Shown piece after piece: positions 1 through 62,159 of a stretch of DNA of 62,159 bases. Source of the stretch: Aporhodopirellula sallentina SM41 (lineage in GTDB: Bacteria; Planctomycetota; Planctomycetia; Pirellulales; Pirellulaceae). The translations under genes were made by a program, and so were the position numbers. The stretch lies in NCBI RefSeq assembly GCF_000346505.1, contig NZ_ANOH01000443.1, forward strand, positions 1 through 62,159, read 5' to 3'. The notes below the pieces were generated by a model. That model worked only from the letters and a program-made list of their open reading frames with translations, was not told where the DNA came from and made no database searches. Numbering within the stretch: position 1 is the first letter of the stretch; every line of letters begins with the position of its first letter.

Positions 1-462
1 ATGCTCGGTTATTGGAACGATGCGGACGCCACGCGGGAAGCGATCGTCGACGGATGGCTCCGCACCGGCGACTTGGCAACCCGCGATCAGAACGGTCGCT
101 ACACGATCGTGGGCCGCAAGAAAGATCTCATCATCACGTCGGGATTCAATGTCTATCCGGTCGAGGTGGAAACCGTCCTGCAGTCAGCCCCCGGCGTCGC
201 GGAGGTCGCCGTTGTCGGCCAACCCGACCCCGCACGAGGCGAGCTCGTCAAGGCGTTCGTGGTCATGACTCCGGGCGCCGAGTGGGATGAAGACGTGATC
301 CGCGCGCATTGTCGCGAGCATCTGTCCAAACACAAACAGCCCGCAATTTACGAACACTGCGAACAGGAACTGCCTAAGAATTTCCTAGGCAAGATCATCC
401 GTCGCAAACTGCGTGAAACGGAAACATCGACTGTTGATGACTCGAAGGGAGAAAACGCATGA
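1..462 (+). CDS. Acyl-CoA synthetase (AMP-forming), C-terminal fragment
   Basis: The window opens inside this gene, so only the last 153 residues are seen. They carry the adenylate-forming family's late motifs: GWLRTGDLA (Asp that binds the ribose of ATP), the hinge GRKKDLIITSGFNVYP and, near the end, PKNFLGKIIRR with the catalytic C-terminal lysine. Members activate a fatty acid to its acyl-CoA with ATP and CoA. The last four bases overlap the start of the thiolase (ATGA), and the beta-oxidation genes that follow support a long- or medium-chain fatty acyl substrate. The true start lies upstream of the window; the ATG at base 1 is internal. Exact substrate is not decidable. Confidence 0.88.
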   Translation: MLGYWNDADATREAIVDGWLRTGDLATRDQNGRYTIVGRKKDLIITSGFNVYPVEVETVLQSAPGVAEVAVVGQPDPARGELVKAFVVMTPGAEWDEDVIRAHCREHLSKHKQPAIYEHCEQELPKNFLGKIIRRKLRETETSTVDDSKGENA

Positions 463-1763
463 CGATGAAAAGTGACACACATCCTTTCAAACCGGTGGCG
501 ATCGTGGATGGCGTACGCACGCCGTTTGCCAAGGCATTCGGTAAGCTCGCCGACGTATCGGCGGCCGACCTGGGTACCCATACAGTGAGCGAGTCTCTCC
601 GGCGGTGCGGCCTCAGCCCCGAGGCGGTTGACCAAGTTATCTTTGGCAACGTCGCGGGGCCGGCCGACTCGGCGAACATCGCCCGCGTGATCGCGCTCAA
701 AGCCGGAGTCCCTCACACCCAAATCGCGCACACGGTCAACCGCAACTGCGCCTCCGGCATGGAATCGTTGCTCGCCGCGTGCGCCGCGATCTCGCACGGT
801 GACGCCAACACCATCGTCGCCGGCGGAACCGAATCGATGTCCCAAATTCCGCTGCTGGTACCGAATGATGCCACCAAACTGTGGGGACGACTCGCCAAGG
901 CGAAGTCCCTGATGGCCCGTTTGAGCGTGTTGAAGGATTTCCGTCCTCGGCACTTCACTCCGGTGCCTGCGATTCAGTTAGGCCTCACCGATCCGGTTTC
1001 AGGAATGAACATGGGCGAAACGGCCGAACTGCTCGCACGTGAATATCACATTTCCCGTCGTGAACAGGACGAATTCGCTGTCGGCAGTCACGCAAAGGCG
1101 AGCCAAACGCAGGAGCGTTGCTTCTTCTCCGGCGAGATCGCGCCAATGCCTCTGCACGATGGCACGACGTTCGACAAAGACGACGGAATCCGACACGGAC
1201 AATCGCTCGAACAACTCGCACGTTTGCGGCCGATTTTTGCCAAAGACGGAACCGTCACCGCCGGCAACAGTTGCCAGGTGACCGACGGTGCTGCGGCGAT
1301 GTTGCTCTCATCGCAGAAAGGTCTCGAACGCTTCTCGCGTGCACCACTTGGTTACATCACCGGCTTTGCGATTGCCGGTTGTGATCCGCGTCGCATGGGA
1401 CTCGGACCGGTCTATGCGGTCGCCAAGTTAATGAAACAGACCGGGATGACGTTCGACGATTTCGAATTGATTGAACTCAACGAAGCCTTCGCCGCGCAGG
1501 TAATCGCGTGCGAACGCGCGATGGCATCGCGTGAGTTTGCAGAAAAAGAACTCGGGCAATCCGAACCGGTCGGCGAATTGCCCATGGATCGAGTCAACAT
1601 CCACGGCGGTGCGATCGCACTCGGACACCCGGTGGGAACAACGGGAACACGCATTGTTCTGACACTGCTCAGAGCGCTGCGTGAATCGGGCAAACGACGG
1701 GGGCTCGCAACGCTGTGCGTTGGCGGGGGCCAGGGAGTCGCCATTGTCGTGGAAACCGCATAA
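459..1763 (+). CDS. fadI: Acetyl-CoA C-acyltransferase (thiolase)
   Basis: Full-length thiolase of 434 residues that cleaves 3-ketoacyl-CoA with CoA to give acetyl-CoA and a shortened acyl-CoA. The nucleophilic cysteine is C97 in NRNCASGMES; the C-terminal catalytic pair is H390 in GGAIALGHP and C420 in LCVGGGQG. The length matches the FadI type (about 436) better than FadA (about 387). The start overlaps the stop of the upstream ligase by four bases, so translation is probably coupled; a second in-frame ATG lies two codons on. It sits directly before the hydratase/dehydrogenase fusion, as in fadIJ operons. The family call is secure; the symbol rests on length and neighbours. Confidence 0.93.
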   Translation: MTMKSDTHPFKPVAIVDGVRTPFAKAFGKLADVSAADLGTHTVSESLRRCGLSPEAVDQVIFGNVAGPADSANIARVIALKAGVPHTQIAHTVNRNCASGMESLLAACAAISHGDANTIVAGGTESMSQIPLLVPNDATKLWGRLAKAKSLMARLSVLKDFRPRHFTPVPAIQLGLTDPVSGMNMGETAELLAREYHISRREQDEFAVGSHAKASQTQERCFFSGEIAPMPLHDGTTFDKDDGIRHGQSLEQLARLRPIFAKDGTVTAGNSCQVTDGAAAMLLSSQKGLERFSRAPLGYITGFAIAGCDPRRMGLGPVYAVAKLMKQTGMTFDDFELIELNEAFAAQVIACERAMASREFAEKELGQSEPVGELPMDRVNIHGGAIALGHPVGTTGTRIVLTLLRALRESGKRRGLATLCVGGGQGVAIVVETA

Positions 1764-1862
1764 CCGCAGCTCAACGCCCGCAGGCGGCCACCATGTCGCC
1801 TCCGGTGCGGACGCAATGCGGGGCACAAAGATATCAACGTGACCAGTTTCAAGGAGACAACG

Positions 1863-4088
1863 ATGAACGAAAAACAATACACGGCTTTCGACGTGACCAT
1901 GAATTCGGCGGGTGTCCTGACGGTTACGCTGGACGTCCCGAAACGCCCCATGAACGTGTTCACGGTCGAGGTGATTGATGAACTCGATCACATCATCACG
2001 GACATCGAGTCACGCCTCGACGTCAAACTCGTCGTGTTCTGCAGCAACAAGGAAAGCGGCTTCCTAGCGGGTGCCGACGTCAAAGCTATCGCTCGCATTG
2101 CCGGTCCTTCCCAAGCCGGACGGCTGATTGATGCCGGTCAGCAACTGTTCCATCGGATCGACCATCTTCAACTGCCGACGCTCGCGGTCATTCACGGGCC
2201 GTGCCTCGGTGGTGGGTTGGAATGGGCGCTCGCGTGTGACTACCGGATCGCTCGCGACAACAGCAGCACGAAGATCGGGTTGCCGGAAATCAAACTCGGA
2301 CTCATCCCCGGTTGGGGCGGCACACAACGGTTGCCGCGTCAGGTCGGCCTGAGCCAAAGTTTGAAGATGATCCTGCAAGGCAAAGCCGTCTCGGCGCATA
2401 CGGCGGCAAAGATCGGGCTGATTGACCGGGCGATCTCACCGGACGATTGGGAGGACGGTGTTCGGCACTTCATCAGCGAACTGCTGCATTCGCGTTACCG
2501 ACGCAGCACACCGATGCGCCGGCGAATCACCAATTGGCTCGAGCTATCGCGTCCCGGCAGTTCCTTTGTTCTGCACACCGCTCGCCGCCAAATCAAACAG
2601 AAAGAACACCAATACCCGGCACTCGGTGCGGCAATGAGTGCGATCGAAGTCGGATTGCGTCGTGAGGGCGCCGGTTATGTGACCGAACGCAGCGAGTTTG
2701 TCAAACTGCTCGCCACGGCAACATGCCGAAACCTGCTGAACCTGTTCTTCGCCCGCGAGTCCGCACGCGACATCAAGACGTGGGGCCGACGTGAGAAAGT
2801 CGACCTGCACTCCCACGAGATTCGCCGCCTCGGCGTCATCGGTGCCGGAGCGATGGGAGCCGGGATCGGCCAATTCGCGGCCACTCATGGATACGAGGTC
2901 GCGATGCGAGAAGTCGATGAATCTGCCGCACAGGCCGGACGTCAACGTATCGAGAAACTGATCAAGACCTACGCAGACCGCAACCGGTTGTCGCTGTCTG
3001 CCCGCAGCGAATTGAACCAACGCGTCGCGGTGGCAACCGACGACGACGCGATCGTCTTGTCCGACCTCGTTGTGGAAGCGGCGGTGGAAAGGCTCGAGGT
3101 CAAACAAGAGATTTTCAAAAACCTCGACCACGTGGTTTCTTCGGATTGCATCCTCGCGACCAACACGTCATCGCTGTCGGTCGACGCAATCGCTGGTCAA
3201 ACCCAACGACCCGAACGTGTCGCGGGATTGCACTTTTTCAATCCGGTGCATCGCATGGAACTGGTCGAAGTCGTTCGCGGCAGCCGCACCAACGATGACA
3301 CGATCACTCGGTTGGTTGCGTTTGTTCGTTCGCTCGGCAAGACACCGATTGTCACGAAGGACTCCCCCGGCTTCCTCGTCAATCGCGTCCTGTTCCCGTA
3401 TCTCGGCGAAGCCGTTTTGATGTACGGCGAAGGACATGCTCCTGCCGACATTGATCGGGAACTGCGACATTTCGGCATGCCGATGGGACCACTGCAACTG
3501 ATCGACCAAGTCGGGTTGGACGTTGCGATGCATGTCGCGAACTCTCTCGGTGATGTTCTCGTCGGTCTCGATCCGGTCGTCGACGTTCTCGGTCGTTTCG
3601 TTGATGCAGGCGACCTTGGTAAGAAATCTGGACGCGGCTTTTATCGGTACCGTGACGGCAAAGCGTCTGCTCGTGAAGACCAGACCACTGTGCCGATGTC
3701 GACGCTCGACGTCAGTGACCGCTTCACGATCGACGGTCTGAACATGATCCAGCGGCGACTGGTCTACCCGATGCTCGCCGAGTCGGTTCGATGCAAAGAG
3801 CAGCAAGTCGTTCGAGAAGATTGGATGATCGATCTCGCGATGGTTCTCGCCACCGGATTCGCACCGCACCGTGGCGGTCCATTGAGGGTGATCGATTCGA
3901 TCGGCATCGAGGCCGTTTACCAAAACATGAGACAACTGCAGGTGATCCACGGGGCCCGCATGGCGCCACCGCAGTTGATGGCCGACATGGCCAATAAGGG
4001 GACAAGGTTCTTTGTGCGTGAAGGTTCGATCGATTCGCGTGAATCGGAACTGCCCCGCGGCGAACACACGCAAGAAGGAACGCCATAA
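1863..4088 (+). CDS. fadJ: Enoyl-CoA hydratase / 3-hydroxyacyl-CoA dehydrogenase fusion
   Basis: Multifunctional beta-oxidation enzyme of 741 residues. The N-terminal crotonase part has the oxyanion-hole segment GADVKAIA, the helix GPCLGGGLEWALA with Glu120 and GLPEIKLGLIPGWGGT with Glu142, the two catalytic glutamates. The dehydrogenase part starts near residue 324 with the NAD-binding VIGAGAMGAG, followed by LATNTSSLS and HFFNPVHRM (catalytic His). I start at ATG 1863 because AAGGAG lies six bases upstream; an in-frame GTG at 1839 would add eight residues without such a site. It lies 99 bases after the thiolase and before the acyl-CoA dehydrogenase. This is the alpha subunit of a trifunctional-type complex with the thiolase. 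Confidence 0.93.
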   Translation: MNEKQYTAFDVTMNSAGVLTVTLDVPKRPMNVFTVEVIDELDHIITDIESRLDVKLVVFCSNKESGFLAGADVKAIARIAGPSQAGRLIDAGQQLFHRIDHLQLPTLAVIHGPCLGGGLEWALACDYRIARDNSSTKIGLPEIKLGLIPGWGGTQRLPRQVGLSQSLKMILQGKAVSAHTAAKIGLIDRAISPDDWEDGVRHFISELLHSRYRRSTPMRRRITNWLELSRPGSSFVLHTARRQIKQKEHQYPALGAAMSAIEVGLRREGAGYVTERSEFVKLLATATCRNLLNLFFARESARDIKTWGRREKVDLHSHEIRRLGVIGAGAMGAGIGQFAATHGYEVAMREVDESAAQAGRQRIEKLIKTYADRNRLSLSARSELNQRVAVATDDDAIVLSDLVVEAAVERLEVKQEIFKNLDHVVSSDCILATNTSSLSVDAIAGQTQRPERVAGLHFFNPVHRMELVEVVRGSRTNDDTITRLVAFVRSLGKTPIVTKDSPGFLVNRVLFPYLGEAVLMYGEGHAPADIDRELRHFGMPMGPLQLIDQVGLDVAMHVANSLGDVLVGLDPVVDVLGRFVDAGDLGKKSGRGFYRYRDGKASAREDQTTVPMSTLDVSDRFTIDGLNMIQRRLVYPMLAESVRCKEQQVVREDWMIDLAMVLATGFAPHRGGPLRVIDSIGIEAVYQNMRQLQVIHGARMAPPQLMADMANKGTRFFVREGSIDSRESELPRGEHTQEGTP

Positions 4089-4202
4089 GAAGAACCCACG
4101 AAGAAAGGAACGAGCCTGGACGCAACCGCCCCTGGATGCAGGCCAACCGAGGAGCGACGTGTTGATCCTCTTTTTGAACCATTGCCCGAATAGGAACATC
4201 CG

Positions 4203-6192
4203 ATGAGTACCGACTTTCACCGCCACACCCGTCCCGACGACGTTCAGCAACCTGACCATACTCCCGCGCAGCCGAACAAACCGGAATCCTTCGCCGAGGT
4301 CGCACTGCGACTCGGGGGGGCGGTCGGCGGACGAAGCCAAACGGACCGGCGTGCTCGACACGGCCGATGACGAGGTCGAAGCACTCTTCGCACCGCGATA
4401 CCAAACCGTCAACAGCCCCGTCCATCGTGCCGTTTGGGAGAAGGACAACGCGACGGAAGACTTCGCATCTCTGCCGATAACTTTCTCGCCGCCGGTCTCG
4501 CTCGTCGTTGAACAGTCGCTAAGTATTGTCCGCAAACACCGTGATGAAAAAACGCTGTTCGGTGACGACGGCAAGATCACGAACAAAGTCATCGCGGAAC
4601 TCGGGTCGGTCGGTTACTGGGGCCTGCTCGTCGGTCGACAATACGGCGGCAGTGGCGCGACCATGCGTGAGTTCACCGACATGATCACTCGGATGGCGAC
4701 GATCGATCCGACCGTGGCCGGACTCGCTTCGGTCCACGGTTGTATCGGTGCCGTCGATCCGGTTCGTTCGTTCGGCAGTCAGGAACAGAAAGAACGCTTT
4801 CTCCCGAAACTCGCCGACGGGCGCACACTGTCCGCTTTCGCGTTGACCGAACCGGGCGCCGGCAGCGATCTGACGGCCCTGAAAACGACCGCGGTACTCG
4901 ATGGAGATGACTACGTCGTCAACGGCGAAAAGCTGTTCATCACCAACGCGGTACCGGGACGCACGATCGGGCTGGTTTGCATGATCGACAATGTGCCGAG
5001 TGTGCTGGTGGTCGATCTTCCCGCCACGACCGACGAAACGTTCTCCCTGAACCGGTATGACATTTACGCGTTGCGGCGAGCCCACAACAACGGGCTGATC
5101 TTTCGAAACTTCCGCGTTCCGAAAGAGAATCGCTTGATGCCCGCTCAAGGTGATGGATTGACGATCGCCTATCACGGCTTGAATCTCGGACGGGTCTCCC
5201 TGTGTGCCAATGCCGCCGGTGCGATGCGTTGGATGCTCAGCGAAATGCTGCCATGGGCTGCTTACCGAGAAACCTATGGTCAACCGATCGAACGTCGCGA
5301 ACTGATTCAACGTCGTGTCGGCAGGTTGGCCGGGATGATTGTGGCCTGCGATGCCTTGTCCGCCTGGTGCTCCGACCTGCTCGACCAAGGTTACCGAGGC
5401 GAGATGGAATGCATCATCGCGAAGATCTTCGGCAGCGAAATGCAAAAGGAGGCCGCGATCGAACTCTTCATGAAAACCCACGGCGGGCGTTCGTTCCTCA
5501 AAGGACACCTGTTCGGCGACAACGTGCACGACTTCCTCGCGCCCTGCATTTATGAAGGCGAGGGCGAGGTACTCGGCATGGCGTTCTTTAAATCGATGGT
5601 CAAACATCACGGCAAGCAGTACTTCGAGCCGATCGGTCAAGCACTCCATGACCTGGGCGTTTCCAAACCGAATCCGCTCAACCCGAAACACGCGTGGGCG
5701 CTGCGTCGTCCGTTGATGAAGTACGCCGGTTGGTTCACACGGCAAACGATCCGCCCGGCGCGATGGACCGACGCGGGTGTCAGCGATTCCAAACTGCGTC
5801 GTCATGTCCGCTTCGCCCGCAAATATCTCTCGGGCAGCGGAATGCGGGTCAGTTCGACGATGCGAACCTATCAATTGAAACTGGCCGACCGGCAATGTCG
5901 CATGTCCGCGTTGTCGCTCGAGATTCAATCGGCGGTGGTCATTTTGGTGACCGCCCTGTACGCCGGACGCAGCGGCGATGCGATCACTCGCCAAGCAGCC
6001 GATGTGATCTGTCGCGAACTGCGATTGCGAATCGAAGGCGGCAAGCCAAGCGATCAAGACTTCCGAAACGTCACACGACTGGGCGCGCGAATTGCAGACG
6101 AGGCTCACTTGGCAGAGGGGAACGCGGGGGAAACCGGGTGGTCGGCACTCACCGGAGTGCAGTCCGGCCAAATCATGATGCCCTACAAGTAG
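4203..6192 (+). CDS. Acyl-CoA dehydrogenase, apparent +1 frameshift near the N-terminus
   Basis: Flavin-dependent dehydrogenase for the first beta-oxidation step. The long frame (4351-6192, 613 residues) contains [14 protein letters not shown], the FAD/substrate signature, and IYEGEGEV where the catalytic glutamate is expected. It has no convincing start of its own. Upstream, ATG 4203 has AGGA six bases before it and opens a frame reading MSTDFHRHT, but at a run of seven G (4314-4320) it diverges and stops at TGA 4369-4371. Removing one G joins both frames without a gap ([19 protein letters not shown]), giving about 662 residues. So either the sequence has an extra G here or the gene is damaged or switched at this tract. 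The C-terminal part resembles long family members; substrate length is unknown. Confidence 0.85.
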
Positions 6193-6281
6193 TCACCGTG
6201 ACTTCCCGATCACCGCGCGTGCTCCAACACGCGTGCGCCAATCCACCAGGAGCCCTTCATTTCACGAGGAACGAGTCACCC

Positions 6282-7298
6282 ATGAACACGGCAAAAGTAA
6301 TCCCTTTTCGTCGCGACCATCCCGAACAACCCGCCCCCATGCGAAACGCCGTTGTCGCATTGGGCGGTGGAGGTGCGCGTGGGTTGGCACACCTCGGCGT
6401 TCTCGAAGTCCTCAAACAAACTCGCGTTCAGGTCGAGCGATACGTCGGGACCAGCATCGGTGCTCTCATCGGAGCAATGTGTGCCGTGGACGACAATATC
6501 CAGCGTGTCCAAGGAAAGGTGATGGGTTTTCTCGACTCTCCGGGGTTCGACCATCATCAACAACAACTCTTCGGCTCGGCCAACGTCCCCGACGAAAACG
6601 CCAACACCGGAATCATGGCGTGGTACGACCGAGCAAAGTATCTCTACTCCGCACACCGACGACTCACCCGTGCCGTGACTCAGCAATCGTTGTTGCACGA
6701 TGCCATGCTGACCGCCTCGATCGAGGAATTGATTCCTGATATCGAGTTTGCCGATTTGTCGATGCCACTGAGCATCGTTGCTGCCGACCTCCGCAGTGGA
6801 CACCGCGTCGTGCTCGAATCGGGATCGGTGCGGACCGCGATTCACGCATCCATGGCATTGCCGGGCATTTTCCCACCGGTCGAACACAACGGGATGCTGC
6901 TATGTGACATCGGCGTTGTCGACTCCATACCGACCGCCGTGGCGAGTGCGTACGCCAGCGACCTGACGATCCTCGTCGATATCGGACAACGCAACGCACG
7001 CATGGAGAAATTCGACACCGCGATGGATGTGATGATGCGGATGCAAGACATCGGCGAACAAATCCTCCGGCGCGAGAAAACCGAACTCGCCGACGTTCAC
7101 ATTCGCCCCGAACTGACCGGCGTTTCCTGGTTCGATTTCCAAAACCCGGAAGAGGTCATGGAACGAGGACGCACGGCCGCGTCCGAAGAATTCGCGCGTC
7201 ACTCGTTCTTCCGTACCGGCCGCACCGGACATGCCGACGCGGCGACGGGAAATCATCTCGACGTTCAACCGCCTAGCGAGAACGTCCGTTATCGATAA
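6282..7298 (+). CDS. Patatin-like phospholipase (RssA-type serine hydrolase)
   Basis: Predicted lipid acyl hydrolase of 338 residues. It has the glycine-rich oxyanion loop GGGGARGLAH near residue 26, the nucleophile elbow GTSIG and the dyad aspartate in CDIGVVDS. No signal peptide or membrane span is evident, so it is probably cytoplasmic. I start at ATG 6282, with AGGA about eleven bases upstream; the open frame extends back into the acyl-CoA dehydrogenase but that part is a shadow. Its place at the end of the beta-oxidation operon suggests it releases fatty acids for the pathway; this is inference. Its 3' end overlaps the convergent sulfatase by 26 bases (7273-7298). Confidence 0.87.
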   Translation: MNTAKVIPFRRDHPEQPAPMRNAVVALGGGGARGLAHLGVLEVLKQTRVQVERYVGTSIGALIGAMCAVDDNIQRVQGKVMGFLDSPGFDHHQQQLFGSANVPDENANTGIMAWYDRAKYLYSAHRRLTRAVTQQSLLHDAMLTASIEELIPDIEFADLSMPLSIVAADLRSGHRVVLESGSVRTAIHASMALPGIFPPVEHNGMLLCDIGVVDSIPTAVASAYASDLTILVDIGQRNARMEKFDTAMDVMMRMQDIGEQILRREKTELADVHIRPELTGVSWFDFQNPEEVMERGRTAASEEFARHSFFRTGRTGHADAATGNHLDVQPPSENVRYR

Positions 7299-8817
7299 GC
7301 CGTTGGAGCTCACCCTTGAGGCGTTCGGCCACCTGCGGATGCTCATCGATGACGTTGTTTTGCTCCGACGGATCGGCCTCGAGGTCGAACAGCATGTACT
7401 GAGGAACCGGTGTGTTGACCAGTTTGGTTTCCACCACGACGTTACGAGCTTTGCGACGATCGTATCGATGCAGTTTCCATTTTCCGGATCGGTAACCGAA
7501 CGTCCCTGATCCACCGTTATCTTGCTGGATCAGCGACTCGCGGCCATCGGCCCCCGATTTCCCTAACAGGGCATCGAGCACGTTCATGCTGTCCAAACAC
7601 CCGTCCTCGGGCAACGTCAATCCGGTCAGGGCAGCAAAGCTGGCTGCGAAGTCAATCGTGCAAACGATGTCATCGCTGACTCCGGGTTGGATTTTCCCTT
7701 TCCATCGTGTGATGAACGGCGTCCGCGTGCCACCCTCGTAGACGCTGTACTTCCCGCCGGTAAACTTCCCGCCGGCACGGTGTGATCCGATCTTCTCAAC
7801 CGCTTCGTCCTGGTAACCATCATCGAGCACCGGACCGTTGTCCGAACAAAGGACCACCAACGTCTTTTCCGCTAGATTCAAACGGTCGAGCGTCTTCATC
7901 ACTTCGCCAACGCACCAGTCAAACTCGAGAATCGAGTCGCCCCGCAATCCGAGGCTCGATTTGCCTTGGAATCGCTCATGCGGCATTCGCGGGACGTGAA
8001 TATCGTGCGAAGAAAAGAAGAGGAAGAACGGTTCGTTCTGATGCTCCTGCATGAACTCGTTCGATTTCTCCACCCATTTGTCCGCGAGATCTTCGTCTCG
8101 GAATCGGGCCGCATTTCCGCCGGTGTAGAAACCAATCCGACTGATACCGTTGTGGATCGTATTGTTGTGCCCATGCGACCAATCGAGTTTGAGGGAACTA
8201 CGGTTGGTGATCCCATTGGGATGCTCGGGACTCGGACTCTTGCGTCCAACCCACAACGGATCCGCGGGGTCCAGATTCAACACTTTGTGATTCTCGACGT
8301 ACACCTGCGGCACGCGGTCATTGGTGGTTGGCAACAAGAAGCACGAATCGAATCCAATCTCGAGCGGCCCTGGTTTGAGATCGCCGTTCCAATCCGGGCC
8401 ACTCGGACCACCGAGCCCGAGGTGCCACTTGCCAACCACTCCGGTTGTGTAGCCGCCATCGTTCAACAGCGAGGCAACCGTCTCGGTGCCGGGCTTGATG
8501 ATCGCCGGCGCGTTCGGAGGAGCGATGCCGGTCTTCGGCTTTCGAAACGCATAGGTCCCTGTCAACATCGAATACCGAGTCGGCGTGCACGTCGACGCCG
8601 AACAATAACCATTGGTGAACCGAAGTCCTTCCGACGCCAACCGGTCCACGTTCGGAGTTTCGATCGACGTCGCCCCGTAACAGGAAAGATCACCGTATCC
8701 GAGGTCGTCGGCCATGATGACAACAATATTCGGACGATCCCCTGACGCCGCGTCGGACGAAGGGGACAACAAACAATGCACGAAGCAAAGGGCCGATAGC
8801 AAAACGGCGAATTTCAT
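7273..8817 (-). CDS. Secreted sulfatase (arylsulfatase A type)
   Basis: Type I sulfatase of 514 residues that hydrolyses sulfate esters, probably on polysaccharides. An N-terminal hydrophobic segment ending near SSDAAS acts as an export signal. Mature sequence begins with PNIVVIMADDLGYGD (metal-binding Asp pair); the sulfatase signature is CTPTR with C77, the residue converted to formylglycine, followed by MLTG. GVVGKWHLG and CSDNGPV are further family motifs. The substrate cannot be read off. It is convergent with, and overlaps, the patatin-like gene. Maturation needs a formylglycine-generating enzyme, which is not in this window. Confidence 0.92.
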   Translation of the reverse strand: MKFAVLLSALCFVHCLLSPSSDAASGDRPNIVVIMADDLGYGDLSCYGATSIETPNVDRLASEGLRFTNGYCSASTCTPTRYSMLTGTYAFRKPKTGIAPPNAPAIIKPGTETVASLLNDGGYTTGVVGKWHLGLGGPSGPDWNGDLKPGPLEIGFDSCFLLPTTNDRVPQVYVENHKVLNLDPADPLWVGRKSPSPEHPNGITNRSSLKLDWSHGHNNTIHNGISRIGFYTGGNAARFRDEDLADKWVEKSNEFMQEHQNEPFFLFFSSHDIHVPRMPHERFQGKSSLGLRGDSILEFDWCVGEVMKTLDRLNLAEKTLVVLCSDNGPVLDDGYQDEAVEKIGSHRAGGKFTGGKYSVYEGGTRTPFITRWKGKIQPGVSDDIVCTIDFAASFAALTGLTLPEDGCLDSMNVLDALLGKSGADGRESLIQQDNGGSGTFGYRSGKWKLHRYDRRKARNVVVETKLVNTPVPQYMLFDLEADPSEQNNVIDEHPQVAERLKGELQRLIDNGRSR

Positions 8818-9332
8818 GTTGACGACTTTTTGAGAAAGTGGGGACAGAGAGTGAAAGCGTTTTTCAATCTGAAGTGGTGATCACGCGGGCAACGCAGGAG
8901 CAAACCGGCAAAGCGACCGGTCCAATCGAAAACAACCGCACCAAACGTGATATATAGACCGCAGCAGCATGCCAACCTGCATGGAAGGCACGCCGCGGCG
9001 AATAACCTCACAAGTTAGTTCGCATAGCCGTACCGAACAACATCGCGCGTCGACAATGCTACCTGGCAAGCGGACACGGCCCGTGGCAAGCGGACACTAC
9101 CCGGTGGCAAAAGGCCCCTCGCATTGCAACGCTTGACTCCGTCTTCCTCACAGACACCAATCGGCGTCAATTCTCGAGGAAATTGCCGCGACGCCCTTCC
9201 GGCCCCGATTTTGCTCAATCGTTTTGCTCTATTGCAGAAACGCAGTCGCAATCGCGCCAGTGAAAGCCCCCGGCGCGGTGGTGTTTTTCATGACTCGCAC
9301 TATTCCATCCGTCCTCACCACCAGCAATCCAC
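8818..9332. other. Intergenic region with a short direct repeat
   Basis: No coding region is supported here. It separates a sulfatase reading left from a transporter reading right, so it should hold both promoters. The 14-base string TGGCAAGCGGACAC occurs at 9063-9076 and again at 9083-9096, with a partial third copy (GGTGGCAAAAGG) after it. Confidence 0.4.
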
Positions 9333-10043
9333 ATGACCCCAATCGTAGAACTGATTATTTTGACCAGCATTGCGGGGGCCGCGATCCCGATGGGTGGGTT
9401 GATCGCGTCGATCGAGCACATCCGCCCCCAGTGGCTCGAGAATGAATTTCGCCACACCGTAATCGCCTTTGGCGGCGGGGCGTTGATCTCGGCCGTCGCT
9501 CTGGTTCTGATTCCCGAAGGGATCAAACCAATCTCGACGGGAGAGTCCGTGGTCGCGTTTGCATGCGGCGGACTCTTTTTCTGGGGACTTCAGGTCCTTC
9601 TGGATCGATCCAAATCGTCGGCGTCTCAATTGGTCGCCATGTTGTCTGATTTTATTCCGGAGGTCATCGCATTGGGTGCAACAATCGCGACAGGCGGCGG
9701 TGGTGCCATGTTGTTGGCGTCAATCATCGCGCTGCAAAACCTGCCTGAAGGATTCAACTCGTTCCGTGAGTTCCTCGACAGTGGGATGTCGAAATCGAAG
9801 ATCCTCTGGGCGTTCTTTGCCGCGGCATTCTTGGGACCGTTGCTCGGTGCGTTCGGTTTCTGGATGCTGTCGGATTACCCACGCGTGATGGGGTGGATGC
9901 AGGTGTTCGCGGCCTCGGGAATTTTGTACTTGGTGTTTGAAGACATCGCACCGCAAGTCCCACTCAAACGCAGCAGTTTCCCGTCGCTGGGCGCCGTCCT
10001 CGGGTTTCTGCTCGGGCTACTTGGCAAATTGCTCGAAGGTTAG
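9333..10043 (+). CDS. ZIP-family-like metal transporter
   Basis: Polytopic inner-membrane protein of 236 residues with about seven or eight hydrophobic segments. The segment ASIIALQNLPEGFNSF matches the ZIP transmembrane-4 motif, in which the usual HN..EG reads QNLPEG; later YLVFEDIAPQ occupies the place of the transmembrane-5 HE..PE motif with the histidine replaced by Phe. Known ZIP proteins import Zn, Fe or other divalent metals. With the two histidine ligands changed, metal specificity, or transport itself, is uncertain. Both neighbours point away from it or converge on it, so it is monocistronic. No clear ribosome binding site precedes the ATG. Confidence 0.75.
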   Translation: MTPIVELIILTSIAGAAIPMGGLIASIEHIRPQWLENEFRHTVIAFGGGALISAVALVLIPEGIKPISTGESVVAFACGGLFFWGLQVLLDRSKSSASQLVAMLSDFIPEVIALGATIATGGGGAMLLASIIALQNLPEGFNSFREFLDSGMSKSKILWAFFAAAFLGPLLGAFGFWMLSDYPRVMGWMQVFAASGILYLVFEDIAPQVPLKRSSFPSLGAVLGFLLGLLGKLLEG

Positions 10044-10080
10044 CGCACGCGGATCGATCCCCCGTCGCCCATGGCAACGA

Positions 10081-11340
10081 TCAGGAATGCCCGATTCCGC
10101 TCCGGGTGGCGGCCCGGTCGTGCAAGAAATCTCGTAGCGCCTTGGCGAACTCTCCCGCCGTTTGGTATCGCGCGTCCGGGTCGGTGGACAGACACTTGGC
10201 GAGAATGTCGTCGAGTTGCGGGTTGAACTTCTCGTTGATGCTGCTGGCGCGTTTCGCATCGGTGGTCGCGATCGTTTGAATCGTCTCTTCCCGTCCCATG
10301 GAGTTGACTCCGTGGGGATGTTCGCGAAGCAAGAACAGATAAAGCATGGTGGCGACCGCGTAGATGTCACTACGGTGGTCGACCCGCTCGGCTTCGCCCC
10401 GTGCCTGCTCGGGCGACATGAAAAGCGGCGTTCCCAGGACGGCACCTTCGCTGGTCTCGTTGGACGAAGGTGCCGAGTAGGCACGAAACATCGACTTACT
10501 CAACCCGAAATCGACCAACTTCGGTTGCCCGTCACGACCGACCATCACGTTGGACGGTTTGACGTCTCGGTGGATAATGTTTTGCGAGTGCGCGTGCTGC
10601 AACGCGTCGCAAACCTGGGCCATCATTTCGATGATCTTGGTCGCCTTTGGTTTTTGCGACGCGACATAGTGGCCGAGCGACTCGCCTTCGATCAGCTCCA
10701 TCGCGTAGTAGGCGAACTCCCGATCGAGATGACTCGCGTAGATCGCCGCGATGCCCGGATGGTCCATCTTTCGCATCACTTGAACTTCGCGTGCGAATCG
10801 CTCGAAGACAAGATCGGTCGCCAAGTCGGCGCGAATGATCTTGATCGCGGCGAGCCGACCGGTGGCCACATGCGTCGCTCTCCAAACGGTTGCGAACGCG
10901 CCTTTCCCGATCAGGTGATGAACTTCAAATCCATTAACCTGGGGCTTGGTCCACTGCGCCGGCGGCACTGCCTCCACGATCCGTCGTGCCGATGCCAATC
11001 GACTTTTCAGGAGCGCCGCGACAATCGGTTTGGTCAGATAGTCGTCCGCCCCCGCGTCGAGACCTTCGATCATGTCTTCTTCGCGATCGCGGCTGGTGAG
11101 CAAGATGATGTAGGTGAACGGTGCTTCCGGATTTTGTTTGATCCGTCGACAAACCTCGACGCCCTCGATTTCGGGCATCAACCAATCCAAAAGAGCCAAC
11201 CGGGGAGGGTCATCCGACTGCAACGCCTCGAGCGCTTCGCGTCCGTTCTCGGCAAACACAACACGGTAACCCCATGGCGCAACCGCCGCCTGCATCAGCT
11301 TGCGCCACACCGGGTTATCGTCCGCGATCAGCAATTTCAT
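10081..11340 (-). CDS. Response regulator fused to a Ser/Thr protein kinase
   Basis: Two-domain signalling protein of 419 residues. Residues 1-120 form a receiver domain with acidic D7/D8, phosphoacceptor D52 in LLDWLMP and K104 in LTKPI. Residues from about 138 form a Hanks-type kinase: glycine loop GKGAFATV, K167 in AIKII, catalytic HRDVKPSN (D259), DFG at 277-279 and SPEQARG in place of APE. No transmembrane segment follows, unlike PknB types. It begins nine bases after the stop of the hybrid histidine kinase, so the two are almost certainly co-expressed and D52 is the natural acceptor for the Hpt domain of that kinase. The output would then be protein phosphorylation rather than transcription. 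Targets are unknown. Confidence 0.93.
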   Translation of the reverse strand: MKLLIADDNPVWRKLMQAAVAPWGYRVVFAENGREALEALQSDDPPRLALLDWLMPEIEGVEVCRRIKQNPEAPFTYIILLTSRDREEDMIEGLDAGADDYLTKPIVAALLKSRLASARRIVEAVPPAQWTKPQVNGFEVHHLIGKGAFATVWRATHVATGRLAAIKIIRADLATDLVFERFAREVQVMRKMDHPGIAAIYASHLDREFAYYAMELIEGESLGHYVASQKPKATKIIEMMAQVCDALQHAHSQNIIHRDVKPSNVMVGRDGQPKLVDFGLSKSMFRAYSAPSSNETSEGAVLGTPLFMSPEQARGEAERVDHRSDIYAVATMLYLFLLREHPHGVNSMGREETIQTIATTDAKRASSINEKFNPQLDDILAKCLSTDPDARYQTAGEFAKALRDFLHDRAATRSGIGHS

Positions 11341-11349
11341 GGGTGAGAG

Positions 11350-14300
11350 TTATTGAGACTGTGCGATATGGTCCAAGCGTCGTGCGGTTGATTCTCCTCC
11401 AGATCGCAGCACATTCCTAGTCGTGTACCATTTTTCAGTCGGGAAGATGTCAAACAATTGCTGCTGCGTTTGATCGGACGGCTGCAATCGACCTTCGGCG
11501 TAGTCCATTCGGTCCCGTGCTTCTTCTTCCAAATCTCCTGCGAGTTTCTGCAACTCAGTCGCCCCGAGCGCCGACGCGGTGCCTTTGAGTTGATGAGCAC
11601 TCGTTGCAACATCCGCATCGTTCCCCCGATCGATCGCCTCGGAAAGAGCCTGTAATTGTTTGGGCCATTGTTCCGCAAAAGTGTCACTCATGATTTTGAG
11701 GAACTCGGGGTCGTCGCCAACGTTTTGCCGCAAAACCGATTCATCGATCGAATCGATCGGCGGCCGATTCTCCTCGATCGCGACATCCGTATTCGGTCGA
11801 GTTAACGCATCGACGTTTTCTATAGAAACCGGAGCTTCCGACGGTTCCGAATCCGACGGTTTGGCGACTTTCTCGTCGATCGTTTCTTCGAGAATCATCG
11901 CCCGGTTCGCTTTCATGACACTGCTCCTTCCGTTGGTTAAATCGTCTTCGGTGTCATTGCTTCCTTCATTGTTGTCTCCTGCTTCCACCGCCGCAAATAG
12001 GCGCTCGGGTGTATACGGTTTCGAGACATAGTCGTTCATGCCTGCGTCAAGACAACGCACCTGATCACCGCTCATTGCGTAGGCGGTCATGGCAATAATA
12101 TGCACGCTGCAAGCCGGTTCGGGCAGCGTTGTGCGGATGCGAGACGTCGTTTCGAATCCGTCCATCTCAGGCATCTGCACATCCATCAAAACCACATCGT
12201 ACGCTTCGCTTCGCAGCCGTTCGATTGCCTGAAAACCGCTGGCCACACCGACCACATCGTGGCCCCGAGCCCGCAGCATGTTTTCGGCAACCACGCGATT
12301 GATGCCGCCATCCTCTACCAACAATATGCTGCGTCGAACCGAACAACGACCAAACGTGGGATGCGTCTTTGCGATATCGTTTGAACCGACCGACAGATTC
12401 CCCGACGATCCACCCGACAGCGATTCGCCGGCCAAATCCCCGCCATGGCCCGTGTCCAATTGGCCGTTTTTATCGGATTGAATCCGGACCGCCTCGGCAA
12501 CCAAACTCAACAAATCGCCGGGAGAAACCGGTTTGGTCAAACAACGCAAGATCCGCAGGTCCTCGACCCAGCGGTGTTCGACCTCGGCCCCCATCGACGA
12601 CAACCATGCGATCGGCGTGTCACCGATTTCCTCATCTTCTCGAATCGAATGTGCCACGTCGTGCCCGTCGCCGTTGGGCATCATGAAATCGAGCAGCACC
12701 AAATGATATGGCTGCCCCTCTTTAACAGCAGCCTTCATACTGGCGACCACGTCGGCACCGCCCTGCAAACAGTCGACGTGACATCCGGCGTCGACCAACA
12801 ACTCATTCAAGATGATCCGGTTAATCTGGTGGTCATCGACAACCAACAAACGCGAGCCCCGGATATCTTTCAGGTTCGCATTCGCAGAGGCGAACTTCGC
12901 TTCGGAATCGGATTGCACTCGCAGAGGCACATCGAACTCGAACCGGCTGCCCACGCCGAGCGTGCTTTCCACCCCGAGTCGTCCTCCCATTCGCTCGACC
13001 AACTTCGCACTGATCGCCAATCCCAGTCCGGTGCCGCCGTATTGTCGCGTAGTCGACGCATCGGCTTGCGTGAACGCTTCGAAGATCTTGGCCTTCTGTG
13101 ACTTCGACATACCGATTCCCGTGTCACTAACCGAAATCAGCAAACGGACTCGCTCCGAAGCCGCCTGATCTCCAACCTCAGTATCGAACATCGTCCCATC
13201 GTGATCGGTGCTCGCTTCCACAATCACTTCGCCCTGCGACGTGAACTTCAACGCGTTGCCGACCAAGTTCACCAACACTTGACGCAATCGGGTCGGGTCG
13301 CCGATCAAGTGCTCCGGGGTTCCGGGCGCGATTCGCACCGCCAACTCAACATCGCTCGCCGGCGAAGGAGCGGCACCGCCTTCGGCCATCGAGCCGATGT
13401 ATTGCCGACCTCCCGCAACCGCCTGCACGGTTTGGTTAACCAATTCATGCAAGTCAAACGGCACCTCTTCCAAATCGATACGTCCGGCTTCGATTCTCGA
13501 AAAGTCCAACACATCATTGAGCACGTTCAGCAATCCGTTGGCGGACGTTTTGATCATCGTCATGAATCGATGTTGCTCCCGTCGCAACGGACTCCGCAAA
13601 AGCAGCTCCGTCATCCCGAGAATGCCGTTCATGGGCGTTCGAATCTCGTGACTCATGTTGGCCAGGAACTGGCTCTTTGCTTGCGTCGCACGTCGAGCCT
13701 CCGCAGCCGCTTGGGTCGCCCGGTCACGTTGCGTGCGAAGCTGTTTTCGTCCGATCGCCTGCGACGCCAAACTGCCTTTGAGAATTCCAATGATGGCGAT
13801 CGCCGACAGGTACAACGACAACACGGTTGCGAGGATCGCGATCAAACTCAAACGCGTCCAAACAACCGAGCGTGCATACCGCGTCGCCGAGAAATCCACC
13901 CCGACGAGCGCTTCGACGTTCCCCTCGCTATCCCAAATCGGTGCGTGCGCCGACACCCAATATCCCCATCGATCCTGGTGAGGGATATCGGCAAACACGA
14001 CTTGGCCGGCAAAGGCCCGCCGGACCTCTTCAAAATTGACGTCCGAATAGAACTCGCCGATCTCCGTGCGAGACTCCTGCTTGCCGGTGTATTTTCCATC
14101 GTGATCGTAGTCTGTCTCGGAATCGATGATCAGTTGATAGACGTCTCGGCCGTCATCGAGTTGTCCTTCGTTGGTCTTCTCAAAGGACTCTCGAATTTCC
14201 GGTGGTGCCATTCGGAACGTGTAGATGTCCGCGACCTGTGGGTTGACCGACAACCAACGCTTTTGAGCCTCGATCATTGCCAGGTAAGTGGGGTCATCCG

Positions 14301-14676
14301 GGGGCGTCTCAGGCGTGATCAATTCGTGCCCAAGACTCTGCAACTCGATCGCATAAGTCGGCGCGATCCCAATCAGTTGTTCACGCAGAATCTTTCGCTG
14401 CAGACGATCGACCCACTCGACCAACACACACCCGACGGCCAACGTGGCGATCAGCACAAAGAATGACAATCGCAGACGAAACGGTGGCAAGCGGTTTTCA
14501 ACCGCCGAGACCGGATCCTCGCTGTCGCTTTCTTCCTGCGGCAGCGGTGCCTCGTCAACGAGACGCTGCGGCGTGACCTTAGCAACACGTCGCAGCACGT
14601 ACGCGTAAGCGAGCAGAATGATCGCGCAGAAAAGAACGTAGTCGATTCGGTATTCGTACCACGCCTGCCAAAACAT
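11350..14676 (-). CDS. Hybrid sensor histidine kinase with two receivers and an Hpt domain
   Basis: Membrane kinase of 1108 residues. Two hydrophobic segments (about 12-30 and 70-88) precede an extracytoplasmic sensor of roughly 190 residues that looks Cache-like, closed by a third span near 275-297. The HisKA box [15 protein letters not shown] places the phosphorylated histidine at H343; the ATPase has N474 region [17 protein letters not shown] and GTGLGLAI. Receiver 1 has D663 (LLDFMMP) and K715; receiver 2 has D832 (LMDVQMP) and K886. A C-terminal Hpt domain carries H1028 in [13 protein letters not shown]. This is a complete internal phosphorelay feeding the adjacent receiver-kinase. The ligand is unknown. 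Confidence 0.94.
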
Positions 14677-15259
14677 CGCTCACCTGTTCCTGTTGGGTTG
14701 CATTCATGAGCGTGATTCACACCGATAAAATGACACACACGCCCGATCGTTTGCATACCACGTCGACAACCATCCTATTCGCTTGCGTGAATACCTGCAT
14801 AGCGTCCGCAATCAAGAAAACGCCGTGGCCACCCACGCGAAACGGATCACAGACATATCATCTTGATGAATCTGGCGAACGAATTGCCTCTGCGGAATCG
14901 GTCGAGAACTCAGTGCCCGCCACCTCCGCCGATCAACGGGTTCCCACCAGCGAGCCGCGGCGCCGAAAACAATCGACGCTCATAAATCTGATCTGCGTCG
15001 ATGAGGCAACCCCGACGAATCGACGACGAGCGTTTTGAATAGGTTACCCTCTGGAGCATCACTCCCTAGACTACTTGGCTGGACCAATTGGCTAGTACTT
15101 CATGTCAACTTGATTTTCGGGTAGTGGACGAGGCGACGAGTCCTTGATGCGATAGTCACGCAAGGGGATTCCTTGCGTCATCCACTACGACTCCACCCGA
15201 AAGCCACCCTGCATTGGAATACTAGTCTGCTTGGCTGGACTAGTTGGTACTGAAATCGA
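14677..15259. other. Intergenic region between divergent genes
   Basis: No gene is supported. An open frame at 14706-15038 (+) has compositional features of non-coding DNA (Thr, Arg and Ser rich, no motif). The right half (15066-15250) is occupied by a repeat-flanked hairpin element described separately. Promoters for the sensor kinase (leftward) and the glycosyltransferase (rightward) must lie here, but I could not pick one with confidence. Confidence 0.4.
15066..15250. repeat. Repeat-flanked palindromic element
   Basis: A 33-base segment at 15066-15098 and a 29-base segment at 15222-15250 are imperfect direct copies sharing CTTGGCTGGAC and ending in GGTAC/AGTAC. Between them GTAGTGGA (15121-15128) pairs with TCCACTAC (15181-15188), extended imperfectly inwards, and inside that ACGCAAGG (15058+100, i.e. 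15158-15165) pairs perfectly with CCTTGCGT (15171-15178) over the loop GGATT. It has no coding capacity and no T-run, so it is not a plain terminator. A small non-autonomous mobile element or a structured RNA element are both possible. Confidence 0.55.
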
Positions 15260-16015
15260 ATGCTTCGGGGAGGAGGGAAGTTCCGGATTGTGAATCGCGA
15301 GCAAGACCATTCATCGAGCCGATCGGTTTCCGTCGTCATCCCGACGTGGAATGAATCCAAGGTGATCACAAACTGCCTCACGTCGGCAGCGGCACTGCAC
15401 CCGCTCGAAATCATCATCAGCGACGGGGCAAGCGAAGACGACACCGTGCAACAAGTCCGTCAATTCGCAGAGCGTCAAAGCCAGCGAGTGATCGTACTCG
15501 ACAGCCCGACCGGACGAGGTCAACAACTCGCCCATGGTGCGGCTGCCGCAAACGGTGACTTCCTGCTCTTCTTGCATGCTGACTGCCTTTTGGATCCGCA
15601 CGCAATCGACCAAATGCGAGCCGCAAACTGGCCCGACTGGGGTGGCTTTCACCAAAGGATCGACGATGAGCGTTGGCGATTCCGATGGTTGGAATGCGGC
15701 AACGCGCTGCGTGTTCGAACGCTCGGCCGCGTTTTCGGTGACCAAGCCATCTTTGTCCGACGTGATTGGTACGAAAAGGTAGGCGGATTCGACACCGTTC
15801 CGTTGATGGAAGACGTCATGCTGTCATCCCGGTTGCGGAAATTGGGCAAACCGTGTTTGCTACGCGGCCCCGTCTCGGTCGATCCGCGACGTTGGCATCG
15901 CCGTGGTGTGATCGGACAAACACAATTGAATTGGCAACTTCAAATCGCGTTCGCCCGCGGCGTCTCTCCTGACGAACTACGAGAACGGTATGAGAAACTA
16001 TCCGGAACGCAGTAG
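15260..16015 (+). CDS. Family 2 glycosyltransferase (TIGR04283-like)
   Basis: GT-A-fold glycosyltransferase of about 251 residues. It has the N-terminal SVVIPTWNES, the nucleotide-sugar segment ISDGASEDDT, LFLHADC in place of the DXD metal site, and PLMEDVMLSSRL near the acceptor site. The overall pattern fits the subfamily linked elsewhere to arsenosugar biosynthesis, but no partner of that pathway is visible nearby, so the substrate is left open. ATG 15260 lacks a good ribosome site; GTG 15290 follows the strong purine stretch GGGGAGGAGGGAAG and is an alternative start. The 3' end overlaps the next small membrane gene by 26 bases. Confidence 0.82.
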   Translation: MLRGGGKFRIVNREQDHSSSRSVSVVIPTWNESKVITNCLTSAAALHPLEIIISDGASEDDTVQQVRQFAERQSQRVIVLDSPTGRGQQLAHGAAAANGDFLLFLHADCLLDPHAIDQMRAANWPDWGGFHQRIDDERWRFRWLECGNALRVRTLGRVFGDQAIFVRRDWYEKVGGFDTVPLMEDVMLSSRLRKLGKPCLLRGPVSVDPRRWHRRGVIGQTQLNWQLQIAFARGVSPDELRERYEKLSGTQ

Positions 16016-16268
16016 CGACCTGCAATCCAAACCAATGATCATCCTCAAAGGCGGACTGTTTCTATTGCTCGGATGTTTGTCGGCCGGGTTGCTGCTGTCG
16101 TCCATCATTTCGTTTCGAAACGTGTTTCTGCTCGGGCTGACGATTTGGAGTTTCTGCCGGGCGTACTACTTCGCGTTCTACGTGATCGAACACTACGTCG
16201 ACGATTCGTTTCGTTACAGCGGATTGATTGACTTTGCCAAACATTGGATCGGCCGGCTCAAACCGTAA
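15990..16268 (+). CDS. Small two-span membrane protein
   Basis: Predicted 92-residue protein with two hydrophobic helices (about residues 17-38 and 44-65) and a basic C-terminus. ATG 15990 lies inside the end of the glycosyltransferase gene, so the two may be translationally coupled; ATG 16035 within it would give 77 residues and may be the real start. I do not recognise the family. The alternative is a spurious frame, but the clean membrane topology and lack of any competing gene argue for it. Confidence 0.6.
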   Translation: MRNYPERSSDLQSKPMIILKGGLFLLLGCLSAGLLLSSIISFRNVFLLGLTIWSFCRAYYFAFYVIEHYVDDSFRYSGLIDFAKHWIGRLKP

Positions 16269-16333
16269 CGTGAACACCACGTGAGAGCCCGATGGCAACT
16301 ACTCGGCAGGTCCACCAAGACGCCGCAGGATTC

Positions 16334-17656
16334 TTAGTTGGCGTTGTTACTCGCCAAAATCATCTGCTGAACTTCAGGCAGCGTGTCGCGAAGGATCGAC
16401 AGGATCGCCGTTCGGGTCGGCTTGCTTAGATGAGCGTACTCGTCGGGAACTTCCTCCGCGACGAGGATCTCGATCAACTGCGACAAAATCGGCGAGCGAA
16501 CCTCGTCGGGTAATCCGGCAAACGCGTCCGAATAAATCAGGTAGCTGCACGGATACTCGAACAGCCGCGTCTGCAGATTCAGTTCACGCAGCGACCGACC
16601 GTGACCGTCGACCGGACCGCGTGCTTCAAAGTCCTCGGCGAACGAAGTCGAACCGGACACCGAATCGGTCAGAACAAATTCTTCGCACATCAACAGGTGC
16701 CGCAACACCCGCTCAGTCGATGCCGCGATCCTGCGTTTGGCACTGTCGCTGATAAAACCTTCGGGCCGTTCTAACAGCCCGTTCATTTGATACGACTGAT
16801 GCAACGCCTGACGTGTCTCGTAGTTCGCCGACGCGATCGCGTTGTGCATTTGTGTCTGATGTTCGAGCACCATCAATGCCACGATGTCGCTGTGCGGCGT
16901 GAGGTACGCGTCGGTGTTGAACCGGTCGCTCAGGTCCATCTCGTTGGCTCCCGACTCGCGATCAAAACTCGCTTCGTCGTCGGCACAGATGGCGTTTCCC
17001 ATGTGACGCATCGATCCGTGTTGGCCCGTGACATACCACCCGCCCCAACGATCGTGAAAGTCGCTCGTTTGATCGGTCGTGAATGTCCCGCTGCCGAGTT
17101 TCGGGCGGCCGGCAGCATCCGCGAACACGCTTCGAACCAGATACCCAGGCACGTTCTGTGTCCGGCTCGAGGCGTGGCATGACAAACACCCGCCACGATC
17201 GCGAACAAACTCCGGCTCGTCCTCGTCGTTCTGTTCGAGTGTGTAGAAGGTGGCTCCCTGCCGAGAATCCGTCGACGCAAACTCGAGCACGTCCCCGCGT
17301 TGGCAAAACCCGACGTAGACGTCGTCGTTAAAATACAACGCACGCGGCCGTCGCGGTGAAATCCGCGTCAGTTGCAGGCTCGTTTTGGAGAAGACGAGTG
17401 CCTGAGAACTCGTCGGAATATCGAGTTCCTTCAATACCGATTGGAGGTAACCGAAGGACGGGTCAAACTCCAATTTCGTTTCGCCGGATTTGATTCGTTC
17501 GGCGAGCCGAGCCACCGGGTCGTGCACCTCCGCGTTCAAATAATCGATCGGTGGACGCTCGTACGAGTCGTACTGTGCCTTGCCGATGGCACCGTCATAC
17601 GTCAAAAAGGTGAATCCACAGACAACAATGAGGACCAAACGTCGGACGCGATTCAT
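16334..17656 (-). CDS. Secreted protein with one c-type haem motif
   Basis: Unrecognised 440-residue protein with an N-terminal signal segment (hydrophobic residues 6-20). A single CLSCH at residues 157-161 could attach one haem c covalently; around it the sequence GGCLSCHASSRTQNVPGYLVRSVF resembles the electron-transport CxxCH proteins frequent in planctomycetes. His-rich stretches at VTGQHGSMRHMGN and EHQTQMH could supply axial ligands. It is likely periplasmic. It is divergent from an Rrf2-type regulator, 202 bases apart, which may control it. Function is unknown. Confidence 0.8.
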   Translation of the reverse strand: MNRVRRLVLIVVCGFTFLTYDGAIGKAQYDSYERPPIDYLNAEVHDPVARLAERIKSGETKLEFDPSFGYLQSVLKELDIPTSSQALVFSKTSLQLTRISPRRPRALYFNDDVYVGFCQRGDVLEFASTDSRQGATFYTLEQNDEDEPEFVRDRGGCLSCHASSRTQNVPGYLVRSVFADAAGRPKLGSGTFTTDQTSDFHDRWGGWYVTGQHGSMRHMGNAICADDEASFDRESGANEMDLSDRFNTDAYLTPHSDIVALMVLEHQTQMHNAIASANYETRQALHQSYQMNGLLERPEGFISDSAKRRIAASTERVLRHLLMCEEFVLTDSVSGSTSFAEDFEARGPVDGHGRSLRELNLQTRLFEYPCSYLIYSDAFAGLPDEVRSPILSQLIEILVAEEVPDEYAHLSKPTRTAILSILRDTLPEVQQMILASNNAN

Positions 17657-17858
17657 GGGCGGGCTTCCAGTAATTCAGGCGGGGCTGGACGGCACATGCA
17701 ATGATGAGCTCATGCTTGATGGGCAGATAGCATGGACGGGTACGCAGAACTTGCTCAAATAGGGCATTCCCGAACCAATAACTGCACAACATGGTATAGA
17801 ATAGGATGTGACACGTCAATGTGCGCGTCCTACCTTTCGCTGACTTTTATCGATCAAC

Positions 17859-18281
17859 ATGCTATCCAAAACCGCCGAATACGCATTGAGAGCCGTCGCT
17901 TGTATGGGCAGTCAGGTCGGGCAGCCGATTTCTGCGGACCATTTAGCTGTCCACACGAAGGTGCCTCGCCGCTACCTGACTCGCGTGCTGCAAGACCTCG
18001 CCGCCGAGGGATTGGTGAGTTCCCGACCGGGTCCGGGAGGCGGATACGAACTGACACGTGATATCGACAAACTGACGATTCTCGACGTGGTCAACACCGT
18101 CGCACCGATCGAGCGAATCCGCAGTTGCCCGCTCGGCCTGAAGTCGCACACGTCGCTCTGCCCGCTGCACGCGGAACTGGACAAAGCCTACGCGGCGACC
18201 GAGGCGGCGTTTGCCGGAGTGACCATTCGCGAACTGGTCGAATCGGCGAGCCCGATCCACCCGCTCTGCGATAGCATCTGA
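17859..18281 (+). CDS. Rrf2-family transcriptional regulator
   Basis: Winged-helix regulator of 140 residues. [13 protein letters not shown] is the typical Rrf2 start, [13 protein letters not shown] the recognition helix and [10 protein letters not shown] the wing. Rrf2 proteins often sense iron-sulfur status or nitric oxide through three cysteines; here C90 and C101 lie in the right region ([14 protein letters not shown] with H104) and C137 is near the end, so spacing differs from IscR (92-98-104) and an Fe-S cluster is possible but not assured. The adjacent divergent haem-motif gene is a plausible target. Confidence 0.9.
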
Positions 18282-18387
18282 GCATCGCTGCATCACAGGA
18301 CGCCGCGGCACCACCCGAAATCCACCGATAGGACGTCGCCTCCACCGGACGGTGACAACGTCTCATTCGATCGCGTTTCCCGATCAA

Positions 18388-18422
18388 TGACGCTTCCCCA
18401 TTGATGACGCTTCCCCATTGAT
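18388..18422. repeat. Two-copy 18-base tandem repeat
   Basis: TGACGCTTCCCCATTGA occurs at 18388-18404 and 18406-18422, an 18-base period, followed by an imperfect inverted partner (TGACTGGGG). It lies in the short gap before the Gfo/Idh/MocA gene. Confidence 0.6.
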
Positions 18423-18543
18423 GACTGGGGTTCACCACGAGGCGGGCCAAACGTTCACTCACCCGTCGACGTTGAAAATGCTTTATCGTGAGTGTTGATG
18501 TTGCGATCTTTCTCTGTCCCCTCTCCCCACGGTGAACACTCTC

Positions 18544-19896
18544 ATGGACCGACGCGCATTCCTAACCCGTTCGACTCTCGCCGCATCGACCGCAACCGCC
18601 ATTGCGAACCGAGCGTACGCGGCTCCTCAATCATCGCCACGCCGCGTCGGTTTGATCGGATGCGGTTGGTACGGCAAATGTGACCTGTTGCAGTTGCTCA
18701 AGGTCGAACCGGTCGAAGTCGTCTCGCTATGCGATGTTGATTCAAAACTGCTCGAAGAGTGCGCTGACCTAATGGCATCGCGTCAGAAGTCGGGCAACCG
18801 GCCTCGAACGTACGCTCACTATCGCGACATGTTGGCCGAGAAAGACCTCGACATTGTGCTGATCGCCACGCCCGATCATTGGCACGCGCTTCCGATGATC
18901 GCGGCGGTGAACGCCGGCGCGGATGTTTATGTGCAAAAGCCGACGGGCGTTGATACTCTCGAAAGCAAAGCGATGCTCGACGCAGCTCGCGCGACCGGAC
19001 GGGTCGTGCAGGTCGGGACGCAGCGTCGGAGCACGCCTCACCTGATCGAAGCCAAACAGCGCGTCGTCGATGAAGGTTTGCTCGGGAATGTCGCCTTCGC
19101 CGAAGTGTGCTGTTACTTCCATATGCGAGCCAACAAGAACCCGCCAATCATCGCACCGCCACCCCATCTCGATTTCGAAACATGGACCGGCCCGGCACCG
19201 ATGCGAGGGTACAACGAAGTCATCCATCCGCGTTCTTGGCGAGCGTTCATGGAATACAGCAATGGGATCGTCGGCGACATGTGTGTGCACATGCTCGACC
19301 TTGTTCGATGGCAACTCGGACTCGGTTGGCCGCGACGGATCAGCAGCGTGGGAGGCATTCAGGTGCAAACCGAATCGATCGCCAACACCTCTGACACGCA
19401 AACCGCCACATTCGATTTCGACGAACTCGACGTCGTCTGGACTCACCGCAGCTGGGGCAGCGCTCCCGACCCTCAGTATCCCTGGGCAGCGATTCTTTAC
19501 GGCGACCGCGGCACGTTGAAACTCAGCGTGAAACGTTACGATTTCGAACCACGCGGGGGCGGGAAGAAACTCAGCGGCGAACCTCTGATCGAATTGGACA
19601 AATACCCCAGCGACGAGTCCGACGTCAAAGACTGGAAGATGGAACTGCACGTCGCCTCGGCGATCCGGGGTCACATGCGGGACTTCTTAAACGCGGTTGA
19701 CAACCGCAGCAAACCGGTGGCGGACATCGAACAGGGACACATCAGCAGCGCGTCGTGTTTCATGGCCAATAACGCAATGCAACTCGGTCGCACCCTCGCG
19801 TTCGATCCCGCCACCCACACCATTCCGGGTGACGCGGAAGCCACCGCCGCGCTGAAACGCACCTACCGCGCGCCCTATCAACACCCGGCCGGTTGA
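18544..19896 (+). CDS. Gfo/Idh/MocA-family oxidoreductase with Tat-type signal
   Basis: NAD(P)-dependent sugar oxidoreductase family, 450 residues from ATG 18544 (a GTG at 18532 would add four). The N-terminus MDRRAFLTRSTLAAS followed by a short hydrophobic stretch and an AYAAP cleavage site fits twin-arginine export. The Rossmann start is RVGLIGCGWYGK; the catalytic-loop motif EKP reads QKPTGVD, with the lysine kept. Such secreted members are expanded in planctomycetes and usually act on sugars or cyclitols, but the substrate cannot be assigned. It stands alone, in line with the Rrf2 gene upstream but 262 bases away. Confidence 0.9.
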   Translation: MDRRAFLTRSTLAASTATAIANRAYAAPQSSPRRVGLIGCGWYGKCDLLQLLKVEPVEVVSLCDVDSKLLEECADLMASRQKSGNRPRTYAHYRDMLAEKDLDIVLIATPDHWHALPMIAAVNAGADVYVQKPTGVDTLESKAMLDAARATGRVVQVGTQRRSTPHLIEAKQRVVDEGLLGNVAFAEVCCYFHMRANKNPPIIAPPPHLDFETWTGPAPMRGYNEVIHPRSWRAFMEYSNGIVGDMCVHMLDLVRWQLGLGWPRRISSVGGIQVQTESIANTSDTQTATFDFDELDVVWTHRSWGSAPDPQYPWAAILYGDRGTLKLSVKRYDFEPRGGGKKLSGEPLIELDKYPSDESDVKDWKMELHVASAIRGHMRDFLNAVDNRSKPVADIEQGHISSASCFMANNAMQLGRTLAFDPATHTIPGDAEATAALKRTYRAPYQHPAG

Positions 19897-20204
19897 TCTT
19901 GCCGCGGCCGCGGTGGTTTTCCTACAGTCCGGCGGTCGCCTCGTTTTTTGCAATGAAACACGAGGCGATGACATCTAGCCGGCCCACTCCAACCTCCCCG
20001 GTTGGCCCTGCGGTGGCCGGTTGATTCTCTTTCGGCATTCGACGATCCACGCATCGCCATTGACCGCCGGACGGGAAACGCGCACTGCACAGGTTATCGG
20101 TTCCCCACCGATGCAAACCTCGTGTGGGTCACATGAAATGAATCACGTGTCGACCACCAACGGCCGGCGCTGTACGAACATTGAATTGGCATGGAGTGCC
20201 GAGC
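19897..20204. other. Intergenic region
   Basis: No gene is seen. Just after the oxidoreductase stop there is a GC-rich palindrome (CCGCGGCCGCGG) followed by TTTTCC, and then CCTCG and CGAGG flank a T-rich loop (about 19940-19970); either may act as terminator. The rest holds nothing I can name. Confidence 0.35.
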
Positions 20205-21635
20205 ATGAGATCCCGACACCGGAACGCCCTCGCTTTCTTTTCGCTCATTCAACGCCCCGCACTGCTGACCGCATCGGCACTCTGTGTGTACGCGGCGTTG
20301 TTCGGTTCAACACTGATCGGCACGGCCGCTGACACCGACCTTCGACGCGGCGACGCGGACTTCCGCAGCCGCAACGGCGACGTCTCGATCACCAGCGCGT
20401 TCCCCGGCGGCCGGATGAATCGCTGCACTCAGATCAACGACGACACGTTTGCGATCACCATCGCACCGGAATCCGACCCGATCAACGACAGCGCCTGGTA
20501 CGCCTTTCGTATTGAATCTCAACGCAAACAAACCATCCGAGTCCTGTTGCACTATGTCGGTGGTTCGCATCGCTACGAACCCAAAATCAGCCGCGATGGC
20601 GAAACCTGGCAGTCGGCAACCGAACTGATCAGCAGCGCGAGCAACTCCGGCCAAGACGTCGAGATGCGAATTCCTGTTGATGCCGAACCGCTGTGGATCG
20701 CCGGTCAAGAGTTACTCTCCACCGACGAAATTTCGCAGTGGTCCAATCAACTCACCCGGTTGCCCTATGTCGCTAAAAAACGCATCGGCCGATCCGTTCA
20801 AGGCCGCGACGTCGAACAACTGACGATCACTCAAAGCGACGATCCCGACTACGTCTACCTCATCGCTCGACAACACCCACCCGAAGTCACCGGCGCGATC
20901 GGCATGGTGCACTTCGTCGACGCCTTGGCGAGCGATTCGGAAATCGCACAAAGATTTCGCAAGCGGTTCGCCGCTTTGGTTGTTCCAACGGTGAATCCCG
21001 ATGGTGTCCACCACGGCCATTGGCGTTGCAACGCCAACGGCGTCGACCTGAACCGCGACTGGTCGCACTTCACTCAGCCGGAGACGCAAGCCGTTCGCGA
21101 GCAATTGCTTCATTGCCGACGGTCCGGTGAAGACCGGTTGTGCCTGTTCGTTGATTTTCACAGCACATACGACGACGTCTTTTACATCCCCGCACCAAAC
21201 GACCGTGTCTTCCCTGCCGGATTCACCCGACAGTGGTTTGCCGCGATCCAAAACCGTTTCCCGCGATACGATGTGGCCGTCGATGACAACCACAACGCAC
21301 ACCGCAGCACCAGCAAAGCCTGGGTGGATCGCACCCTGGGAGTCACCGCAGTGACGTACGAGTTCGGTGACGAAACCGACCGCGACACGATCCAACGCGT
21401 TGCCACCGGTGCCGCCGAAGAGATGATGCGGTTGCTGCTCGAACTCCCCGAACGAAAATCCCCTGAACGAAAATCCCACGAACAAAGATCCCGCGAAAAA
21501 GGATCATTGCTCGCGAACCAACAAACCGCGCCCCCAACACCTCGCCGGCAACTCCCCAGCCAACCACGAAACCAAAACCCGGAAATCCGGCTCGTCTCCG
21601 GTGTATCTGATGGTGAACCTGCCGTCGTACGGTAG
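20205..21635 (+). CDS. Secreted M14-family zinc carboxypeptidase
   Basis: Predicted exported metallopeptidase of 476 residues. Start ATG 20205 has GGAG nine bases upstream and gives a proper signal peptide; a TTG at 20181 would extend it. Zinc ligands are H and E in RQHPPEVTG and the later H in VDFHSTYDD; the substrate-binding NPDGVHHGHWRCNANGVDLNRDW is characteristic of M14, and the catalytic glutamate is in YEFGDETD. An N-terminal domain of about 170 residues resembles that of cytosolic carboxypeptidase-like members. The last 60 residues are low complexity, with 15-base repeats (ERKSPERKSHEQRS) that are not needed for catalysis. Confidence 0.9.
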   Translation: MRSRHRNALAFFSLIQRPALLTASALCVYAALFGSTLIGTAADTDLRRGDADFRSRNGDVSITSAFPGGRMNRCTQINDDTFAITIAPESDPINDSAWYAFRIESQRKQTIRVLLHYVGGSHRYEPKISRDGETWQSATELISSASNSGQDVEMRIPVDAEPLWIAGQELLSTDEISQWSNQLTRLPYVAKKRIGRSVQGRDVEQLTITQSDDPDYVYLIARQHPPEVTGAIGMVHFVDALASDSEIAQRFRKRFAALVVPTVNPDGVHHGHWRCNANGVDLNRDWSHFTQPETQAVREQLLHCRRSGEDRLCLFVDFHSTYDDVFYIPAPNDRVFPAGFTRQWFAAIQNRFPRYDVAVDDNHNAHRSTSKAWVDRTLGVTAVTYEFGDETDRDTIQRVATGAAEEMMRLLLELPERKSPERKSHEQRSREKGSLLANQQTAPPTPRRQLPSQPRNQNPEIRLVSGVSDGEPAVVR

Positions 21636-21874
21636 TCGCCCGGATCCTCCTCGCGAAAGCACGAATCCAAAACGCACGAACCGGTCAGCATCAGCCCATC
21701 GGACGTCGCCGGTCGAGAGCAGCGTCGCCGGATTGCCAGAGCGTCAGAGCAAGCCCCCCAAACCGATCTAGCGATTGAACCGCGAAATCGAGTACGAAAA
21801 TTGCTGCGTATTAGGTAGGTGCGGAGTCGTCCGACCTCGATTGCTGCCGCCAAAAGATTCAACCGACGAGTGCG

Positions 21875-22960
21875 ATGAAAACGCGTGGTCGACACGACTG
21901 GAATCGTCCCCCCGACAAGAACCCGCATCCGGACGCGGAAGGCGTGTTCGCGTGCGTTTCGCTGCTCATCGTCTGTGCGATTCACCGAGATTCGTTAATC
22001 GCGATGGATCCCGCCAACTGGGCATCGGTCTCGGCGTGGTTTCTGTTGATTGTCGGAATTTTCATCGCCAATCGGCTCGGTGGTCGGTTCGAATCGATGC
22101 TCGAACGGCTTCATAAACGAAACGCCATCGACGCCTCGCAGGACCAGTTCGACCGCCTGCTCGCTCAAACTCGCAAACGAGCCCGAACCGCGGCGACTGT
22201 CGGCAGCCTCGTCCTGCCTATGTTTCTGCTAGCGTCCTATATCGGCGTCTACGCTGGCGAGCAATGGCAGGCGACTCCGCGGGCCGATCGAATGTGGTTT
22301 ATCGGCGAGGTAATCTTGGAAGTCATCGCCGCACGTTTGGTGGGGCGTTACGCGGGACGCGGGATCGCCTACGGGCTGTTCGGCCGCCAATTGGTGAAAG
22401 AACGCATCAAACTCACCCTGATACCAGGCCATTCCGATGCCGCCGCTGGGCTGCGACCGATCGGCGACTACTACTTCTACCAAGCCACGATCACGGCTCT
22501 CCCCGTACTGTTCTTCGCGTTCTGGGTGCTCGCCATGCCCAACTGGACCAAGATCTGGCCGGCGAGCGATTCCGATTTCGAATCTCAGTGGAAGAACACC
22601 TATTTAATTTTCTTCTTGGTCACGATCGGCATCGAACTGCTCACCTTCGCGTTGCCGCTTTGGTTCTTTCACCAACAAATGTCCCTGCAAAAGAAGCAGA
22701 TGCAATCTCGCGTCGATGAACTCAGCGCGCGTCTGTACCGGCTGCAACAATCATCGCGAGATTCCAACCAGCCACCCGATGATGGCGCTGACCGAGCGAG
22801 CTTGATCGACCAAATCGCATCGCTCGAGAACCTCCCGACGTGGCCGCTCGCTCCCGATGTCCGCCAACGCTTCGCCTGGGGCAACCTCGCGTTCCTAGCT
22901 TCGCCAGCCCTGCAGATGTCCCAAACGGTTCTCGACGCGGTGAAGGCCGCAGTGACTTAG
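21875..22960 (+). CDS. Polytopic membrane protein of unknown function
   Basis: Unrecognised protein of up to 361 residues with about six hydrophobic segments (two between residues 25 and 68, then near 105-125, 145-160, 215-235 and 250-270). A cytoplasmic coiled-coil (HQQMSLQKKQMQSRVDELSARLYRLQQ) follows the last span, and the C-terminus is soluble. The start is unsure: ATG 22004 (MDPANWAS) would drop the first hydrophobic segment. No operon partner is present. Confidence 0.7.
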   Translation: MKTRGRHDWNRPPDKNPHPDAEGVFACVSLLIVCAIHRDSLIAMDPANWASVSAWFLLIVGIFIANRLGGRFESMLERLHKRNAIDASQDQFDRLLAQTRKRARTAATVGSLVLPMFLLASYIGVYAGEQWQATPRADRMWFIGEVILEVIAARLVGRYAGRGIAYGLFGRQLVKERIKLTLIPGHSDAAAGLRPIGDYYFYQATITALPVLFFAFWVLAMPNWTKIWPASDSDFESQWKNTYLIFFLVTIGIELLTFALPLWFFHQQMSLQKKQMQSRVDELSARLYRLQQSSRDSNQPPDDGADRASLIDQIASLENLPTWPLAPDVRQRFAWGNLAFLASPALQMSQTVLDAVKAAVT

Positions 22961-23291
22961 AACCGATTGAAAAGAGTGAGCTGAGTCGCCAAAGCACACG
23001 TCGCCAAAGAACACTTAAACAGCTCACAGCATTTTGAAGTTTGACGTGTCCGATTCCTGTCGCTGGATTCGCCGGACATGAAGCCACCGAAATCTTGCGA
23101 TATCGGCGAGATCATTCCTAAGAACACTCGCACGCGTGACAACCGTGGCGATCCCCCGAAGCAGATCGGTTGCAAGAGACTCGGGAGCATTTGCCAGACG
23201 GCACGTGCCCGACCACGGGAACTGAATTCGCGAAAATTCAGCCCCGAGGTCCGGCATATCAAAACATCAGCTCCGTCTGATTACAAACGAC
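22961..23291. other. Intergenic region holding repeat copy A
   Basis: Convergent 3' ends face each other here. The middle is filled by one copy of the dispersed element also found near 28.4 and 39.0 kb, in inverse orientation. No gene or clear terminator was found. Confidence 0.4.
23029..23110 (-). repeat. Dispersed ~100-base element, copy A (inverse orientation)
   Basis: Read on the minus strand, the core CCGATATCGCAAGATTTCGG, then GTGGC and GGCGAATCCAGCGACAGG align with the copies at 28346-28445 and 38933-39031. The end matching CAAAACGC of the third copy is present (CAAAATGC), while the other end has diverged. Confidence 0.7.
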
Positions 23292-26005
<2,714 letters not shown>

Positions 26006-26665
26006 TCACCCCCGCAGCGTTTCCAAGCCATCCAAAACTAACTTCAAACCGAATTGAAGATCATGCACCCCGTCATGACTCTTCGCGATGATCTCTTTGG
26101 ACATCCCGTGCAAATACGGGAAATCATCTTGTGGGATTTGCGGGAGAAACTCTTTGGCAACGTCTGCGTACTCCTCCGGAGCAAACGGAAAGTTGAGTTT
26201 CTGCAACGTGAAGCCGTACGTGAAGCTGTCGATCGCGTTCCAAGCGTGATCGGCATCGGCATATGAAAACCCGGCTTCGACAAGACATCCGATCGTCGCA
26301 TCAACATATCGCAGCATCATGGGCCCTATGTTTGGGCGCGAGACGATCAACATCGTCGCCCAAGGGTGCTGCATCAAAACCAAGTGTGCGGAATTCGCTC
26401 GCCGGAGCATCTCGTTTCGCCAGTCGCCACCGACAACCGGCACTTCGATCTCTCCGACCACCTTTTCGACGATCCCGTCGAGAATTTCGTCTTTGTTGGC
26501 GACGTGATTGTAAAGCGACATCGCTTCGACCCGTAGCTTTTGCGCGAGCTTTCTCATCGAAAGCGAGTCGATCCCGCCTGAATCGGCCAATTTCACCGCC
26601 GCGTTGAGCACCCGGTCCTTTGTCAACGCGGAACGGCGTTTGGCTTCCCGTTTGATCTTCGCCAT
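26006..26665 (-). CDS. TetR-family transcriptional regulator
   Basis: Regulator of 219 residues. The N-terminal helix-turn-helix is LADSGGIDSLSMRKLAQKLRVEAMSLYNHVANKDEILDGI; the remainder fits the tetracycline-repressor type C-terminal ligand domain. It is divergent from a dehydrogenase gene, with two matching palindromic sites in the gap (26713-26725 and 26746-26760), so it most likely represses itself and that gene until a small ligand binds. Confidence 0.92.
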   Translation of the reverse strand: MAKIKREAKRRSALTKDRVLNAAVKLADSGGIDSLSMRKLAQKLRVEAMSLYNHVANKDEILDGIVEKVVGEIEVPVVGGDWRNEMLRRANSAHLVLMQHPWATMLIVSRPNIGPMMLRYVDATIGCLVEAGFSYADADHAWNAIDSFTYGFTLQKLNFPFAPEEYADVAKEFLPQIPQDDFPYLHGMSKEIIAKSHDGVHDLQFGLKLVLDGLETLRG

Positions 26666-26711
26666 TCACACTCCTCGAATATCCGGCTCGTTCCAATTTC
26701 CAGCTTGACTC

Positions 26712-26760
26712 ACTTACAGCGTAAGCATACTATCAAAAAAACGCAACTTACAGCGCAAGT
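26712..26760. promoter_or_regulatory. Paired candidate TetR operators
   Basis: ACTTACAGCGTAAGC at 26712-26726 contains a CTTAC/GTAAG inverted repeat; ACTTACAGCGCAAGT at 26746-26760 is a 15-base near-copy with symmetric ACTT/AAGT ends. Centres lie 34 bases apart, about three helical turns, between the divergent regulator and dehydrogenase genes. This is the normal arrangement for TetR autoregulation. Confidence 0.65.
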
Positions 26761-26770
26761 CAAAAACGAT

Positions 26771-26834
26771 CCGTTCACCGACCGATCCGTTCACCGACCG
26801 ATCCGTTCACCGACCGATGCGTTCACCGACCATC
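26771..26834. repeat. Four-copy 16-base tandem repeat
   Basis: CCGTTCACCGACCGAT is repeated exactly at 26771-26786, 26787-26802 and 26803-26818, and a fourth copy with two changes follows to 26834. It lies between the operator pair and the dehydrogenase start codon, in the expected 5' leader. Confidence 0.9.
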
Positions 26835-26864
26835 GTCACTTCGAACCACACCACTGTCAAAACG

Positions 26865-27871
26865 ATGAAAGCGATCTATCACGAAGAATACGGTTCGTTT
26901 GACGATCTTCGCTTGACCGATATCGAAGCCCCAATCCCCCGGGACAACGAAGTTTTGGTCCGTGTGCATGCCGCCGGACTTCACGTGGGCGATTGCTTTG
27001 GCGTCCGAGGTTCTCCGCTTTTGATGCGTGTCGAATCGGGATGGTGGAAACCCAAGTACGGCGTGCCCGGATACGACGTTGCCGGAACGGTGGAAGCGAT
27101 TGGCTGCAACGTCCGCTCGTTGCAACGCGGCGACGAGGTATTCGGCTACTGCTCGGGATCGTGTGCCGAATTCACCGTCGCGGATGAAAAGACGCTCTCT
27201 AAGAAACCTACCTCTGCCCTTTTTCGGACGCGGCATCGCTTCCCACGTCGGGCCTCGCGGCGCTGCATGCGATGCGAGACGTCGCCAAGGTCCAACCCGG
27301 CCAACACGTGCTAGTCATCGGAGCCTCCGGGGGCGTCGGCAGCTTTGCAATCCAAATCGCAAAAGCATACGGCGCGATCGTTACCGGAGTTTGTAGCGAG
27401 GCCAACTCAGAAGTAGTGCGTTCGCTCGGTGCCGACCACGTGATCGCCTACGACCGCGAAGACTTCACCCAGAGCGAACCACGGTACGATGTGATCTTCG
27501 ACAACATCGAGAACCGCACTTTGGCGGAATGCCGCCGGGTCCTGAAACCCAGCGGAACGATGATCCTCAACAGTGGGACGGGAGCCCAAGGTCTGGCGAT
27601 GATGGTTCGATTGATCCGGCCGTTGCTTCTATCGCCCTGGACCCGGCAAAATTTGCGGCGTTATCTCTCGGTCCCCAATCACGACGATCTTGATGTCCTC
27701 ATGAACCTCGTCGAGAGCCAAGGGGTCCGCCCGCTGATCGGAAAGACATATCCTCTCGCCGAAACCCCCGAGGCGCTTCGCAACATTGATCGCGGACATG
27801 CAAAAGGGAAAACAATCATTCATGTTCTCAACAAACCGCCATCCTCCGGTTCCTCTCAAGCAATCTCATGA
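26865..27871 (+). CDS. Medium-chain NAD(P)-dependent dehydrogenase, apparent frameshift
   Basis: Zinc-independent alcohol dehydrogenase/quinone-reductase-like protein of about 335 residues when repaired. The first frame (26865-27314) has MKAIYHEEYGSFDDL, VHAAGLHVGD and PGYDVAGTVEAIG; it breaks after DEKTLSKKPTS. The second frame (27272-27871 as an ORF, but coding from about 27216) continues PFSDAASLPTSGLAALHAM and the Rossmann motif VIGASGGVGSFAIQIAKAYG. One base appears to be missing around 27208-27226, beside CCCTTTTT. The stop overlaps the start of the DUF1569 gene (ATGA). It is probably repressed by the divergent TetR protein. Whether it is a pseudogene or a sequencing fault is open. Confidence 0.85.
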
Positions 27872-28335
27872 GCAATCTCCGCGACCTGCAATTTGAAAAC
27901 CTCGACACCGCCGTTGCGGAAGCCCGCCTGCTGCTTCGCGAAGGCTACACCCGCCAAGGCAACTGGACGCTCGGGCAGATCTGCCGACACTTGATCTTGG
28001 TGCAAGACCCGAGTGTTGACGGCTACCCAAAGTGGATGTCGCTGTTCGCGTTCATGCGTCCGATCATGCGACGGTTCTTGCTGCCCAAAATACTCAGCAA
28101 GGATTCCCCTCGCGGCATCCGCACCTCGTCGATGTTTGTTCCTCCCGAGAATGTTGACGACGCCTCCGAAGTCGAGGCGTTTGCCAAGAGCGTCGAGCGA
28201 GTCCATCGCCACGTGGGCAAATACCATCCGCATCCCGCGTTTGGCAAACAATCACGTGACATGATCGAACAAATTCATTCCGCTCACGCCGCTCACCACC
28301 TCAGATTTCTTACCCCGTCAAACCCGGCTTCCTAG
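27868..28335 (+). CDS. DUF1569 (DinB-like) protein
   Basis: Cytoplasmic protein of 155 residues resembling DUF1569, a four-helix DinB-like fold of unknown role. Conserved features visible are NWTLGQICRHL near residue 32, and histidines in HRHVGKYHPHPAFG and HSAHAAHHLRFL that could bind a metal. Its ATG overlaps the stop of the dehydrogenase by four bases, so the two are translated together and share the TetR-controlled promoter. The Phe-Gly-KxS/D-HxxHHxxFL end is typical of the family. Confidence 0.82.
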   Translation: MSNLRDLQFENLDTAVAEARLLLREGYTRQGNWTLGQICRHLILVQDPSVDGYPKWMSLFAFMRPIMRRFLLPKILSKDSPRGIRTSSMFVPPENVDDASEVEAFAKSVERVHRHVGKYHPHPAFGKQSRDMIEQIHSAHAAHHLRFLTPSNPAS

Positions 28336-28345
28336 GTCGACGAAA

Positions 28346-28445
28346 GCGTTTTCAAAAGTGACGTGCCCGATGTCGCCAAGCGTCGGGAGGCCTGAATCCT
28401 GGCGAGCCTAGCGACCAAGATCAGGCACATCAGATTCCAAAATCC
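28346..28445 (+). repeat. Dispersed ~100-base element, copy B
   Basis: Begins GCGTTTTCAAAAGTGACGTG and ends near CCAAAATCC. Inside, CCGATGTCGCC and CCTGGCGAGCCTAGCGACC align with copies A and C. TGACGTGCCCGAT near the left pairs with ATCAGGCACATCA near the right in inverted orientation (11 of 13), so the element has terminal inverted repeats. Confidence 0.7.
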
Positions 28446-28519
28446 ACCAGGGTATCGAAATCCTCTAAGGTAGCGAAACTCGCCAACGGATTGTCGATTT
28501 AATCAAGAGTCAACCTGTT

Positions 28520-28590
28520 TTCGTTTAACCGGTAGCCGTAGGCGACGTGGCAGTGGCAAGCAGGTCGCCTTTGGCTGCCCGTTAAACGAA
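28520..28590. repeat. 27-base inverted repeat with 17-base loop
   Basis: 28520-28546 and 28564-28590 are inverted copies matching at 23 of 27 positions; both arms contain CGTTTAAC and GGCGAC. It would fold into a very stable hairpin in RNA or a cruciform in DNA. It has no T-run and lies between a rightward and a leftward gene end, so it could block read-through in both directions, or be a REP-like dispersed repeat. Confidence 0.8.
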
Positions 28591-28652
28591 TAAATCAACA
28601 GCCCGCCAAGAGTTTCGGCGAGCCCCGCGAATTACCAAGAATCTCGGGACGG

Positions 28653-29090
28653 TCACCGACCACGACCTCGAAATCCGCTTGCTTGCGTGCGAGCCTGCAT
28701 CGCCGCGTCGGTGGTCTGTGTCGCTTGAGCCTGCATCATTTGCCTTAGCGCCGCCAACGCACTTTGCAATTCAGTTTGATCAAGACCGCCACTTTCGTCG
28801 GCATCGAAATTGGCGAGCATCATCGTCGCGAGCTGTTCAATGGTCGGCATGCTCTGCGTCGCGGACGTCAATGCACTCGCTTGGCTCGTTGTCGTGTTTT
28901 GCTGTGCACGGGACAACATCGCCTGGGTTTCATCAACTTCAGCGTCACGTTGCATCCGCGGCGGTCCCGTTTGATTCCCGCCACCGCGACGGGGACGTTG
29001 GGCTTGGGCGGGTAACGCCATCGCGATCGAGAAGACCAACACGACAGCCGAGCAGATTGAGAGATTCATGATTGAGTAGTTTCGCATCAT
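28653..29090 (-). CDS. Small secreted EF-hand protein
   Basis: Predicted 145-residue exported protein with a signal peptide ending at AQAQ. One canonical EF-hand loop, FDADESGGLDQTEL near residues 94-106, should bind calcium. The N-terminal mature part is Arg/Gly/Gln rich and the C-terminus Gln/Ala/Thr rich and probably helical or disordered. Several start codons are possible (29090, 29087, 29069). It follows the acidic repeat protein on the same strand, 113 bases downstream; both are likely calcium-related envelope proteins. Confidence 0.75.
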   Translation of the reverse strand: MMRNYSIMNLSICSAVVLVFSIAMALPAQAQRPRRGGGNQTGPPRMQRDAEVDETQAMLSRAQQNTTTSQASALTSATQSMPTIEQLATMMLANFDADESGGLDQTELQSALAALRQMMQAQATQTTDAAMQARTQASGFRGRGR

Positions 29091-29203
29091 TGGATTCCTA
29101 AAAGAGTCTGAAATTGGAAAGAGCGTTTTTCATAGGTTTCGGATAACTGTCGGTTTGGAAGCTATCCGATTGAAAGCTATCCGTTCTAAAAAAGAGTGGG
29201 CCC

Positions 29204-30547
29204 CTAGCATTGCTCGGTTCTTGCTTGTCCGGTTCGGCCGCGTCGTCGCTGAACCTCTTCACGAGCGGCTTGATCGCCCAGGCCGAGATCGGTTTCGGCG
29301 AGCATGGTCTCGTCATCGGTAGCGTCAATGACATCGTCGATATCCGTCGAATCATCGCCAGCATCTTCATCGCCAGCATCTTCATCGCCAGCATCTTCAT
29401 CGCTAGCATCTTCATCGCTAGCATCTTCATCGCCAACATCCTCCACTGTGGTCAGTTCGGAGTCCCCGTCATCAATAGTGGTCTCATCGACGGTGTCATC
29501 GGTCGTGGTAGTCGTGTTGTCGCTAACGTCTCCTTCGTCCGTCTCTTCGGTGTCTGCTTCACCGTCGATATTCCCACACGCTCCTTGGTCGAGCCCCTGT
29601 TGATCGAAACCGCGATGCCCGCGTTCCCGATGTCCAGCGAGGTACTCACCGTGATCGACTAGGATTGAGGAGTCGCCCTCATCCACCCCATCGGTTTCAT
29701 CGATTTGCTCTTCGACATCACCGTCGACCTCGCTATCGGAAACTTCATCGAATGCCGGCCCCGTCAATTCACCCTCAACGGTTCCGTCCACCGTGACGCT
29801 GTTTTCGCCTTCACCCAACGACGCGTTCACGTTTCCAGCCACAATCGATTCGGCGAGAAGAGTGACGGTATCGTCATCGATGCCGCCGCGGAGATTGAGA
29901 TCACCGGCAATCTGGCCGGCGACATCAACGGCATTTTCACCGTCGCCCAAACCAACACGAACGTTGCCACCGATTTCGGCATCCTCACCGATGGAAACAG
30001 CGTCATCTCCCTCGCCACCACACGCGTTGAAGTCTCCTTCGACATCGCCATCGACGACCACCGCGTTGTCACCATCACCGAGAGCGGCGGCGACACTACC
30101 GCCGACGGACGCTCCCTCGGCGATCGACACAGTATCGTTGCCGCCAGCGGTCGCGACCGCGACGTCGCCGGAAATCGTCCCGCCGTCGAGGCTAACAGAA
30201 TTGTCACCGCCACCCAGCGCGGCGTAGACGGAATCCACGGCAACCGAGTTCGCCGACAAATCGATCGACACGGAATCGTCAGCACCGGCTCCCTCACCGT
30301 CGAGGTGTATCACAATATCATCACTGACCCCTTCAACAACTTCGACGAGGTCTTCACCGTCGGCACCGGCCCCGGTTTCGGTCACCTGCAACGTTCCGTC
30401 GCCCTGATCAACGATCGCGATCTCACCTTCGGCGTCACCCTCCACGAACAGCGAACCGTCCACCACCGAGATTGCCGCGGCTAGCACCCGCCGAGTTTCG
30501 AGGCCTTCAATCCCACGCAAGCGTCGTCGAGTTTTTTGATATTTCAT
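29204..30547 (-). CDS. Acidic secreted repeat protein with planctomycete-type N-terminus
   Basis: Unrecognised 447-residue protein. [18 protein letters not shown] at residues 7-24 matches the LEPR-like N-terminal motif seen on large exported planctomycete proteins. Residues 25-265 hold repeats of about 28 residues with the pattern [18 protein letters not shown], alternating V-x-V strands and Gly/Asp turns, consistent with a beta-solenoid. Residues 265-420 are highly acidic, with a run of [10 protein letters not shown] pentads, and the C-terminus is abruptly basic. It is probably a surface or matrix calcium-binding protein. Confidence 0.75.
29355..29435. repeat. 15-base in-frame minisatellite
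   Basis: Units of the form CAGCATCTTCATCGC repeat about six times inside the acidic protein gene and encode [10 protein letters not shown] on the minus strand. Copy identity is high, so the array may vary in length between strains. Confidence 0.85.
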
Positions 30548-31187
30548 TGCTGAGGGTCCTTTGAATGGGGAATCGTTTCACATGGACCAAAACCTGATTT
30601 GCGAATGGCCACTCTTAAGTGAGTCCGAGTTTTCCAGACCGTTGTCACTCGCGATCATTTTTGACCGGCTCGCCACAGAGCAAGTCACCACCGAAAAACC
30701 ATTGCGGCCGAATCATCAACACCATCGACCGCCAAAGATCGTTCGAGTTTGGCGAGTTCGTTTTCAGCCCAAAGGAAGTCGTACCGCGACCACTCGGCCG
30801 GCTCTTCAAACGAGGCATCCATTTCCCGCTGCTCGAGAGCGAGCGTGGACACATCGCAGTCGCCAACCGGTCCGGCATATGAGCGTCCCGACGTAGTCAA
30901 CCGAACGCCCATCGACATCGCACAAAGCCCACCATGAGTAGAACGACCACCGAAAACATCTCTTCCATAGAAGGCCGCTATCGATCGTCCGGCGCCACGT
31001 ATTCATGTTAAAAAAGCAAGCAAACTACTTTTGCTCACGTATAAGCCCCGCCCGGGCTTGAGCTAATAGGTGCCGAGCACGGGCTGGATATTGCCGGGGA
31101 GACGAGTGTCGTGATCACACGTTCCACTTGGAACGCAGCGGCTACTACCTAATTGTGAAGCGGGCCCTCATCCGGTAAACAGGAATC
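30548..31187. other. 640-base region with at most one doubtful small gene
   Basis: Apart from the weak frame listed at 30685-30918 (-), nothing coding is evident. AAGCCC and GGGCTT flank a short C-rich loop near 31045-31061. A stretch MFSVVVLLMVGFV readable on the minus strand near 30950 would be a membrane helix but is followed by a stop within eight codons. Confidence 0.35.
30685..30918 (-). CDS. Possible small hypothetical protein (doubtful)
   Basis: A 77-residue frame whose second half (LEQREMDASFEEPAEWSRYDFLWAENELAKLERSL) has the acidic, helical composition of real protein, unlike the first 20 residues. A short hydrophobic frame lies just upstream in another phase, so this could be the soluble tail of a one-span membrane protein broken by a frameshift, or chance. 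I do not recognise it. Confidence 0.3.
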   Translation of the reverse strand: MSMGVRLTTSGRSYAGPVGDCDVSTLALEQREMDASFEEPAEWSRYDFLWAENELAKLERSLAVDGVDDSAAMVFRW

Positions 31188-31385
31188 ATGTCAGAAGATT
31201 CCAAACCGCCGCGCAGCACCCCCGATTCCAACCGCCCCCTCGAACGCGACGCCAGTCCCGGCACGTGTTTGTCCGATCCAGCCTGCCCGGTCTGTGGCGG
31301 GCGGCTGATTGATATTCGCGGCAAACTGCAATGCACTGCCTGCCATCGAATCTGCGAAACCTGCTGCGAAGGCGGGCGGGGCTAG
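31188..31385 (+). CDS. Small zinc-ribbon protein
   Basis: Predicted 65-residue protein. The first 30 residues are polar and disordered; the rest has CPVCGG and, 16 residues on, CTACHRICETCC, a four-cysteine zinc ribbon with extra cysteines. AGGAA lies shortly before the ATG. It may be a nucleic-acid- or protein-binding adaptor, but no partner is evident. It stands in a non-coding region, with the convergent sulfatase 286 bases away. Confidence 0.6.
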   Translation: MSEDSKPPRSTPDSNRPLERDASPGTCLSDPACPVCGGRLIDIRGKLQCTACHRICETCCEGGRG

Positions 31386-31670
31386 AGCGTTTCCAACAAG
31401 GATTTGAAACGTAGGGCTGGTTCCCAACAGCCGATTCGAATCAGCCGGCAGGAACGTTTCGTTCGGGAACATTTGCAACAAATTCCTGGGCCAGCCCCAA
31501 CACGTTGCCTTGGGTTGAGATAGCATCGTCCCGTTGGGCTGTTCTCCGCGATTGATGGTCTCTATTGTTTCGCATCCGCCGCGGCCAAAACCAACCGACT
31601 GAGAACGTGTTCGATAGGCTCGAAACCGTTAATCAGCGCTGCCAGTGCAAGTCCCCGTTTCTCCCACGGT

Positions 31671-33146
31671 TCACTTGTTTTTCTTCTTCGCGTTGGCTTT
31701 CTTGTTCTTCGTCTTCCAAAGAACGATCTCGGAAACATCGTTTGATGCAGGCTCTCCCTGCGTACTTCGGCCCCGGCGGACATCTTCTTCGAGGAGCTTC
31801 AGCAATTGTGCGGCGACCTCGGGTTTGGACGTGTAGAGATTGTTCTGCTCGCCGATGTCCGCCTCCATATCGTAGAGCTGCGCGATCGGTGCATCGGCGG
31901 GAGCTTTTGCCTCGTTCGGCATCGACCATCCTCCCGACGCTTTGGCTAGCAACAGCTTCCACTTCCCATGCCGATACGCAAAGTGACCGCTATATGAATG
32001 ATGGATGATCCCATTTCGTGTCGAGCGAATCGGGTCGCCTGACAGGGCAGGAAGGAAACTAACGCTATCCTCGCCACTGCCCGGTGGCAGGTCGGTGCCG
32101 AGAATCTCGCAGATCGTCGCGAGCAAATCGGTTAGGCAGATCAAACTATTGTTCTGCGATCCCGCGGCGACCTTACCGGGCCAACGGACAATGAACGGAA
32201 TGCGGTGACCGCCATCCCAAAGGTCTGCTTTCGAACCACGAAGATGCGCCGAAACGATGTGCCCTTGGGCAGCCAGCTTTGGGATTCCGGCTGCTTTTGA
32301 ACAACCGTTGTCACTCGTGAAGATCACGAGCGTGTTGTCTGCAAAACCGTTTCGCTCGATGGCGGCCGTGATTTCGCCAACGGCATGATCGGTTTGCATC
32401 ACAAAATCGCCGTAGTCGCCCAGCCCGCTTTTCCCCTTCCACTCCTCCGATGGAACGATCGGCGTGTGGGGTGAACCGAGCGGCACGTACAGAAAGAACG
32501 GTTTGTCATTGCCCGCCCGAGAGTCGATCCACTCGCTCGCCTTATGGGTTAATCGAGGCAGCATGTTGACGACCTTATCGTGTTCAATCACGCGATCGTT
32601 TTCGATCACTGCCTCCATGTCACGGGCGTGGTGAAAACCGTGGAAATAGTCAAACCCTCGCTGCGTCGGCCCGTCAGGGATGACTGCACCAACAGGCGGC
32701 TTCTTATACTTCTTGCGTGAATACGCTTCGCCAGTTTCCGGGTCGACGTATTGGAAGTTCAGGTGCCATTTGCCAACGATCCCCGTGGTGTAACCATGGT
32801 CCTGCAACAGCCCCGGCACCGTCGGACGATCCTCGGCAATCAGGTTGGGAGCGAACCCCGTCACCACGCCACGTTGCAGAGACGTCCTCCACGCGTAACG
32901 CCCCGTCATGATCCCATAACGGGTCGGCGTGCACACTGACGAACCGCCATGAGCGTCGGTAAACACCATGCCTTGCGAAGCGAGTTTGTCGATATGAGGC
33001 GTCGAGATTTTGCACGTCTCGGGTGCCAAACAATGAACGTCTCCGTATCCGAGATCATCACAGATGATGTAGACGATGTTGGGCTTTTCGGCGAACGCCG
33101 GAAGAGCACCGAAGACGACCAGAAATAGGAACAGGCAATTCTTCAT
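31671..33146 (-). CDS. Secreted sulfatase (arylsulfatase A type)
   Basis: Sulfatase of 491 residues with a signal peptide ending at AFAE. Motifs: PNIVYIICDDLGYGD (metal aspartates), CTPTR with C72 as the formylglycine precursor, GIVGKWHL and TSDNGCS. The C-terminus is a lysine-rich tail (KTKNKKANAKKKNK). It is followed upstream, on the same strand and after 72 bases, by a second sulfatase of a different subtype, so the two probably act on one sulfated polymer. It is related to the sulfatase at 7.3-8.8 kb. Confidence 0.93.
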   Translation of the reverse strand: MKNCLFLFLVVFGALPAFAEKPNIVYIICDDLGYGDVHCLAPETCKISTPHIDKLASQGMVFTDAHGGSSVCTPTRYGIMTGRYAWRTSLQRGVVTGFAPNLIAEDRPTVPGLLQDHGYTTGIVGKWHLNFQYVDPETGEAYSRKKYKKPPVGAVIPDGPTQRGFDYFHGFHHARDMEAVIENDRVIEHDKVVNMLPRLTHKASEWIDSRAGNDKPFFLYVPLGSPHTPIVPSEEWKGKSGLGDYGDFVMQTDHAVGEITAAIERNGFADNTLVIFTSDNGCSKAAGIPKLAAQGHIVSAHLRGSKADLWDGGHRIPFIVRWPGKVAAGSQNNSLICLTDLLATICEILGTDLPPGSGEDSVSFLPALSGDPIRSTRNGIIHHSYSGHFAYRHGKWKLLLAKASGGWSMPNEAKAPADAPIAQLYDMEADIGEQNNLYTSKPEVAAQLLKLLEEDVRRGRSTQGEPASNDVSEIVLWKTKNKKANAKKKNK

Positions 33147-33218
33147 AGCACGGACACCGAAACCTAGAACATATTCGAGAAAGAAACGGGGTTAAGCGAA
33201 CGTCGATCTCGACGCCGG

Positions 33219-34685
33219 CTACTTCGCAGCGGCACCCTTCCGGCGTGTTTTTCTCACGTCGGTCATGGCTTCGTCCAGAGGTTGATTCCAAAGACGGTAC
33301 GGGTCATCGACTCGTCGCATTTCGTCGAGCAGCAACGCTTCCATCTCCGCGAGTTTTTCAGCGTAGGCTGGATCCTCCGCAAGGTCCTCGGTCAAAAATT
33401 CGTTCGGATTCTCGGCAAGATTAAACAGTTGCGTTTCGCGAACGGCACCGTCCATCACATCCCACTTGATCAGTTTCCAGTCACCTTTTTTGACGGCGCG
33501 AATACCGGGCTTGGTACCGCCGGAGTAGGTTCCGTACAAAACGTCACGCACGGTTTCTTTCTCGCCGAAGATAACCGGCCGCAGACTCTCACCTTCGACC
33601 GACGCGGGGACTTCAACACCCGCGAGATCGCAGATCGTTGGCAACGTATCGAGCAGGTAGCTGTTCGCGGTAACGCGGTTCGGTTGGATCCCCGGACCGG
33701 TGACAATGAAAGGAACCCGCCACGTGTGTTGATAAAGGTTCTGCTTGCCTTGCAATCCATGTCGACCGATCGCCATCCCGTGGTCCGCGGTGTAGATCAC
33801 ATACGTGTTGTCCAGTTCACCCATCGCTTGAAGTTTATCGAGCACCTTGGCGATTTGTCGGTCAATGTTTTCATTGCACGCAAACTCACGGCCCAACTCA
33901 TTGCGAATCGTGGCCTCGTCGCGTCGCTTCCAGACACCCGAAACTGAGTTTTCGTCACGCAGGCCGGGATGCCCGTGGTGAAACGGATGCTCGGGGAGAT
34001 AGTTCACCGGCAGGGATGGTTGCTTTGGATTGAGAGCGGGAATCGATGACTTGTCTTTGTGGTTGACCGCGCCGTACTTGGCGAGCAGTTCGGGCGTGCC
34101 GTCTCGAGTGTCATGGGGATGGGAAAACCCAAAGTAGATCAGGAAGGGGTCTTCATCTTTCTCCGCCTCTCGCCGGGCGAGATAATCGAGGACCTGCTTT
34201 CCATGCCAAGCACTGCCTGTTTCTTCCGTGCCACCACGTTTGGTGGCATCACGCACCACGGTGAACTTTGCGTTCGCTCCCGCGTAGCTGTTCCCACGTT
34301 TGCAGGTTCGCATCGTGTCATAACCAGCTCGGTTGAAAACCTCCGCCATCACGTTGTCGAGGATGTCGTCGGGACAGTGCTCGCCTTTGTTCCAATTCGG
34401 CAGGTGCCACACGGTTCTGCCCGTCATGATCATGTGACGCGAAGGTGTGCAAACCGCACCGGAGAACGAACCCATGTGATAGGCATCGTCGAACACGACA
34501 CCTTCGGCGGCGAGCCGATCGATCGTTGGCGTATCACAAATCGAATCAGGGTTGTACGCCTTCAGGTCCAAAGGCGACTGATCGTCGACGAGGATAAAGA
34601 GAATGTTCGGTCGCGTGTCATCCGCGGTTAGGCTGACCGCAGTGGATAGCAAGATCACAAACAGAGACAAGATTCGTGTCATCAT
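33219..34685 (-). CDS. Secreted sulfatase (choline/iduronate-sulfatase-like)
   Basis: Sulfatase of about 488 residues. I start at 34685, giving MMTRILSLFVILLSTAVSLTAD, a good signal peptide; ATG 34703 is equally possible, and the open frame runs on to 35045 but that extension is low-complexity and unlikely to be translated. Motifs: PNILFILVDDQSPLD, GAVCTPSRHMIMTG with the formylglycine cysteine, and YTADHGMAIGRHGLQGK, which is typical of the choline/iduronate sulfatase branch. Substrate not assigned. It probably leads a two-gene operon with the next sulfatase. Confidence 0.9.
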   Translation of the reverse strand: MMTRILSLFVILLSTAVSLTADDTRPNILFILVDDQSPLDLKAYNPDSICDTPTIDRLAAEGVVFDDAYHMGSFSGAVCTPSRHMIMTGRTVWHLPNWNKGEHCPDDILDNVMAEVFNRAGYDTMRTCKRGNSYAGANAKFTVVRDATKRGGTEETGSAWHGKQVLDYLARREAEKDEDPFLIYFGFSHPHDTRDGTPELLAKYGAVNHKDKSSIPALNPKQPSLPVNYLPEHPFHHGHPGLRDENSVSGVWKRRDEATIRNELGREFACNENIDRQIAKVLDKLQAMGELDNTYVIYTADHGMAIGRHGLQGKQNLYQHTWRVPFIVTGPGIQPNRVTANSYLLDTLPTICDLAGVEVPASVEGESLRPVIFGEKETVRDVLYGTYSGGTKPGIRAVKKGDWKLIKWDVMDGAVRETQLFNLAENPNEFLTEDLAEDPAYAEKLAEMEALLLDEMRRVDDPYRLWNQPLDEAMTDVRKTRRKGAAAK

Positions 34686-35276
34686 GGGTTGGTGGGGAAT
34701 CATGGTGGGAGCGTGGGGAGACGTGAACGGTGGGGAGGAATCGGCGTGAACGACGCCGGGGCGTTTTGGTGGGAGGAAACTGGGTGAAAGGAAACCGGGT
34801 GGGAGGAAACGAAGTGTTGGGGAGGCGACCGAGAGTCGCGAGGAAGGACCGAGGGTCGATTCGCTCCCCAACATTCTAATCTGCTCAGCGTTCCACGTGG
34901 GTGCTCGGCCTTTCATCGACGTGCCCGGCATTCTACGTGGGAATCGCGGAGGCATCGTTCTGCGTTGGAAGCACGACTGTCTGCCGGAAGAAGCATTCTC
35001 TGCCCGAAGGCACGTGGGCGACATTTGCTTGACTGCCGTTCTCATCCGCCGCTCGCGACCGAACTCGACGGGGGCGATGTTTCGAGATTGAGCCCGATAC
35101 GTTAATCTTCTTGGTCGCGATCACCTTCTTCATCTACGTCGTTTGCTTGCTCGTTTGCTTGCCGAGCGGACCCCGACTGCGGATCGGCATTGAATCGAGA
35201 ATGCCGTTCTCGGGGAGGTGAACGGTGGACACGCCGTCGACACTCGTCACGTCATTTGCTCATTAGCGTCTTATCT
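34686..35276. other. Intergenic region with G-rich imperfect repeats
   Basis: No gene is supported. About 34765-34815 has three imperfect 14-15 base repeats of the form GGGTGGGAGGAAAC, giving strong purine bias on the plus strand. The remainder between the two divergent genes shows nothing I can name, though it must hold both promoters. Confidence 0.4.
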
Positions 35277-36581
35277 ATGAATCTCGGCCCCTTCAACGCT
35301 CTCGTCGCCGGATGGCAGAGTTTGCCGGAACCGGTGGCACTCACCGTGCTAGCGATTTTGGGCATTCTACTCGGCGCTATTGCGAATCACGTCATCACCA
35401 CGTGGTGCTGGTACCCGCGTCCAATTTCACCATGGGTGCGAATCGACGCTTGGCACCTGGACGAGGAACATCAACAGATCGCGAACAAACTGCCGCCGAG
35501 ATCGCAACTCGACCGGATCCCGTTGCTAGGTTGGCTGCGTCTTCGACGAGAGGCACCGCTGCACGGACCGGGGTTTTGGGTGCGCCCTTTATTGATCGAA
35601 CTCGGGATGGCGATCACGTTGCCGATCATGCACCAACAGTGGGTCGGCGGGCTGCTACTACCCTCGGGCGTTCCCGCTGCGGCGGTTGCCACGCTGTCGT
35701 CCTGGATGACGTTGCTATTTTTTGTTCACGCGGCTTTGCTAGCGATGATGGTCGCGGCAACGTTTATCGATTTTGACGAACGGACAATCCCAGATGCGAT
35801 AACGATTCCTGGCACCATTTTGGCTCTCGTGCTGGCGTCGATCACACCCTATGTATTCTTGCCTGGGCAGTTGGCCGAAGGCATCTCTCCGGTGACGCTG
35901 CAACACCCACTCGGTTTGAATCCCAAATGGATGTCGGGCGGCGGGCTGTTGACCTGCTTGGCGATTTGGAGCGGATGGTGTTTTGCCTTGGCAGACCGGC
36001 GGGTGATCATGCGCCATGGAGTGTCAAAAGCGATCGAGTATTTTCTCGCCCGGCTCGTCCGTCATCCGAGCTGGAAAATCCTAGCGGTGATTTGGGTCGT
36101 CGGCATTGTTGCGATATCGATCGTCTACCAAATCGGTGGCATTCACTGGCTCGGTCTAGCCAGTTCGCTCATGGGGCTCGCTATCGGCGGCGGGATCGTT
36201 TGGTCGATCCGTTTGGTCGGCGGGTGGGCGATGCAGATGGAAGCGATGGGGTTCGGCGACGTCACGCTGATGGCGATGATCGGTGCTTACATCGGATGGC
36301 AAGCGTCCATCACGGCGTTCTTTCTCGCTCCGCTCGCCGCGATCGTGATCGTCCTCATCCAATTCGTCGCGACCCGCGACCGGGCAACTCCGTTCGGCCC
36401 CTACCTGTGTGCGGGCACTGTGCTGACGTTGATCTTTTGGGATGAGGTTTACAACGCTCGGCTGCGGACAACGATCGCACTAATGGGCGATCTATTGCTG
36501 TGGCTCGGCCTCGCGATGCTCGGACTGCTCGGCGGGATGCTGATGTTTTCCCGCTGGTTCAAATCGCGACTCTCCACCTGA
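35277..36581 (+). CDS. Prepilin peptidase (A24-type aspartic protease)
   Basis: Polytopic inner-membrane protein of 434 residues with about nine hydrophobic segments. It carries both active-site aspartate motifs of leader peptidases for type IV pilins and type II secretion pseudopilins: FIDFDERTIPD (D165/D167, with D173) and GFGDVTLM (Asp near 327). The N-terminal domain corresponds to the prepilin methylase region (PLLGWLRLRREAPLHG) but lacks the two CxxC zinc pairs. I start at ATG 35277; the frame runs back to 35190 with an unconvincing basic leader. No pilin or secretion genes are adjacent. Confidence 0.87.
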   Translation: MNLGPFNALVAGWQSLPEPVALTVLAILGILLGAIANHVITTWCWYPRPISPWVRIDAWHLDEEHQQIANKLPPRSQLDRIPLLGWLRLRREAPLHGPGFWVRPLLIELGMAITLPIMHQQWVGGLLLPSGVPAAAVATLSSWMTLLFFVHAALLAMMVAATFIDFDERTIPDAITIPGTILALVLASITPYVFLPGQLAEGISPVTLQHPLGLNPKWMSGGGLLTCLAIWSGWCFALADRRVIMRHGVSKAIEYFLARLVRHPSWKILAVIWVVGIVAISIVYQIGGIHWLGLASSLMGLAIGGGIVWSIRLVGGWAMQMEAMGFGDVTLMAMIGAYIGWQASITAFFLAPLAAIVIVLIQFVATRDRATPFGPYLCAGTVLTLIFWDEVYNARLRTTIALMGDLLLWLGLAMLGLLGGMLMFSRWFKSRLST

Positions 36582-36604
36582 GCCGCGATCCATACTCGAT
36601 GCAA

Positions 36605-37141
36605 TTAGCGAACGAGCATGTAGAAAGGAACCACGTAACGTCCGCCGCTCGGATACCGGCTCGACGTCATCGGGTCGGACGCCCATGCCGGACGGAGCGT
36701 TGGACGCAGGCCCCAACGTGCCGCTTCGAGCCGAGCCATGCGGGCGCGGGTTTCTTCGAGAGCACGAGCCTGACGGAGTTCCATCGCGGTTGGCTTCCGT
36801 GGAACCATGTGTGACCCCGATGTGTTCTCCAAACGGAGATCCGAAGGACTCGGTACCGCATGAGCATCGTTCATCGGCAACGGGGCTTCGCTGGTCCGGG
36901 TCGACGCGGGAATCGCCTTCGGACGCGAAAGATACCCGGTGGGTTCAGCGTGTTGATCGCCGACGGGCTGTTCAGCCACCGGCGCGTCGGAAAATTGGTA
37001 CTGGTTATCGGCAGGGGTCGCGAAAAGGTCGTCGAGCCCCTGAGCGTGAACGCCCGTTGCGGTTGAGAGCGAGCAACATGTCATGACGAAAGCCCCAACC
37101 CAAAACGGCGTCGGCTTCGACAGGTGGAATCGTTTTTTCAT
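36605..37141 (-). CDS. Secreted protein of unknown function
   Basis: Unrecognised 178-residue exported protein. MKKRFHLSK with a hydrophobic stretch and VHAQG gives a clear signal peptide; the frame extends to 37276 but that part lacks the features of a leader. The middle is Pro/Ala/Ser rich and probably disordered. A helical block ELRQARALEETRARMARLEAARWGLRPTLRPAW precedes the tyrosine-containing end SSRYPSGGRYVVPFYMLVR, which looks like a conserved planctomycete C-terminus. Convergent with the prepilin peptidase, 23 bases apart. Confidence 0.72.
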   Translation of the reverse strand: MKKRFHLSKPTPFWVGAFVMTCCSLSTATGVHAQGLDDLFATPADNQYQFSDAPVAEQPVGDQHAEPTGYLSRPKAIPASTRTSEAPLPMNDAHAVPSPSDLRLENTSGSHMVPRKPTAMELRQARALEETRARMARLEAARWGLRPTLRPAWASDPMTSSRYPSGGRYVVPFYMLVR

Positions 37142-37457
37142 CACAGTGCGATCCGATAGAACAGTGCAGTTCGATTGAATATGTCCAGTACACGCGTTGT
37201 ATCGTCTGGAACGCCCCCGCTGATGAAGGGACACCAAGCGTTTTCCACCTACACCTGCCACAGTGATACCGATCATTCACACCACGTAAACTTTGCGGGC
37301 TTGATGAAACCGAAGTTTGCAAGAAAATGAGACGTACGGGTGCAAAAGTAGCAGACTCTGCTAATCTTAACATCCGACTTGGATGCCGGGCTTATTGGCG
37401 TTGTCCTTCGCCTGGCAGTTCCGGCAATTCACCTTTCTTGAACGACGAGAGAAACCC

Positions 37458-37652
37458 ATGATCAAACGATTCACCTACAGCGTTTTCGCGTTGGCTTTGC
37501 TCACAACAACGGTTGGATGCCCACCACCAGCCGCTCCCACGGGCGATGAAGTTGACACCAGCACCGAAGCTCCCGCTGAAGTCGGCGACAACACCACCGC
37601 CGTCACCGAGGTTCCCTCGGACAACATGACCACGGGCACGGAAACTCCGTAG
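37458..37652 (+). CDS. Small lipoprotein
   Basis: Predicted 64-residue protein from ATG 37458 (purine-rich GAGAGAAA before it). MIKRFTYSVFALALLTTTVGC has a basic start, a hydrophobic core and a lipobox-like TVGC; the mature part is short, acidic and rich in Thr, Glu and Pro. It would be anchored in the membrane by the lipidated Cys21. It precedes tsaE by nine bases, so the two may share a transcript. Confidence 0.7.
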   Translation: MIKRFTYSVFALALLTTTVGCPPPAAPTGDEVDTSTEAPAEVGDNTTAVTEVPSDNMTTGTETP

Positions 37653-37661
37653 TTCAGATTG

Positions 37662-38468
37662 ATGCATTTGTCAGACATCGGCATTGAGCAAATTGCGCAG
37701 CTTGCCGATGCTCTGATCGCGGCAGAACGCTGCGTCGTTGCGGCGCAGCAGTCAGCCTCACCCCGTTGCTTTGGAATCGTGGGGACGCTCGGAGCGGGCA
37801 AAACAAAATTTTGCCAAGAAATCGCTCGAGCCTGTGGGGTGGATTCCTCCGAAGTGACCAGCCCCACGTTCACCCTGCTCAAAAGCTACACCTGCCCGAG
37901 TGATCACCCGCCGCCTGCAAACGCAGCGCAGCCTTCTCCCGATCACTCTCTGAGTGCCCAACAACCGCCGAAGGCACAGCAACCTCTCCGCACACCTCAA
38001 CCTCTCAACACGCCACAACGTGTCAGTGCACCACCAAGTTTCAGTGCACCACCAAGTTTCTGTGCACCGCCAAGTTTCTGTGCACCGCGGCGCCTCCATC
38101 ACCTCGATTGGTACCGGATCAATGATGAGGACGAAATCTGGGAACTCGGTCTCGACGAGCTTTGGGAAGCCCCCGGCGAATGGACGCTGATCGAATGGGC
38201 CGATCGGTTCGAAGACGCCATGCCCACTGATACGATTTGGGTTCACATTCAAATCAGCGATTCCCCAGCAAACCATCATCACGCAAACCATCATCACGCA
38301 AACCGATCGCTCGCCAAAGGATCGCCAGCCGACGAACCGCTCGCCCCCGACGACGGTCTCCGCGAAATCACCTTTCGCCCCGCATCACCGGTCCACGATG
38401 AGTTCCTCCGCGAAGTCCAGACTCAACTGAGCGTTGCCGGATTTACCGGCACAATCCGAACGAGCTGA
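37662..38468 (+). CDS. tsaE: tRNA threonylcarbamoyladenosine synthesis ATPase TsaE, with repeat insertions
   Basis: TsaE works with TsaB and TsaD to make t6A37 in ANN-decoding tRNAs. P-loop GTLGAGKT is at residues 41-48, followed by VTSPTFTLLKSY; the second conserved block HHLDWYRI(N) begins at residue 146 and LIEWADRF follows. Family members are about 150 residues; this one has 268. The excess is in two low-complexity insertions: about residues 78-144, with SAPPSF/CAPPSF repeats encoded by an 18-base tandem unit (38024-38092), and about 200-225, with NHHHANHHHAN. Both fall between conserved blocks, so activity may be kept. Start ATG 37662 rather than the TTG one codon earlier. Confidence 0.9.
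   Translation: MHLSDIGIEQIAQLADALIAAERCVVAAQQSASPRCFGIVGTLGAGKTKFCQEIARACGVDSSEVTSPTFTLLKSYTCPSDHPPPANAAQPSPDHSLSAQQPPKAQQPLRTPQPLNTPQRVSAPPSFSAPPSFCAPPSFCAPRRLHHLDWYRINDEDEIWELGLDELWEAPGEWTLIEWADRFEDAMPTDTIWVHIQISDSPANHHHANHHHANRSLAKGSPADEPLAPDDGLREITFRPASPVHDEFLREVQTQLSVAGFTGTIRTS
38024..38092. repeat. 18-base tandem repeat inside tsaE
   Basis: CAGTGCACCACCAAGTTT at 38024-38041 and 38042-38059 is exact; a third copy with two changes lies at 38060-38077 and a partial fourth to 38092. The array is in frame and adds hexapeptides to TsaE. Confidence 0.92.
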
Positions 38469-38562
38469 ACGCCAACCGCATCAACTTGGCAAAGCCTCTC
38501 AAAACGCTCAATATTCCACATCGTTTCGCTGGCGTCGGCCCAACCGCAACCTACCGTTGGGT

Positions 38563-38895
38563 ATGAAATGTCACGAGCTCGCCGAACACCTCAGCCGCGA
38601 ACGGCCGGATTTGCCGCCGATCGAGATCGCGCGTCTGTGCCTGATTTTGCTCAACGCCGATGAAGGCGATGAACAACTCGCCGATCCAGAGAAACGAATG
38701 GCTGCGTGGCAACACGCGAGCTTTCGATTCGACGCAGCCACGGACCAATACGGCGCCGTGGTCGATGAACTCGATCAACTCTTCGGCGACGAACCGATCC
38801 AGTTCCAACCGGATCAATTGTGGACGCTGCTCCGAGCAGTCAAAGTCCAGAGCCAAATGCTCGAACTCTACACCGACCAAATGGCATTGGCATAA
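38563..38895 (+). CDS. Small cytoplasmic protein of unknown function
   Basis: Unrecognised protein of 110 residues from ATG 38563, predicted all-helical and acidic (MKCHELAEHLSRERPDLPPIEIARLCLILL ... QLWTLLRAVKVQSQMLELY). The frame opens at 38434 but overlaps tsaE there and gives non-protein-like composition. It follows tsaE by 94 bases on the same strand. No motif is recognisable. Confidence 0.6.
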   Translation: MKCHELAEHLSRERPDLPPIEIARLCLILLNADEGDEQLADPEKRMAAWQHASFRFDAATDQYGAVVDELDQLFGDEPIQFQPDQLWTLLRAVKVQSQMLELYTDQMALA

Positions 38896-38932
38896 ACGCC
38901 TCGTCGCGATATCCCGCCGACATGCGATGCTA

Positions 38933-39031
38933 GCGTTTTGAAGAACGATGCAGCCGATGTCGCGAGACTGCGGTGGCCGGAATTCTGGCGAGTCCAGCGA
39001 TAGGGAGCGGACGCGTCCAACCGCAAAACGC
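38933..39031 (+). repeat. Dispersed ~100-base element, copy C
   Basis: Bounded by the inverted octamers GCGTTTTG (38933-38940) and CAAAACGC (39024-39031). The core GCCGATGTCGCGAGACTGCG, then GGTGGCCGG and AATTCTGGCGAGTCCAGCGA match copies A and B. No coding potential. Confidence 0.75.
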
Positions 39032-39149
39032 CGTGGCCTCTGCGGTGCTGGCTTTGACAAGCCCCGCACCGAAACGTACGACCCCAACAAAAAAAATCGC
39101 ATGCGGCCGAAGCCACACGCGATGGAGCGTTTTGCAAATAGAGAAGATC

Positions 39150-39371
39150 CTACGCGAGGAAATAGTCACTCGCGGGAGCCACCATCGACGTCGTCGAAGG
39201 CCGGGCTGTGTTGGTTTTATAGTAGTCCGGGGCCCAGCGACTCAGTTCGATGTACATCGCCACGACGGCGATAATCATGAACAACATCGCCAACAGCAAC
39301 ATCACGGTGAAGATACTCGCCGGACGTTTGCCCGGGCCAACGCTACTCGATGGTTGTGTCGACACGATCAC
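39150..39371 (-). CDS. Small single-span membrane protein
   Basis: Predicted 73-residue protein with one strong transmembrane helix (IFTVMLLLAMLFMIIAVVAMYI, residues 20-41). Its start lies 29 bases inside the end of the coiled-coil gene, so translation is probably coupled. The tail (SRWAPDYYKT...) is polar. Function is unknown; it may partner with the coiled-coil protein in the envelope. Confidence 0.7.
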   Translation of the reverse strand: MIVSTQPSSSVGPGKRPASIFTVMLLLAMLFMIIAVVAMYIELSRWAPDYYKTNTARPSTTSMVAPASDYFLA

Positions 39372-40179
39372 CCTCCTGAATCGTTCCTTCGCTGTAATCG
39401 TTCAGGATCTCGGCTACCGAACGATCAGGCTCAGTATCCCGAACACGCAACCGGGTGACGTACCGTCCACCGCGGGTGACTTCCAGGAAATGGCCTTCCC
39501 GGAGTCCATCGTCATATCCGATGGAAACCTCGACCAATTTTCGCGGACGATTGATCACAAGAACGTTTCCGTTGCGTTCCGGCGGTGCTCCGTCGAGCGG
39601 ATCGTTGATATTCAGACCCGCGGCGTCAACCACTTCTTTGTACCGGGTCACCTGAGCGAGCAACTGGTTGTTGCGATCTTCCTGCAACTGAACGATGCCA
39701 CGCAACGCGTTCATATCGTCGGTCAGCTTGAGCGTTTCGGCGAAAAGCGTGTCACGATCTTGCTGTTCCTTGCGGATCTGCGATCGCAACATGGTGGTTT
39801 CCGCAGTCAACTTTTCGAGTTCTTCGGCACGGCTTCGGTCGAGCTGGGCTAACTCGGTGTTTTTGGCCTGCAACTGCTGAACGGTCGACTCGCTCTCGCG
39901 AAGCTGTGACTCGAGTTGGTCGAGTTGCGTCTGCAGAGCCGCCAGGGCGGTTCGCCGAGCCGCTTTTTCGCGGTCCAACTCCGCCTGCGTCCGGGCACGG
40001 GCTTCGCGAAGCTGGTCGTTGGTTCGTTCATAAGACTCGATCTGAGCCTTCAAACCGTCGTCGGCGAGAACCATGTCACGCCAGTTGCGGTGGGAAGCAT
40101 TGACCGCCAGGGCCAAAACCATGAAGACCACGCTGAGCAGCAGGATCAAAACCGAGAAGGATTTCCCGAGTAGATTCAT
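39343..40179 (-). CDS. Membrane-anchored coiled-coil protein
   Basis: Unrecognised 278-residue protein. Residues 1-28 are an N-terminal membrane anchor or signal; residues 40-165 form an almost unbroken coiled coil (repeated LE/LRSQ/AEL heptads); residues 200-278 are a compact beta domain (GNVLVINRPRKLVEVSIGYDDGL, RGGRYVTRLRVRDTEPDRSVAEIL) resembling the C-terminal domain of FlgT-like proteins. This layout is common in planctomycetes. A consensus promoter lies about 57 bases upstream (40236-40265). It heads a two-gene unit with the small membrane protein. Confidence 0.8.
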   Translation of the reverse strand: MNLLGKSFSVLILLLSVVFMVLALAVNASHRNWRDMVLADDGLKAQIESYERTNDQLREARARTQAELDREKAARRTALAALQTQLDQLESQLRESESTVQQLQAKNTELAQLDRSRAEELEKLTAETTMLRSQIRKEQQDRDTLFAETLKLTDDMNALRGIVQLQEDRNNQLLAQVTRYKEVVDAAGLNINDPLDGAPPERNGNVLVINRPRKLVEVSIGYDDGLREGHFLEVTRGGRYVTRLRVRDTEPDRSVAEILNDYSEGTIQEGDRVDTTIE

Positions 40180-40235
40180 GGGAAAGTGGTTCCAAGGAGA
40201 CGAGAGAAAAGGGGTAAGCCGGGTAGCAAGCGGAA

Positions 40236-40265
40236 ATTATAATTGACGAAAAAAACAGGTGTCAA
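40236..40265 (-). promoter_or_regulatory. Consensus housekeeping promoter for the coiled-coil gene
   Basis: On the minus strand TTGACA (40265-40260) and TATAAT (40241-40236) are separated by 18 bases containing a seven-T run. Both hexamers are perfect matches to the sigma-70 consensus, and the gene starts at 40179, a normal leader length. It is the best promoter in the window. Confidence 0.85.
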
Positions 40266-40337
40266 CAAAATCCACGCTTTTGACGCTTAGGGGGACAGGC
40301 AATTCAAAGGAGCGAGGAAATGTAACGATTGACCGGA

Positions 40338-41615
40338 TTATCCGTGCAAAAACCCGCCAATACGCTCAATTGCCCTCCCAATCGCATGGTCGCCCCGAAT
40401 CAGTTCGCCGGCGGCCCTGACGTGACCCTCGCGACGCTGCGGATCCTCCGCAAACTCCCACAAAGCCTTGGCGATTGACGCCGGATCGCCTGGTTCGGCC
40501 CAAAAGCAGGTCGGGCATGACGGGTCGGCCTGCAAATCCACCGTCCCGCCCGAACGAGTCGCCACAACGGGCACACCCAGAGCAAACGCCTCGAGAACCA
40601 CGTTGGGCATTCCCTCGAAATGCGACGGCAAAACCAATCCGTCCGCTCGCGCTATTTCACACACCGCCGGCGAAATCGCCCCGACAAACTCCGCCCGATG
40701 CCCGTCGACCGTCCCGTCTGCCCGGCAGATTTGTCGCCACCGTGTTTCCAACGCTCGGCGGTTCGGACCATCGCCGATGAACCGGACCACCAAACGCTCT
40801 CGCAGCCCCTCAGGCCACCCGCTCGGCAGCATCCCGATCGCCTCTACCAAGTCCGCCTGCCCTTTTTCAGGAGTCATCCGCCCGACGCAAACCAACCGAA
40901 GTTCGGCCCGCGACGGTGTCGAAACCGGCTGGTTCGCAGGTTCGCCACTCGGAGGTACTTCGCGCGGCACGCCGGCGGTTTTGCGTACCTCGTCGACGTC
41001 GACCGGGTTCGCAACGACGGCAATCTGCTCTCGCGGCAGCCCGTAGTACCGCGCCGCCGAATCGGCCGCCACGCTGCTGACCGCGATCACTTGGTCGCTG
41101 CGGCGATAAGCATCGGCCAACAGACGGCGTTTGGCACCGACGAATCGTTTCTCCACCATCGGCAAAGCCACGTGCGGCGGGCTGACAATGGTGGAGACGC
41201 GTCGGGCACGAACCAGACCGCGAATGGACGGATGCCCCGCAATCATCGTGTTGTGAAACGCACGATCGTAGATCACATCGATCCACTCGCGGTTAACAAT
41301 TTCGGCGAAATCGAGTGCTTGGCGTCGCAGGATCGTTCCCGGCCATCGATCGAGCAATCGCTCGATGCCCGACCTGCCGGATGAATCCGAGCCAACCCCG
41401 TGCGACCACGAATGAATCCGCACGTCGCCGGGAATCCTTTCGAGCAAAACACCCTCGGCGTGGGTGAGATACAGATGAACGTCAAAACGGTCGCGAGGCA
41501 AATGCTCGGCGAGCAACGCAACTTGATGTTCACTGCCACCACCACGCATCGACGTCGCCATCAAGAGCACGCGGGTGCGCTGCGTTGTCGAGGGCGACAT
41601 CACGCTGCGACTCAA
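40338..41615 (-). CDS. Family 4 glycosyltransferase
   Basis: GT-B glycosyltransferase of 425 residues. N-terminal [25 protein letters not shown] is the acceptor side; [19 protein letters not shown] and FIGDGPNRR lead to the donor site [28 protein letters not shown], which has the EX7E pattern. It probably adds a sugar to a lipid- or polysaccharide-linked acceptor. Its ATG overlaps the stop of ispG by four bases, so expression of a house-keeping isoprenoid gene and this enzyme is coupled. Confidence 0.92.
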
Positions 41616-42766
41616 ACGCCCGCCGTCGATCCAGACTTCTCTGCGATCAACGCGTCCAACTCCGCCTTCAGTTTCGGCAGGATTTCGTCATACCCGAACG
41701 CACCGAGCGGCTCTTCACCTTTCTTCAAGTTGACTTTCGCCGGCCCACACCACAAACCCAAATCGGCGTCATCGGTTTCGCCGGGGCCGTTCACCCGGCA
41801 CCCCATGACGGCGATCGTGATCGCGTGCTCCTTCGCGTACTCCGTCATTTCTTTCACGTTCGCGGCGAGATCCACAAACGCTTCGTTCTCGACACGCGAG
41901 CAACTCGGACAACTAATAATATTCAGTTTCGTGTCGTCGAAACGCACCACACTGCGAACTCGACCGGCATAGATGTCTTCGACGATTTCACGTCCCGCAT
42001 CGATCTCTTCGGGTTTGCGGGGGTTGGGCAGCGTGAGTGAAACCCGAACGGTGTCGCCGATTCCCTTGCCGATCAACTGCTCAAACGCGATCCGAGTTTT
42101 GATGATACCTTCCGGCGGCATGCCGGCTTCGGTCACGCCGAGGTGCAGCGGCACGTCCGGACGCTGCTCGGCGAAGCGGCGATTCACCTCGACAACTTTC
42201 GACGGATCGCTGTCCTTGAGCGAAACGACGAAGTTGTGAAAACCGAACGAATCGACCAGTTCACAATGCTCGAGAGCCGATTCGAGCATCGGCGTGATCG
42301 AATCGTCCGACGCGTACTTCTCCTTCTTCGCCGGATCCACGCTGCCACAATTCACCCCGATGCGAACCGCACAGGAATGCTCTCCGGCGAGGTCGATGAT
42401 GTACCGAACCTTCTCCTCCCACGGCGTCTCCCGGGCGTGGTGGTACAGGTGCCCCGGGTTGTACCGGATCTTGTCGACGTGAGGCGCGACGAGCTCGGCG
42501 AGCTTGAAGTTTTCCTGCAAATCGACGGCCAGATTCGCTTTCGTTTGCTTGCGAATTTCTGCCAACGCTTCCGCGTCTTTCTTGCTGTCGACCGCGATTC
42601 GGACGACGCCCGCCCCACGCTCGTGCAGTGCCTCGGCTTGCTCGACCGTGGCCGCGACATCCTGGGTCTTGGTCGCCGTCATGCTCTGCACCGCGATCGG
42701 ATTGCCGTCGCCGATCGTGATTGAACCGATGGTTACGGGGCGGGTGGGGTTTCGCTGGATCGACAT
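41612..42766 (-). CDS. ispG: 4-hydroxy-3-methylbut-2-en-1-yl diphosphate synthase
   Basis: Penultimate enzyme of the MEP isoprenoid pathway, reducing MEcPP to HMBPP with a [4Fe-4S] cluster; 384 residues. N-terminal [12 protein letters not shown] is the substrate-binding strand; cluster cysteines lie in ISCPSCSR and [11 protein letters not shown] start at 42766 ([11 protein letters not shown]), where homologues begin; the frame continues 27 residues further upstream but is not protein-like. The stop overlaps the glycosyltransferase start. It is the only MEP gene in the window. Confidence 0.95.
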
Positions 42767-42862
42767 CGGGAGATTGCGTAGGGAAAATGAGGAGGATAGG
42801 TGCCAATCGGTGTCAGGTGCCCGCGACGTCGTCAGGACGACGGACAAACCAACCCTTGCCGA

Positions 42863-43732
42863 TTACTGCTTTGCGAGTTCACGCTCGTAGAGGCGGCGAA
42901 TCTCGTCGAGGTCCGCGTCGAGCGGAGGCAATTGCGGGTCCATATCGCGAAATGTGTCGCGAACGATCGCCGCGACACTGGCATCGCGGTACCATTTTTT
43001 ATCCGCAGGGATAATGTGCCAGGGGGCGTCTTCGGAATGGCACTTCTCGAAGACGTCCTCGTAAGCTTCGCGGTAGTCGCCCCATTTCGCACGGGCCTCG
43101 TAGTCGCCTTCGTTGAGTTTCCAGTGTTTGGTCGGCTCATCGAGACGCTTCTTGAACCGCTCGAGTTGCTCTTCGGGGCTGATGTGCAGATAAAATTTAA
43201 GAATACGCGTCCCCCGATGCAGCAGCAGTTTTTCGAAGTCATTGATAATTTCATACCGCTGTTTCCAAACCGATTTGGGAACGAGATCTTCAACCCGAAC
43301 CACCAAAACGTCTTCGTAGTGGGAACGATTGAAGATCGAAACCTTTCCCGCCGCGGGGGTTGCCTGGTGGATCCGCCATAAAAAGTCGTGCGCACGCTCC
43401 AAACTACTGGGCACCTTGAACGGGTACGTTCGACACCCCTGAGGATTCATTCGCCCGAGAACTTTCCGTATCAGTCCGTCTTTCCCGGCCGCGTCGGGCG
43501 CCTGCAGAACGATCAACAGAGACTGTTTCGCCTCGGTATACATCCGGTACTGCAGCTCTTGAATTTCGGCGATCGCATGAGCGGCGAACGCTCTTCCGTG
43601 CTCTTTACCGCGAAATGGGCCTTCGAATTCAGTCGGAATTTTGGCGAGCGAAACCTTTTCCCCCTCGCGCACCATGTGTTCGTCGCGAAAGTCGAACTTT
43701 GGATTCAAATCCCACTCAGTCGGCTGCATCAA
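42863..43732 (-). CDS. ppk2: Polyphosphate kinase 2 family protein
   Basis: PPK2-type phosphotransferase of 289 residues that uses polyphosphate to phosphorylate nucleoside mono- or diphosphates. Walker A is LQAPDAAGKDGLIRKVL, Walker B region FNRSHYEDVLVVRV, and the lid RFKKRLDEPTKHWK. The single-domain length suits class I or III. A start at 43729 (second Met) is equally possible. It is transcribed towards ispG with 96 bases between, possibly one unit. Confidence 0.92.
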   Translation of the reverse strand: MMQPTEWDLNPKFDFRDEHMVREGEKVSLAKIPTEFEGPFRGKEHGRAFAAHAIAEIQELQYRMYTEAKQSLLIVLQAPDAAGKDGLIRKVLGRMNPQGCRTYPFKVPSSLERAHDFLWRIHQATPAAGKVSIFNRSHYEDVLVVRVEDLVPKSVWKQRYEIINDFEKLLLHRGTRILKFYLHISPEEQLERFKKRLDEPTKHWKLNEGDYEARAKWGDYREAYEDVFEKCHSEDAPWHIIPADKKWYRDASVAAIVRDTFRDMDPQLPPLDADLDEIRRLYERELAKQ

Positions 43733-43933
43733 ATTAAATCCAGAAAAAGTGAACGTGGATCGGACTTCCGGCCGAAAACGATCGGGTCGTCACCGGAATC
43801 ACCGCGGTCAGAATGCCGCAGTGTAACGTGCGGTATCCGAGCCGTCCAAAGTCCCCAAAAAGTGCCTGTGAACATGGGTTGCCAAGGGAGCGGCAATACA
43901 GCACAATTCCGCACTGACGAAAGTCCACCAGAG

Positions 43934-44021
43934 GAGCGGTGGCTGAGTGGTCGAAAGCGCCGGTTTGCTAAATCGGTGACCCGGGCAACTGGGTCCGCAG
44001 GTTCGAATCCTGTCCGCTCCG
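43934..44021 (+). tRNA. tRNA-Ser(GCT)
   Basis: Complete cloverleaf of 88 bases with the long variable arm of serine tRNAs. Acceptor GGAGCGG (43934-43940) pairs with CCGCTCC (44014-44020); discriminator G at 44021; anticodon loop TTTGCTAAA; T-arm GGTTCGAATCC. CCA is not encoded. It reads AGC/AGT codons. Confidence 0.97.
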
Positions 44022-44028
44022 CTTTGTA

Positions 44029-44049
44029 ACAACTGCCAAACGCAGTTGT
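44029..44049 (+). other. Short hairpin after tRNA-Ser
   Basis: ACAACTGC and GCAGTTGT pair perfectly over the loop CAAAC. There is no T-run, so it may mark the processed 3' trailer rather than terminate. Confidence 0.5.
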
Positions 44050-44094
44050 CAGAATGAGATACTGGTGAGTACAAAGGTTGGCTGATCGCAATGC

Positions 44095-44129
44095 AGCACC
44101 GTGCTAACAGACGGTGCTGTTTTTGTTTT
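44095..44129 (+). terminator. Rho-independent terminator between the tRNA genes
   Basis: AGCACCGT (44095-44102) pairs with ACGGTGCT (44111-44118) around an eight-base loop, followed by G and the tract TTTTTGTTTT. It should end tRNA-Ser transcription, so tRNA-Lys needs its own promoter or read-through. Confidence 0.85.
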
Positions 44130-44142
44130 CAGCGACCACCCC

Positions 44143-44216
44143 GGAAGTGTAGCTCAGTTGGTTAGAGCATCCGACTTTTAATCGGATGGTCCTGGGTTCG
44201 AGTCCCAGCACTTCCA
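44143..44216 (+). tRNA. tRNA-Lys(TTT)
   Basis: Complete cloverleaf of 74 bases. Acceptor GGAAGTG (44143-44149) pairs with CACTTCC (44209-44215); discriminator A; D-arm AGCTCAGTTGGTTAGAGC; anticodon loop CTTTTAA; T-arm GGTTCGAGTCC. CCA is not encoded. It decodes AAA/AAG. Confidence 0.97.
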
Positions 44217-44702
44217 CTTCTTTTCTTTCCCCGCGGTGTCGATCTCGCACGCCGCGTTGCCGGACCCTCGGCGGTGTCCACCGCCCCCAAAGCCGATGAC
44301 CGCCACCGGCAATCTCCATGCGGGCCCTCCTCTCCGAGCCAGCCACGGGCAGACAACCTGCCATCGCCGGCCGATACCGCTTCGACCGATGCACTACGCA
44401 GAACGTTGGCGATGGATCTATGGATGCGGAGCGTTGATCGCGGTCGAGCCTGTCCACTCGACACACGCGGCGCCATCCTCACATTGCCTACAGTCGCAAA
44501 TTCACTAGCGACCTTTTCACGGATCGACAAACAACTAAAACAGCATCTCTCGAGAAGAGTTATGCTGTAGGTTATCGGCAATCTGCTCAACGAGGGCTCG
44601 ACCCCAGGAGCCTTCATCTACCACCACACCGGTTCATCCTTCAACACTCCGTCCTCCGACTCTTCGTCCTTCAACTCAACGCCTCTCTTTTTCATCTGCA
44701 AC
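44217..44702. other. Intergenic region between tRNA-Lys and gmd
   Basis: No gene is supported; open frames across the tRNA and into this region on the minus strand are shadows. The last 120 bases are the leader of gmd. I see no riboswitch or terminator I can name. Confidence 0.4.
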
Positions 44703-45821
44703 ATGAAACGCGCACTCATCACCGGCATCACTGGGCAAGACGGATCTTACCTCGCCGAACTTCTTCTCGAGAAAGGCTATGAAGTCCACGGCATTAAACG
44801 CCGGGCGTCTTCGTTCAACACCGAGCGGATTGACCACATCTATCAATCGCCTCACGCAGAAAACAAACGCTTCCAACTGCACTACGGCGATTTGACAGAC
44901 ACCTCCAACCTGACGCGAATCGTCCAGGAAGTCCAACCCGACGAGATCTACAACCTGGGTGCCCAATCGCACGTCGCCGTTTCATTCGAGTCGCCCGAGT
45001 ACACCGCAGACGTCGATGCGATCGGAACCCTCCGTCTGCTCGAAGCGATCCGCTTCCTCGGCCTCGAGAAGAAAACTCGCTTCTACCAAGCGTCCACTTC
45101 CGAACTGTTTGGATTGGTACAAGAGATTCCGCAGAAAGAAACCACTCCGTTCTATCCGCGATCACCATACGCGTGTGCGAAGATGTACGCCTACTGGATC
45201 ACGGTGAACTACCGAGAGTCGTACGGTATCTACGCGTGCAACGGGATTCTTTTCAACCACGAATCGCCTCGACGCGGTGAAACATTTGTGACCCGTAAAA
45301 TCACGCGTGGCCTCGCCAACATCGCTCAAGGACTCGAGCCATGCCTGTACCTCGGCAACATGGACGCTCTTCGAGATTGGGGACACGCAAAAGATTATGT
45401 GCGAATGCAGTGGATGATGCTGCAACAAGAATCCGCGGAAGATTTCGTCATCGCGACCGGTCAGCAAATCACGGTCCGCGAGTTCGTCAAAATGTCCGCA
45501 GCCGAAGCGGGCTTGGAAGTTGAATTCAGCGGTGAAGGCGTTGACGAGATCGCAACAGTCACCAATGTGACCGATACCGAGAAAGCCCCCGAGGTGTCGG
45601 TGGGAGATGTCATCGTCCGAGTCGACCCGCGTTACTTCCGCCCTGCGGAGGTGGAAACACTTCTCGGCGACCCATCCAAAGCCAAAGACAAACTCGGCTG
45701 GGAATGTGAGATTACCGTCGAAGAGATGTGTGCGGAAATGGTCGCCAGCGACCTCGACAAAGCCCGCCGTCACGCACTGTTGAAACTCCACGGACACGAT
45801 GTGAGCGTCTCGATCGAATAA
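44703..45821 (+). CDS. gmd: GDP-mannose 4,6-dehydratase
   Basis: SDR-type enzyme of 372 residues that converts GDP-mannose to GDP-4-keto-6-deoxymannose, precursor of fucose, rhamnose and related sugars for surface glycans. NADP motif [18 protein letters not shown], active-site TSELFG and [10 protein letters not shown] (catalytic Tyr and Lys), nucleotide-binding [16 protein letters not shown] and [15 protein letters not shown]. Full length and closely matching the family. The usual partner (GDP-fucose synthase) is not next to it here. Confidence 0.97.
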
Positions 45822-46147
45822 CAACACCTTCCCAAAAGAGCTTAGCGGGAATGGATCGCATGGATCTATTTTCGCTTGGTGGGTCGGCAGCGATCACCCA
45901 CACCCGCTCCAGTGCATCGTTTGGTTCTTTGCGCAGCCAACCATGCAAACGACTATCGAGGCGGTCTCTGGCGACCAAACCTCGAATCTGAACGCAGGTC
46001 GAGCTTGACTGGTGAACCGGATTCGGCAGACTGCGATGGCTTGTCTTCCATGGCGACTGCCCTCTCTGGAGAATCCGATTGAATCCACGTTTTCCCTGGT
46101 GGAAACATCGTTTCGCTATCAACCGACTCAACCACCACTGATAACAA
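45822..46147. other. Intergenic region
   Basis: No complete gene. Several frames on the minus strand here give short protein-like stretches (for example GLVARDRLDSRLHGWLRKEPNDALERVW) without a common phase, so decayed coding sequence is possible but not shown. Confidence 0.3.
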
Positions 46148-46345
46148 ATGACCGATGCCGCCAGCGTCCACCACGAGATAAACTACATGGATCTCTCAGC
46201 CAACGACATTGAGGCAGCGAAACAGTTTTAAACATCAGCCTTTGATTGGCGGTTCAATGACTATGGTCCGCAATACGTCGGCATCCGGAAACAGAGTGGT
46301 GATGGCGAATGCGGTGGAATCTGTCATTCAGAAAACGTTGATCGC
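46148..46345 (+). pseudogene. Remnant of a VOC (glyoxalase/bleomycin-resistance-like) gene
   Basis: From ATG 46148 the frame reads MTDAASVHHEINYMDLSAND, then IEAAKQF, a TAA stop at 46229-46231, and continues in the same phase as TSAFDWRFNDYGPQYVGIRK. This matches the N-terminal strand-helix-strand of VOC proteins, where KxFY-SAFDW is usual; the stop sits at the conserved Tyr. Homology fades after about 46345, so the second half of the gene is missing too. Both defects point to a real pseudogene. Confidence 0.7.
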
Positions 46346-46360
46346 TGTTTGAACGCGAGC

Positions 46361-46900
46361 TTATTCCTCCAACACCGTTTTCAAAACGCGATAGGCTTCG
46401 ATACTTTCTTCGACCTGTTCTCGGCCACCCGCGTCTTCGACGTGCTGAAGAATCTCGAGCAGGTTTTCGCTTCCGCCTGCCGCGTCCACGGCAGCCTTGA
46501 GGCTCTCGAGTTGTTCTTCCGTGGGCAGCATTCCGGCCCCACCCTTGTTGGCCGAGTTTTTACCTGCAGCGTTTTTTCCGCCCGCCGAAGCCTTCTTTGC
46601 CCTCGCGGTCGTTTCTTTCTTTGTGCCCGCTGATTTGCCGGCAGAAGCGTTGGACTTCGGCGGAGCGGCGTCCTTGGCGGGTTTGCTTTTGGCTGAGGGC
46701 GTTTTACTTTTGTCAGCAGAAGGCGTCTTCGTGTCGTCCGTTTTCGACGCCGCGGTTTTCTCATCCACCTCACTGGGCGTCTTTTCGGACTGCTTCGGTG
46801 CCTCAGTTTGCGGATCCGACGAAGCGGCCTGAGTCTCCTCCTCAAGTGCTGCGTCGGGTGCTTGCGGAGATGCTTCGGATTGCGAGGTTTCAGTCGCCAT
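46361..46900 (-). CDS. Lys/Ala/Pro-rich histone-H1-like protein
   Basis: Predicted 179-residue cytoplasmic protein. Residues 1-60 are acidic and Ser/Gln/Pro rich; residues 60-122 are Lys/Ala/Ser/Pro rich with short repeats (KTPSA, AKSKPAKD, AGKNSA) like the tails of bacterial histone-H1-type DNA-binding proteins; residues 123-179 (MLPTEEQLESLKAAVDAAGGSENLLEILQHVEDAGG) form a helical acidic domain. It may bind DNA and another protein at opposite ends. A regulator or low-complexity linker protein is the alternative. Confidence 0.7.
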   Translation of the reverse strand: MATETSQSEASPQAPDAALEEETQAASSDPQTEAPKQSEKTPSEVDEKTAASKTDDTKTPSADKSKTPSAKSKPAKDAAPPKSNASAGKSAGTKKETTARAKKASAGGKNAAGKNSANKGGAGMLPTEEQLESLKAAVDAAGGSENLLEILQHVEDAGGREQVEESIEAYRVLKTVLEE

Positions 46901-47178
46901 AGTGAATCTGGCTCGATGCGAAAAAGAGAAAACCGCCTTGGCTTCATCGGCAGCCTGCGGATGAGTCGGCGACGGTGGTGATGTCGACGCGGTCTATATC
47001 AATATCGCTCCCACCGGGCAAGAGAACCTGAAAGCCCCGCAGGCCCAGGTGTCTGCTCCCGGACAGTCTCGCTGCACCGCCAAACGCACCACGTCTGCCG
47101 CGAACAACCGGTTCATCGATCCCGAGGGTTTGCGTTATGCTGCTTCCATCGTCCGCACTTCCCAATCCGATCACGTCC

Positions 47179-47973
47179 ATGTCAGATCCTAACTACGCAA
47201 AGTCTTCAACCACCTCCGATCCGGATGCCGATTGCTTTGCCGAAGTGACCAACGGAATCTACCGCAACGTGGTTCCCGAATCCGTTTGGCGAGCGATTCG
47301 TTTCGCGGTTCGACATGAACTGCCGGCGAAGAACCCGACCATCATGATGATGTTCGTTCGCATCGCCGAAGTTTACGACAATGTTCACGCATTCCTATCG
47401 AGCAAACTGCCGGAAGCGACAGGCCCTGAACGATCCGCGATGGCACTCATCCTCGATCCGCCCACAGGAATTCGCAACGCAGAGTATCTGCCCGACGAAA
47501 TCGAATCACCGGGCGAAATGGATTTGTGTTGGAGCGAGTTTCTCGTGACCGGCGAATTATCGCCCATTGAAAAAGTGGTCGCGGTGTTGGACCGAGAAGA
47601 CCGATCCCGCCACACCATCGACACTTTGTTGTCCAAGGAAACCGATTCGCCGGTCACGGTTGATGACAACGCCATCGGTGAACTCGGCAAGATCGGTATC
47701 GTCTTGGGGCAAACCAACGGGCAGTGGAAGATCGTTTCTCCCGGCGATATCGATGTTCTTCTGTGGTTTGGAATCAAAGACCAAATTCCGACCTGTGTTC
47801 AGTTTTTCGAACTGATGAACGAAGAGCAACGCGTGCACATCGCGAACAAAGGTGCCGCGATGTGGTCGCTGCGTGCGAACGCGAGTCAACATGGAAAGAT
47901 CCGCATGTTCTGCGAAGAACAGTCACAACTCGAAGGTGGACGCGCCCGTCTACTGATTTCCCCGGCCTCGTGA
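47179..47973 (+). CDS. Hypothetical protein
   Basis: Unrecognised soluble protein of 264 residues from ATG 47179 (MSDPNYAKSS); an upstream ATG at 47137 would add 14 residues. No signal peptide or known motif. Composition is acidic and mixed alpha/beta; near residues 155-185 SPVTVDDNAIGELGKIGIVLGQTNGQWKIV looks like a compact domain. It lies 67 bases before the phosphatase gene on the same strand and may be co-transcribed. Confidence 0.72.
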   Translation: MSDPNYAKSSTTSDPDADCFAEVTNGIYRNVVPESVWRAIRFAVRHELPAKNPTIMMMFVRIAEVYDNVHAFLSSKLPEATGPERSAMALILDPPTGIRNAEYLPDEIESPGEMDLCWSEFLVTGELSPIEKVVAVLDREDRSRHTIDTLLSKETDSPVTVDDNAIGELGKIGIVLGQTNGQWKIVSPGDIDVLLWFGIKDQIPTCVQFFELMNEEQRVHIANKGAAMWSLRANASQHGKIRMFCEEQSQLEGGRARLLISPAS

Positions 47974-48040
47974 TCGATTATCATTGGGGCAATCTCCCCT
48001 GGTATCGAAAATCTCCCCACCTCTCCCACCTTTCATCACG

Positions 48041-49498
48041 ATGCGAATCCGATCCTATTCATTGGCAACCGTCTCCTGGGTTGCCATCCTCGCTCTGATC
48101 ACGCTATTTCAAGCAAACGTTTCCGCGAAACCGCCGATCACCGAAGGCGAGACCTCTGAGGTGATGAAGGATCTCGATCCGTACATGATCGACGCTCTCT
48201 ACGGTAGCGATCCACAAGGACAGACCGGCCGGCATGGCGCCGAGGGCGGCATGTCGGAACTGCTGTCAGAACCGGGCTTCGTTCAGCTGATCGAAAAGCA
48301 CGACCTGAAACTGTTCAACGGCCCAATGGTCGGTGACCTGAAGCCGACGTCGGTGAAATTTTGGGTGCGGACAGCCGGACCGGCAACTGTCGAGATTCAA
48401 ATCGACAACCTTCATTCAAACACGGTCAAAACAACCAAGGGAAACGACTTCACCGCGGTCATGACAGTCGATGGCTTGAAACCATTTACAACGTATGCAT
48501 ACGACGTCGTCGTTGATGGCGAGCCGATCCGACGCGACAGTTTTCAATTTCGCACCGCTCCACAATCCGGCCAGAAAGTACAGTTCGATGTGACGTTTGG
48601 GTCCGGTGCTCGTTACGTTCCCGTGAACGAGTACGCCTGGAGCAACGTGGCGAAATCGCAACCACTCGCGTACCTAGGCCTGGGTGACAACGTCTACATT
48701 GACGTGATGAACCGCCGCGGAGCTCAACGCTTGTTCTACTACCGTCGTTACCTCAGCCCTGCGTTCAGCGAACTCGCCGCCAGCACTGGGATTTATGCCG
48801 TGTGGGACGACCATGACATGGCGATGAATGATTCGTCCGGCGGTTCAGGATTGACAGCGCCATGGAAACGGCCCAATTGGAACGTGTTCAGACAGAATTG
48901 GAATAACCCGCACTACGGCGGCGGTGACAAAATGCCGGGCACGTGGCATTCGTTCTCTCTCGGCGATGTCGACTTCTTCATGACAGACGGTCGCTTCTAC
49001 CGCGACAAAAAACAAAAAACGATGCTCGGCCCCGACCAAAAAGAGTGGCTTCTCGAACAACTCGCAAACGCCAAAGGCAAATTCAAAGTCCTCGCTTCCG
49101 GAACCATGTGGTCCGACGGGGCCGACAAGGACGGTAAAGACTCATGGGCGGGCACCTGGTCACGTGATGAACGCAACGAAATTTTTGACCGGATCAACGA
49201 GCACCAAATTGATGGTGTGATCCTTATCTCAGGTGACCGCCACCGCACCGACATCTGGAGAATTGACCGCCCGAACGGTTACCCGTTGTATGAGTTCGTT
49301 TCCGCGAAAGTGACCAACGAACACACACATCAAACGTTTGACAACGCCGTGTGGTCCTACAACGAAGGCAACTTTTGGGGACAACTCTCGTTCGACCTGC
49401 GACCTGAGGATCCTGTCATGACGTTCAAATGCGTCGACATCAGCGGAAAGGTTGTCAAAGAGTTCCCGTTAAAACTGAGCGAATTGAGTCATCGCTGA
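48041..49498 (+). CDS. PhoD-like secreted phosphatase
   Basis: Alkaline-phosphatase-D-type enzyme of 485 residues from ATG 48041, which begins a clear signal peptide (MRIRSYSLATVSW ... VSAKP); the frame itself opens at 47984. A fibronectin-like N-terminal domain (DLKPTSVKFWVRTAGPATVEIQI) precedes the metallophosphatase domain: GLGDNVYID, VWDDHDMAMND and SGDRHRTDIW provide metal ligands. It probably releases phosphate from phosphodiesters outside the cytoplasm. It overlaps the convergent SDR gene by ten bases. Confidence 0.9.
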   Translation: MRIRSYSLATVSWVAILALITLFQANVSAKPPITEGETSEVMKDLDPYMIDALYGSDPQGQTGRHGAEGGMSELLSEPGFVQLIEKHDLKLFNGPMVGDLKPTSVKFWVRTAGPATVEIQIDNLHSNTVKTTKGNDFTAVMTVDGLKPFTTYAYDVVVDGEPIRRDSFQFRTAPQSGQKVQFDVTFGSGARYVPVNEYAWSNVAKSQPLAYLGLGDNVYIDVMNRRGAQRLFYYRRYLSPAFSELAASTGIYAVWDDHDMAMNDSSGGSGLTAPWKRPNWNVFRQNWNNPHYGGGDKMPGTWHSFSLGDVDFFMTDGRFYRDKKQKTMLGPDQKEWLLEQLANAKGKFKVLASGTMWSDGADKDGKDSWAGTWSRDERNEIFDRINEHQIDGVILISGDRHRTDIWRIDRPNGYPLYEFVSAKVTNEHTHQTFDNAVWSYNEGNFWGQLSFDLRPEDPVMTFKCVDISGKVVKEFPLKLSELSHR

Positions 49499-50382
49499 GA
49501 TTGCTCTGTCTTTGCTTCATCTTGAAAGAAGTCTGCCAACCGCCGAGTCCCTGTGCTCGGCGCGACCATGTCCATGGTCAACACGGTCAGGAAGAACTCG
49601 ATCGGACCGTGAGTCTCCACTCCGGTAAACTTTCGCATGCCAAACAATAACGCCTTCGTGATCCAAAGCGGGATATAGGTAACACGTCGCTTCTGGCCGG
49701 TCGCGGCAAACGCCAAATCGGCGATCTCATTGGCAGTCAAAACATCCGGGCCGCCGATATCGACACAGGTGTTGCGAAAGCTGAATTGGTCGATGCAGAA
49801 GTTTGCCAAATCGGTTCCGTCGATCGGGTTGGAACGATACTCGCCATCGCCGAAAAGATAAACTCGGCCACCACGCGCCATCGACAAGAACTCTTTCATG
49901 TCGGAAAAGAAGCCGTTGGGCCTCACGACAATACTGTCGATGGAACTCTCTCGAAGCTCTGATACAAAATGTTCTTTGGCGGCGAGGATCTTCACGTCAG
50001 GCAGTTTGTCGGCGTTGAGTGCCGAGACGTACAAAAACTTTTCAACTCCCGACCGGATCGCCAAATCGAGAACATTCTTGTTTGCCCCATAATCAACGTC
50101 TTGATAGGTTAGGCCATCCTTTTGGCGTGTGATTCCCAGGGAAGAAAACACAATCTCGATCCCGTCACATACCCCTATGAGCGACTCCGGCTTGGTCGCT
50201 TCCCCGACGAACACTTCATCGACCAGATCCTTCACGTCGGCGAGTCTGCTCTCGTCCCTGACCAACACACGAACCCAATAACCTCTCCGGTGCAAACATT
50301 GAATCATGTGTTTGCCGAGGTATCCGGTGGCTCCCACGACGAGTACTTTGGGACGCGATTGATTCTCTCTGTCGGGTGACAC
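49489..50382 (-). CDS. NAD(P)-binding atypical SDR (NmrA-like) protein
   Basis: Rossmann-fold protein of 297 residues. GTG 50382 is the likely start because AGGAG lies eight bases upstream; the open frame continues to 50454. The dinucleotide motif is VLVVGATGYLGKHMI, with RVLVRDE after the second strand, and YVSALNADKLPD and VRPNGFFSDMKEF are typical of NmrA/complex-I-assembly-like SDRs without a classical YxxxK. Its substrate is unknown. It is divergent from the aminotransferase. Confidence 0.85.
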   Translation of the reverse strand: MSPDRENQSRPKVLVVGATGYLGKHMIQCLHRRGYWVRVLVRDESRLADVKDLVDEVFVGEATKPESLIGVCDGIEIVFSSLGITRQKDGLTYQDVDYGANKNVLDLAIRSGVEKFLYVSALNADKLPDVKILAAKEHFVSELRESSIDSIVVRPNGFFSDMKEFLSMARGGRVYLFGDGEYRSNPIDGTDLANFCIDQFSFRNTCVDIGGPDVLTANEIADLAFAATGQKRRVTYIPLWITKALLFGMRKFTGVETHGPIEFFLTVLTMDMVAPSTGTRRLADFFQDEAKTEQSQR

Positions 50383-50560
50383 TTTCGATACTCCTGTCCG
50401 CGAAACATGACAGCGATACCATATCGTCGCAGGAAAAATTTCGAAGGGGGACACGGTGATGTTGCTCGACCATCCGATGTTCGCAGTTCAGCATGCGACG
50501 TCGCATGGACATCGGTTCTCTCTGACGTCCGCAAATGAACATTTCAAACCCATCATCAAA

Positions 50561-51694
50561 ATGCCTTACCTCAACCATGCCGGCACAAGTTGGCCCAAAC
50601 CTCCCGCGGTCGCTTGCGCGGTTGAAAAGGCGATCCACACATCCCCGGATCAATGGCCAGAATTGTTCGAACAGGCGCACGCGACGATCTGCCGTTTTTT
50701 CGGAGTCGGCTCCGTCGATCAACTCCTGATCACGCCGGGCTGTACCTCCTCATTAGCCACGGCGATCGCCAACGTCCCATTGTCACCTGGGGATCGTGTC
50801 CTGACGAGTTGCTGGGAACATCATGCATTGCACGCTCCACTGATCAAGCTGGAGAACCGTGGCATTCGGGTTGAAATGGTACGTGCGAACAATTCCTGTC
50901 CCTTTGATCTGGAGCACCTCGAAGAAAGCCTCAAAGCCGGAAACGTCAAATTGGTTGCGATCACCGCGGCGTGCAATGTGACCGGAGATTTGCTGCCTTA
51001 CAAGGAAACTATCCATCTCGCCCGTCGTTACGGAAGCATGACTTTGATCGACGCGGCCCAAATTGCCGGATGGGTCGATCTAGATTTGAACAACATCGAC
51101 GCCGACCTGGTTGCCTTTGGCGGTCATAAGGCGATGCAAACTCCGTGGGGCATCGGCGGCTTGTTCGTCAATTCGAACGTTCCCATGGACTGCGTTTCCT
51201 CGCAGTGCGAGTTGCCTCAACGATCGGTATCGAAATCGAACGACAACCAACGATTCTCGACCAAGCTCGAGTACTGCGACGTCGGTTCGGTTGACCAATT
51301 CTCACTCGCAGGACTCTCCGCTGCGTGCCGATGGCTTTCCGATCCTGCCCGAGAGGATCGATTGTCAATCGCTCGCCAACAAATCACACGTCTGCGACAG
51401 GCGATTGAACAACACTCAAAAGCACTTTGCTACGGCCATCCCGACGAAACCGCTCGACTGCCCTCGATCGCGTTCGGCGTTGCAGGACACTCCAGCGGCA
51501 CAGTAGCCAACGTGCTTAAGCAACACCGCGTAATCACATCGGGTGGCTTTCAATGCTCACCCCAATCCCACCAATCGCTTGGCACTCAAGCAAACGGGGT
51601 CGTACGAATTTCCGTGGGTATCGATCAGCCCGAGGATGACATCGATCGCGCCATCGAGGGAATCAATGCAGCGTTGAAAGAAGTTGAACGCTAG
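50561..51694 (+). CDS. Class V aminotransferase / cysteine-desulfurase-like enzyme
   Basis: PLP enzyme of 377 residues from ATG 50561 (MPYLNHAGTSWPKP); the frame opens at 50456. The PLP lysine is in AFGGHKAMQTPWG, the pyridoxal aspartate in LIDAAQIAG, and HPMFA-like upstream residues are outside the start chosen. The opening YLNHAGTSWPKPPAV and GVVRISVGI near the end fit the selenocysteine-lyase/cysteine-desulfurase branch, but the catalytic-loop cysteine is not clearly placed, so sulfur or amino-group chemistry cannot be separated. Confidence 0.87.
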   Translation: MPYLNHAGTSWPKPPAVACAVEKAIHTSPDQWPELFEQAHATICRFFGVGSVDQLLITPGCTSSLATAIANVPLSPGDRVLTSCWEHHALHAPLIKLENRGIRVEMVRANNSCPFDLEHLEESLKAGNVKLVAITAACNVTGDLLPYKETIHLARRYGSMTLIDAAQIAGWVDLDLNNIDADLVAFGGHKAMQTPWGIGGLFVNSNVPMDCVSSQCELPQRSVSKSNDNQRFSTKLEYCDVGSVDQFSLAGLSAACRWLSDPAREDRLSIARQQITRLRQAIEQHSKALCYGHPDETARLPSIAFGVAGHSSGTVANVLKQHRVITSGGFQCSPQSHQSLGTQANGVVRISVGIDQPEDDIDRAIEGINAALKEVER

Positions 51695-52031
51695 CCGCGA
51701 TCGATCGCTTCAGCCTCGCTCGCTGAGATCCGGACTGGAACTGGCGCACTGTTTGCAATGAGTTGGGTAGTCGGCGTGTCGTACGTCGCATGATGCATCC
51801 AACTCTTATACGTTCTCGATTTGGCTTGAATTCTGGCCCGAGGCTGCTTGGTTATCGGGTGGGCGGTAGCGGATCTTGTTAAAGATCCTGCTGCATGAGG
51901 ATTTTTAACAGGATCCATTCCCCGGAAAGAGGGATGTCACCTGACGTCAGCGTCTGAATTGTAGCGAGCCCGGATACAAGGGTTGGACTTTTCAAAACAT
52001 TAAACTGCTCCAACACAACGGAAAACAAACG
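51695..52031. other. Intergenic region with a strong hairpin
   Basis: No gene is supported; a 75-residue minus-strand frame at 51691-51918 looks like chance. The hairpin at 51871-51915 is listed separately. Confidence 0.4.
51871..51915. repeat. 18-base-pair palindromic hairpin
   Basis: GGATC and then TGTTAAAGATCCT (51878-51889) pair with AGGATTTTTAACA (51898-51910) and GATCC, with two mismatches, over an eight-base loop. It is symmetrical and lacks a terminal T-run, so it could act in either direction as transcript end or be a REP-like repeat. Confidence 0.75.
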
Positions 52032-52250
52032 ATGGCACAAAAATTTCAAGTCAATCAATACGTCAAATGGAACTATGGCAACGGAACCGCAGAAGGTCAG
52101 ATCAAAGAATCCTACAAGGAAAAAGTGACCAAGACGATCAAAGGAAACGAGGTTACCCGCAACGCGAGCGATGATGAACCGGCGTACTTGGTTGAGCAGG
52201 AAGATGGCGATCAAGCACTCAAAAGCGAAAGCGAACTGAGCGACGCGTAG
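52032..52250 (+). CDS. DUF2945 (HVA1/TUDOR-like) small protein
   Basis: Protein of 72 residues matching the DUF2945 family, a small beta-barrel with a Tudor-like fold. FQVNQYVKWNYGNGTAEGQI and AYLVEQEDGDQALKSESEL are the conserved ends. Role unknown. It is convergent with pdeM, seven bases apart, and may simply share the terminator region. Confidence 0.88.
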   Translation: MAQKFQVNQYVKWNYGNGTAEGQIKESYKEKVTKTIKGNEVTRNASDDEPAYLVEQEDGDQALKSESELSDA

Positions 52251-52256
52251 AGGTCA

Positions 52257-52922
52257 TCAGGGCCGCTCGCTATGGACCGGAAACACTTCATTCTCGGCGA
52301 TCGCCCACGCGAGATCGCCGGAGTTAATTTTAACGACGTGCGTGCCGGTGAATTGCCCGATCGCTGGCAACATCAACATGCGATTACGGTAGAAGAAACA
52401 GGGCAGCTTTCCGATCGCATCGCCTACCTTGACCGCCGGGTGGACATGCCCGCATAGCAGAACGCGTGCGTCCTCGGGCACCTCTTCCGGATGATGCGTC
52501 ATAACCAAGTCGTCAATTCGTTCAAACGGATCGACGATCTCAATCGGCCAGGACGATGGCAACTGTCCGACGTGAGCATCATGGTTGCCTCGCACGAGAA
52601 CCGTTGATAGGTCGATGAACGCAGAGAAGAAATCCTCGATCGATTCAACAACATCTCGCGATAACGATGACCGGGCATGAAACATGTCGCCCAAGATGAC
52701 CAACCGGGACACGCCTGTTTCACAGACGCGACGTTGAATCTTCTGCAGCGTTCCTTGCGTGCTGCCCATCGGCACGGGGATTCCGTGCCTTCGAAACGTT
52801 GCTTCTTTCCCGAAATGCGGGTCGGCAATGAAGAGGGTTTGGCGATCTGGCCACTCGACCGAACCGTCGCTATGCAAGCACACTTCAATCCCATTGAGTT
52901 TGATGCTTATCCGGTTCGCCAT
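52257..52922 (-). CDS. pdeM: Ligase-associated metallophosphoesterase (MPE/PdeM)
   Basis: Calcineurin-like phosphodiesterase of 221 residues that belongs to the DNA-ligase-associated repair module. Metal motifs in order: IADPHFGKE, ILGDMFHAR, VRGNHDAH, MTHHPEEV and CGHVHPAV. Related enzymes are Mn-dependent DNA phosphodiesterases. It is the last gene of the leftward cluster, 44 bases after the helicase. Confidence 0.95.
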   Translation of the reverse strand: MANRISIKLNGIEVCLHSDGSVEWPDRQTLFIADPHFGKEATFRRHGIPVPMGSTQGTLQKIQRRVCETGVSRLVILGDMFHARSSLSRDVVESIEDFFSAFIDLSTVLVRGNHDAHVGQLPSSWPIEIVDPFERIDDLVMTHHPEEVPEDARVLLCGHVHPAVKVGDAIGKLPCFFYRNRMLMLPAIGQFTGTHVVKINSGDLAWAIAENEVFPVHSERP

Positions 52923-52966
52923 ATTCGCTCCTTCTCAAGGTGTGTCCGCCGACGGCAATTTCCTCT

Positions 52967-55456
52967 CTAACCCGCCGTCTGATCAGCGGCTTTCTCTAGC
53001 TGTTGTTGCATGCGAGCGATACGCTCAGAGAGGGATTCACTGCTGACACGCTCTCGCAGTTTGTCGACCAACAGAGGAAACGCCAGAGGAGTGACCTTCG
53101 CCGGCTTTCTTGACAACAGTTCGCTGTTTTCGATCCGCAAAAAAGCGGTGGCGAGACGGGTTGATTCGAGTTGAAATTCCAACACCTCACGGCGAGCCTG
53201 TTCCAGCAAGAGATTCCCTGCGTCGTATTCTTGGAACACGTCAAAGAACAGATTGCTGCTCGCTTGCACGTGGCTGGTGCTTTTTCGTTGGCCAGGATAG
53301 CCGGGATGGATCAGGCCGGCGACGCGTGCGATTTGTCGAAATTGTCGCTTCGCCATTTCTGTCGAGTTCATACTGCTGAGGATGTCCCCCACGAGGTCTC
53401 CGGTTGCAAACACGCCTTCGTCAACCATTCGGTTTACTTCAACAGGATGGGGAGATTGCAGCACAACGCCATAGTCGTTGCACGCCATGCTGAACGTTGT
53501 CTTCTGCAGTTGCGAAATCCGATAGGCGAGCACCGCTGCCATTCCTTCATGCACGAGACGTCCCTCAAAAGGGAACACAAAGAGTTGATGACCGTTGCGA
53601 GTCTTGATTTGTTCGATCAACACCTGGTTCGTCAGCGGGAGAGCACTCCAGCGTTCCTGGATCTCAAACAATGGTTTCAACGCCCGCATCTCACGCCCGA
53701 CTAATTTCCCTTCGGCCGCCTCCTGTAACTTCAGTCGCAACTCCGCACTCAGTTCGCTCGACAACGGCATTCTGCCGCCCATCCAGCGTGGAACCGAATC
53801 GGGTTGTCCCTTGGCTCGTTTGACGTAGGCCACGTTGTCTTTGACCCGCACCAAGGAAACCAGTTTGCCTGCGAAAAGAAACCGCTCGCCTTCGTTCAGT
53901 TTGGAGAGGAAACTCTCTTCAACACTGCCGAGCGTGGCACCTTTGAGATACTTCACTTTCATCGATGCGTCCGAAACAATCGTTCCAATATTCATCCGGT
54001 GCATCGTCATCGTGCGACGTTGTTTGACAACATAAAGATCGCCGTCACGTTCAACCCGGTGAAAATCGGGATACGCCGAGAGCGAACTGCCTCCGTGAAC
54101 CACAAAGTCCAAAACCCACCGCCATTCGGCATCGGTGAGAGATTCGTAGGCTAGGCAAGAACGAACCTCCTCGAGCAACTCCTCCGAATCGAATCCGCCC
54201 CCGATCGCAACCGTGACAAGGTGCTGGGCAAGGACATCGAGTGGCTTGTTCATGAGCGGACGTGATTCGAGATGCCCTTTTCGAATTGCATCCTGTGCCG
54301 CGGCGAGTTCGATCAGTTCGATCGCGTTGGTCGGCACGAACGCCAAACGGCTTTCGGCGCCGGGTCGGTGCCCGCTGCGTCCGGCGCGTTGCAACAACCT
54401 CGCGGCCCCCTTGGGACTCCCGATTTGCAACACCAAATCAACAGCGGTGAAGTCGACACCGAGATCCAGACTGCTCGTACAAACAACCGCGTGCAACGTC
54501 CCGTCTTTCAACCCGTCTTCCACCCATCGTCGAACCGACGTGTCGAGCGATCCGTGATGCAACGCGATCTTGCCGGCCCAGTCGGGACGTTGCTTGAGTA
54601 GGTGTTGATACCAAATCTCCGTCTGGGAACGCGTGTTCGCGAACACCAGAGCACTCGTTACCTGTTCCAAACGCTCCGCAACCTGAGGAACCATCTTGGT
54701 CCCGATATGTCCCGACCACGGAAACCGATCGACCCGCGGCGGGATGATCGACTCCAACTTCATGCGTTTCTTTTTGTATCCTTCCACGATTCGTGCCGGA
54801 GTCGTCGGGGTCACGCCCAATAACGAATCGCGTGCCTCCTCGAGATTGCCCAGCGTGGCGGATAGTCCCCAGGTTCGCAAATGCGGATTCAGGCGACGCA
54901 GTCGAGCTAACGCCAACTCGGTTTGGATCCCTCGTTTTGTCCCGAGCAACTCGTGCCACTCGTCAACGATCACGGCTTCGACGCCCGCCAACTGAGGCAA
55001 TAACCGCTCGTGAGTCAGCATCAACGAGAGGCTTTCGGGCGTCGTGACCAATGCCGTCGGCAACCGCTTGAGCTGACGCGCCTTCGCACCTGCTTTGCTG
55101 TCCCCGGTCCGCGATTCCAAACTCCACGGCAATCCTAAACCGTCGAGCGGGCCACGCAGCGATGACTCCGTATCACCAGCGAGCGCACGCAAAGGGGTCA
55201 CCCACAACACACGAACCGATGGTGGACGTTTGGGGTTCCAACGGGATTGGTCCGAGTTTTGTTTTAGCCACGAGAGAATCGGCCCCATCCAGGCAGCGAG
55301 CGTCTTCCCGGTTCCGGTCGCGGAGTGAATCAATCCGCTTTCGCCCTTCTGGTACGATCGCCAAACCGAACGTTGAAAACGAAAGGGCTTCCATCCGATC
55401 GATTCGAAATAGGAATCAACTTGTTTGGATGGCGTGAGTGTTGGTGTGGAGTGCAT
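52967..55456 (-). CDS. Ligase-associated DEXH-box DNA helicase (Lhr type)
   Basis: Superfamily-2 ATPase/helicase of 829 residues. Walker A is HSATGTGKTLAAW, motif II DEWHE, motif III GLSATLGN, motif V/VI segments TSSLDLGVD and QRAGRSGHRPGA. The winged-helix and C-terminal regions fit bacterial Lhr proteins linked to ATP-dependent ligases; these are 3'-5' translocases that unwind RNA-DNA or DNA duplexes. Only 14 bases separate it from the ligase stop, so it is in one operon. The C-terminal 60 residues are divergent. Confidence 0.95.
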   Translation of the reverse strand: MHSTPTLTPSKQVDSYFESIGWKPFRFQRSVWRSYQKGESGLIHSATGTGKTLAAWMGPILSWLKQNSDQSRWNPKRPPSVRVLWVTPLRALAGDTESSLRGPLDGLGLPWSLESRTGDSKAGAKARQLKRLPTALVTTPESLSLMLTHERLLPQLAGVEAVIVDEWHELLGTKRGIQTELALARLRRLNPHLRTWGLSATLGNLEEARDSLLGVTPTTPARIVEGYKKKRMKLESIIPPRVDRFPWSGHIGTKMVPQVAERLEQVTSALVFANTRSQTEIWYQHLLKQRPDWAGKIALHHGSLDTSVRRWVEDGLKDGTLHAVVCTSSLDLGVDFTAVDLVLQIGSPKGAARLLQRAGRSGHRPGAESRLAFVPTNAIELIELAAAQDAIRKGHLESRPLMNKPLDVLAQHLVTVAIGGGFDSEELLEEVRSCLAYESLTDAEWRWVLDFVVHGGSSLSAYPDFHRVERDGDLYVVKQRRTMTMHRMNIGTIVSDASMKVKYLKGATLGSVEESFLSKLNEGERFLFAGKLVSLVRVKDNVAYVKRAKGQPDSVPRWMGGRMPLSSELSAELRLKLQEAAEGKLVGREMRALKPLFEIQERWSALPLTNQVLIEQIKTRNGHQLFVFPFEGRLVHEGMAAVLAYRISQLQKTTFSMACNDYGVVLQSPHPVEVNRMVDEGVFATGDLVGDILSSMNSTEMAKRQFRQIARVAGLIHPGYPGQRKSTSHVQASSNLFFDVFQEYDAGNLLLEQARREVLEFQLESTRLATAFLRIENSELLSRKPAKVTPLAFPLLVDKLRERVSSESLSERIARMQQQLEKAADQTAG

Positions 55457-55470
55457 GTTGCGACGAAATC

Positions 55471-57072
55471 CTATTCCTGATCGCCGAGCATCTCGAGCAA
55501 CTCGCTGAGCCGGTTGGCGTCCTCAGGTTGCTTGTCATGCCGCCAACGCAGGATGCGAGGGAACCGTGTCGCAACGCCACTCTTATGCCGTTTGGAACGC
55601 TGCAGTCCCTCGAACGCCAACTCCATCACCAACTTCGGCGTGACGCTGCGAACCGGGCCGAACGTGTCATGTGTGTTTTGCCTGACAAAGCGATCCACTT
55701 TTCGGATTTCCTGATCGTCCAATCCGCTGTACGCCTTCGCAAAGGGCACCAATTGATCTCCGTCCCACAAGGCAAACGTGTAGTCCGTAAACAAACTCGC
55801 TCGCCTGCCGTGGCCTTTCTGCGCGTAAATCAACACGGCATCAATCGTGAACGGTTTGACTTTCCATTTCCACCATGTTCCGCGAACGCGTCCGACATCG
55901 TACGTGGCGTCTTTGTGTTTGAGCATTAACCCTTCGGCGTTCATCTCTCGGCTTTTCTCACGAACTTTTGCGAGTTCGTCCCACGACATACCGCTGATCA
56001 ATTCGGTCACACGCAGGTGCGGATGATCGCAATCGGACAACAGTTTTTCGAGACGTCCCCGACGCTCGGCGAAAGGCTCTTCGCGCACGTCTTCCGCAGC
56101 ACACTCGAGAATGTCAAATGCGTGAAAGACAACGGGAACCTCAGTTAACAACTTCTTGCCCACCGTCTTACGGCCGATCCGCCGCTGCAACTGAGCGAAC
56201 GGTAGCACCGTGCCGTCACTTTGGGAGGCCAAGATTTCGCCGTCCAGGACCGTGCCATCGGGCAGAGACTCAGCGGCGGATTCGATCTCCGGCCATCGGT
56301 TTTCCATCAACTCCTCGCCCCGCGACCAGATAAACGTCTGCCCGGATCGGCGAATGACTTGCCCGCGGATTCCGTCCCATTTCCATTCTGCCTCGTAATT
56401 GCAGACGTCACCGATCGCCTGCGGTCCGTCCTCGACGTTGATCGGATGGGCTAAACAAAACGGATACGGTTGGCTCGCGAGCGTGTCTTGGACATTGGGG
56501 TCAACGAGACTTTCGAAAAAGCTCGGCGTCGGTTTCCAATTTCCCATCAAGCGGTGCGAAACCACGTCAGCCGAAACACCGGACTGCTGCGCGATCGCGC
56601 GAGTCACGAGCCGTTTGCTGACACCGACACGGAACGCGCCGGTGATCAATTTCATTACGACAAAACGGAGTTGTGCCGGCGTTTGATTCCAAATCTCAAC
56701 GACATGTTGCCGTTGGGCTTCTTCATCCATTTTGCGCAGGGGCTCCAACCGCTCGTTCACCCAAAACGCCAATGAGTCGTCGTCCTTGATGTCTCCCGGT
56801 GGAACGACCAACGACAAAGTCTCAGCCAAGTCGCCGACGGCATGGTATGACTCGTCAAACAACCACGAGGGAATGCCTGCTTCCTCGGCCGCCCATATCC
56901 TGAGAAGCTTCGTTGGAACGATCCGCCGCAGTTTGTTGCCACACAGAAAGTAGGTCGCCCACGCGGCATCACTCGACGAAGCGGATTCGAAGTACTTTGC
57001 CATCGCGGCAATTTTGACGTTCGTTTTCGTTGTCGAATCGAGGGCGTGATACAAATCGGCAAATCGGATCAT
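55471..57072 (-). CDS. ATP-dependent DNA ligase of the Lig-Exo-Lhr-MPE module
   Basis: ATP-dependent DNA ligase of 533 residues. K231 in EWKWDGIRGQ is the adenylated lysine (motif I); motif IV EGLMLKHKDA and motif V WWKWKV are present, as is the N-terminal alpha-helical DNA-binding domain (residues 1-205). The OB-fold ends near 533. It should seal nicks after processing by the partner nuclease. Its start overlaps the exonuclease stop by four bases. Confidence 0.95.
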   Translation of the reverse strand: MIRFADLYHALDSTTKTNVKIAAMAKYFESASSSDAAWATYFLCGNKLRRIVPTKLLRIWAAEEAGIPSWLFDESYHAVGDLAETLSLVVPPGDIKDDDSLAFWVNERLEPLRKMDEEAQRQHVVEIWNQTPAQLRFVVMKLITGAFRVGVSKRLVTRAIAQQSGVSADVVSHRLMGNWKPTPSFFESLVDPNVQDTLASQPYPFCLAHPINVEDGPQAIGDVCNYEAEWKWDGIRGQVIRRSGQTFIWSRGEELMENRWPEIESAAESLPDGTVLDGEILASQSDGTVLPFAQLQRRIGRKTVGKKLLTEVPVVFHAFDILECAAEDVREEPFAERRGRLEKLLSDCDHPHLRVTELISGMSWDELAKVREKSREMNAEGLMLKHKDATYDVGRVRGTWWKWKVKPFTIDAVLIYAQKGHGRRASLFTDYTFALWDGDQLVPFAKAYSGLDDQEIRKVDRFVRQNTHDTFGPVRSVTPKLVMELAFEGLQRSKRHKSGVATRFPRILRWRHDKQPEDANRLSELLEMLGDQE

Positions 57073-58118
57073 GAATCGTCCGCCCCATCTTCGCTCGGTG
57101 CGTCGTCGGAATCCTGCGAACGATCCTCGTCGCTTTCACTGCGGGACCGTGAATCGATCGCCACTGCGTCTCGACCATTTTCCTGCAGGTAACGCGCCAC
57201 CGCTGCGGTATAACCGTGGGTCACCCACACCGTATCCGGATCACACGAGCGAACCGCCTCGAGCAGTGACGGCCAATCGACGTGGTCGCTGACAATGAAT
57301 CCGCGGTCGACCGCACGTCGGCGACGGGCACCCCGCACCGCCATCCATCCGCTCGCCATCGCGGTGCTGACCTTTCCGAACCGACGCAACCACGGCGTTC
57401 CGTTCGCACTCGGCACGGCGACCACCATGCCTCCGGTGAAGTTGTGCTTTCGGTCGAGGTCACCGACGAACACCGTTTCAGGAAGTTTGACTCCGGTGCG
57501 CCGGTAAGCCTCGTTCCCTTTTTCGACCGCGCCGTGCGTGTAGATCGTGCCGATCGACGGATCGAGACCGGCGAGCAGTCGTTGACTCTTCCCAACGGCA
57601 TAACCATAGAGAACACAACACAGCCCAGCGTCGCGACTCTCTCGCCACCACTGATTGATTTGCCCAGAGGTGACTTCATCGGGTTCCCATCGATAAACAG
57701 GCAAACCGAACGTCGATTCAGTCACCAATAAATGACACGGAATTGGCTGCCACGATTCACAGGTTGGATCCGCACCGAGTTTGTAGTCGCCGGTTACGAC
57801 AACAACCTCGCCACGATACTCGAGCCGAACCTGCGCCGAACCGAGCATGTGGCCGGCGGGATGAAAACTAACGTCCACTCCACCGACGGTCACCGATTCC
57901 CCGTAGGGCATGAATTCAAACTCGGCGTCATCGTTCATTCGCATTCGCAGTAAATGCTCACTCGGCGAGGCCGCTAGATAGTGGCGACATCCCCAACGCG
58001 CGTGGTCGGTATGCGCATGCGTGACCACCGCCCGATTAACGGCAACGCGAGGGTCGACGTAGAAGTCGCCGACCGGACAGTACAGCCCGCGTTGAGTGGA
58101 TTGAAGCAGCGAAACCAT
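57069..58118 (-). CDS. Ligase-associated metallo-beta-lactamase exonuclease
   Basis: Nuclease of 349 residues of the beta-CASP/mRNA 3'-end-processing-factor-like group. The zinc motif is THAHTDHARWG, followed by HPAGHMLGSAQV and, later, VTGDYKLGADP. Related bacterial proteins (Exo) are 5'-3' exonucleases in the ligase module. The last 30 residues are an Asp/Ser/Glu-rich tail (SRSRSESDEDRSQDSDDAPSEDGADDS) not needed for the fold. ATGA overlap with the ligase. Confidence 0.93.
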   Translation of the reverse strand: MVSLLQSTQRGLYCPVGDFYVDPRVAVNRAVVTHAHTDHARWGCRHYLAASPSEHLLRMRMNDDAEFEFMPYGESVTVGGVDVSFHPAGHMLGSAQVRLEYRGEVVVVTGDYKLGADPTCESWQPIPCHLLVTESTFGLPVYRWEPDEVTSGQINQWWRESRDAGLCCVLYGYAVGKSQRLLAGLDPSIGTIYTHGAVEKGNEAYRRTGVKLPETVFVGDLDRKHNFTGGMVVAVPSANGTPWLRRFGKVSTAMASGWMAVRGARRRRAVDRGFIVSDHVDWPSLLEAVRSCDPDTVWVTHGYTAAVARYLQENGRDAVAIDSRSRSESDEDRSQDSDDAPSEDGADDS

Positions 58119-58220
58119 GAACCGAGATAAAAGAGAGGACGGAGGAAACAGCGTCTGCGATCGTTTGGACCCAACGCCGAACGGAAAACAACAAAACCAT
58201 CCTTGGCACTTTTTTGATAC

Positions 58221-59624
58221 TCAGGTGACCGCGGTCACGAGATCACTCACGAGATTTTCCGTCATCTGCGACTTCCGCGTCGGATCCGGCATTCTCAAAA
58301 TCGCTGCCGGGTGCCAGGTGGCGATCGTCCGTTGACACCATTCGGTCGGCTGCACGGATCCGCGTCCGGTCGTGATTCGAAAGTCGCGTCCGAAGAGGGC
58401 CTGAGCGGGAGTTGCCCCCAAACAAACCAACATCGTGGGCCCGATCGCCGCTAGCTCCGCTTCCAACCAAGGTCGACAAGCGAATATTTCTCTCGAGTCT
58501 GGCTTTTTGTGCAAACGACGTTTTCCTCGTTCAGTGAATTTGAAATGCTTGACCACGTTGGTGATGTAAATCTCGTCGCGCCGGATCCCAGCGATAGCGA
58601 GGCACTCGTCGAGCAATTGTCCGGCAGGCCCCATAAACGGCCTACCTTCTAAATCCTCACGATCGCCAGGCTGTTCCCCGACCAAAACAATCTTCGCGTC
58701 GCGTGGACCTTCGCCGAAAACCATTTGGTTTGCGAAGCGATGCAAATCACATGCCTGGCAGCATTCGGCTGCCACTTTCAGTGAAGCCAAGTCTGATTCA
58801 GCGGGCATGTAGTTCGTCGCGGTCTCGGCGAATCCTTCGTTCTTCTCAATCATTTCCGAAACACGTTGGGGTGCCTCGTCGAGCAGATCTTGAATCACGG
58901 ATGCTTCGGGAAGCGTCTTCCAATGACGCACCGGCATCTCGCGTTTCATTGCGTTGACTTTGACGCGAGCGGGATTGAAGATCGACGCGTAATAGGTCTT
59001 CCAGAGTTCTTCAAGAGAGTCTTCGTCCGACACCTCGCTCGCCGGAACTCCCGCGCCATATCGCAACTGCTTTTGATCCCAGACGACCGATTCCCAGGGC
59101 GTGAAGATCGACCAGTTCATCGCCTTGAAACGCCGGGCAAAGAACGGTGCCGCGAGCCGGACGATACGATGATCGGGGCGATGCCATGCCACATAAGTTT
59201 CTTCCGCGGCGGATCCGACGAGACGGAAACGCACGAACGCCTTCATTTTATGAACATCGCGAGTGACCGCTTTGCTCATCTGCTGCAACCGATGCACGTC
59301 ATCATCGGTTGCGATCTCGAGCAACGACGACTCGCCGTGCGTTAGCCGCCATAGCGTTCGATAGAGAAGTTCCCACCGGGCAGGACGTTGGTGACAGGCA
59401 ACAATTTTCGCCAGCTCTAAAAAAGACTTTGGCACCTTCGCGACTGCGTTTCGGACGTGGCTTTGATCCGTTGGGCTAGCCTGTGCGTCGTCACTGCCAA
59501 AGAGCGAAGGTTGATCGCTACGGGTCTCAAAATGCACATCCGTCGGAGGAACTTCGCGAGAGAGCAACTCTCTCGCTTGATCACGCCATTGGTCAAACGT
59601 TTCGATCGATAGAAATTGGTCCAT
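58221..59624 (-). CDS. DUF4130-UdgX uracil-DNA glycosylase fusion
   Basis: Two-domain protein of 467 residues. Residues 1 to about 235 are DUF4130 (HRP-RWELLYRTLWRLTHGE, FTPWESVVWDQKQLRYG); residues 285-467 are a UdgX-type glycosylase. The Fe-S cysteines start at AECCQAC (288-292); the active-site GEQPGDREDLEGRPF and the loop KRRLHKKP with H372 identify UdgX, which binds uracil-DNA covalently through that histidine; WHPAAILR is the C-terminal motif. The stop lies 102 bases before the exonuclease start, so the same transcript is likely. It probably feeds abasic or trapped-uracil lesions to the downstream module. Confidence 0.95.
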   Translation of the reverse strand: MDQFLSIETFDQWRDQARELLSREVPPTDVHFETRSDQPSLFGSDDAQASPTDQSHVRNAVAKVPKSFLELAKIVACHQRPARWELLYRTLWRLTHGESSLLEIATDDDVHRLQQMSKAVTRDVHKMKAFVRFRLVGSAAEETYVAWHRPDHRIVRLAAPFFARRFKAMNWSIFTPWESVVWDQKQLRYGAGVPASEVSDEDSLEELWKTYYASIFNPARVKVNAMKREMPVRHWKTLPEASVIQDLLDEAPQRVSEMIEKNEGFAETATNYMPAESDLASLKVAAECCQACDLHRFANQMVFGEGPRDAKIVLVGEQPGDREDLEGRPFMGPAGQLLDECLAIAGIRRDEIYITNVVKHFKFTERGKRRLHKKPDSREIFACRPWLEAELAAIGPTMLVCLGATPAQALFGRDFRITTGRGSVQPTEWCQRTIATWHPAAILRMPDPTRKSQMTENLVSDLVTAVT

Positions 59625-59671
59625 GTTCGCAGGATCTATGTTCGCAGTGCCATCGGGTCGTTCCCGATAGG

Positions 59672-60924
59672 CTAGACCTCACCCGTTACGGCTGAACCAG
59701 CGGCATCGAATAACATCAGTTGCTCGTTCTTGGTGGTCACTTTTGATTTTAAATCCAATCGATCCAGGTCGTGAACGCTCGGGTTGTGGTCCGCGGTCAA
59801 AACGAATGCCTTGGTGCGATTCCACGCGACACGCAACTTTCGCAAATCGGCGGCCCGCAGGTTCCGGTGCTTTCGAATCGAAAGGATCCGTTTGACGCTG
59901 CGAACACCAACGCCGGGGATTCGCAGCAACTCTTCGTAGCTAGCTCGATTGACATCGACAGGAAAGAAATGCCGATTCGCCAACGCCCACGCGAGTTTCG
60001 GGTCAATGTCGAGCGATAGGTTTCGGTCCTTTTCGGCGACAATCTCGTCCGCCTGGAAACCATAGAACCTCATCAACCAGTCAGCCTGGTACAACCGATG
60101 TTCGCGAATCAACGGAGGAGACTGTCCCGGCAGGCGGGCGTCCGCATGCGGGATCGGACTGTATGCGGAGTAGTACACCCGGCGGAGTTTCTGCTGCGAA
60201 TACAAATCCGATGCCGTCTTAAGCACATCCACATCGGGCGTCTCGGTCGCCCCGACGATCATTTGCGTACTCTGTCCAGCGGGCGCGAAACCGCGGGTCT
60301 TCAAACCGGCTTTCTTGTCGGCCGTGGTTTCCTCGATCTTCTCGCGAATACCGCCCATCGCGGCCACGATTTGAGGCTTTTTCTCTCCGGGGCCAGACGC
60401 ACCAGATCGCGGTCGGTTGGCAATTCGATGTTCACGCTCAACCGATCCGCCCACCGTCCGGCCTCATCGATCAGGTCCTGCGACGCGTTCGGAATCGTCT
60501 TGAGATGGATGTAGCCGCCGTAGTGCTCGTCGGTGCGGAGACGTTTGGCGACCGCTATCATTTGCTCCATCGTGTAGTCGGAATTTTGAATGATTCCGGA
60601 ACTCAGAAAGAGCCCTTCGATGTAGTTGCGTTTGTAGAACTGCATCGTCAACGAGACCACCTCGTCAACGGTGAATCTCGCCCGTGGCGTGTCGCTCGAA
60701 ACGCGATTCACGCAGTACTGGCAATCGTAAATGCAGTAGTTCGTCAGCAGGATTTTCAGCAACGACACGCACCGACCATCGGGCGTGTAGCTGTGACAGA
60801 TCCCCATCCCCTCGGTACTGCCGATCTGGCTACCTTCGCGGGTTTTCTTTGATCCGCTGCTGGCGCACGAAGCGTCGTATTTGGCGGCGTCGGCTAAAAC
60901 GGCTAGTTTTTCTTGAACGTTCAT
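59672..60924 (-). CDS. Putative DNA modification/repair radical SAM protein, apparent frameshift
   Basis: Radical-SAM protein of about 416 residues when repaired. The first frame (from 60924) has the cluster motif CIYDCQYC, LFLSSGI and SVNIELPTDRDLVRLAPE; the second (to 59672) continues KPQIVAAMGG, RRVYYSAYSP and a C-terminal helix-hairpin-helix (LLRIPGVGVRSVKRILSIRK). The phases part at 60378-60390, where the minus strand reads GGAGAGAAAAAGCC; one missing A or one extra AG would restore a single frame. TIGR03916 members sit beside UdgX genes as here. The stop is 47 bases before UdgX. It probably acts on DNA bases; chemistry unknown. Confidence 0.88.
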
Positions 60925-61141
60925 GCATCCATGTGGTGAGGGTCATCGGAACCCGTCTTAACCGCCACCACGGCAACGTTCATAACCGGCAATTTCAAAA
61001 TATTCGCGACGGCACCAAAGGCTCGTGTTGCGACCACCTACCTCGCCAAGACACAGCAAACGGAGCCATGGCATACCGCGTCAAAACGCGAATTCATTCA
61101 GCCAATTTTGATCGGCAGGCAATCAACTCGAAATCGCCGTT

Positions 61142-61570
61142 CTAGAAATCGCCGAGGTCCAGATCCACCCGGCCGAGTTCCTGGGTCAGTTCGCTGAGCA
61201 CGTCGCACTGACTCCGCACTTCCTCATCACAGCGGCCGCACCGAATGAACCCGAGAGGGCCATTGGAACAGTCGTGGGAGATCAACCAGTCGACGTCAAA
61301 TTCCGCGGACACGGCGCACAGGATTTTGACGAGATCGTTCAGCGTTCCGTTGTGGCGATCGGATACTTTGGCCGACTCGGGTTGGTCCAGTTGCCCCGAG
61401 AAATTGGGTTTGCTGGCTCCGGCGAGAATCCCGTCACGGTTGCTCAAACGAGGCGGTTCACAACTCAACCAATCCCTCTGACTCGATAATTCTTCCGCGA
61501 ACGCAATCATCTCTTGCTGAAGCAACGGGGAGATGAGTTCCGTGGTTTCGTACGCTACCGAAAAATGCAT
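61142..61570 (-). CDS. Hypothetical protein
   Basis: Unrecognised protein of 142 residues with balanced composition. A cysteine pair in GFIRCGRCDEEVRSQC near residue 112 could bind zinc. It precedes the radical-SAM gene on the same strand by 217 bases; membership of that operon is possible but not shown. A tandem repeat array starts just upstream of it. Confidence 0.6.
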   Translation of the reverse strand: MHFSVAYETTELISPLLQQEMIAFAEELSSQRDWLSCEPPRLSNRDGILAGASKPNFSGQLDQPESAKVSDRHNGTLNDLVKILCAVSAEFDVDWLISHDCSNGPLGFIRCGRCDEEVRSQCDVLSELTQELGRVDLDLGDF

Positions 61571-61630
61571 GGTTCCATCCTTGTGTGTGATGTCATCAAA
61601 ACAACAGGCTGGCTCGAGTTCTCAAAAGTC

Positions 61631-61690
61631 GAGGCCGCAAAAATCAAGGCCGCAAAATTCGAGGCCGCAAAATTCGAGGCCGCAGTGGCC
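61631..61690. repeat. 15-base tandem repeat (four units)
   Basis: GAGGCCGCAAAATTC repeats at 61631, 61646, 61661 and 61676, the last degraded. Immediately after, AACTCGCGGGAGCACC occurs twice (61691-61706 and 61712-61727) with a 21-base period. Confidence 0.88.
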
Positions 61691-61971
61691 AACTCGCGGG
61701 AGCACCAACGCAACTCGCGGGAGCACCTCGACAGTGAGCGCACAGACCGCGGAGGTCGACCGACGTTGAAACCGTTGAAAAGCCTCACGCTGACACGAAC
61801 TCTGAGTGGATACGCTCATTCAATTATAAAGCGTCGATGAATTCTGCAAAGCCGCAAATGCATCTTGTCGCAGCAACTTCTCGGCGTGACCGGCAAAACA
61901 GACCGGTTTTGCGGAGCACACGTGTTCGTCCTTGAAGTCGTTGCACGCATGAAACGCATTTCGCCCACAAT

Positions 61972-62025
61972 GATCACCCACATCGAACGGATCACCCGCA
62001 TCGAACGGATCCCCCGCATCGAACG
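61972..62025. repeat. 18-base tandem repeat (three units)
   Basis: GATCACCCRCATCGAACG repeats at 61972-61989, 61990-62007 and 62008-62025 with one or two changes per copy. Confidence 0.88.
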
Positions 62026-62159
62026 CCCCCCGCGATCACACGACGACCGCCGTGAAACACGTCGTCACCTACCACTCGGTGTGGGTAGCTATTGATCCCG
62101 ACTCGATTGGTTAGGTAGTGGTTAGTTCGCAAGAATCCGCCCCTTTCCTACCGGACAGT

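Follow-up and report, generated by a model that had tools for sequence, protein, structure and literature searches.

Architecture of the six-gene island

The window analysed here (the whole stretch of 62,159 nucleotides from Aporhodopirellula sallentina SM41) encodes a putative DNA-repair island of six genes, all on the minus strand. The ORF map and domain matches give the following features:

52257-60924, minus strand: six-gene island, in the order radical SAM, DUF4130-UdgX, Exo, Lig, Lhr, MPE
59672-60924, minus strand: radical-SAM gene, both parts together (TIGR03916, in two frames)
ORF 60301..60924, minus strand: radical-SAM N-terminal part (TIGR03916, CX3CX2C as CIYDCQYC), first frame
ORF 59672..60454, minus strand: radical-SAM C-terminal part (helix-hairpin-helix), second frame
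60376..60391, minus strand: frameshift site between the radical-SAM parts, where an A-run is one base shorter than in R. rubra
58221..59624, minus strand: DUF4130-UdgX fusion gene, whole (TIGR03915 and TIGR03914)
58902..59603, minus strand: DUF4130 (TIGR03915) domain of the fusion
58236..58895, minus strand: UdgX domain of the fusion (TIGR03914; motifs GEQPG, GKRRLH, HPAAILR)
57069..58118, minus strand: Exo, ligase-associated exonuclease (TIGR04122, THAHTDH), with a 4-base overlap with Lig
55471..57072, minus strand: Lig, ATP-dependent DNA ligase (TIGR04120, KWDG)
52967..55456, minus strand: Lhr-Core type DEXH helicase (TIGR04121), without C-terminal extension
52257..52922, minus strand: MPE/PdeM metallophosphoesterase (TIGR04123)

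Calculated from these coordinates, the gaps in gene order are 47, 102, −4, 14, and 44 bases; together with the NCBIfam matches, they reproduce exactly the six genes, order, common strand, and all five gaps given in an earlier note on this DNA. The matches exceed the curated cut-offs for MPE (188.4 bits, cut-off 150), Lhr (1082.7, cut-off 850), Lig (653.2, cut-off 400), and Exo (451.8, cut-off 325), and these four genes are contiguous and co-directional, as expected of the known module to which the note had assigned them. The fusion likewise exceeds the cut-offs of both its families (TIGR03915, 224.8 bits against 112.25; TIGR03914, 266.1 against 189.95). Promoter-like sites in the island number one against a shuffle mean of 3.2, and terminator-like sites 11 against a mean of 12.4; the scan against shuffles found no minus-strand terminator-like site in the gaps inside the island. 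In a motif scan all six window proteins carry the motifs expected for catalysis, and their activities are predicted on this basis. We take the motifs of the radical-SAM, Exo, MPE, Lhr, and Lig proteins to have their usual functional meaning.

Two reading frames in the radical-SAM gene

The radical-SAM protein, which the earlier note had read as one open gene, lies in two frames, with its halves in separate ORFs. The N-terminal half matches TIGR03916 positions 1–181 (316.9 bits) and the C-terminal half positions 177–401 (257.2 bits), each against a cut-off of 343.5; jointly they span positions 1–401 of 415, and we treated them as a split copy. The sole indel relative to the Rhodopirellula rubra gene is one base absent at codon 181, in an A-run. 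Differences from R. rubra fall mostly at the third codon position on both sides of this indel (57/71 before it and 138/177 after). A single-base indel between stretches that differ mainly at third positions suggests either a recent mutation or an assembly error; the genome assembly consists of 491 contigs. The frameshift is private to the window in the family survey, where the nine other copies above 343.5 bits lack an internal stop. Because these nine copies and all eight aligned copies are open, we set aside a programmed frameshift. The broken frame of the window's own copy counts against coupling of the two modules.

The motif scan identified the CX3CX2C motif as CIYDCQYC and a helix-hairpin-helix stretch as RIPGVGVRSV. 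The helix-hairpin-helix assignment is borne out at the level of this stretch; the Pfam HHH_3 match, at 25.5 bits, is just under its cut-off of 27. Three more invariant cysteines (C20, C43, and C52, numbered on the first row) precede CX3CX2C in 8/8 aligned radical-SAM proteins, and possibly form an auxiliary iron-sulphur site. The predicted fold is of low confidence (mean pLDDT 56).

The DUF4130-UdgX fusion

The UdgX domain of the window contains GEQPG (motif A), GKRRLH (R-loop), and HPAAILR (motif B). A GKRR[LI]H sequence is present in the window and in nine of 10 other loci scanned. In its R-loop, the linked UdgX of locus L047 (10346-11773) carries KQRLH in place of KRRLH and keeps the R107 and H109 equivalents. 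The whole fusion gave a predicted fold of low confidence (mean pLDDT 67). Its listed fold matches are nearly all UDG structures, and the top matches of the UdgX part are Mycobacterium smegmatis UdgX entries with 47–50% identity. A sequence search turned up no solved DUF4130 relative, and the low-confidence models yielded no DUF4130 fold. Elsewhere in the genome, away from the island, lies another gene of the UDG superfamily (G000:C256:20867-21307), an observation that counts against coupling.

The island UdgX shares GEQPG, KRRLH (KRRIH in M. smegmatis), and HPAAILR with M. smegmatis UdgX. It differs in being a C-terminal domain behind DUF4130, whereas the M. smegmatis protein appears, from structures of 202–215 residues, to have a single domain. 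According to PMC10359453 (in the portions available to us), UdgX bonds covalently to DNA via a histidine of its loop; the authors put forward RecA-dependent pathways or proteases as possible means of resolving the UdgX-DNA complexes.

DUF4130-UdgX and the radical-SAM protein are known neighbours, as the earlier note stated; this is evident from a figure legend in PMC3765255 (Biol Direct 2013) and from the TIGRFAM family names. The radical SAM-DUF4130-UDG neighbourhood described there (TIGR03914/03915/03916) resembles the island in its adjacent domains and in joining DUF4130 with a UDG domain. It differs in its SOS/ImuB-C contexts and in calling the radical-SAM protein SplB-like, and the accessible part of that paper names no Lhr-Lig module.

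The Lig-Exo-Lhr-MPE module

The Lhr protein is 829 aa long, and TIGR04121 spans residues 12–822. Pfam identifies the helicase domains, WH_Lhr, and DEAD_assoc, and no further domain. The window proteins contain THAHTDH in Exo; D-x-H, GNHD, and GH-x-H in MPE; Walker A and DEWH in Lhr; and KWDG in Lig. The corresponding Exo motif of locus L071 is SHAHTDH, which is why our Exo pattern missed that locus.

A nucleic-acid repair cluster of Lhr-Core, Lig, Exo, and MPE is attributed by later papers to Ejaz and Shuman 2018. The available portions of PMC10140301 describe the cluster, and those of PMC8301817 and PMC7437997 its Lhr and MPE parts; in PMC8301817, MPE is reported near blhr in 276/319 genomes. 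The island agrees with this cluster in having the four families above NCBIfam cut-offs, contiguous, on one strand, and with only the core of Lhr. It differs in that radical SAM and DUF4130-UdgX precede the module in the same run, an arrangement that goes unmentioned in the accessible text of these three papers. E. coli Lhr offers a second comparison: it is a uracil glycosylase via its own C-terminal domain, a pairing of Lhr core and uracil glycosylase like the one proposed here (PMC10953399, as far as its text was accessible). However, the E. coli glycosylase is an AlkZ-like C-terminal part, which the island Lhr lacks, and the island encodes UdgX separately.

Both modules are already known separately. 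Our literature search, whose reach did not extend to the Ejaz papers, found no paper joining them. The accessible part of PMC9611098 lists ligase-associated genes and a radical-SAM gene in one repair-gene table for two Sphingomonas strains, and does not link them.

Conservation of gene order in Pirellulaceae and Planctomycetota

We surveyed 60 genomes of the family, that of the window included. TIGR03916 is present in 10 of these (nine above the cut-off and the window's split copy), and four further genomes contain only weak partial matches. TIGR04122 exceeds its cut-off in 13/60, and both families occur together in six. Four of these six genomes (that of the window, G013, G028, and G055) encode all six genes contiguously and co-directionally, in the order that the earlier note gives for the window. 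Radical SAM and Exo lie within 3 kb of each other in 4/6, for which the binomial chance is ∼1e-11, a figure that ignores relatedness. The note had counted a lack of co-occurrence in related genomes, together with separate transcripts, against its reading; in the survey the modules are conserved together and co-directional. The union is not obligatory, however: 4/10 radical-SAM genomes lack Exo (among them the same-genus G045, which has the radical-SAM module and no Exo above cut-off), and 7/13 Exo genomes lack radical SAM. The modules are apart in G011 and G053, and the G053 Exo locus shows only Lig and Exo.

Exo-bearing contigs in GTDB extend this distribution. Six of the best 80 of 572 Exo relatives encode the full ordered set: R. 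rubra, Aporhodopirellula aestuarii, K23_9 (matching G055), two Rhodopirellula MAGs, and one Rubripirellula MAG. Because of short flanks, absence at several other of the 80 loci is not always shown. Fifty source genomes of these best 80 were searched whole, and 28 contain TIGR03916. Among the top 16 of that list (L069-L086 without L074 and L082; Planctomycetota by name except L085), nine encode radical SAM, linked to Exo in 6/9. The other 34, from other groups, include 19 with radical SAM, which lies in the Exo flank in 2/19 (L144 and L145). Altogether, the identical six-gene order is found in nine distinct genomes (that of the window, G013, G028, G055 (= L071), L069, L070, L075, L078, and L079), and R. 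rubra CECT 8075 carries all six genes. Across the phylum (246 genomes, that of the window included), the five Planctomycetota outside the family with both Exo and radical SAM show no linkage; the modules are 548 kb apart in one and on different contigs of drafts in four. Each module is often found without the other in the family, phylum, and Bacteroidota surveys, which counts against coupling, as does the lack of linkage in these five genomes.

Flanks, junctions, and trees of the linked loci

Comparison of flanks of up to 5 kb (in the window, L047, and L070, one of the two flanks is shorter than 1.3 kb) indicates that 31/36 pairs of the nine six-gene loci share no coding sequence. Sharing is limited to the window with L069, L069 with L070 (on the upstream side alone), and L075, L078, and L079 with one another (three pairs); we therefore count five flanking contexts. 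The junction between UdgX and Exo, where the two modules meet, also varies. With starts assigned by script to the first ATG met on going upstream from the profile match, the gaps in L075, L078, and L079 are 6, −4, −4, −1, and 8–9 bases, so that the UdgX-Exo junction is itself a 4-base overlap. It is 40–81 bases in R. rubra, Aporhodopirellula, and K23_9, and a 1-base overlap in L145 (within G349, a member of a Sphingomonadales group of five described below).

Trees of Exo with Lig and of radical SAM with DUF4130-UdgX both group L075, L078, and L079, and both also group the window, R. rubra, and Aporhodopirellula. Two changes suffice for the linked rows on the Exo-Lig tree, and the AU test does not reject their forming one clade (p-AU 0.206); the modules may thus have been joined only once in Pirellulaceae. 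On the radical-SAM/UdgX tree (28 rows) the linked label needs five changes, two alphaproteobacterial rows included. The Exo-Lig data allow a possible single origin of the linkage, with later losses or relocations.

Linkage in Sphingomonadales, plasmids, and Bacteroidota

Linkage recurs in a second phylum. Among 196 Sphingomonadales genomes, radical SAM is present in 82, Exo in 97, and both in 78; Lhr is present in 82/82 radical-SAM genomes. The modules lie within 10 kb of each other in 9/78 genomes with both, against an expectation of at most 0.74, and are 48 kb apart in one more. For comparison, Lhr and Exo, a published pair, are no more than 10 kb apart in 37/97 Sphingomonadales genomes. An Lhr tree covering 114 of the 115 genomes with Lhr places the nine linked genomes in about four lineages and requires five changes of state; at least four linkage events against 0.74 expected give a Poisson P of about 0.007.

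There are four arrangements. In a group of five, whose clade also includes one unlinked genome, radical SAM, UdgX, Exo, and Lig are co-directional, the Sphingopyxis-type run; Exo has no Lhr gene within 10 kb in this clade, which counts against coupling. In G483 the modules are divergent and 214 bases apart. In G391 and G537, Lhr, an aspartic-protease-like gene, radical SAM, and UdgX are co-directional, and divergent from Exo. In G507 the modules are 9.6 kb apart.

A relative of the radical-SAM gene is encoded on 158 of 72,556 plasmid records. Of six plasmid regions examined, those of two Phaeobacter plasmids (L233 and L234) contain both modules ∼4.2 kb apart, with three other genes, including a topoisomerase IB, between radical SAM-UdgX and Exo-Lig. 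Two others contain radical SAM-UdgX, with Exo absent within 6 kb, and two contain Exo, Lig, Lhr, and PdeM, with radical SAM absent within 7–8 kb.

In Bacteroidota (218 genomes), radical SAM is present in 68, Exo in 42, and both in 24. None of these 24 shows linkage, a further observation against coupling; the modules share a contig in 8/24, at the nearest 84 kb apart. Within 1.5 kb flanks of the best 20 of the 68 radical-SAM loci, DUF4130 is matched in 18 and UdgX in none. Among the loci examined, linkage thus occurs only where DUF4130 carries UdgX, a contrast that is confounded with phylogeny.

Raw co-occurrence in Sphingomonadales is strong (78 genomes with both, four with radical SAM only, 19 with Exo only, and 95 with neither; Fisher 8e-31) and persists within Lhr-bearing genomes (p 3e-6). 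We nonetheless rejected it as evidence of dependence, since an independent-pairs test on the Lhr tree is not significant. Of 15 pairs differing in radical SAM, Exo changes in step in 4.9 and in the opposite sense in 0.8 (median p 0.22); for pairs differing in Exo, radical SAM follows in 4.0 and opposes in 1.3 of 10 (median p 0.38). The case for coupling therefore rests on gene order.

A putative capture-to-reseal pathway

With a probability of roughly 0.4, we read the island as a genuine six-gene putative repair operon of Rhodopirellula-type Pirellulaceae that combines two usually separate modules in one capture-to-reseal pathway. That the modules are functionally tied in some manner is very probable. 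The proposed hand-off from UdgX to the nuclease module is a tentative step, to which we give slightly less than even odds. Gene content, order, shared direction, junction overlaps, motifs, and recurrent linkage are observed; in favour of the reading we also count the UdgX fold matches, the presence of Lhr in every Sphingomonadales genome with radical SAM, the glycosylase domain of E. coli Lhr, and the suggestion by the UdgX authors that its DNA complexes may be resolved. We infer the substrate, order of action, and physical hand-off as follows. The radical-SAM protein, with DUF4130, would act on or recognise an altered pyrimidine. UdgX would then remove uracil or the altered base and stay covalently on the sugar through the KRRxH histidine. 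Lhr-Core may load on nearby single strand and unwind, after which MPE would cut, and Exo degrade, the strand bearing the UdgX-DNA adduct. Finally, a host polymerase would fill in and Lig would seal. With the adduct on the strand that MPE and Exo attack, the nuclease module would be a removal service for UdgX's DNA-protein crosslink.

A more specific version seems doubtful to us: that Lhr-Core, having no E. coli-type glycosylase tail, recruits UdgX in trans as a one-shot covalent lesion flag, that Exo/MPE and the ligase excise and reseal, and that uracil-type or radical-SAM-processed bases are the cluster's target. If true, capture, unwinding, excision, and sealing would all be encoded within the island as one self-contained pathway. 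More broadly, a uracil-capturing protein and its partner are encoded in or next to the run of a kit for cutting, unwinding, and sealing DNA, in a group of planctomycetes and, separately, in some alphaproteobacteria; this placement hints at the damage that the kit may repair. Both modules are orphans. The role and targeted damage of the LigB-Lhr-phosphodiesterase-nuclease operon are not currently known according to PMC10140301, and the precise physiological role of UdgX is largely unknown according to PMC10359453 (both in the parts accessible to us). A conserved common gene run turns these two questions into one testable pathway.

The modules may instead share only a regulon, a serious possibility that we nevertheless hold to be short of probable. 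They would be co-expressed after DNA damage and act in parallel on different lesions with no biochemical hand-off, radical SAM-DUF4130-UdgX on altered bases and Lig-Exo-Lhr-MPE on crosslinks or breaks. Such independence would suit the frequent separation of the modules where both occur (69/78 Sphingomonadales not within 10 kb and 24/24 Bacteroidota) and the spacing on the Phaeobacter plasmids. It sits less well with junction overlaps in two phyla, and with four arrangements in one order, one of which pairs radical SAM with Lhr rather than Exo.

It is improbable that UdgX serves as a shield that caps abasic sites against cutting, with the nuclease module acting after replication or proteolysis exposes the cap. 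The UdgX authors do suggest that it guards AP sites against fragmentation (PMC10359453, available in part), but a shield by itself does not explain nucleases in UdgX's operon. More improbable still is an adjacency that arose by chance or hitch-hiking and was then inherited within a single clade of Pirellulaceae: the two changes on the Exo-Lig tree (with one clade not rejected) fit it, with five needed on the radical-SAM/UdgX tree, but the six genes stay together as their flanks are reshuffled, and linkage arose separately in Sphingomonadales well beyond the number expected. On these two grounds we rejected it. A role in defence against phages or plasmids whose DNA contains uracil or hypermodified bases has very little to recommend it, since beside the patchy distribution and the plasmid-borne relatives, PADLOC has no model for 5/6 of the island proteins scanned and matched no recognised set; Lhr matches 39 of its models (helicase components in the 25 listed), never as part of such a set.

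Additional observations at related loci

Locus L064 (13894-15444; G036, same family) encodes an Lhr gene broken near residue 738 by an insert of ∼1.6 kb. By eye, the insert contains two ORFs resembling an IS3-type transposase pair. The gene between Lhr and radical SAM in G391 and G537 (L237 9731-10855 and the matching stretch of L238) is co-directional with both neighbours, and its translation, which has a signal-like start, resembles by eye an aspartic protease of the retropepsin type. In Phyllobacterium (L235), the annotation likewise places an aspartic protease (TIGR02281) next to Lig.
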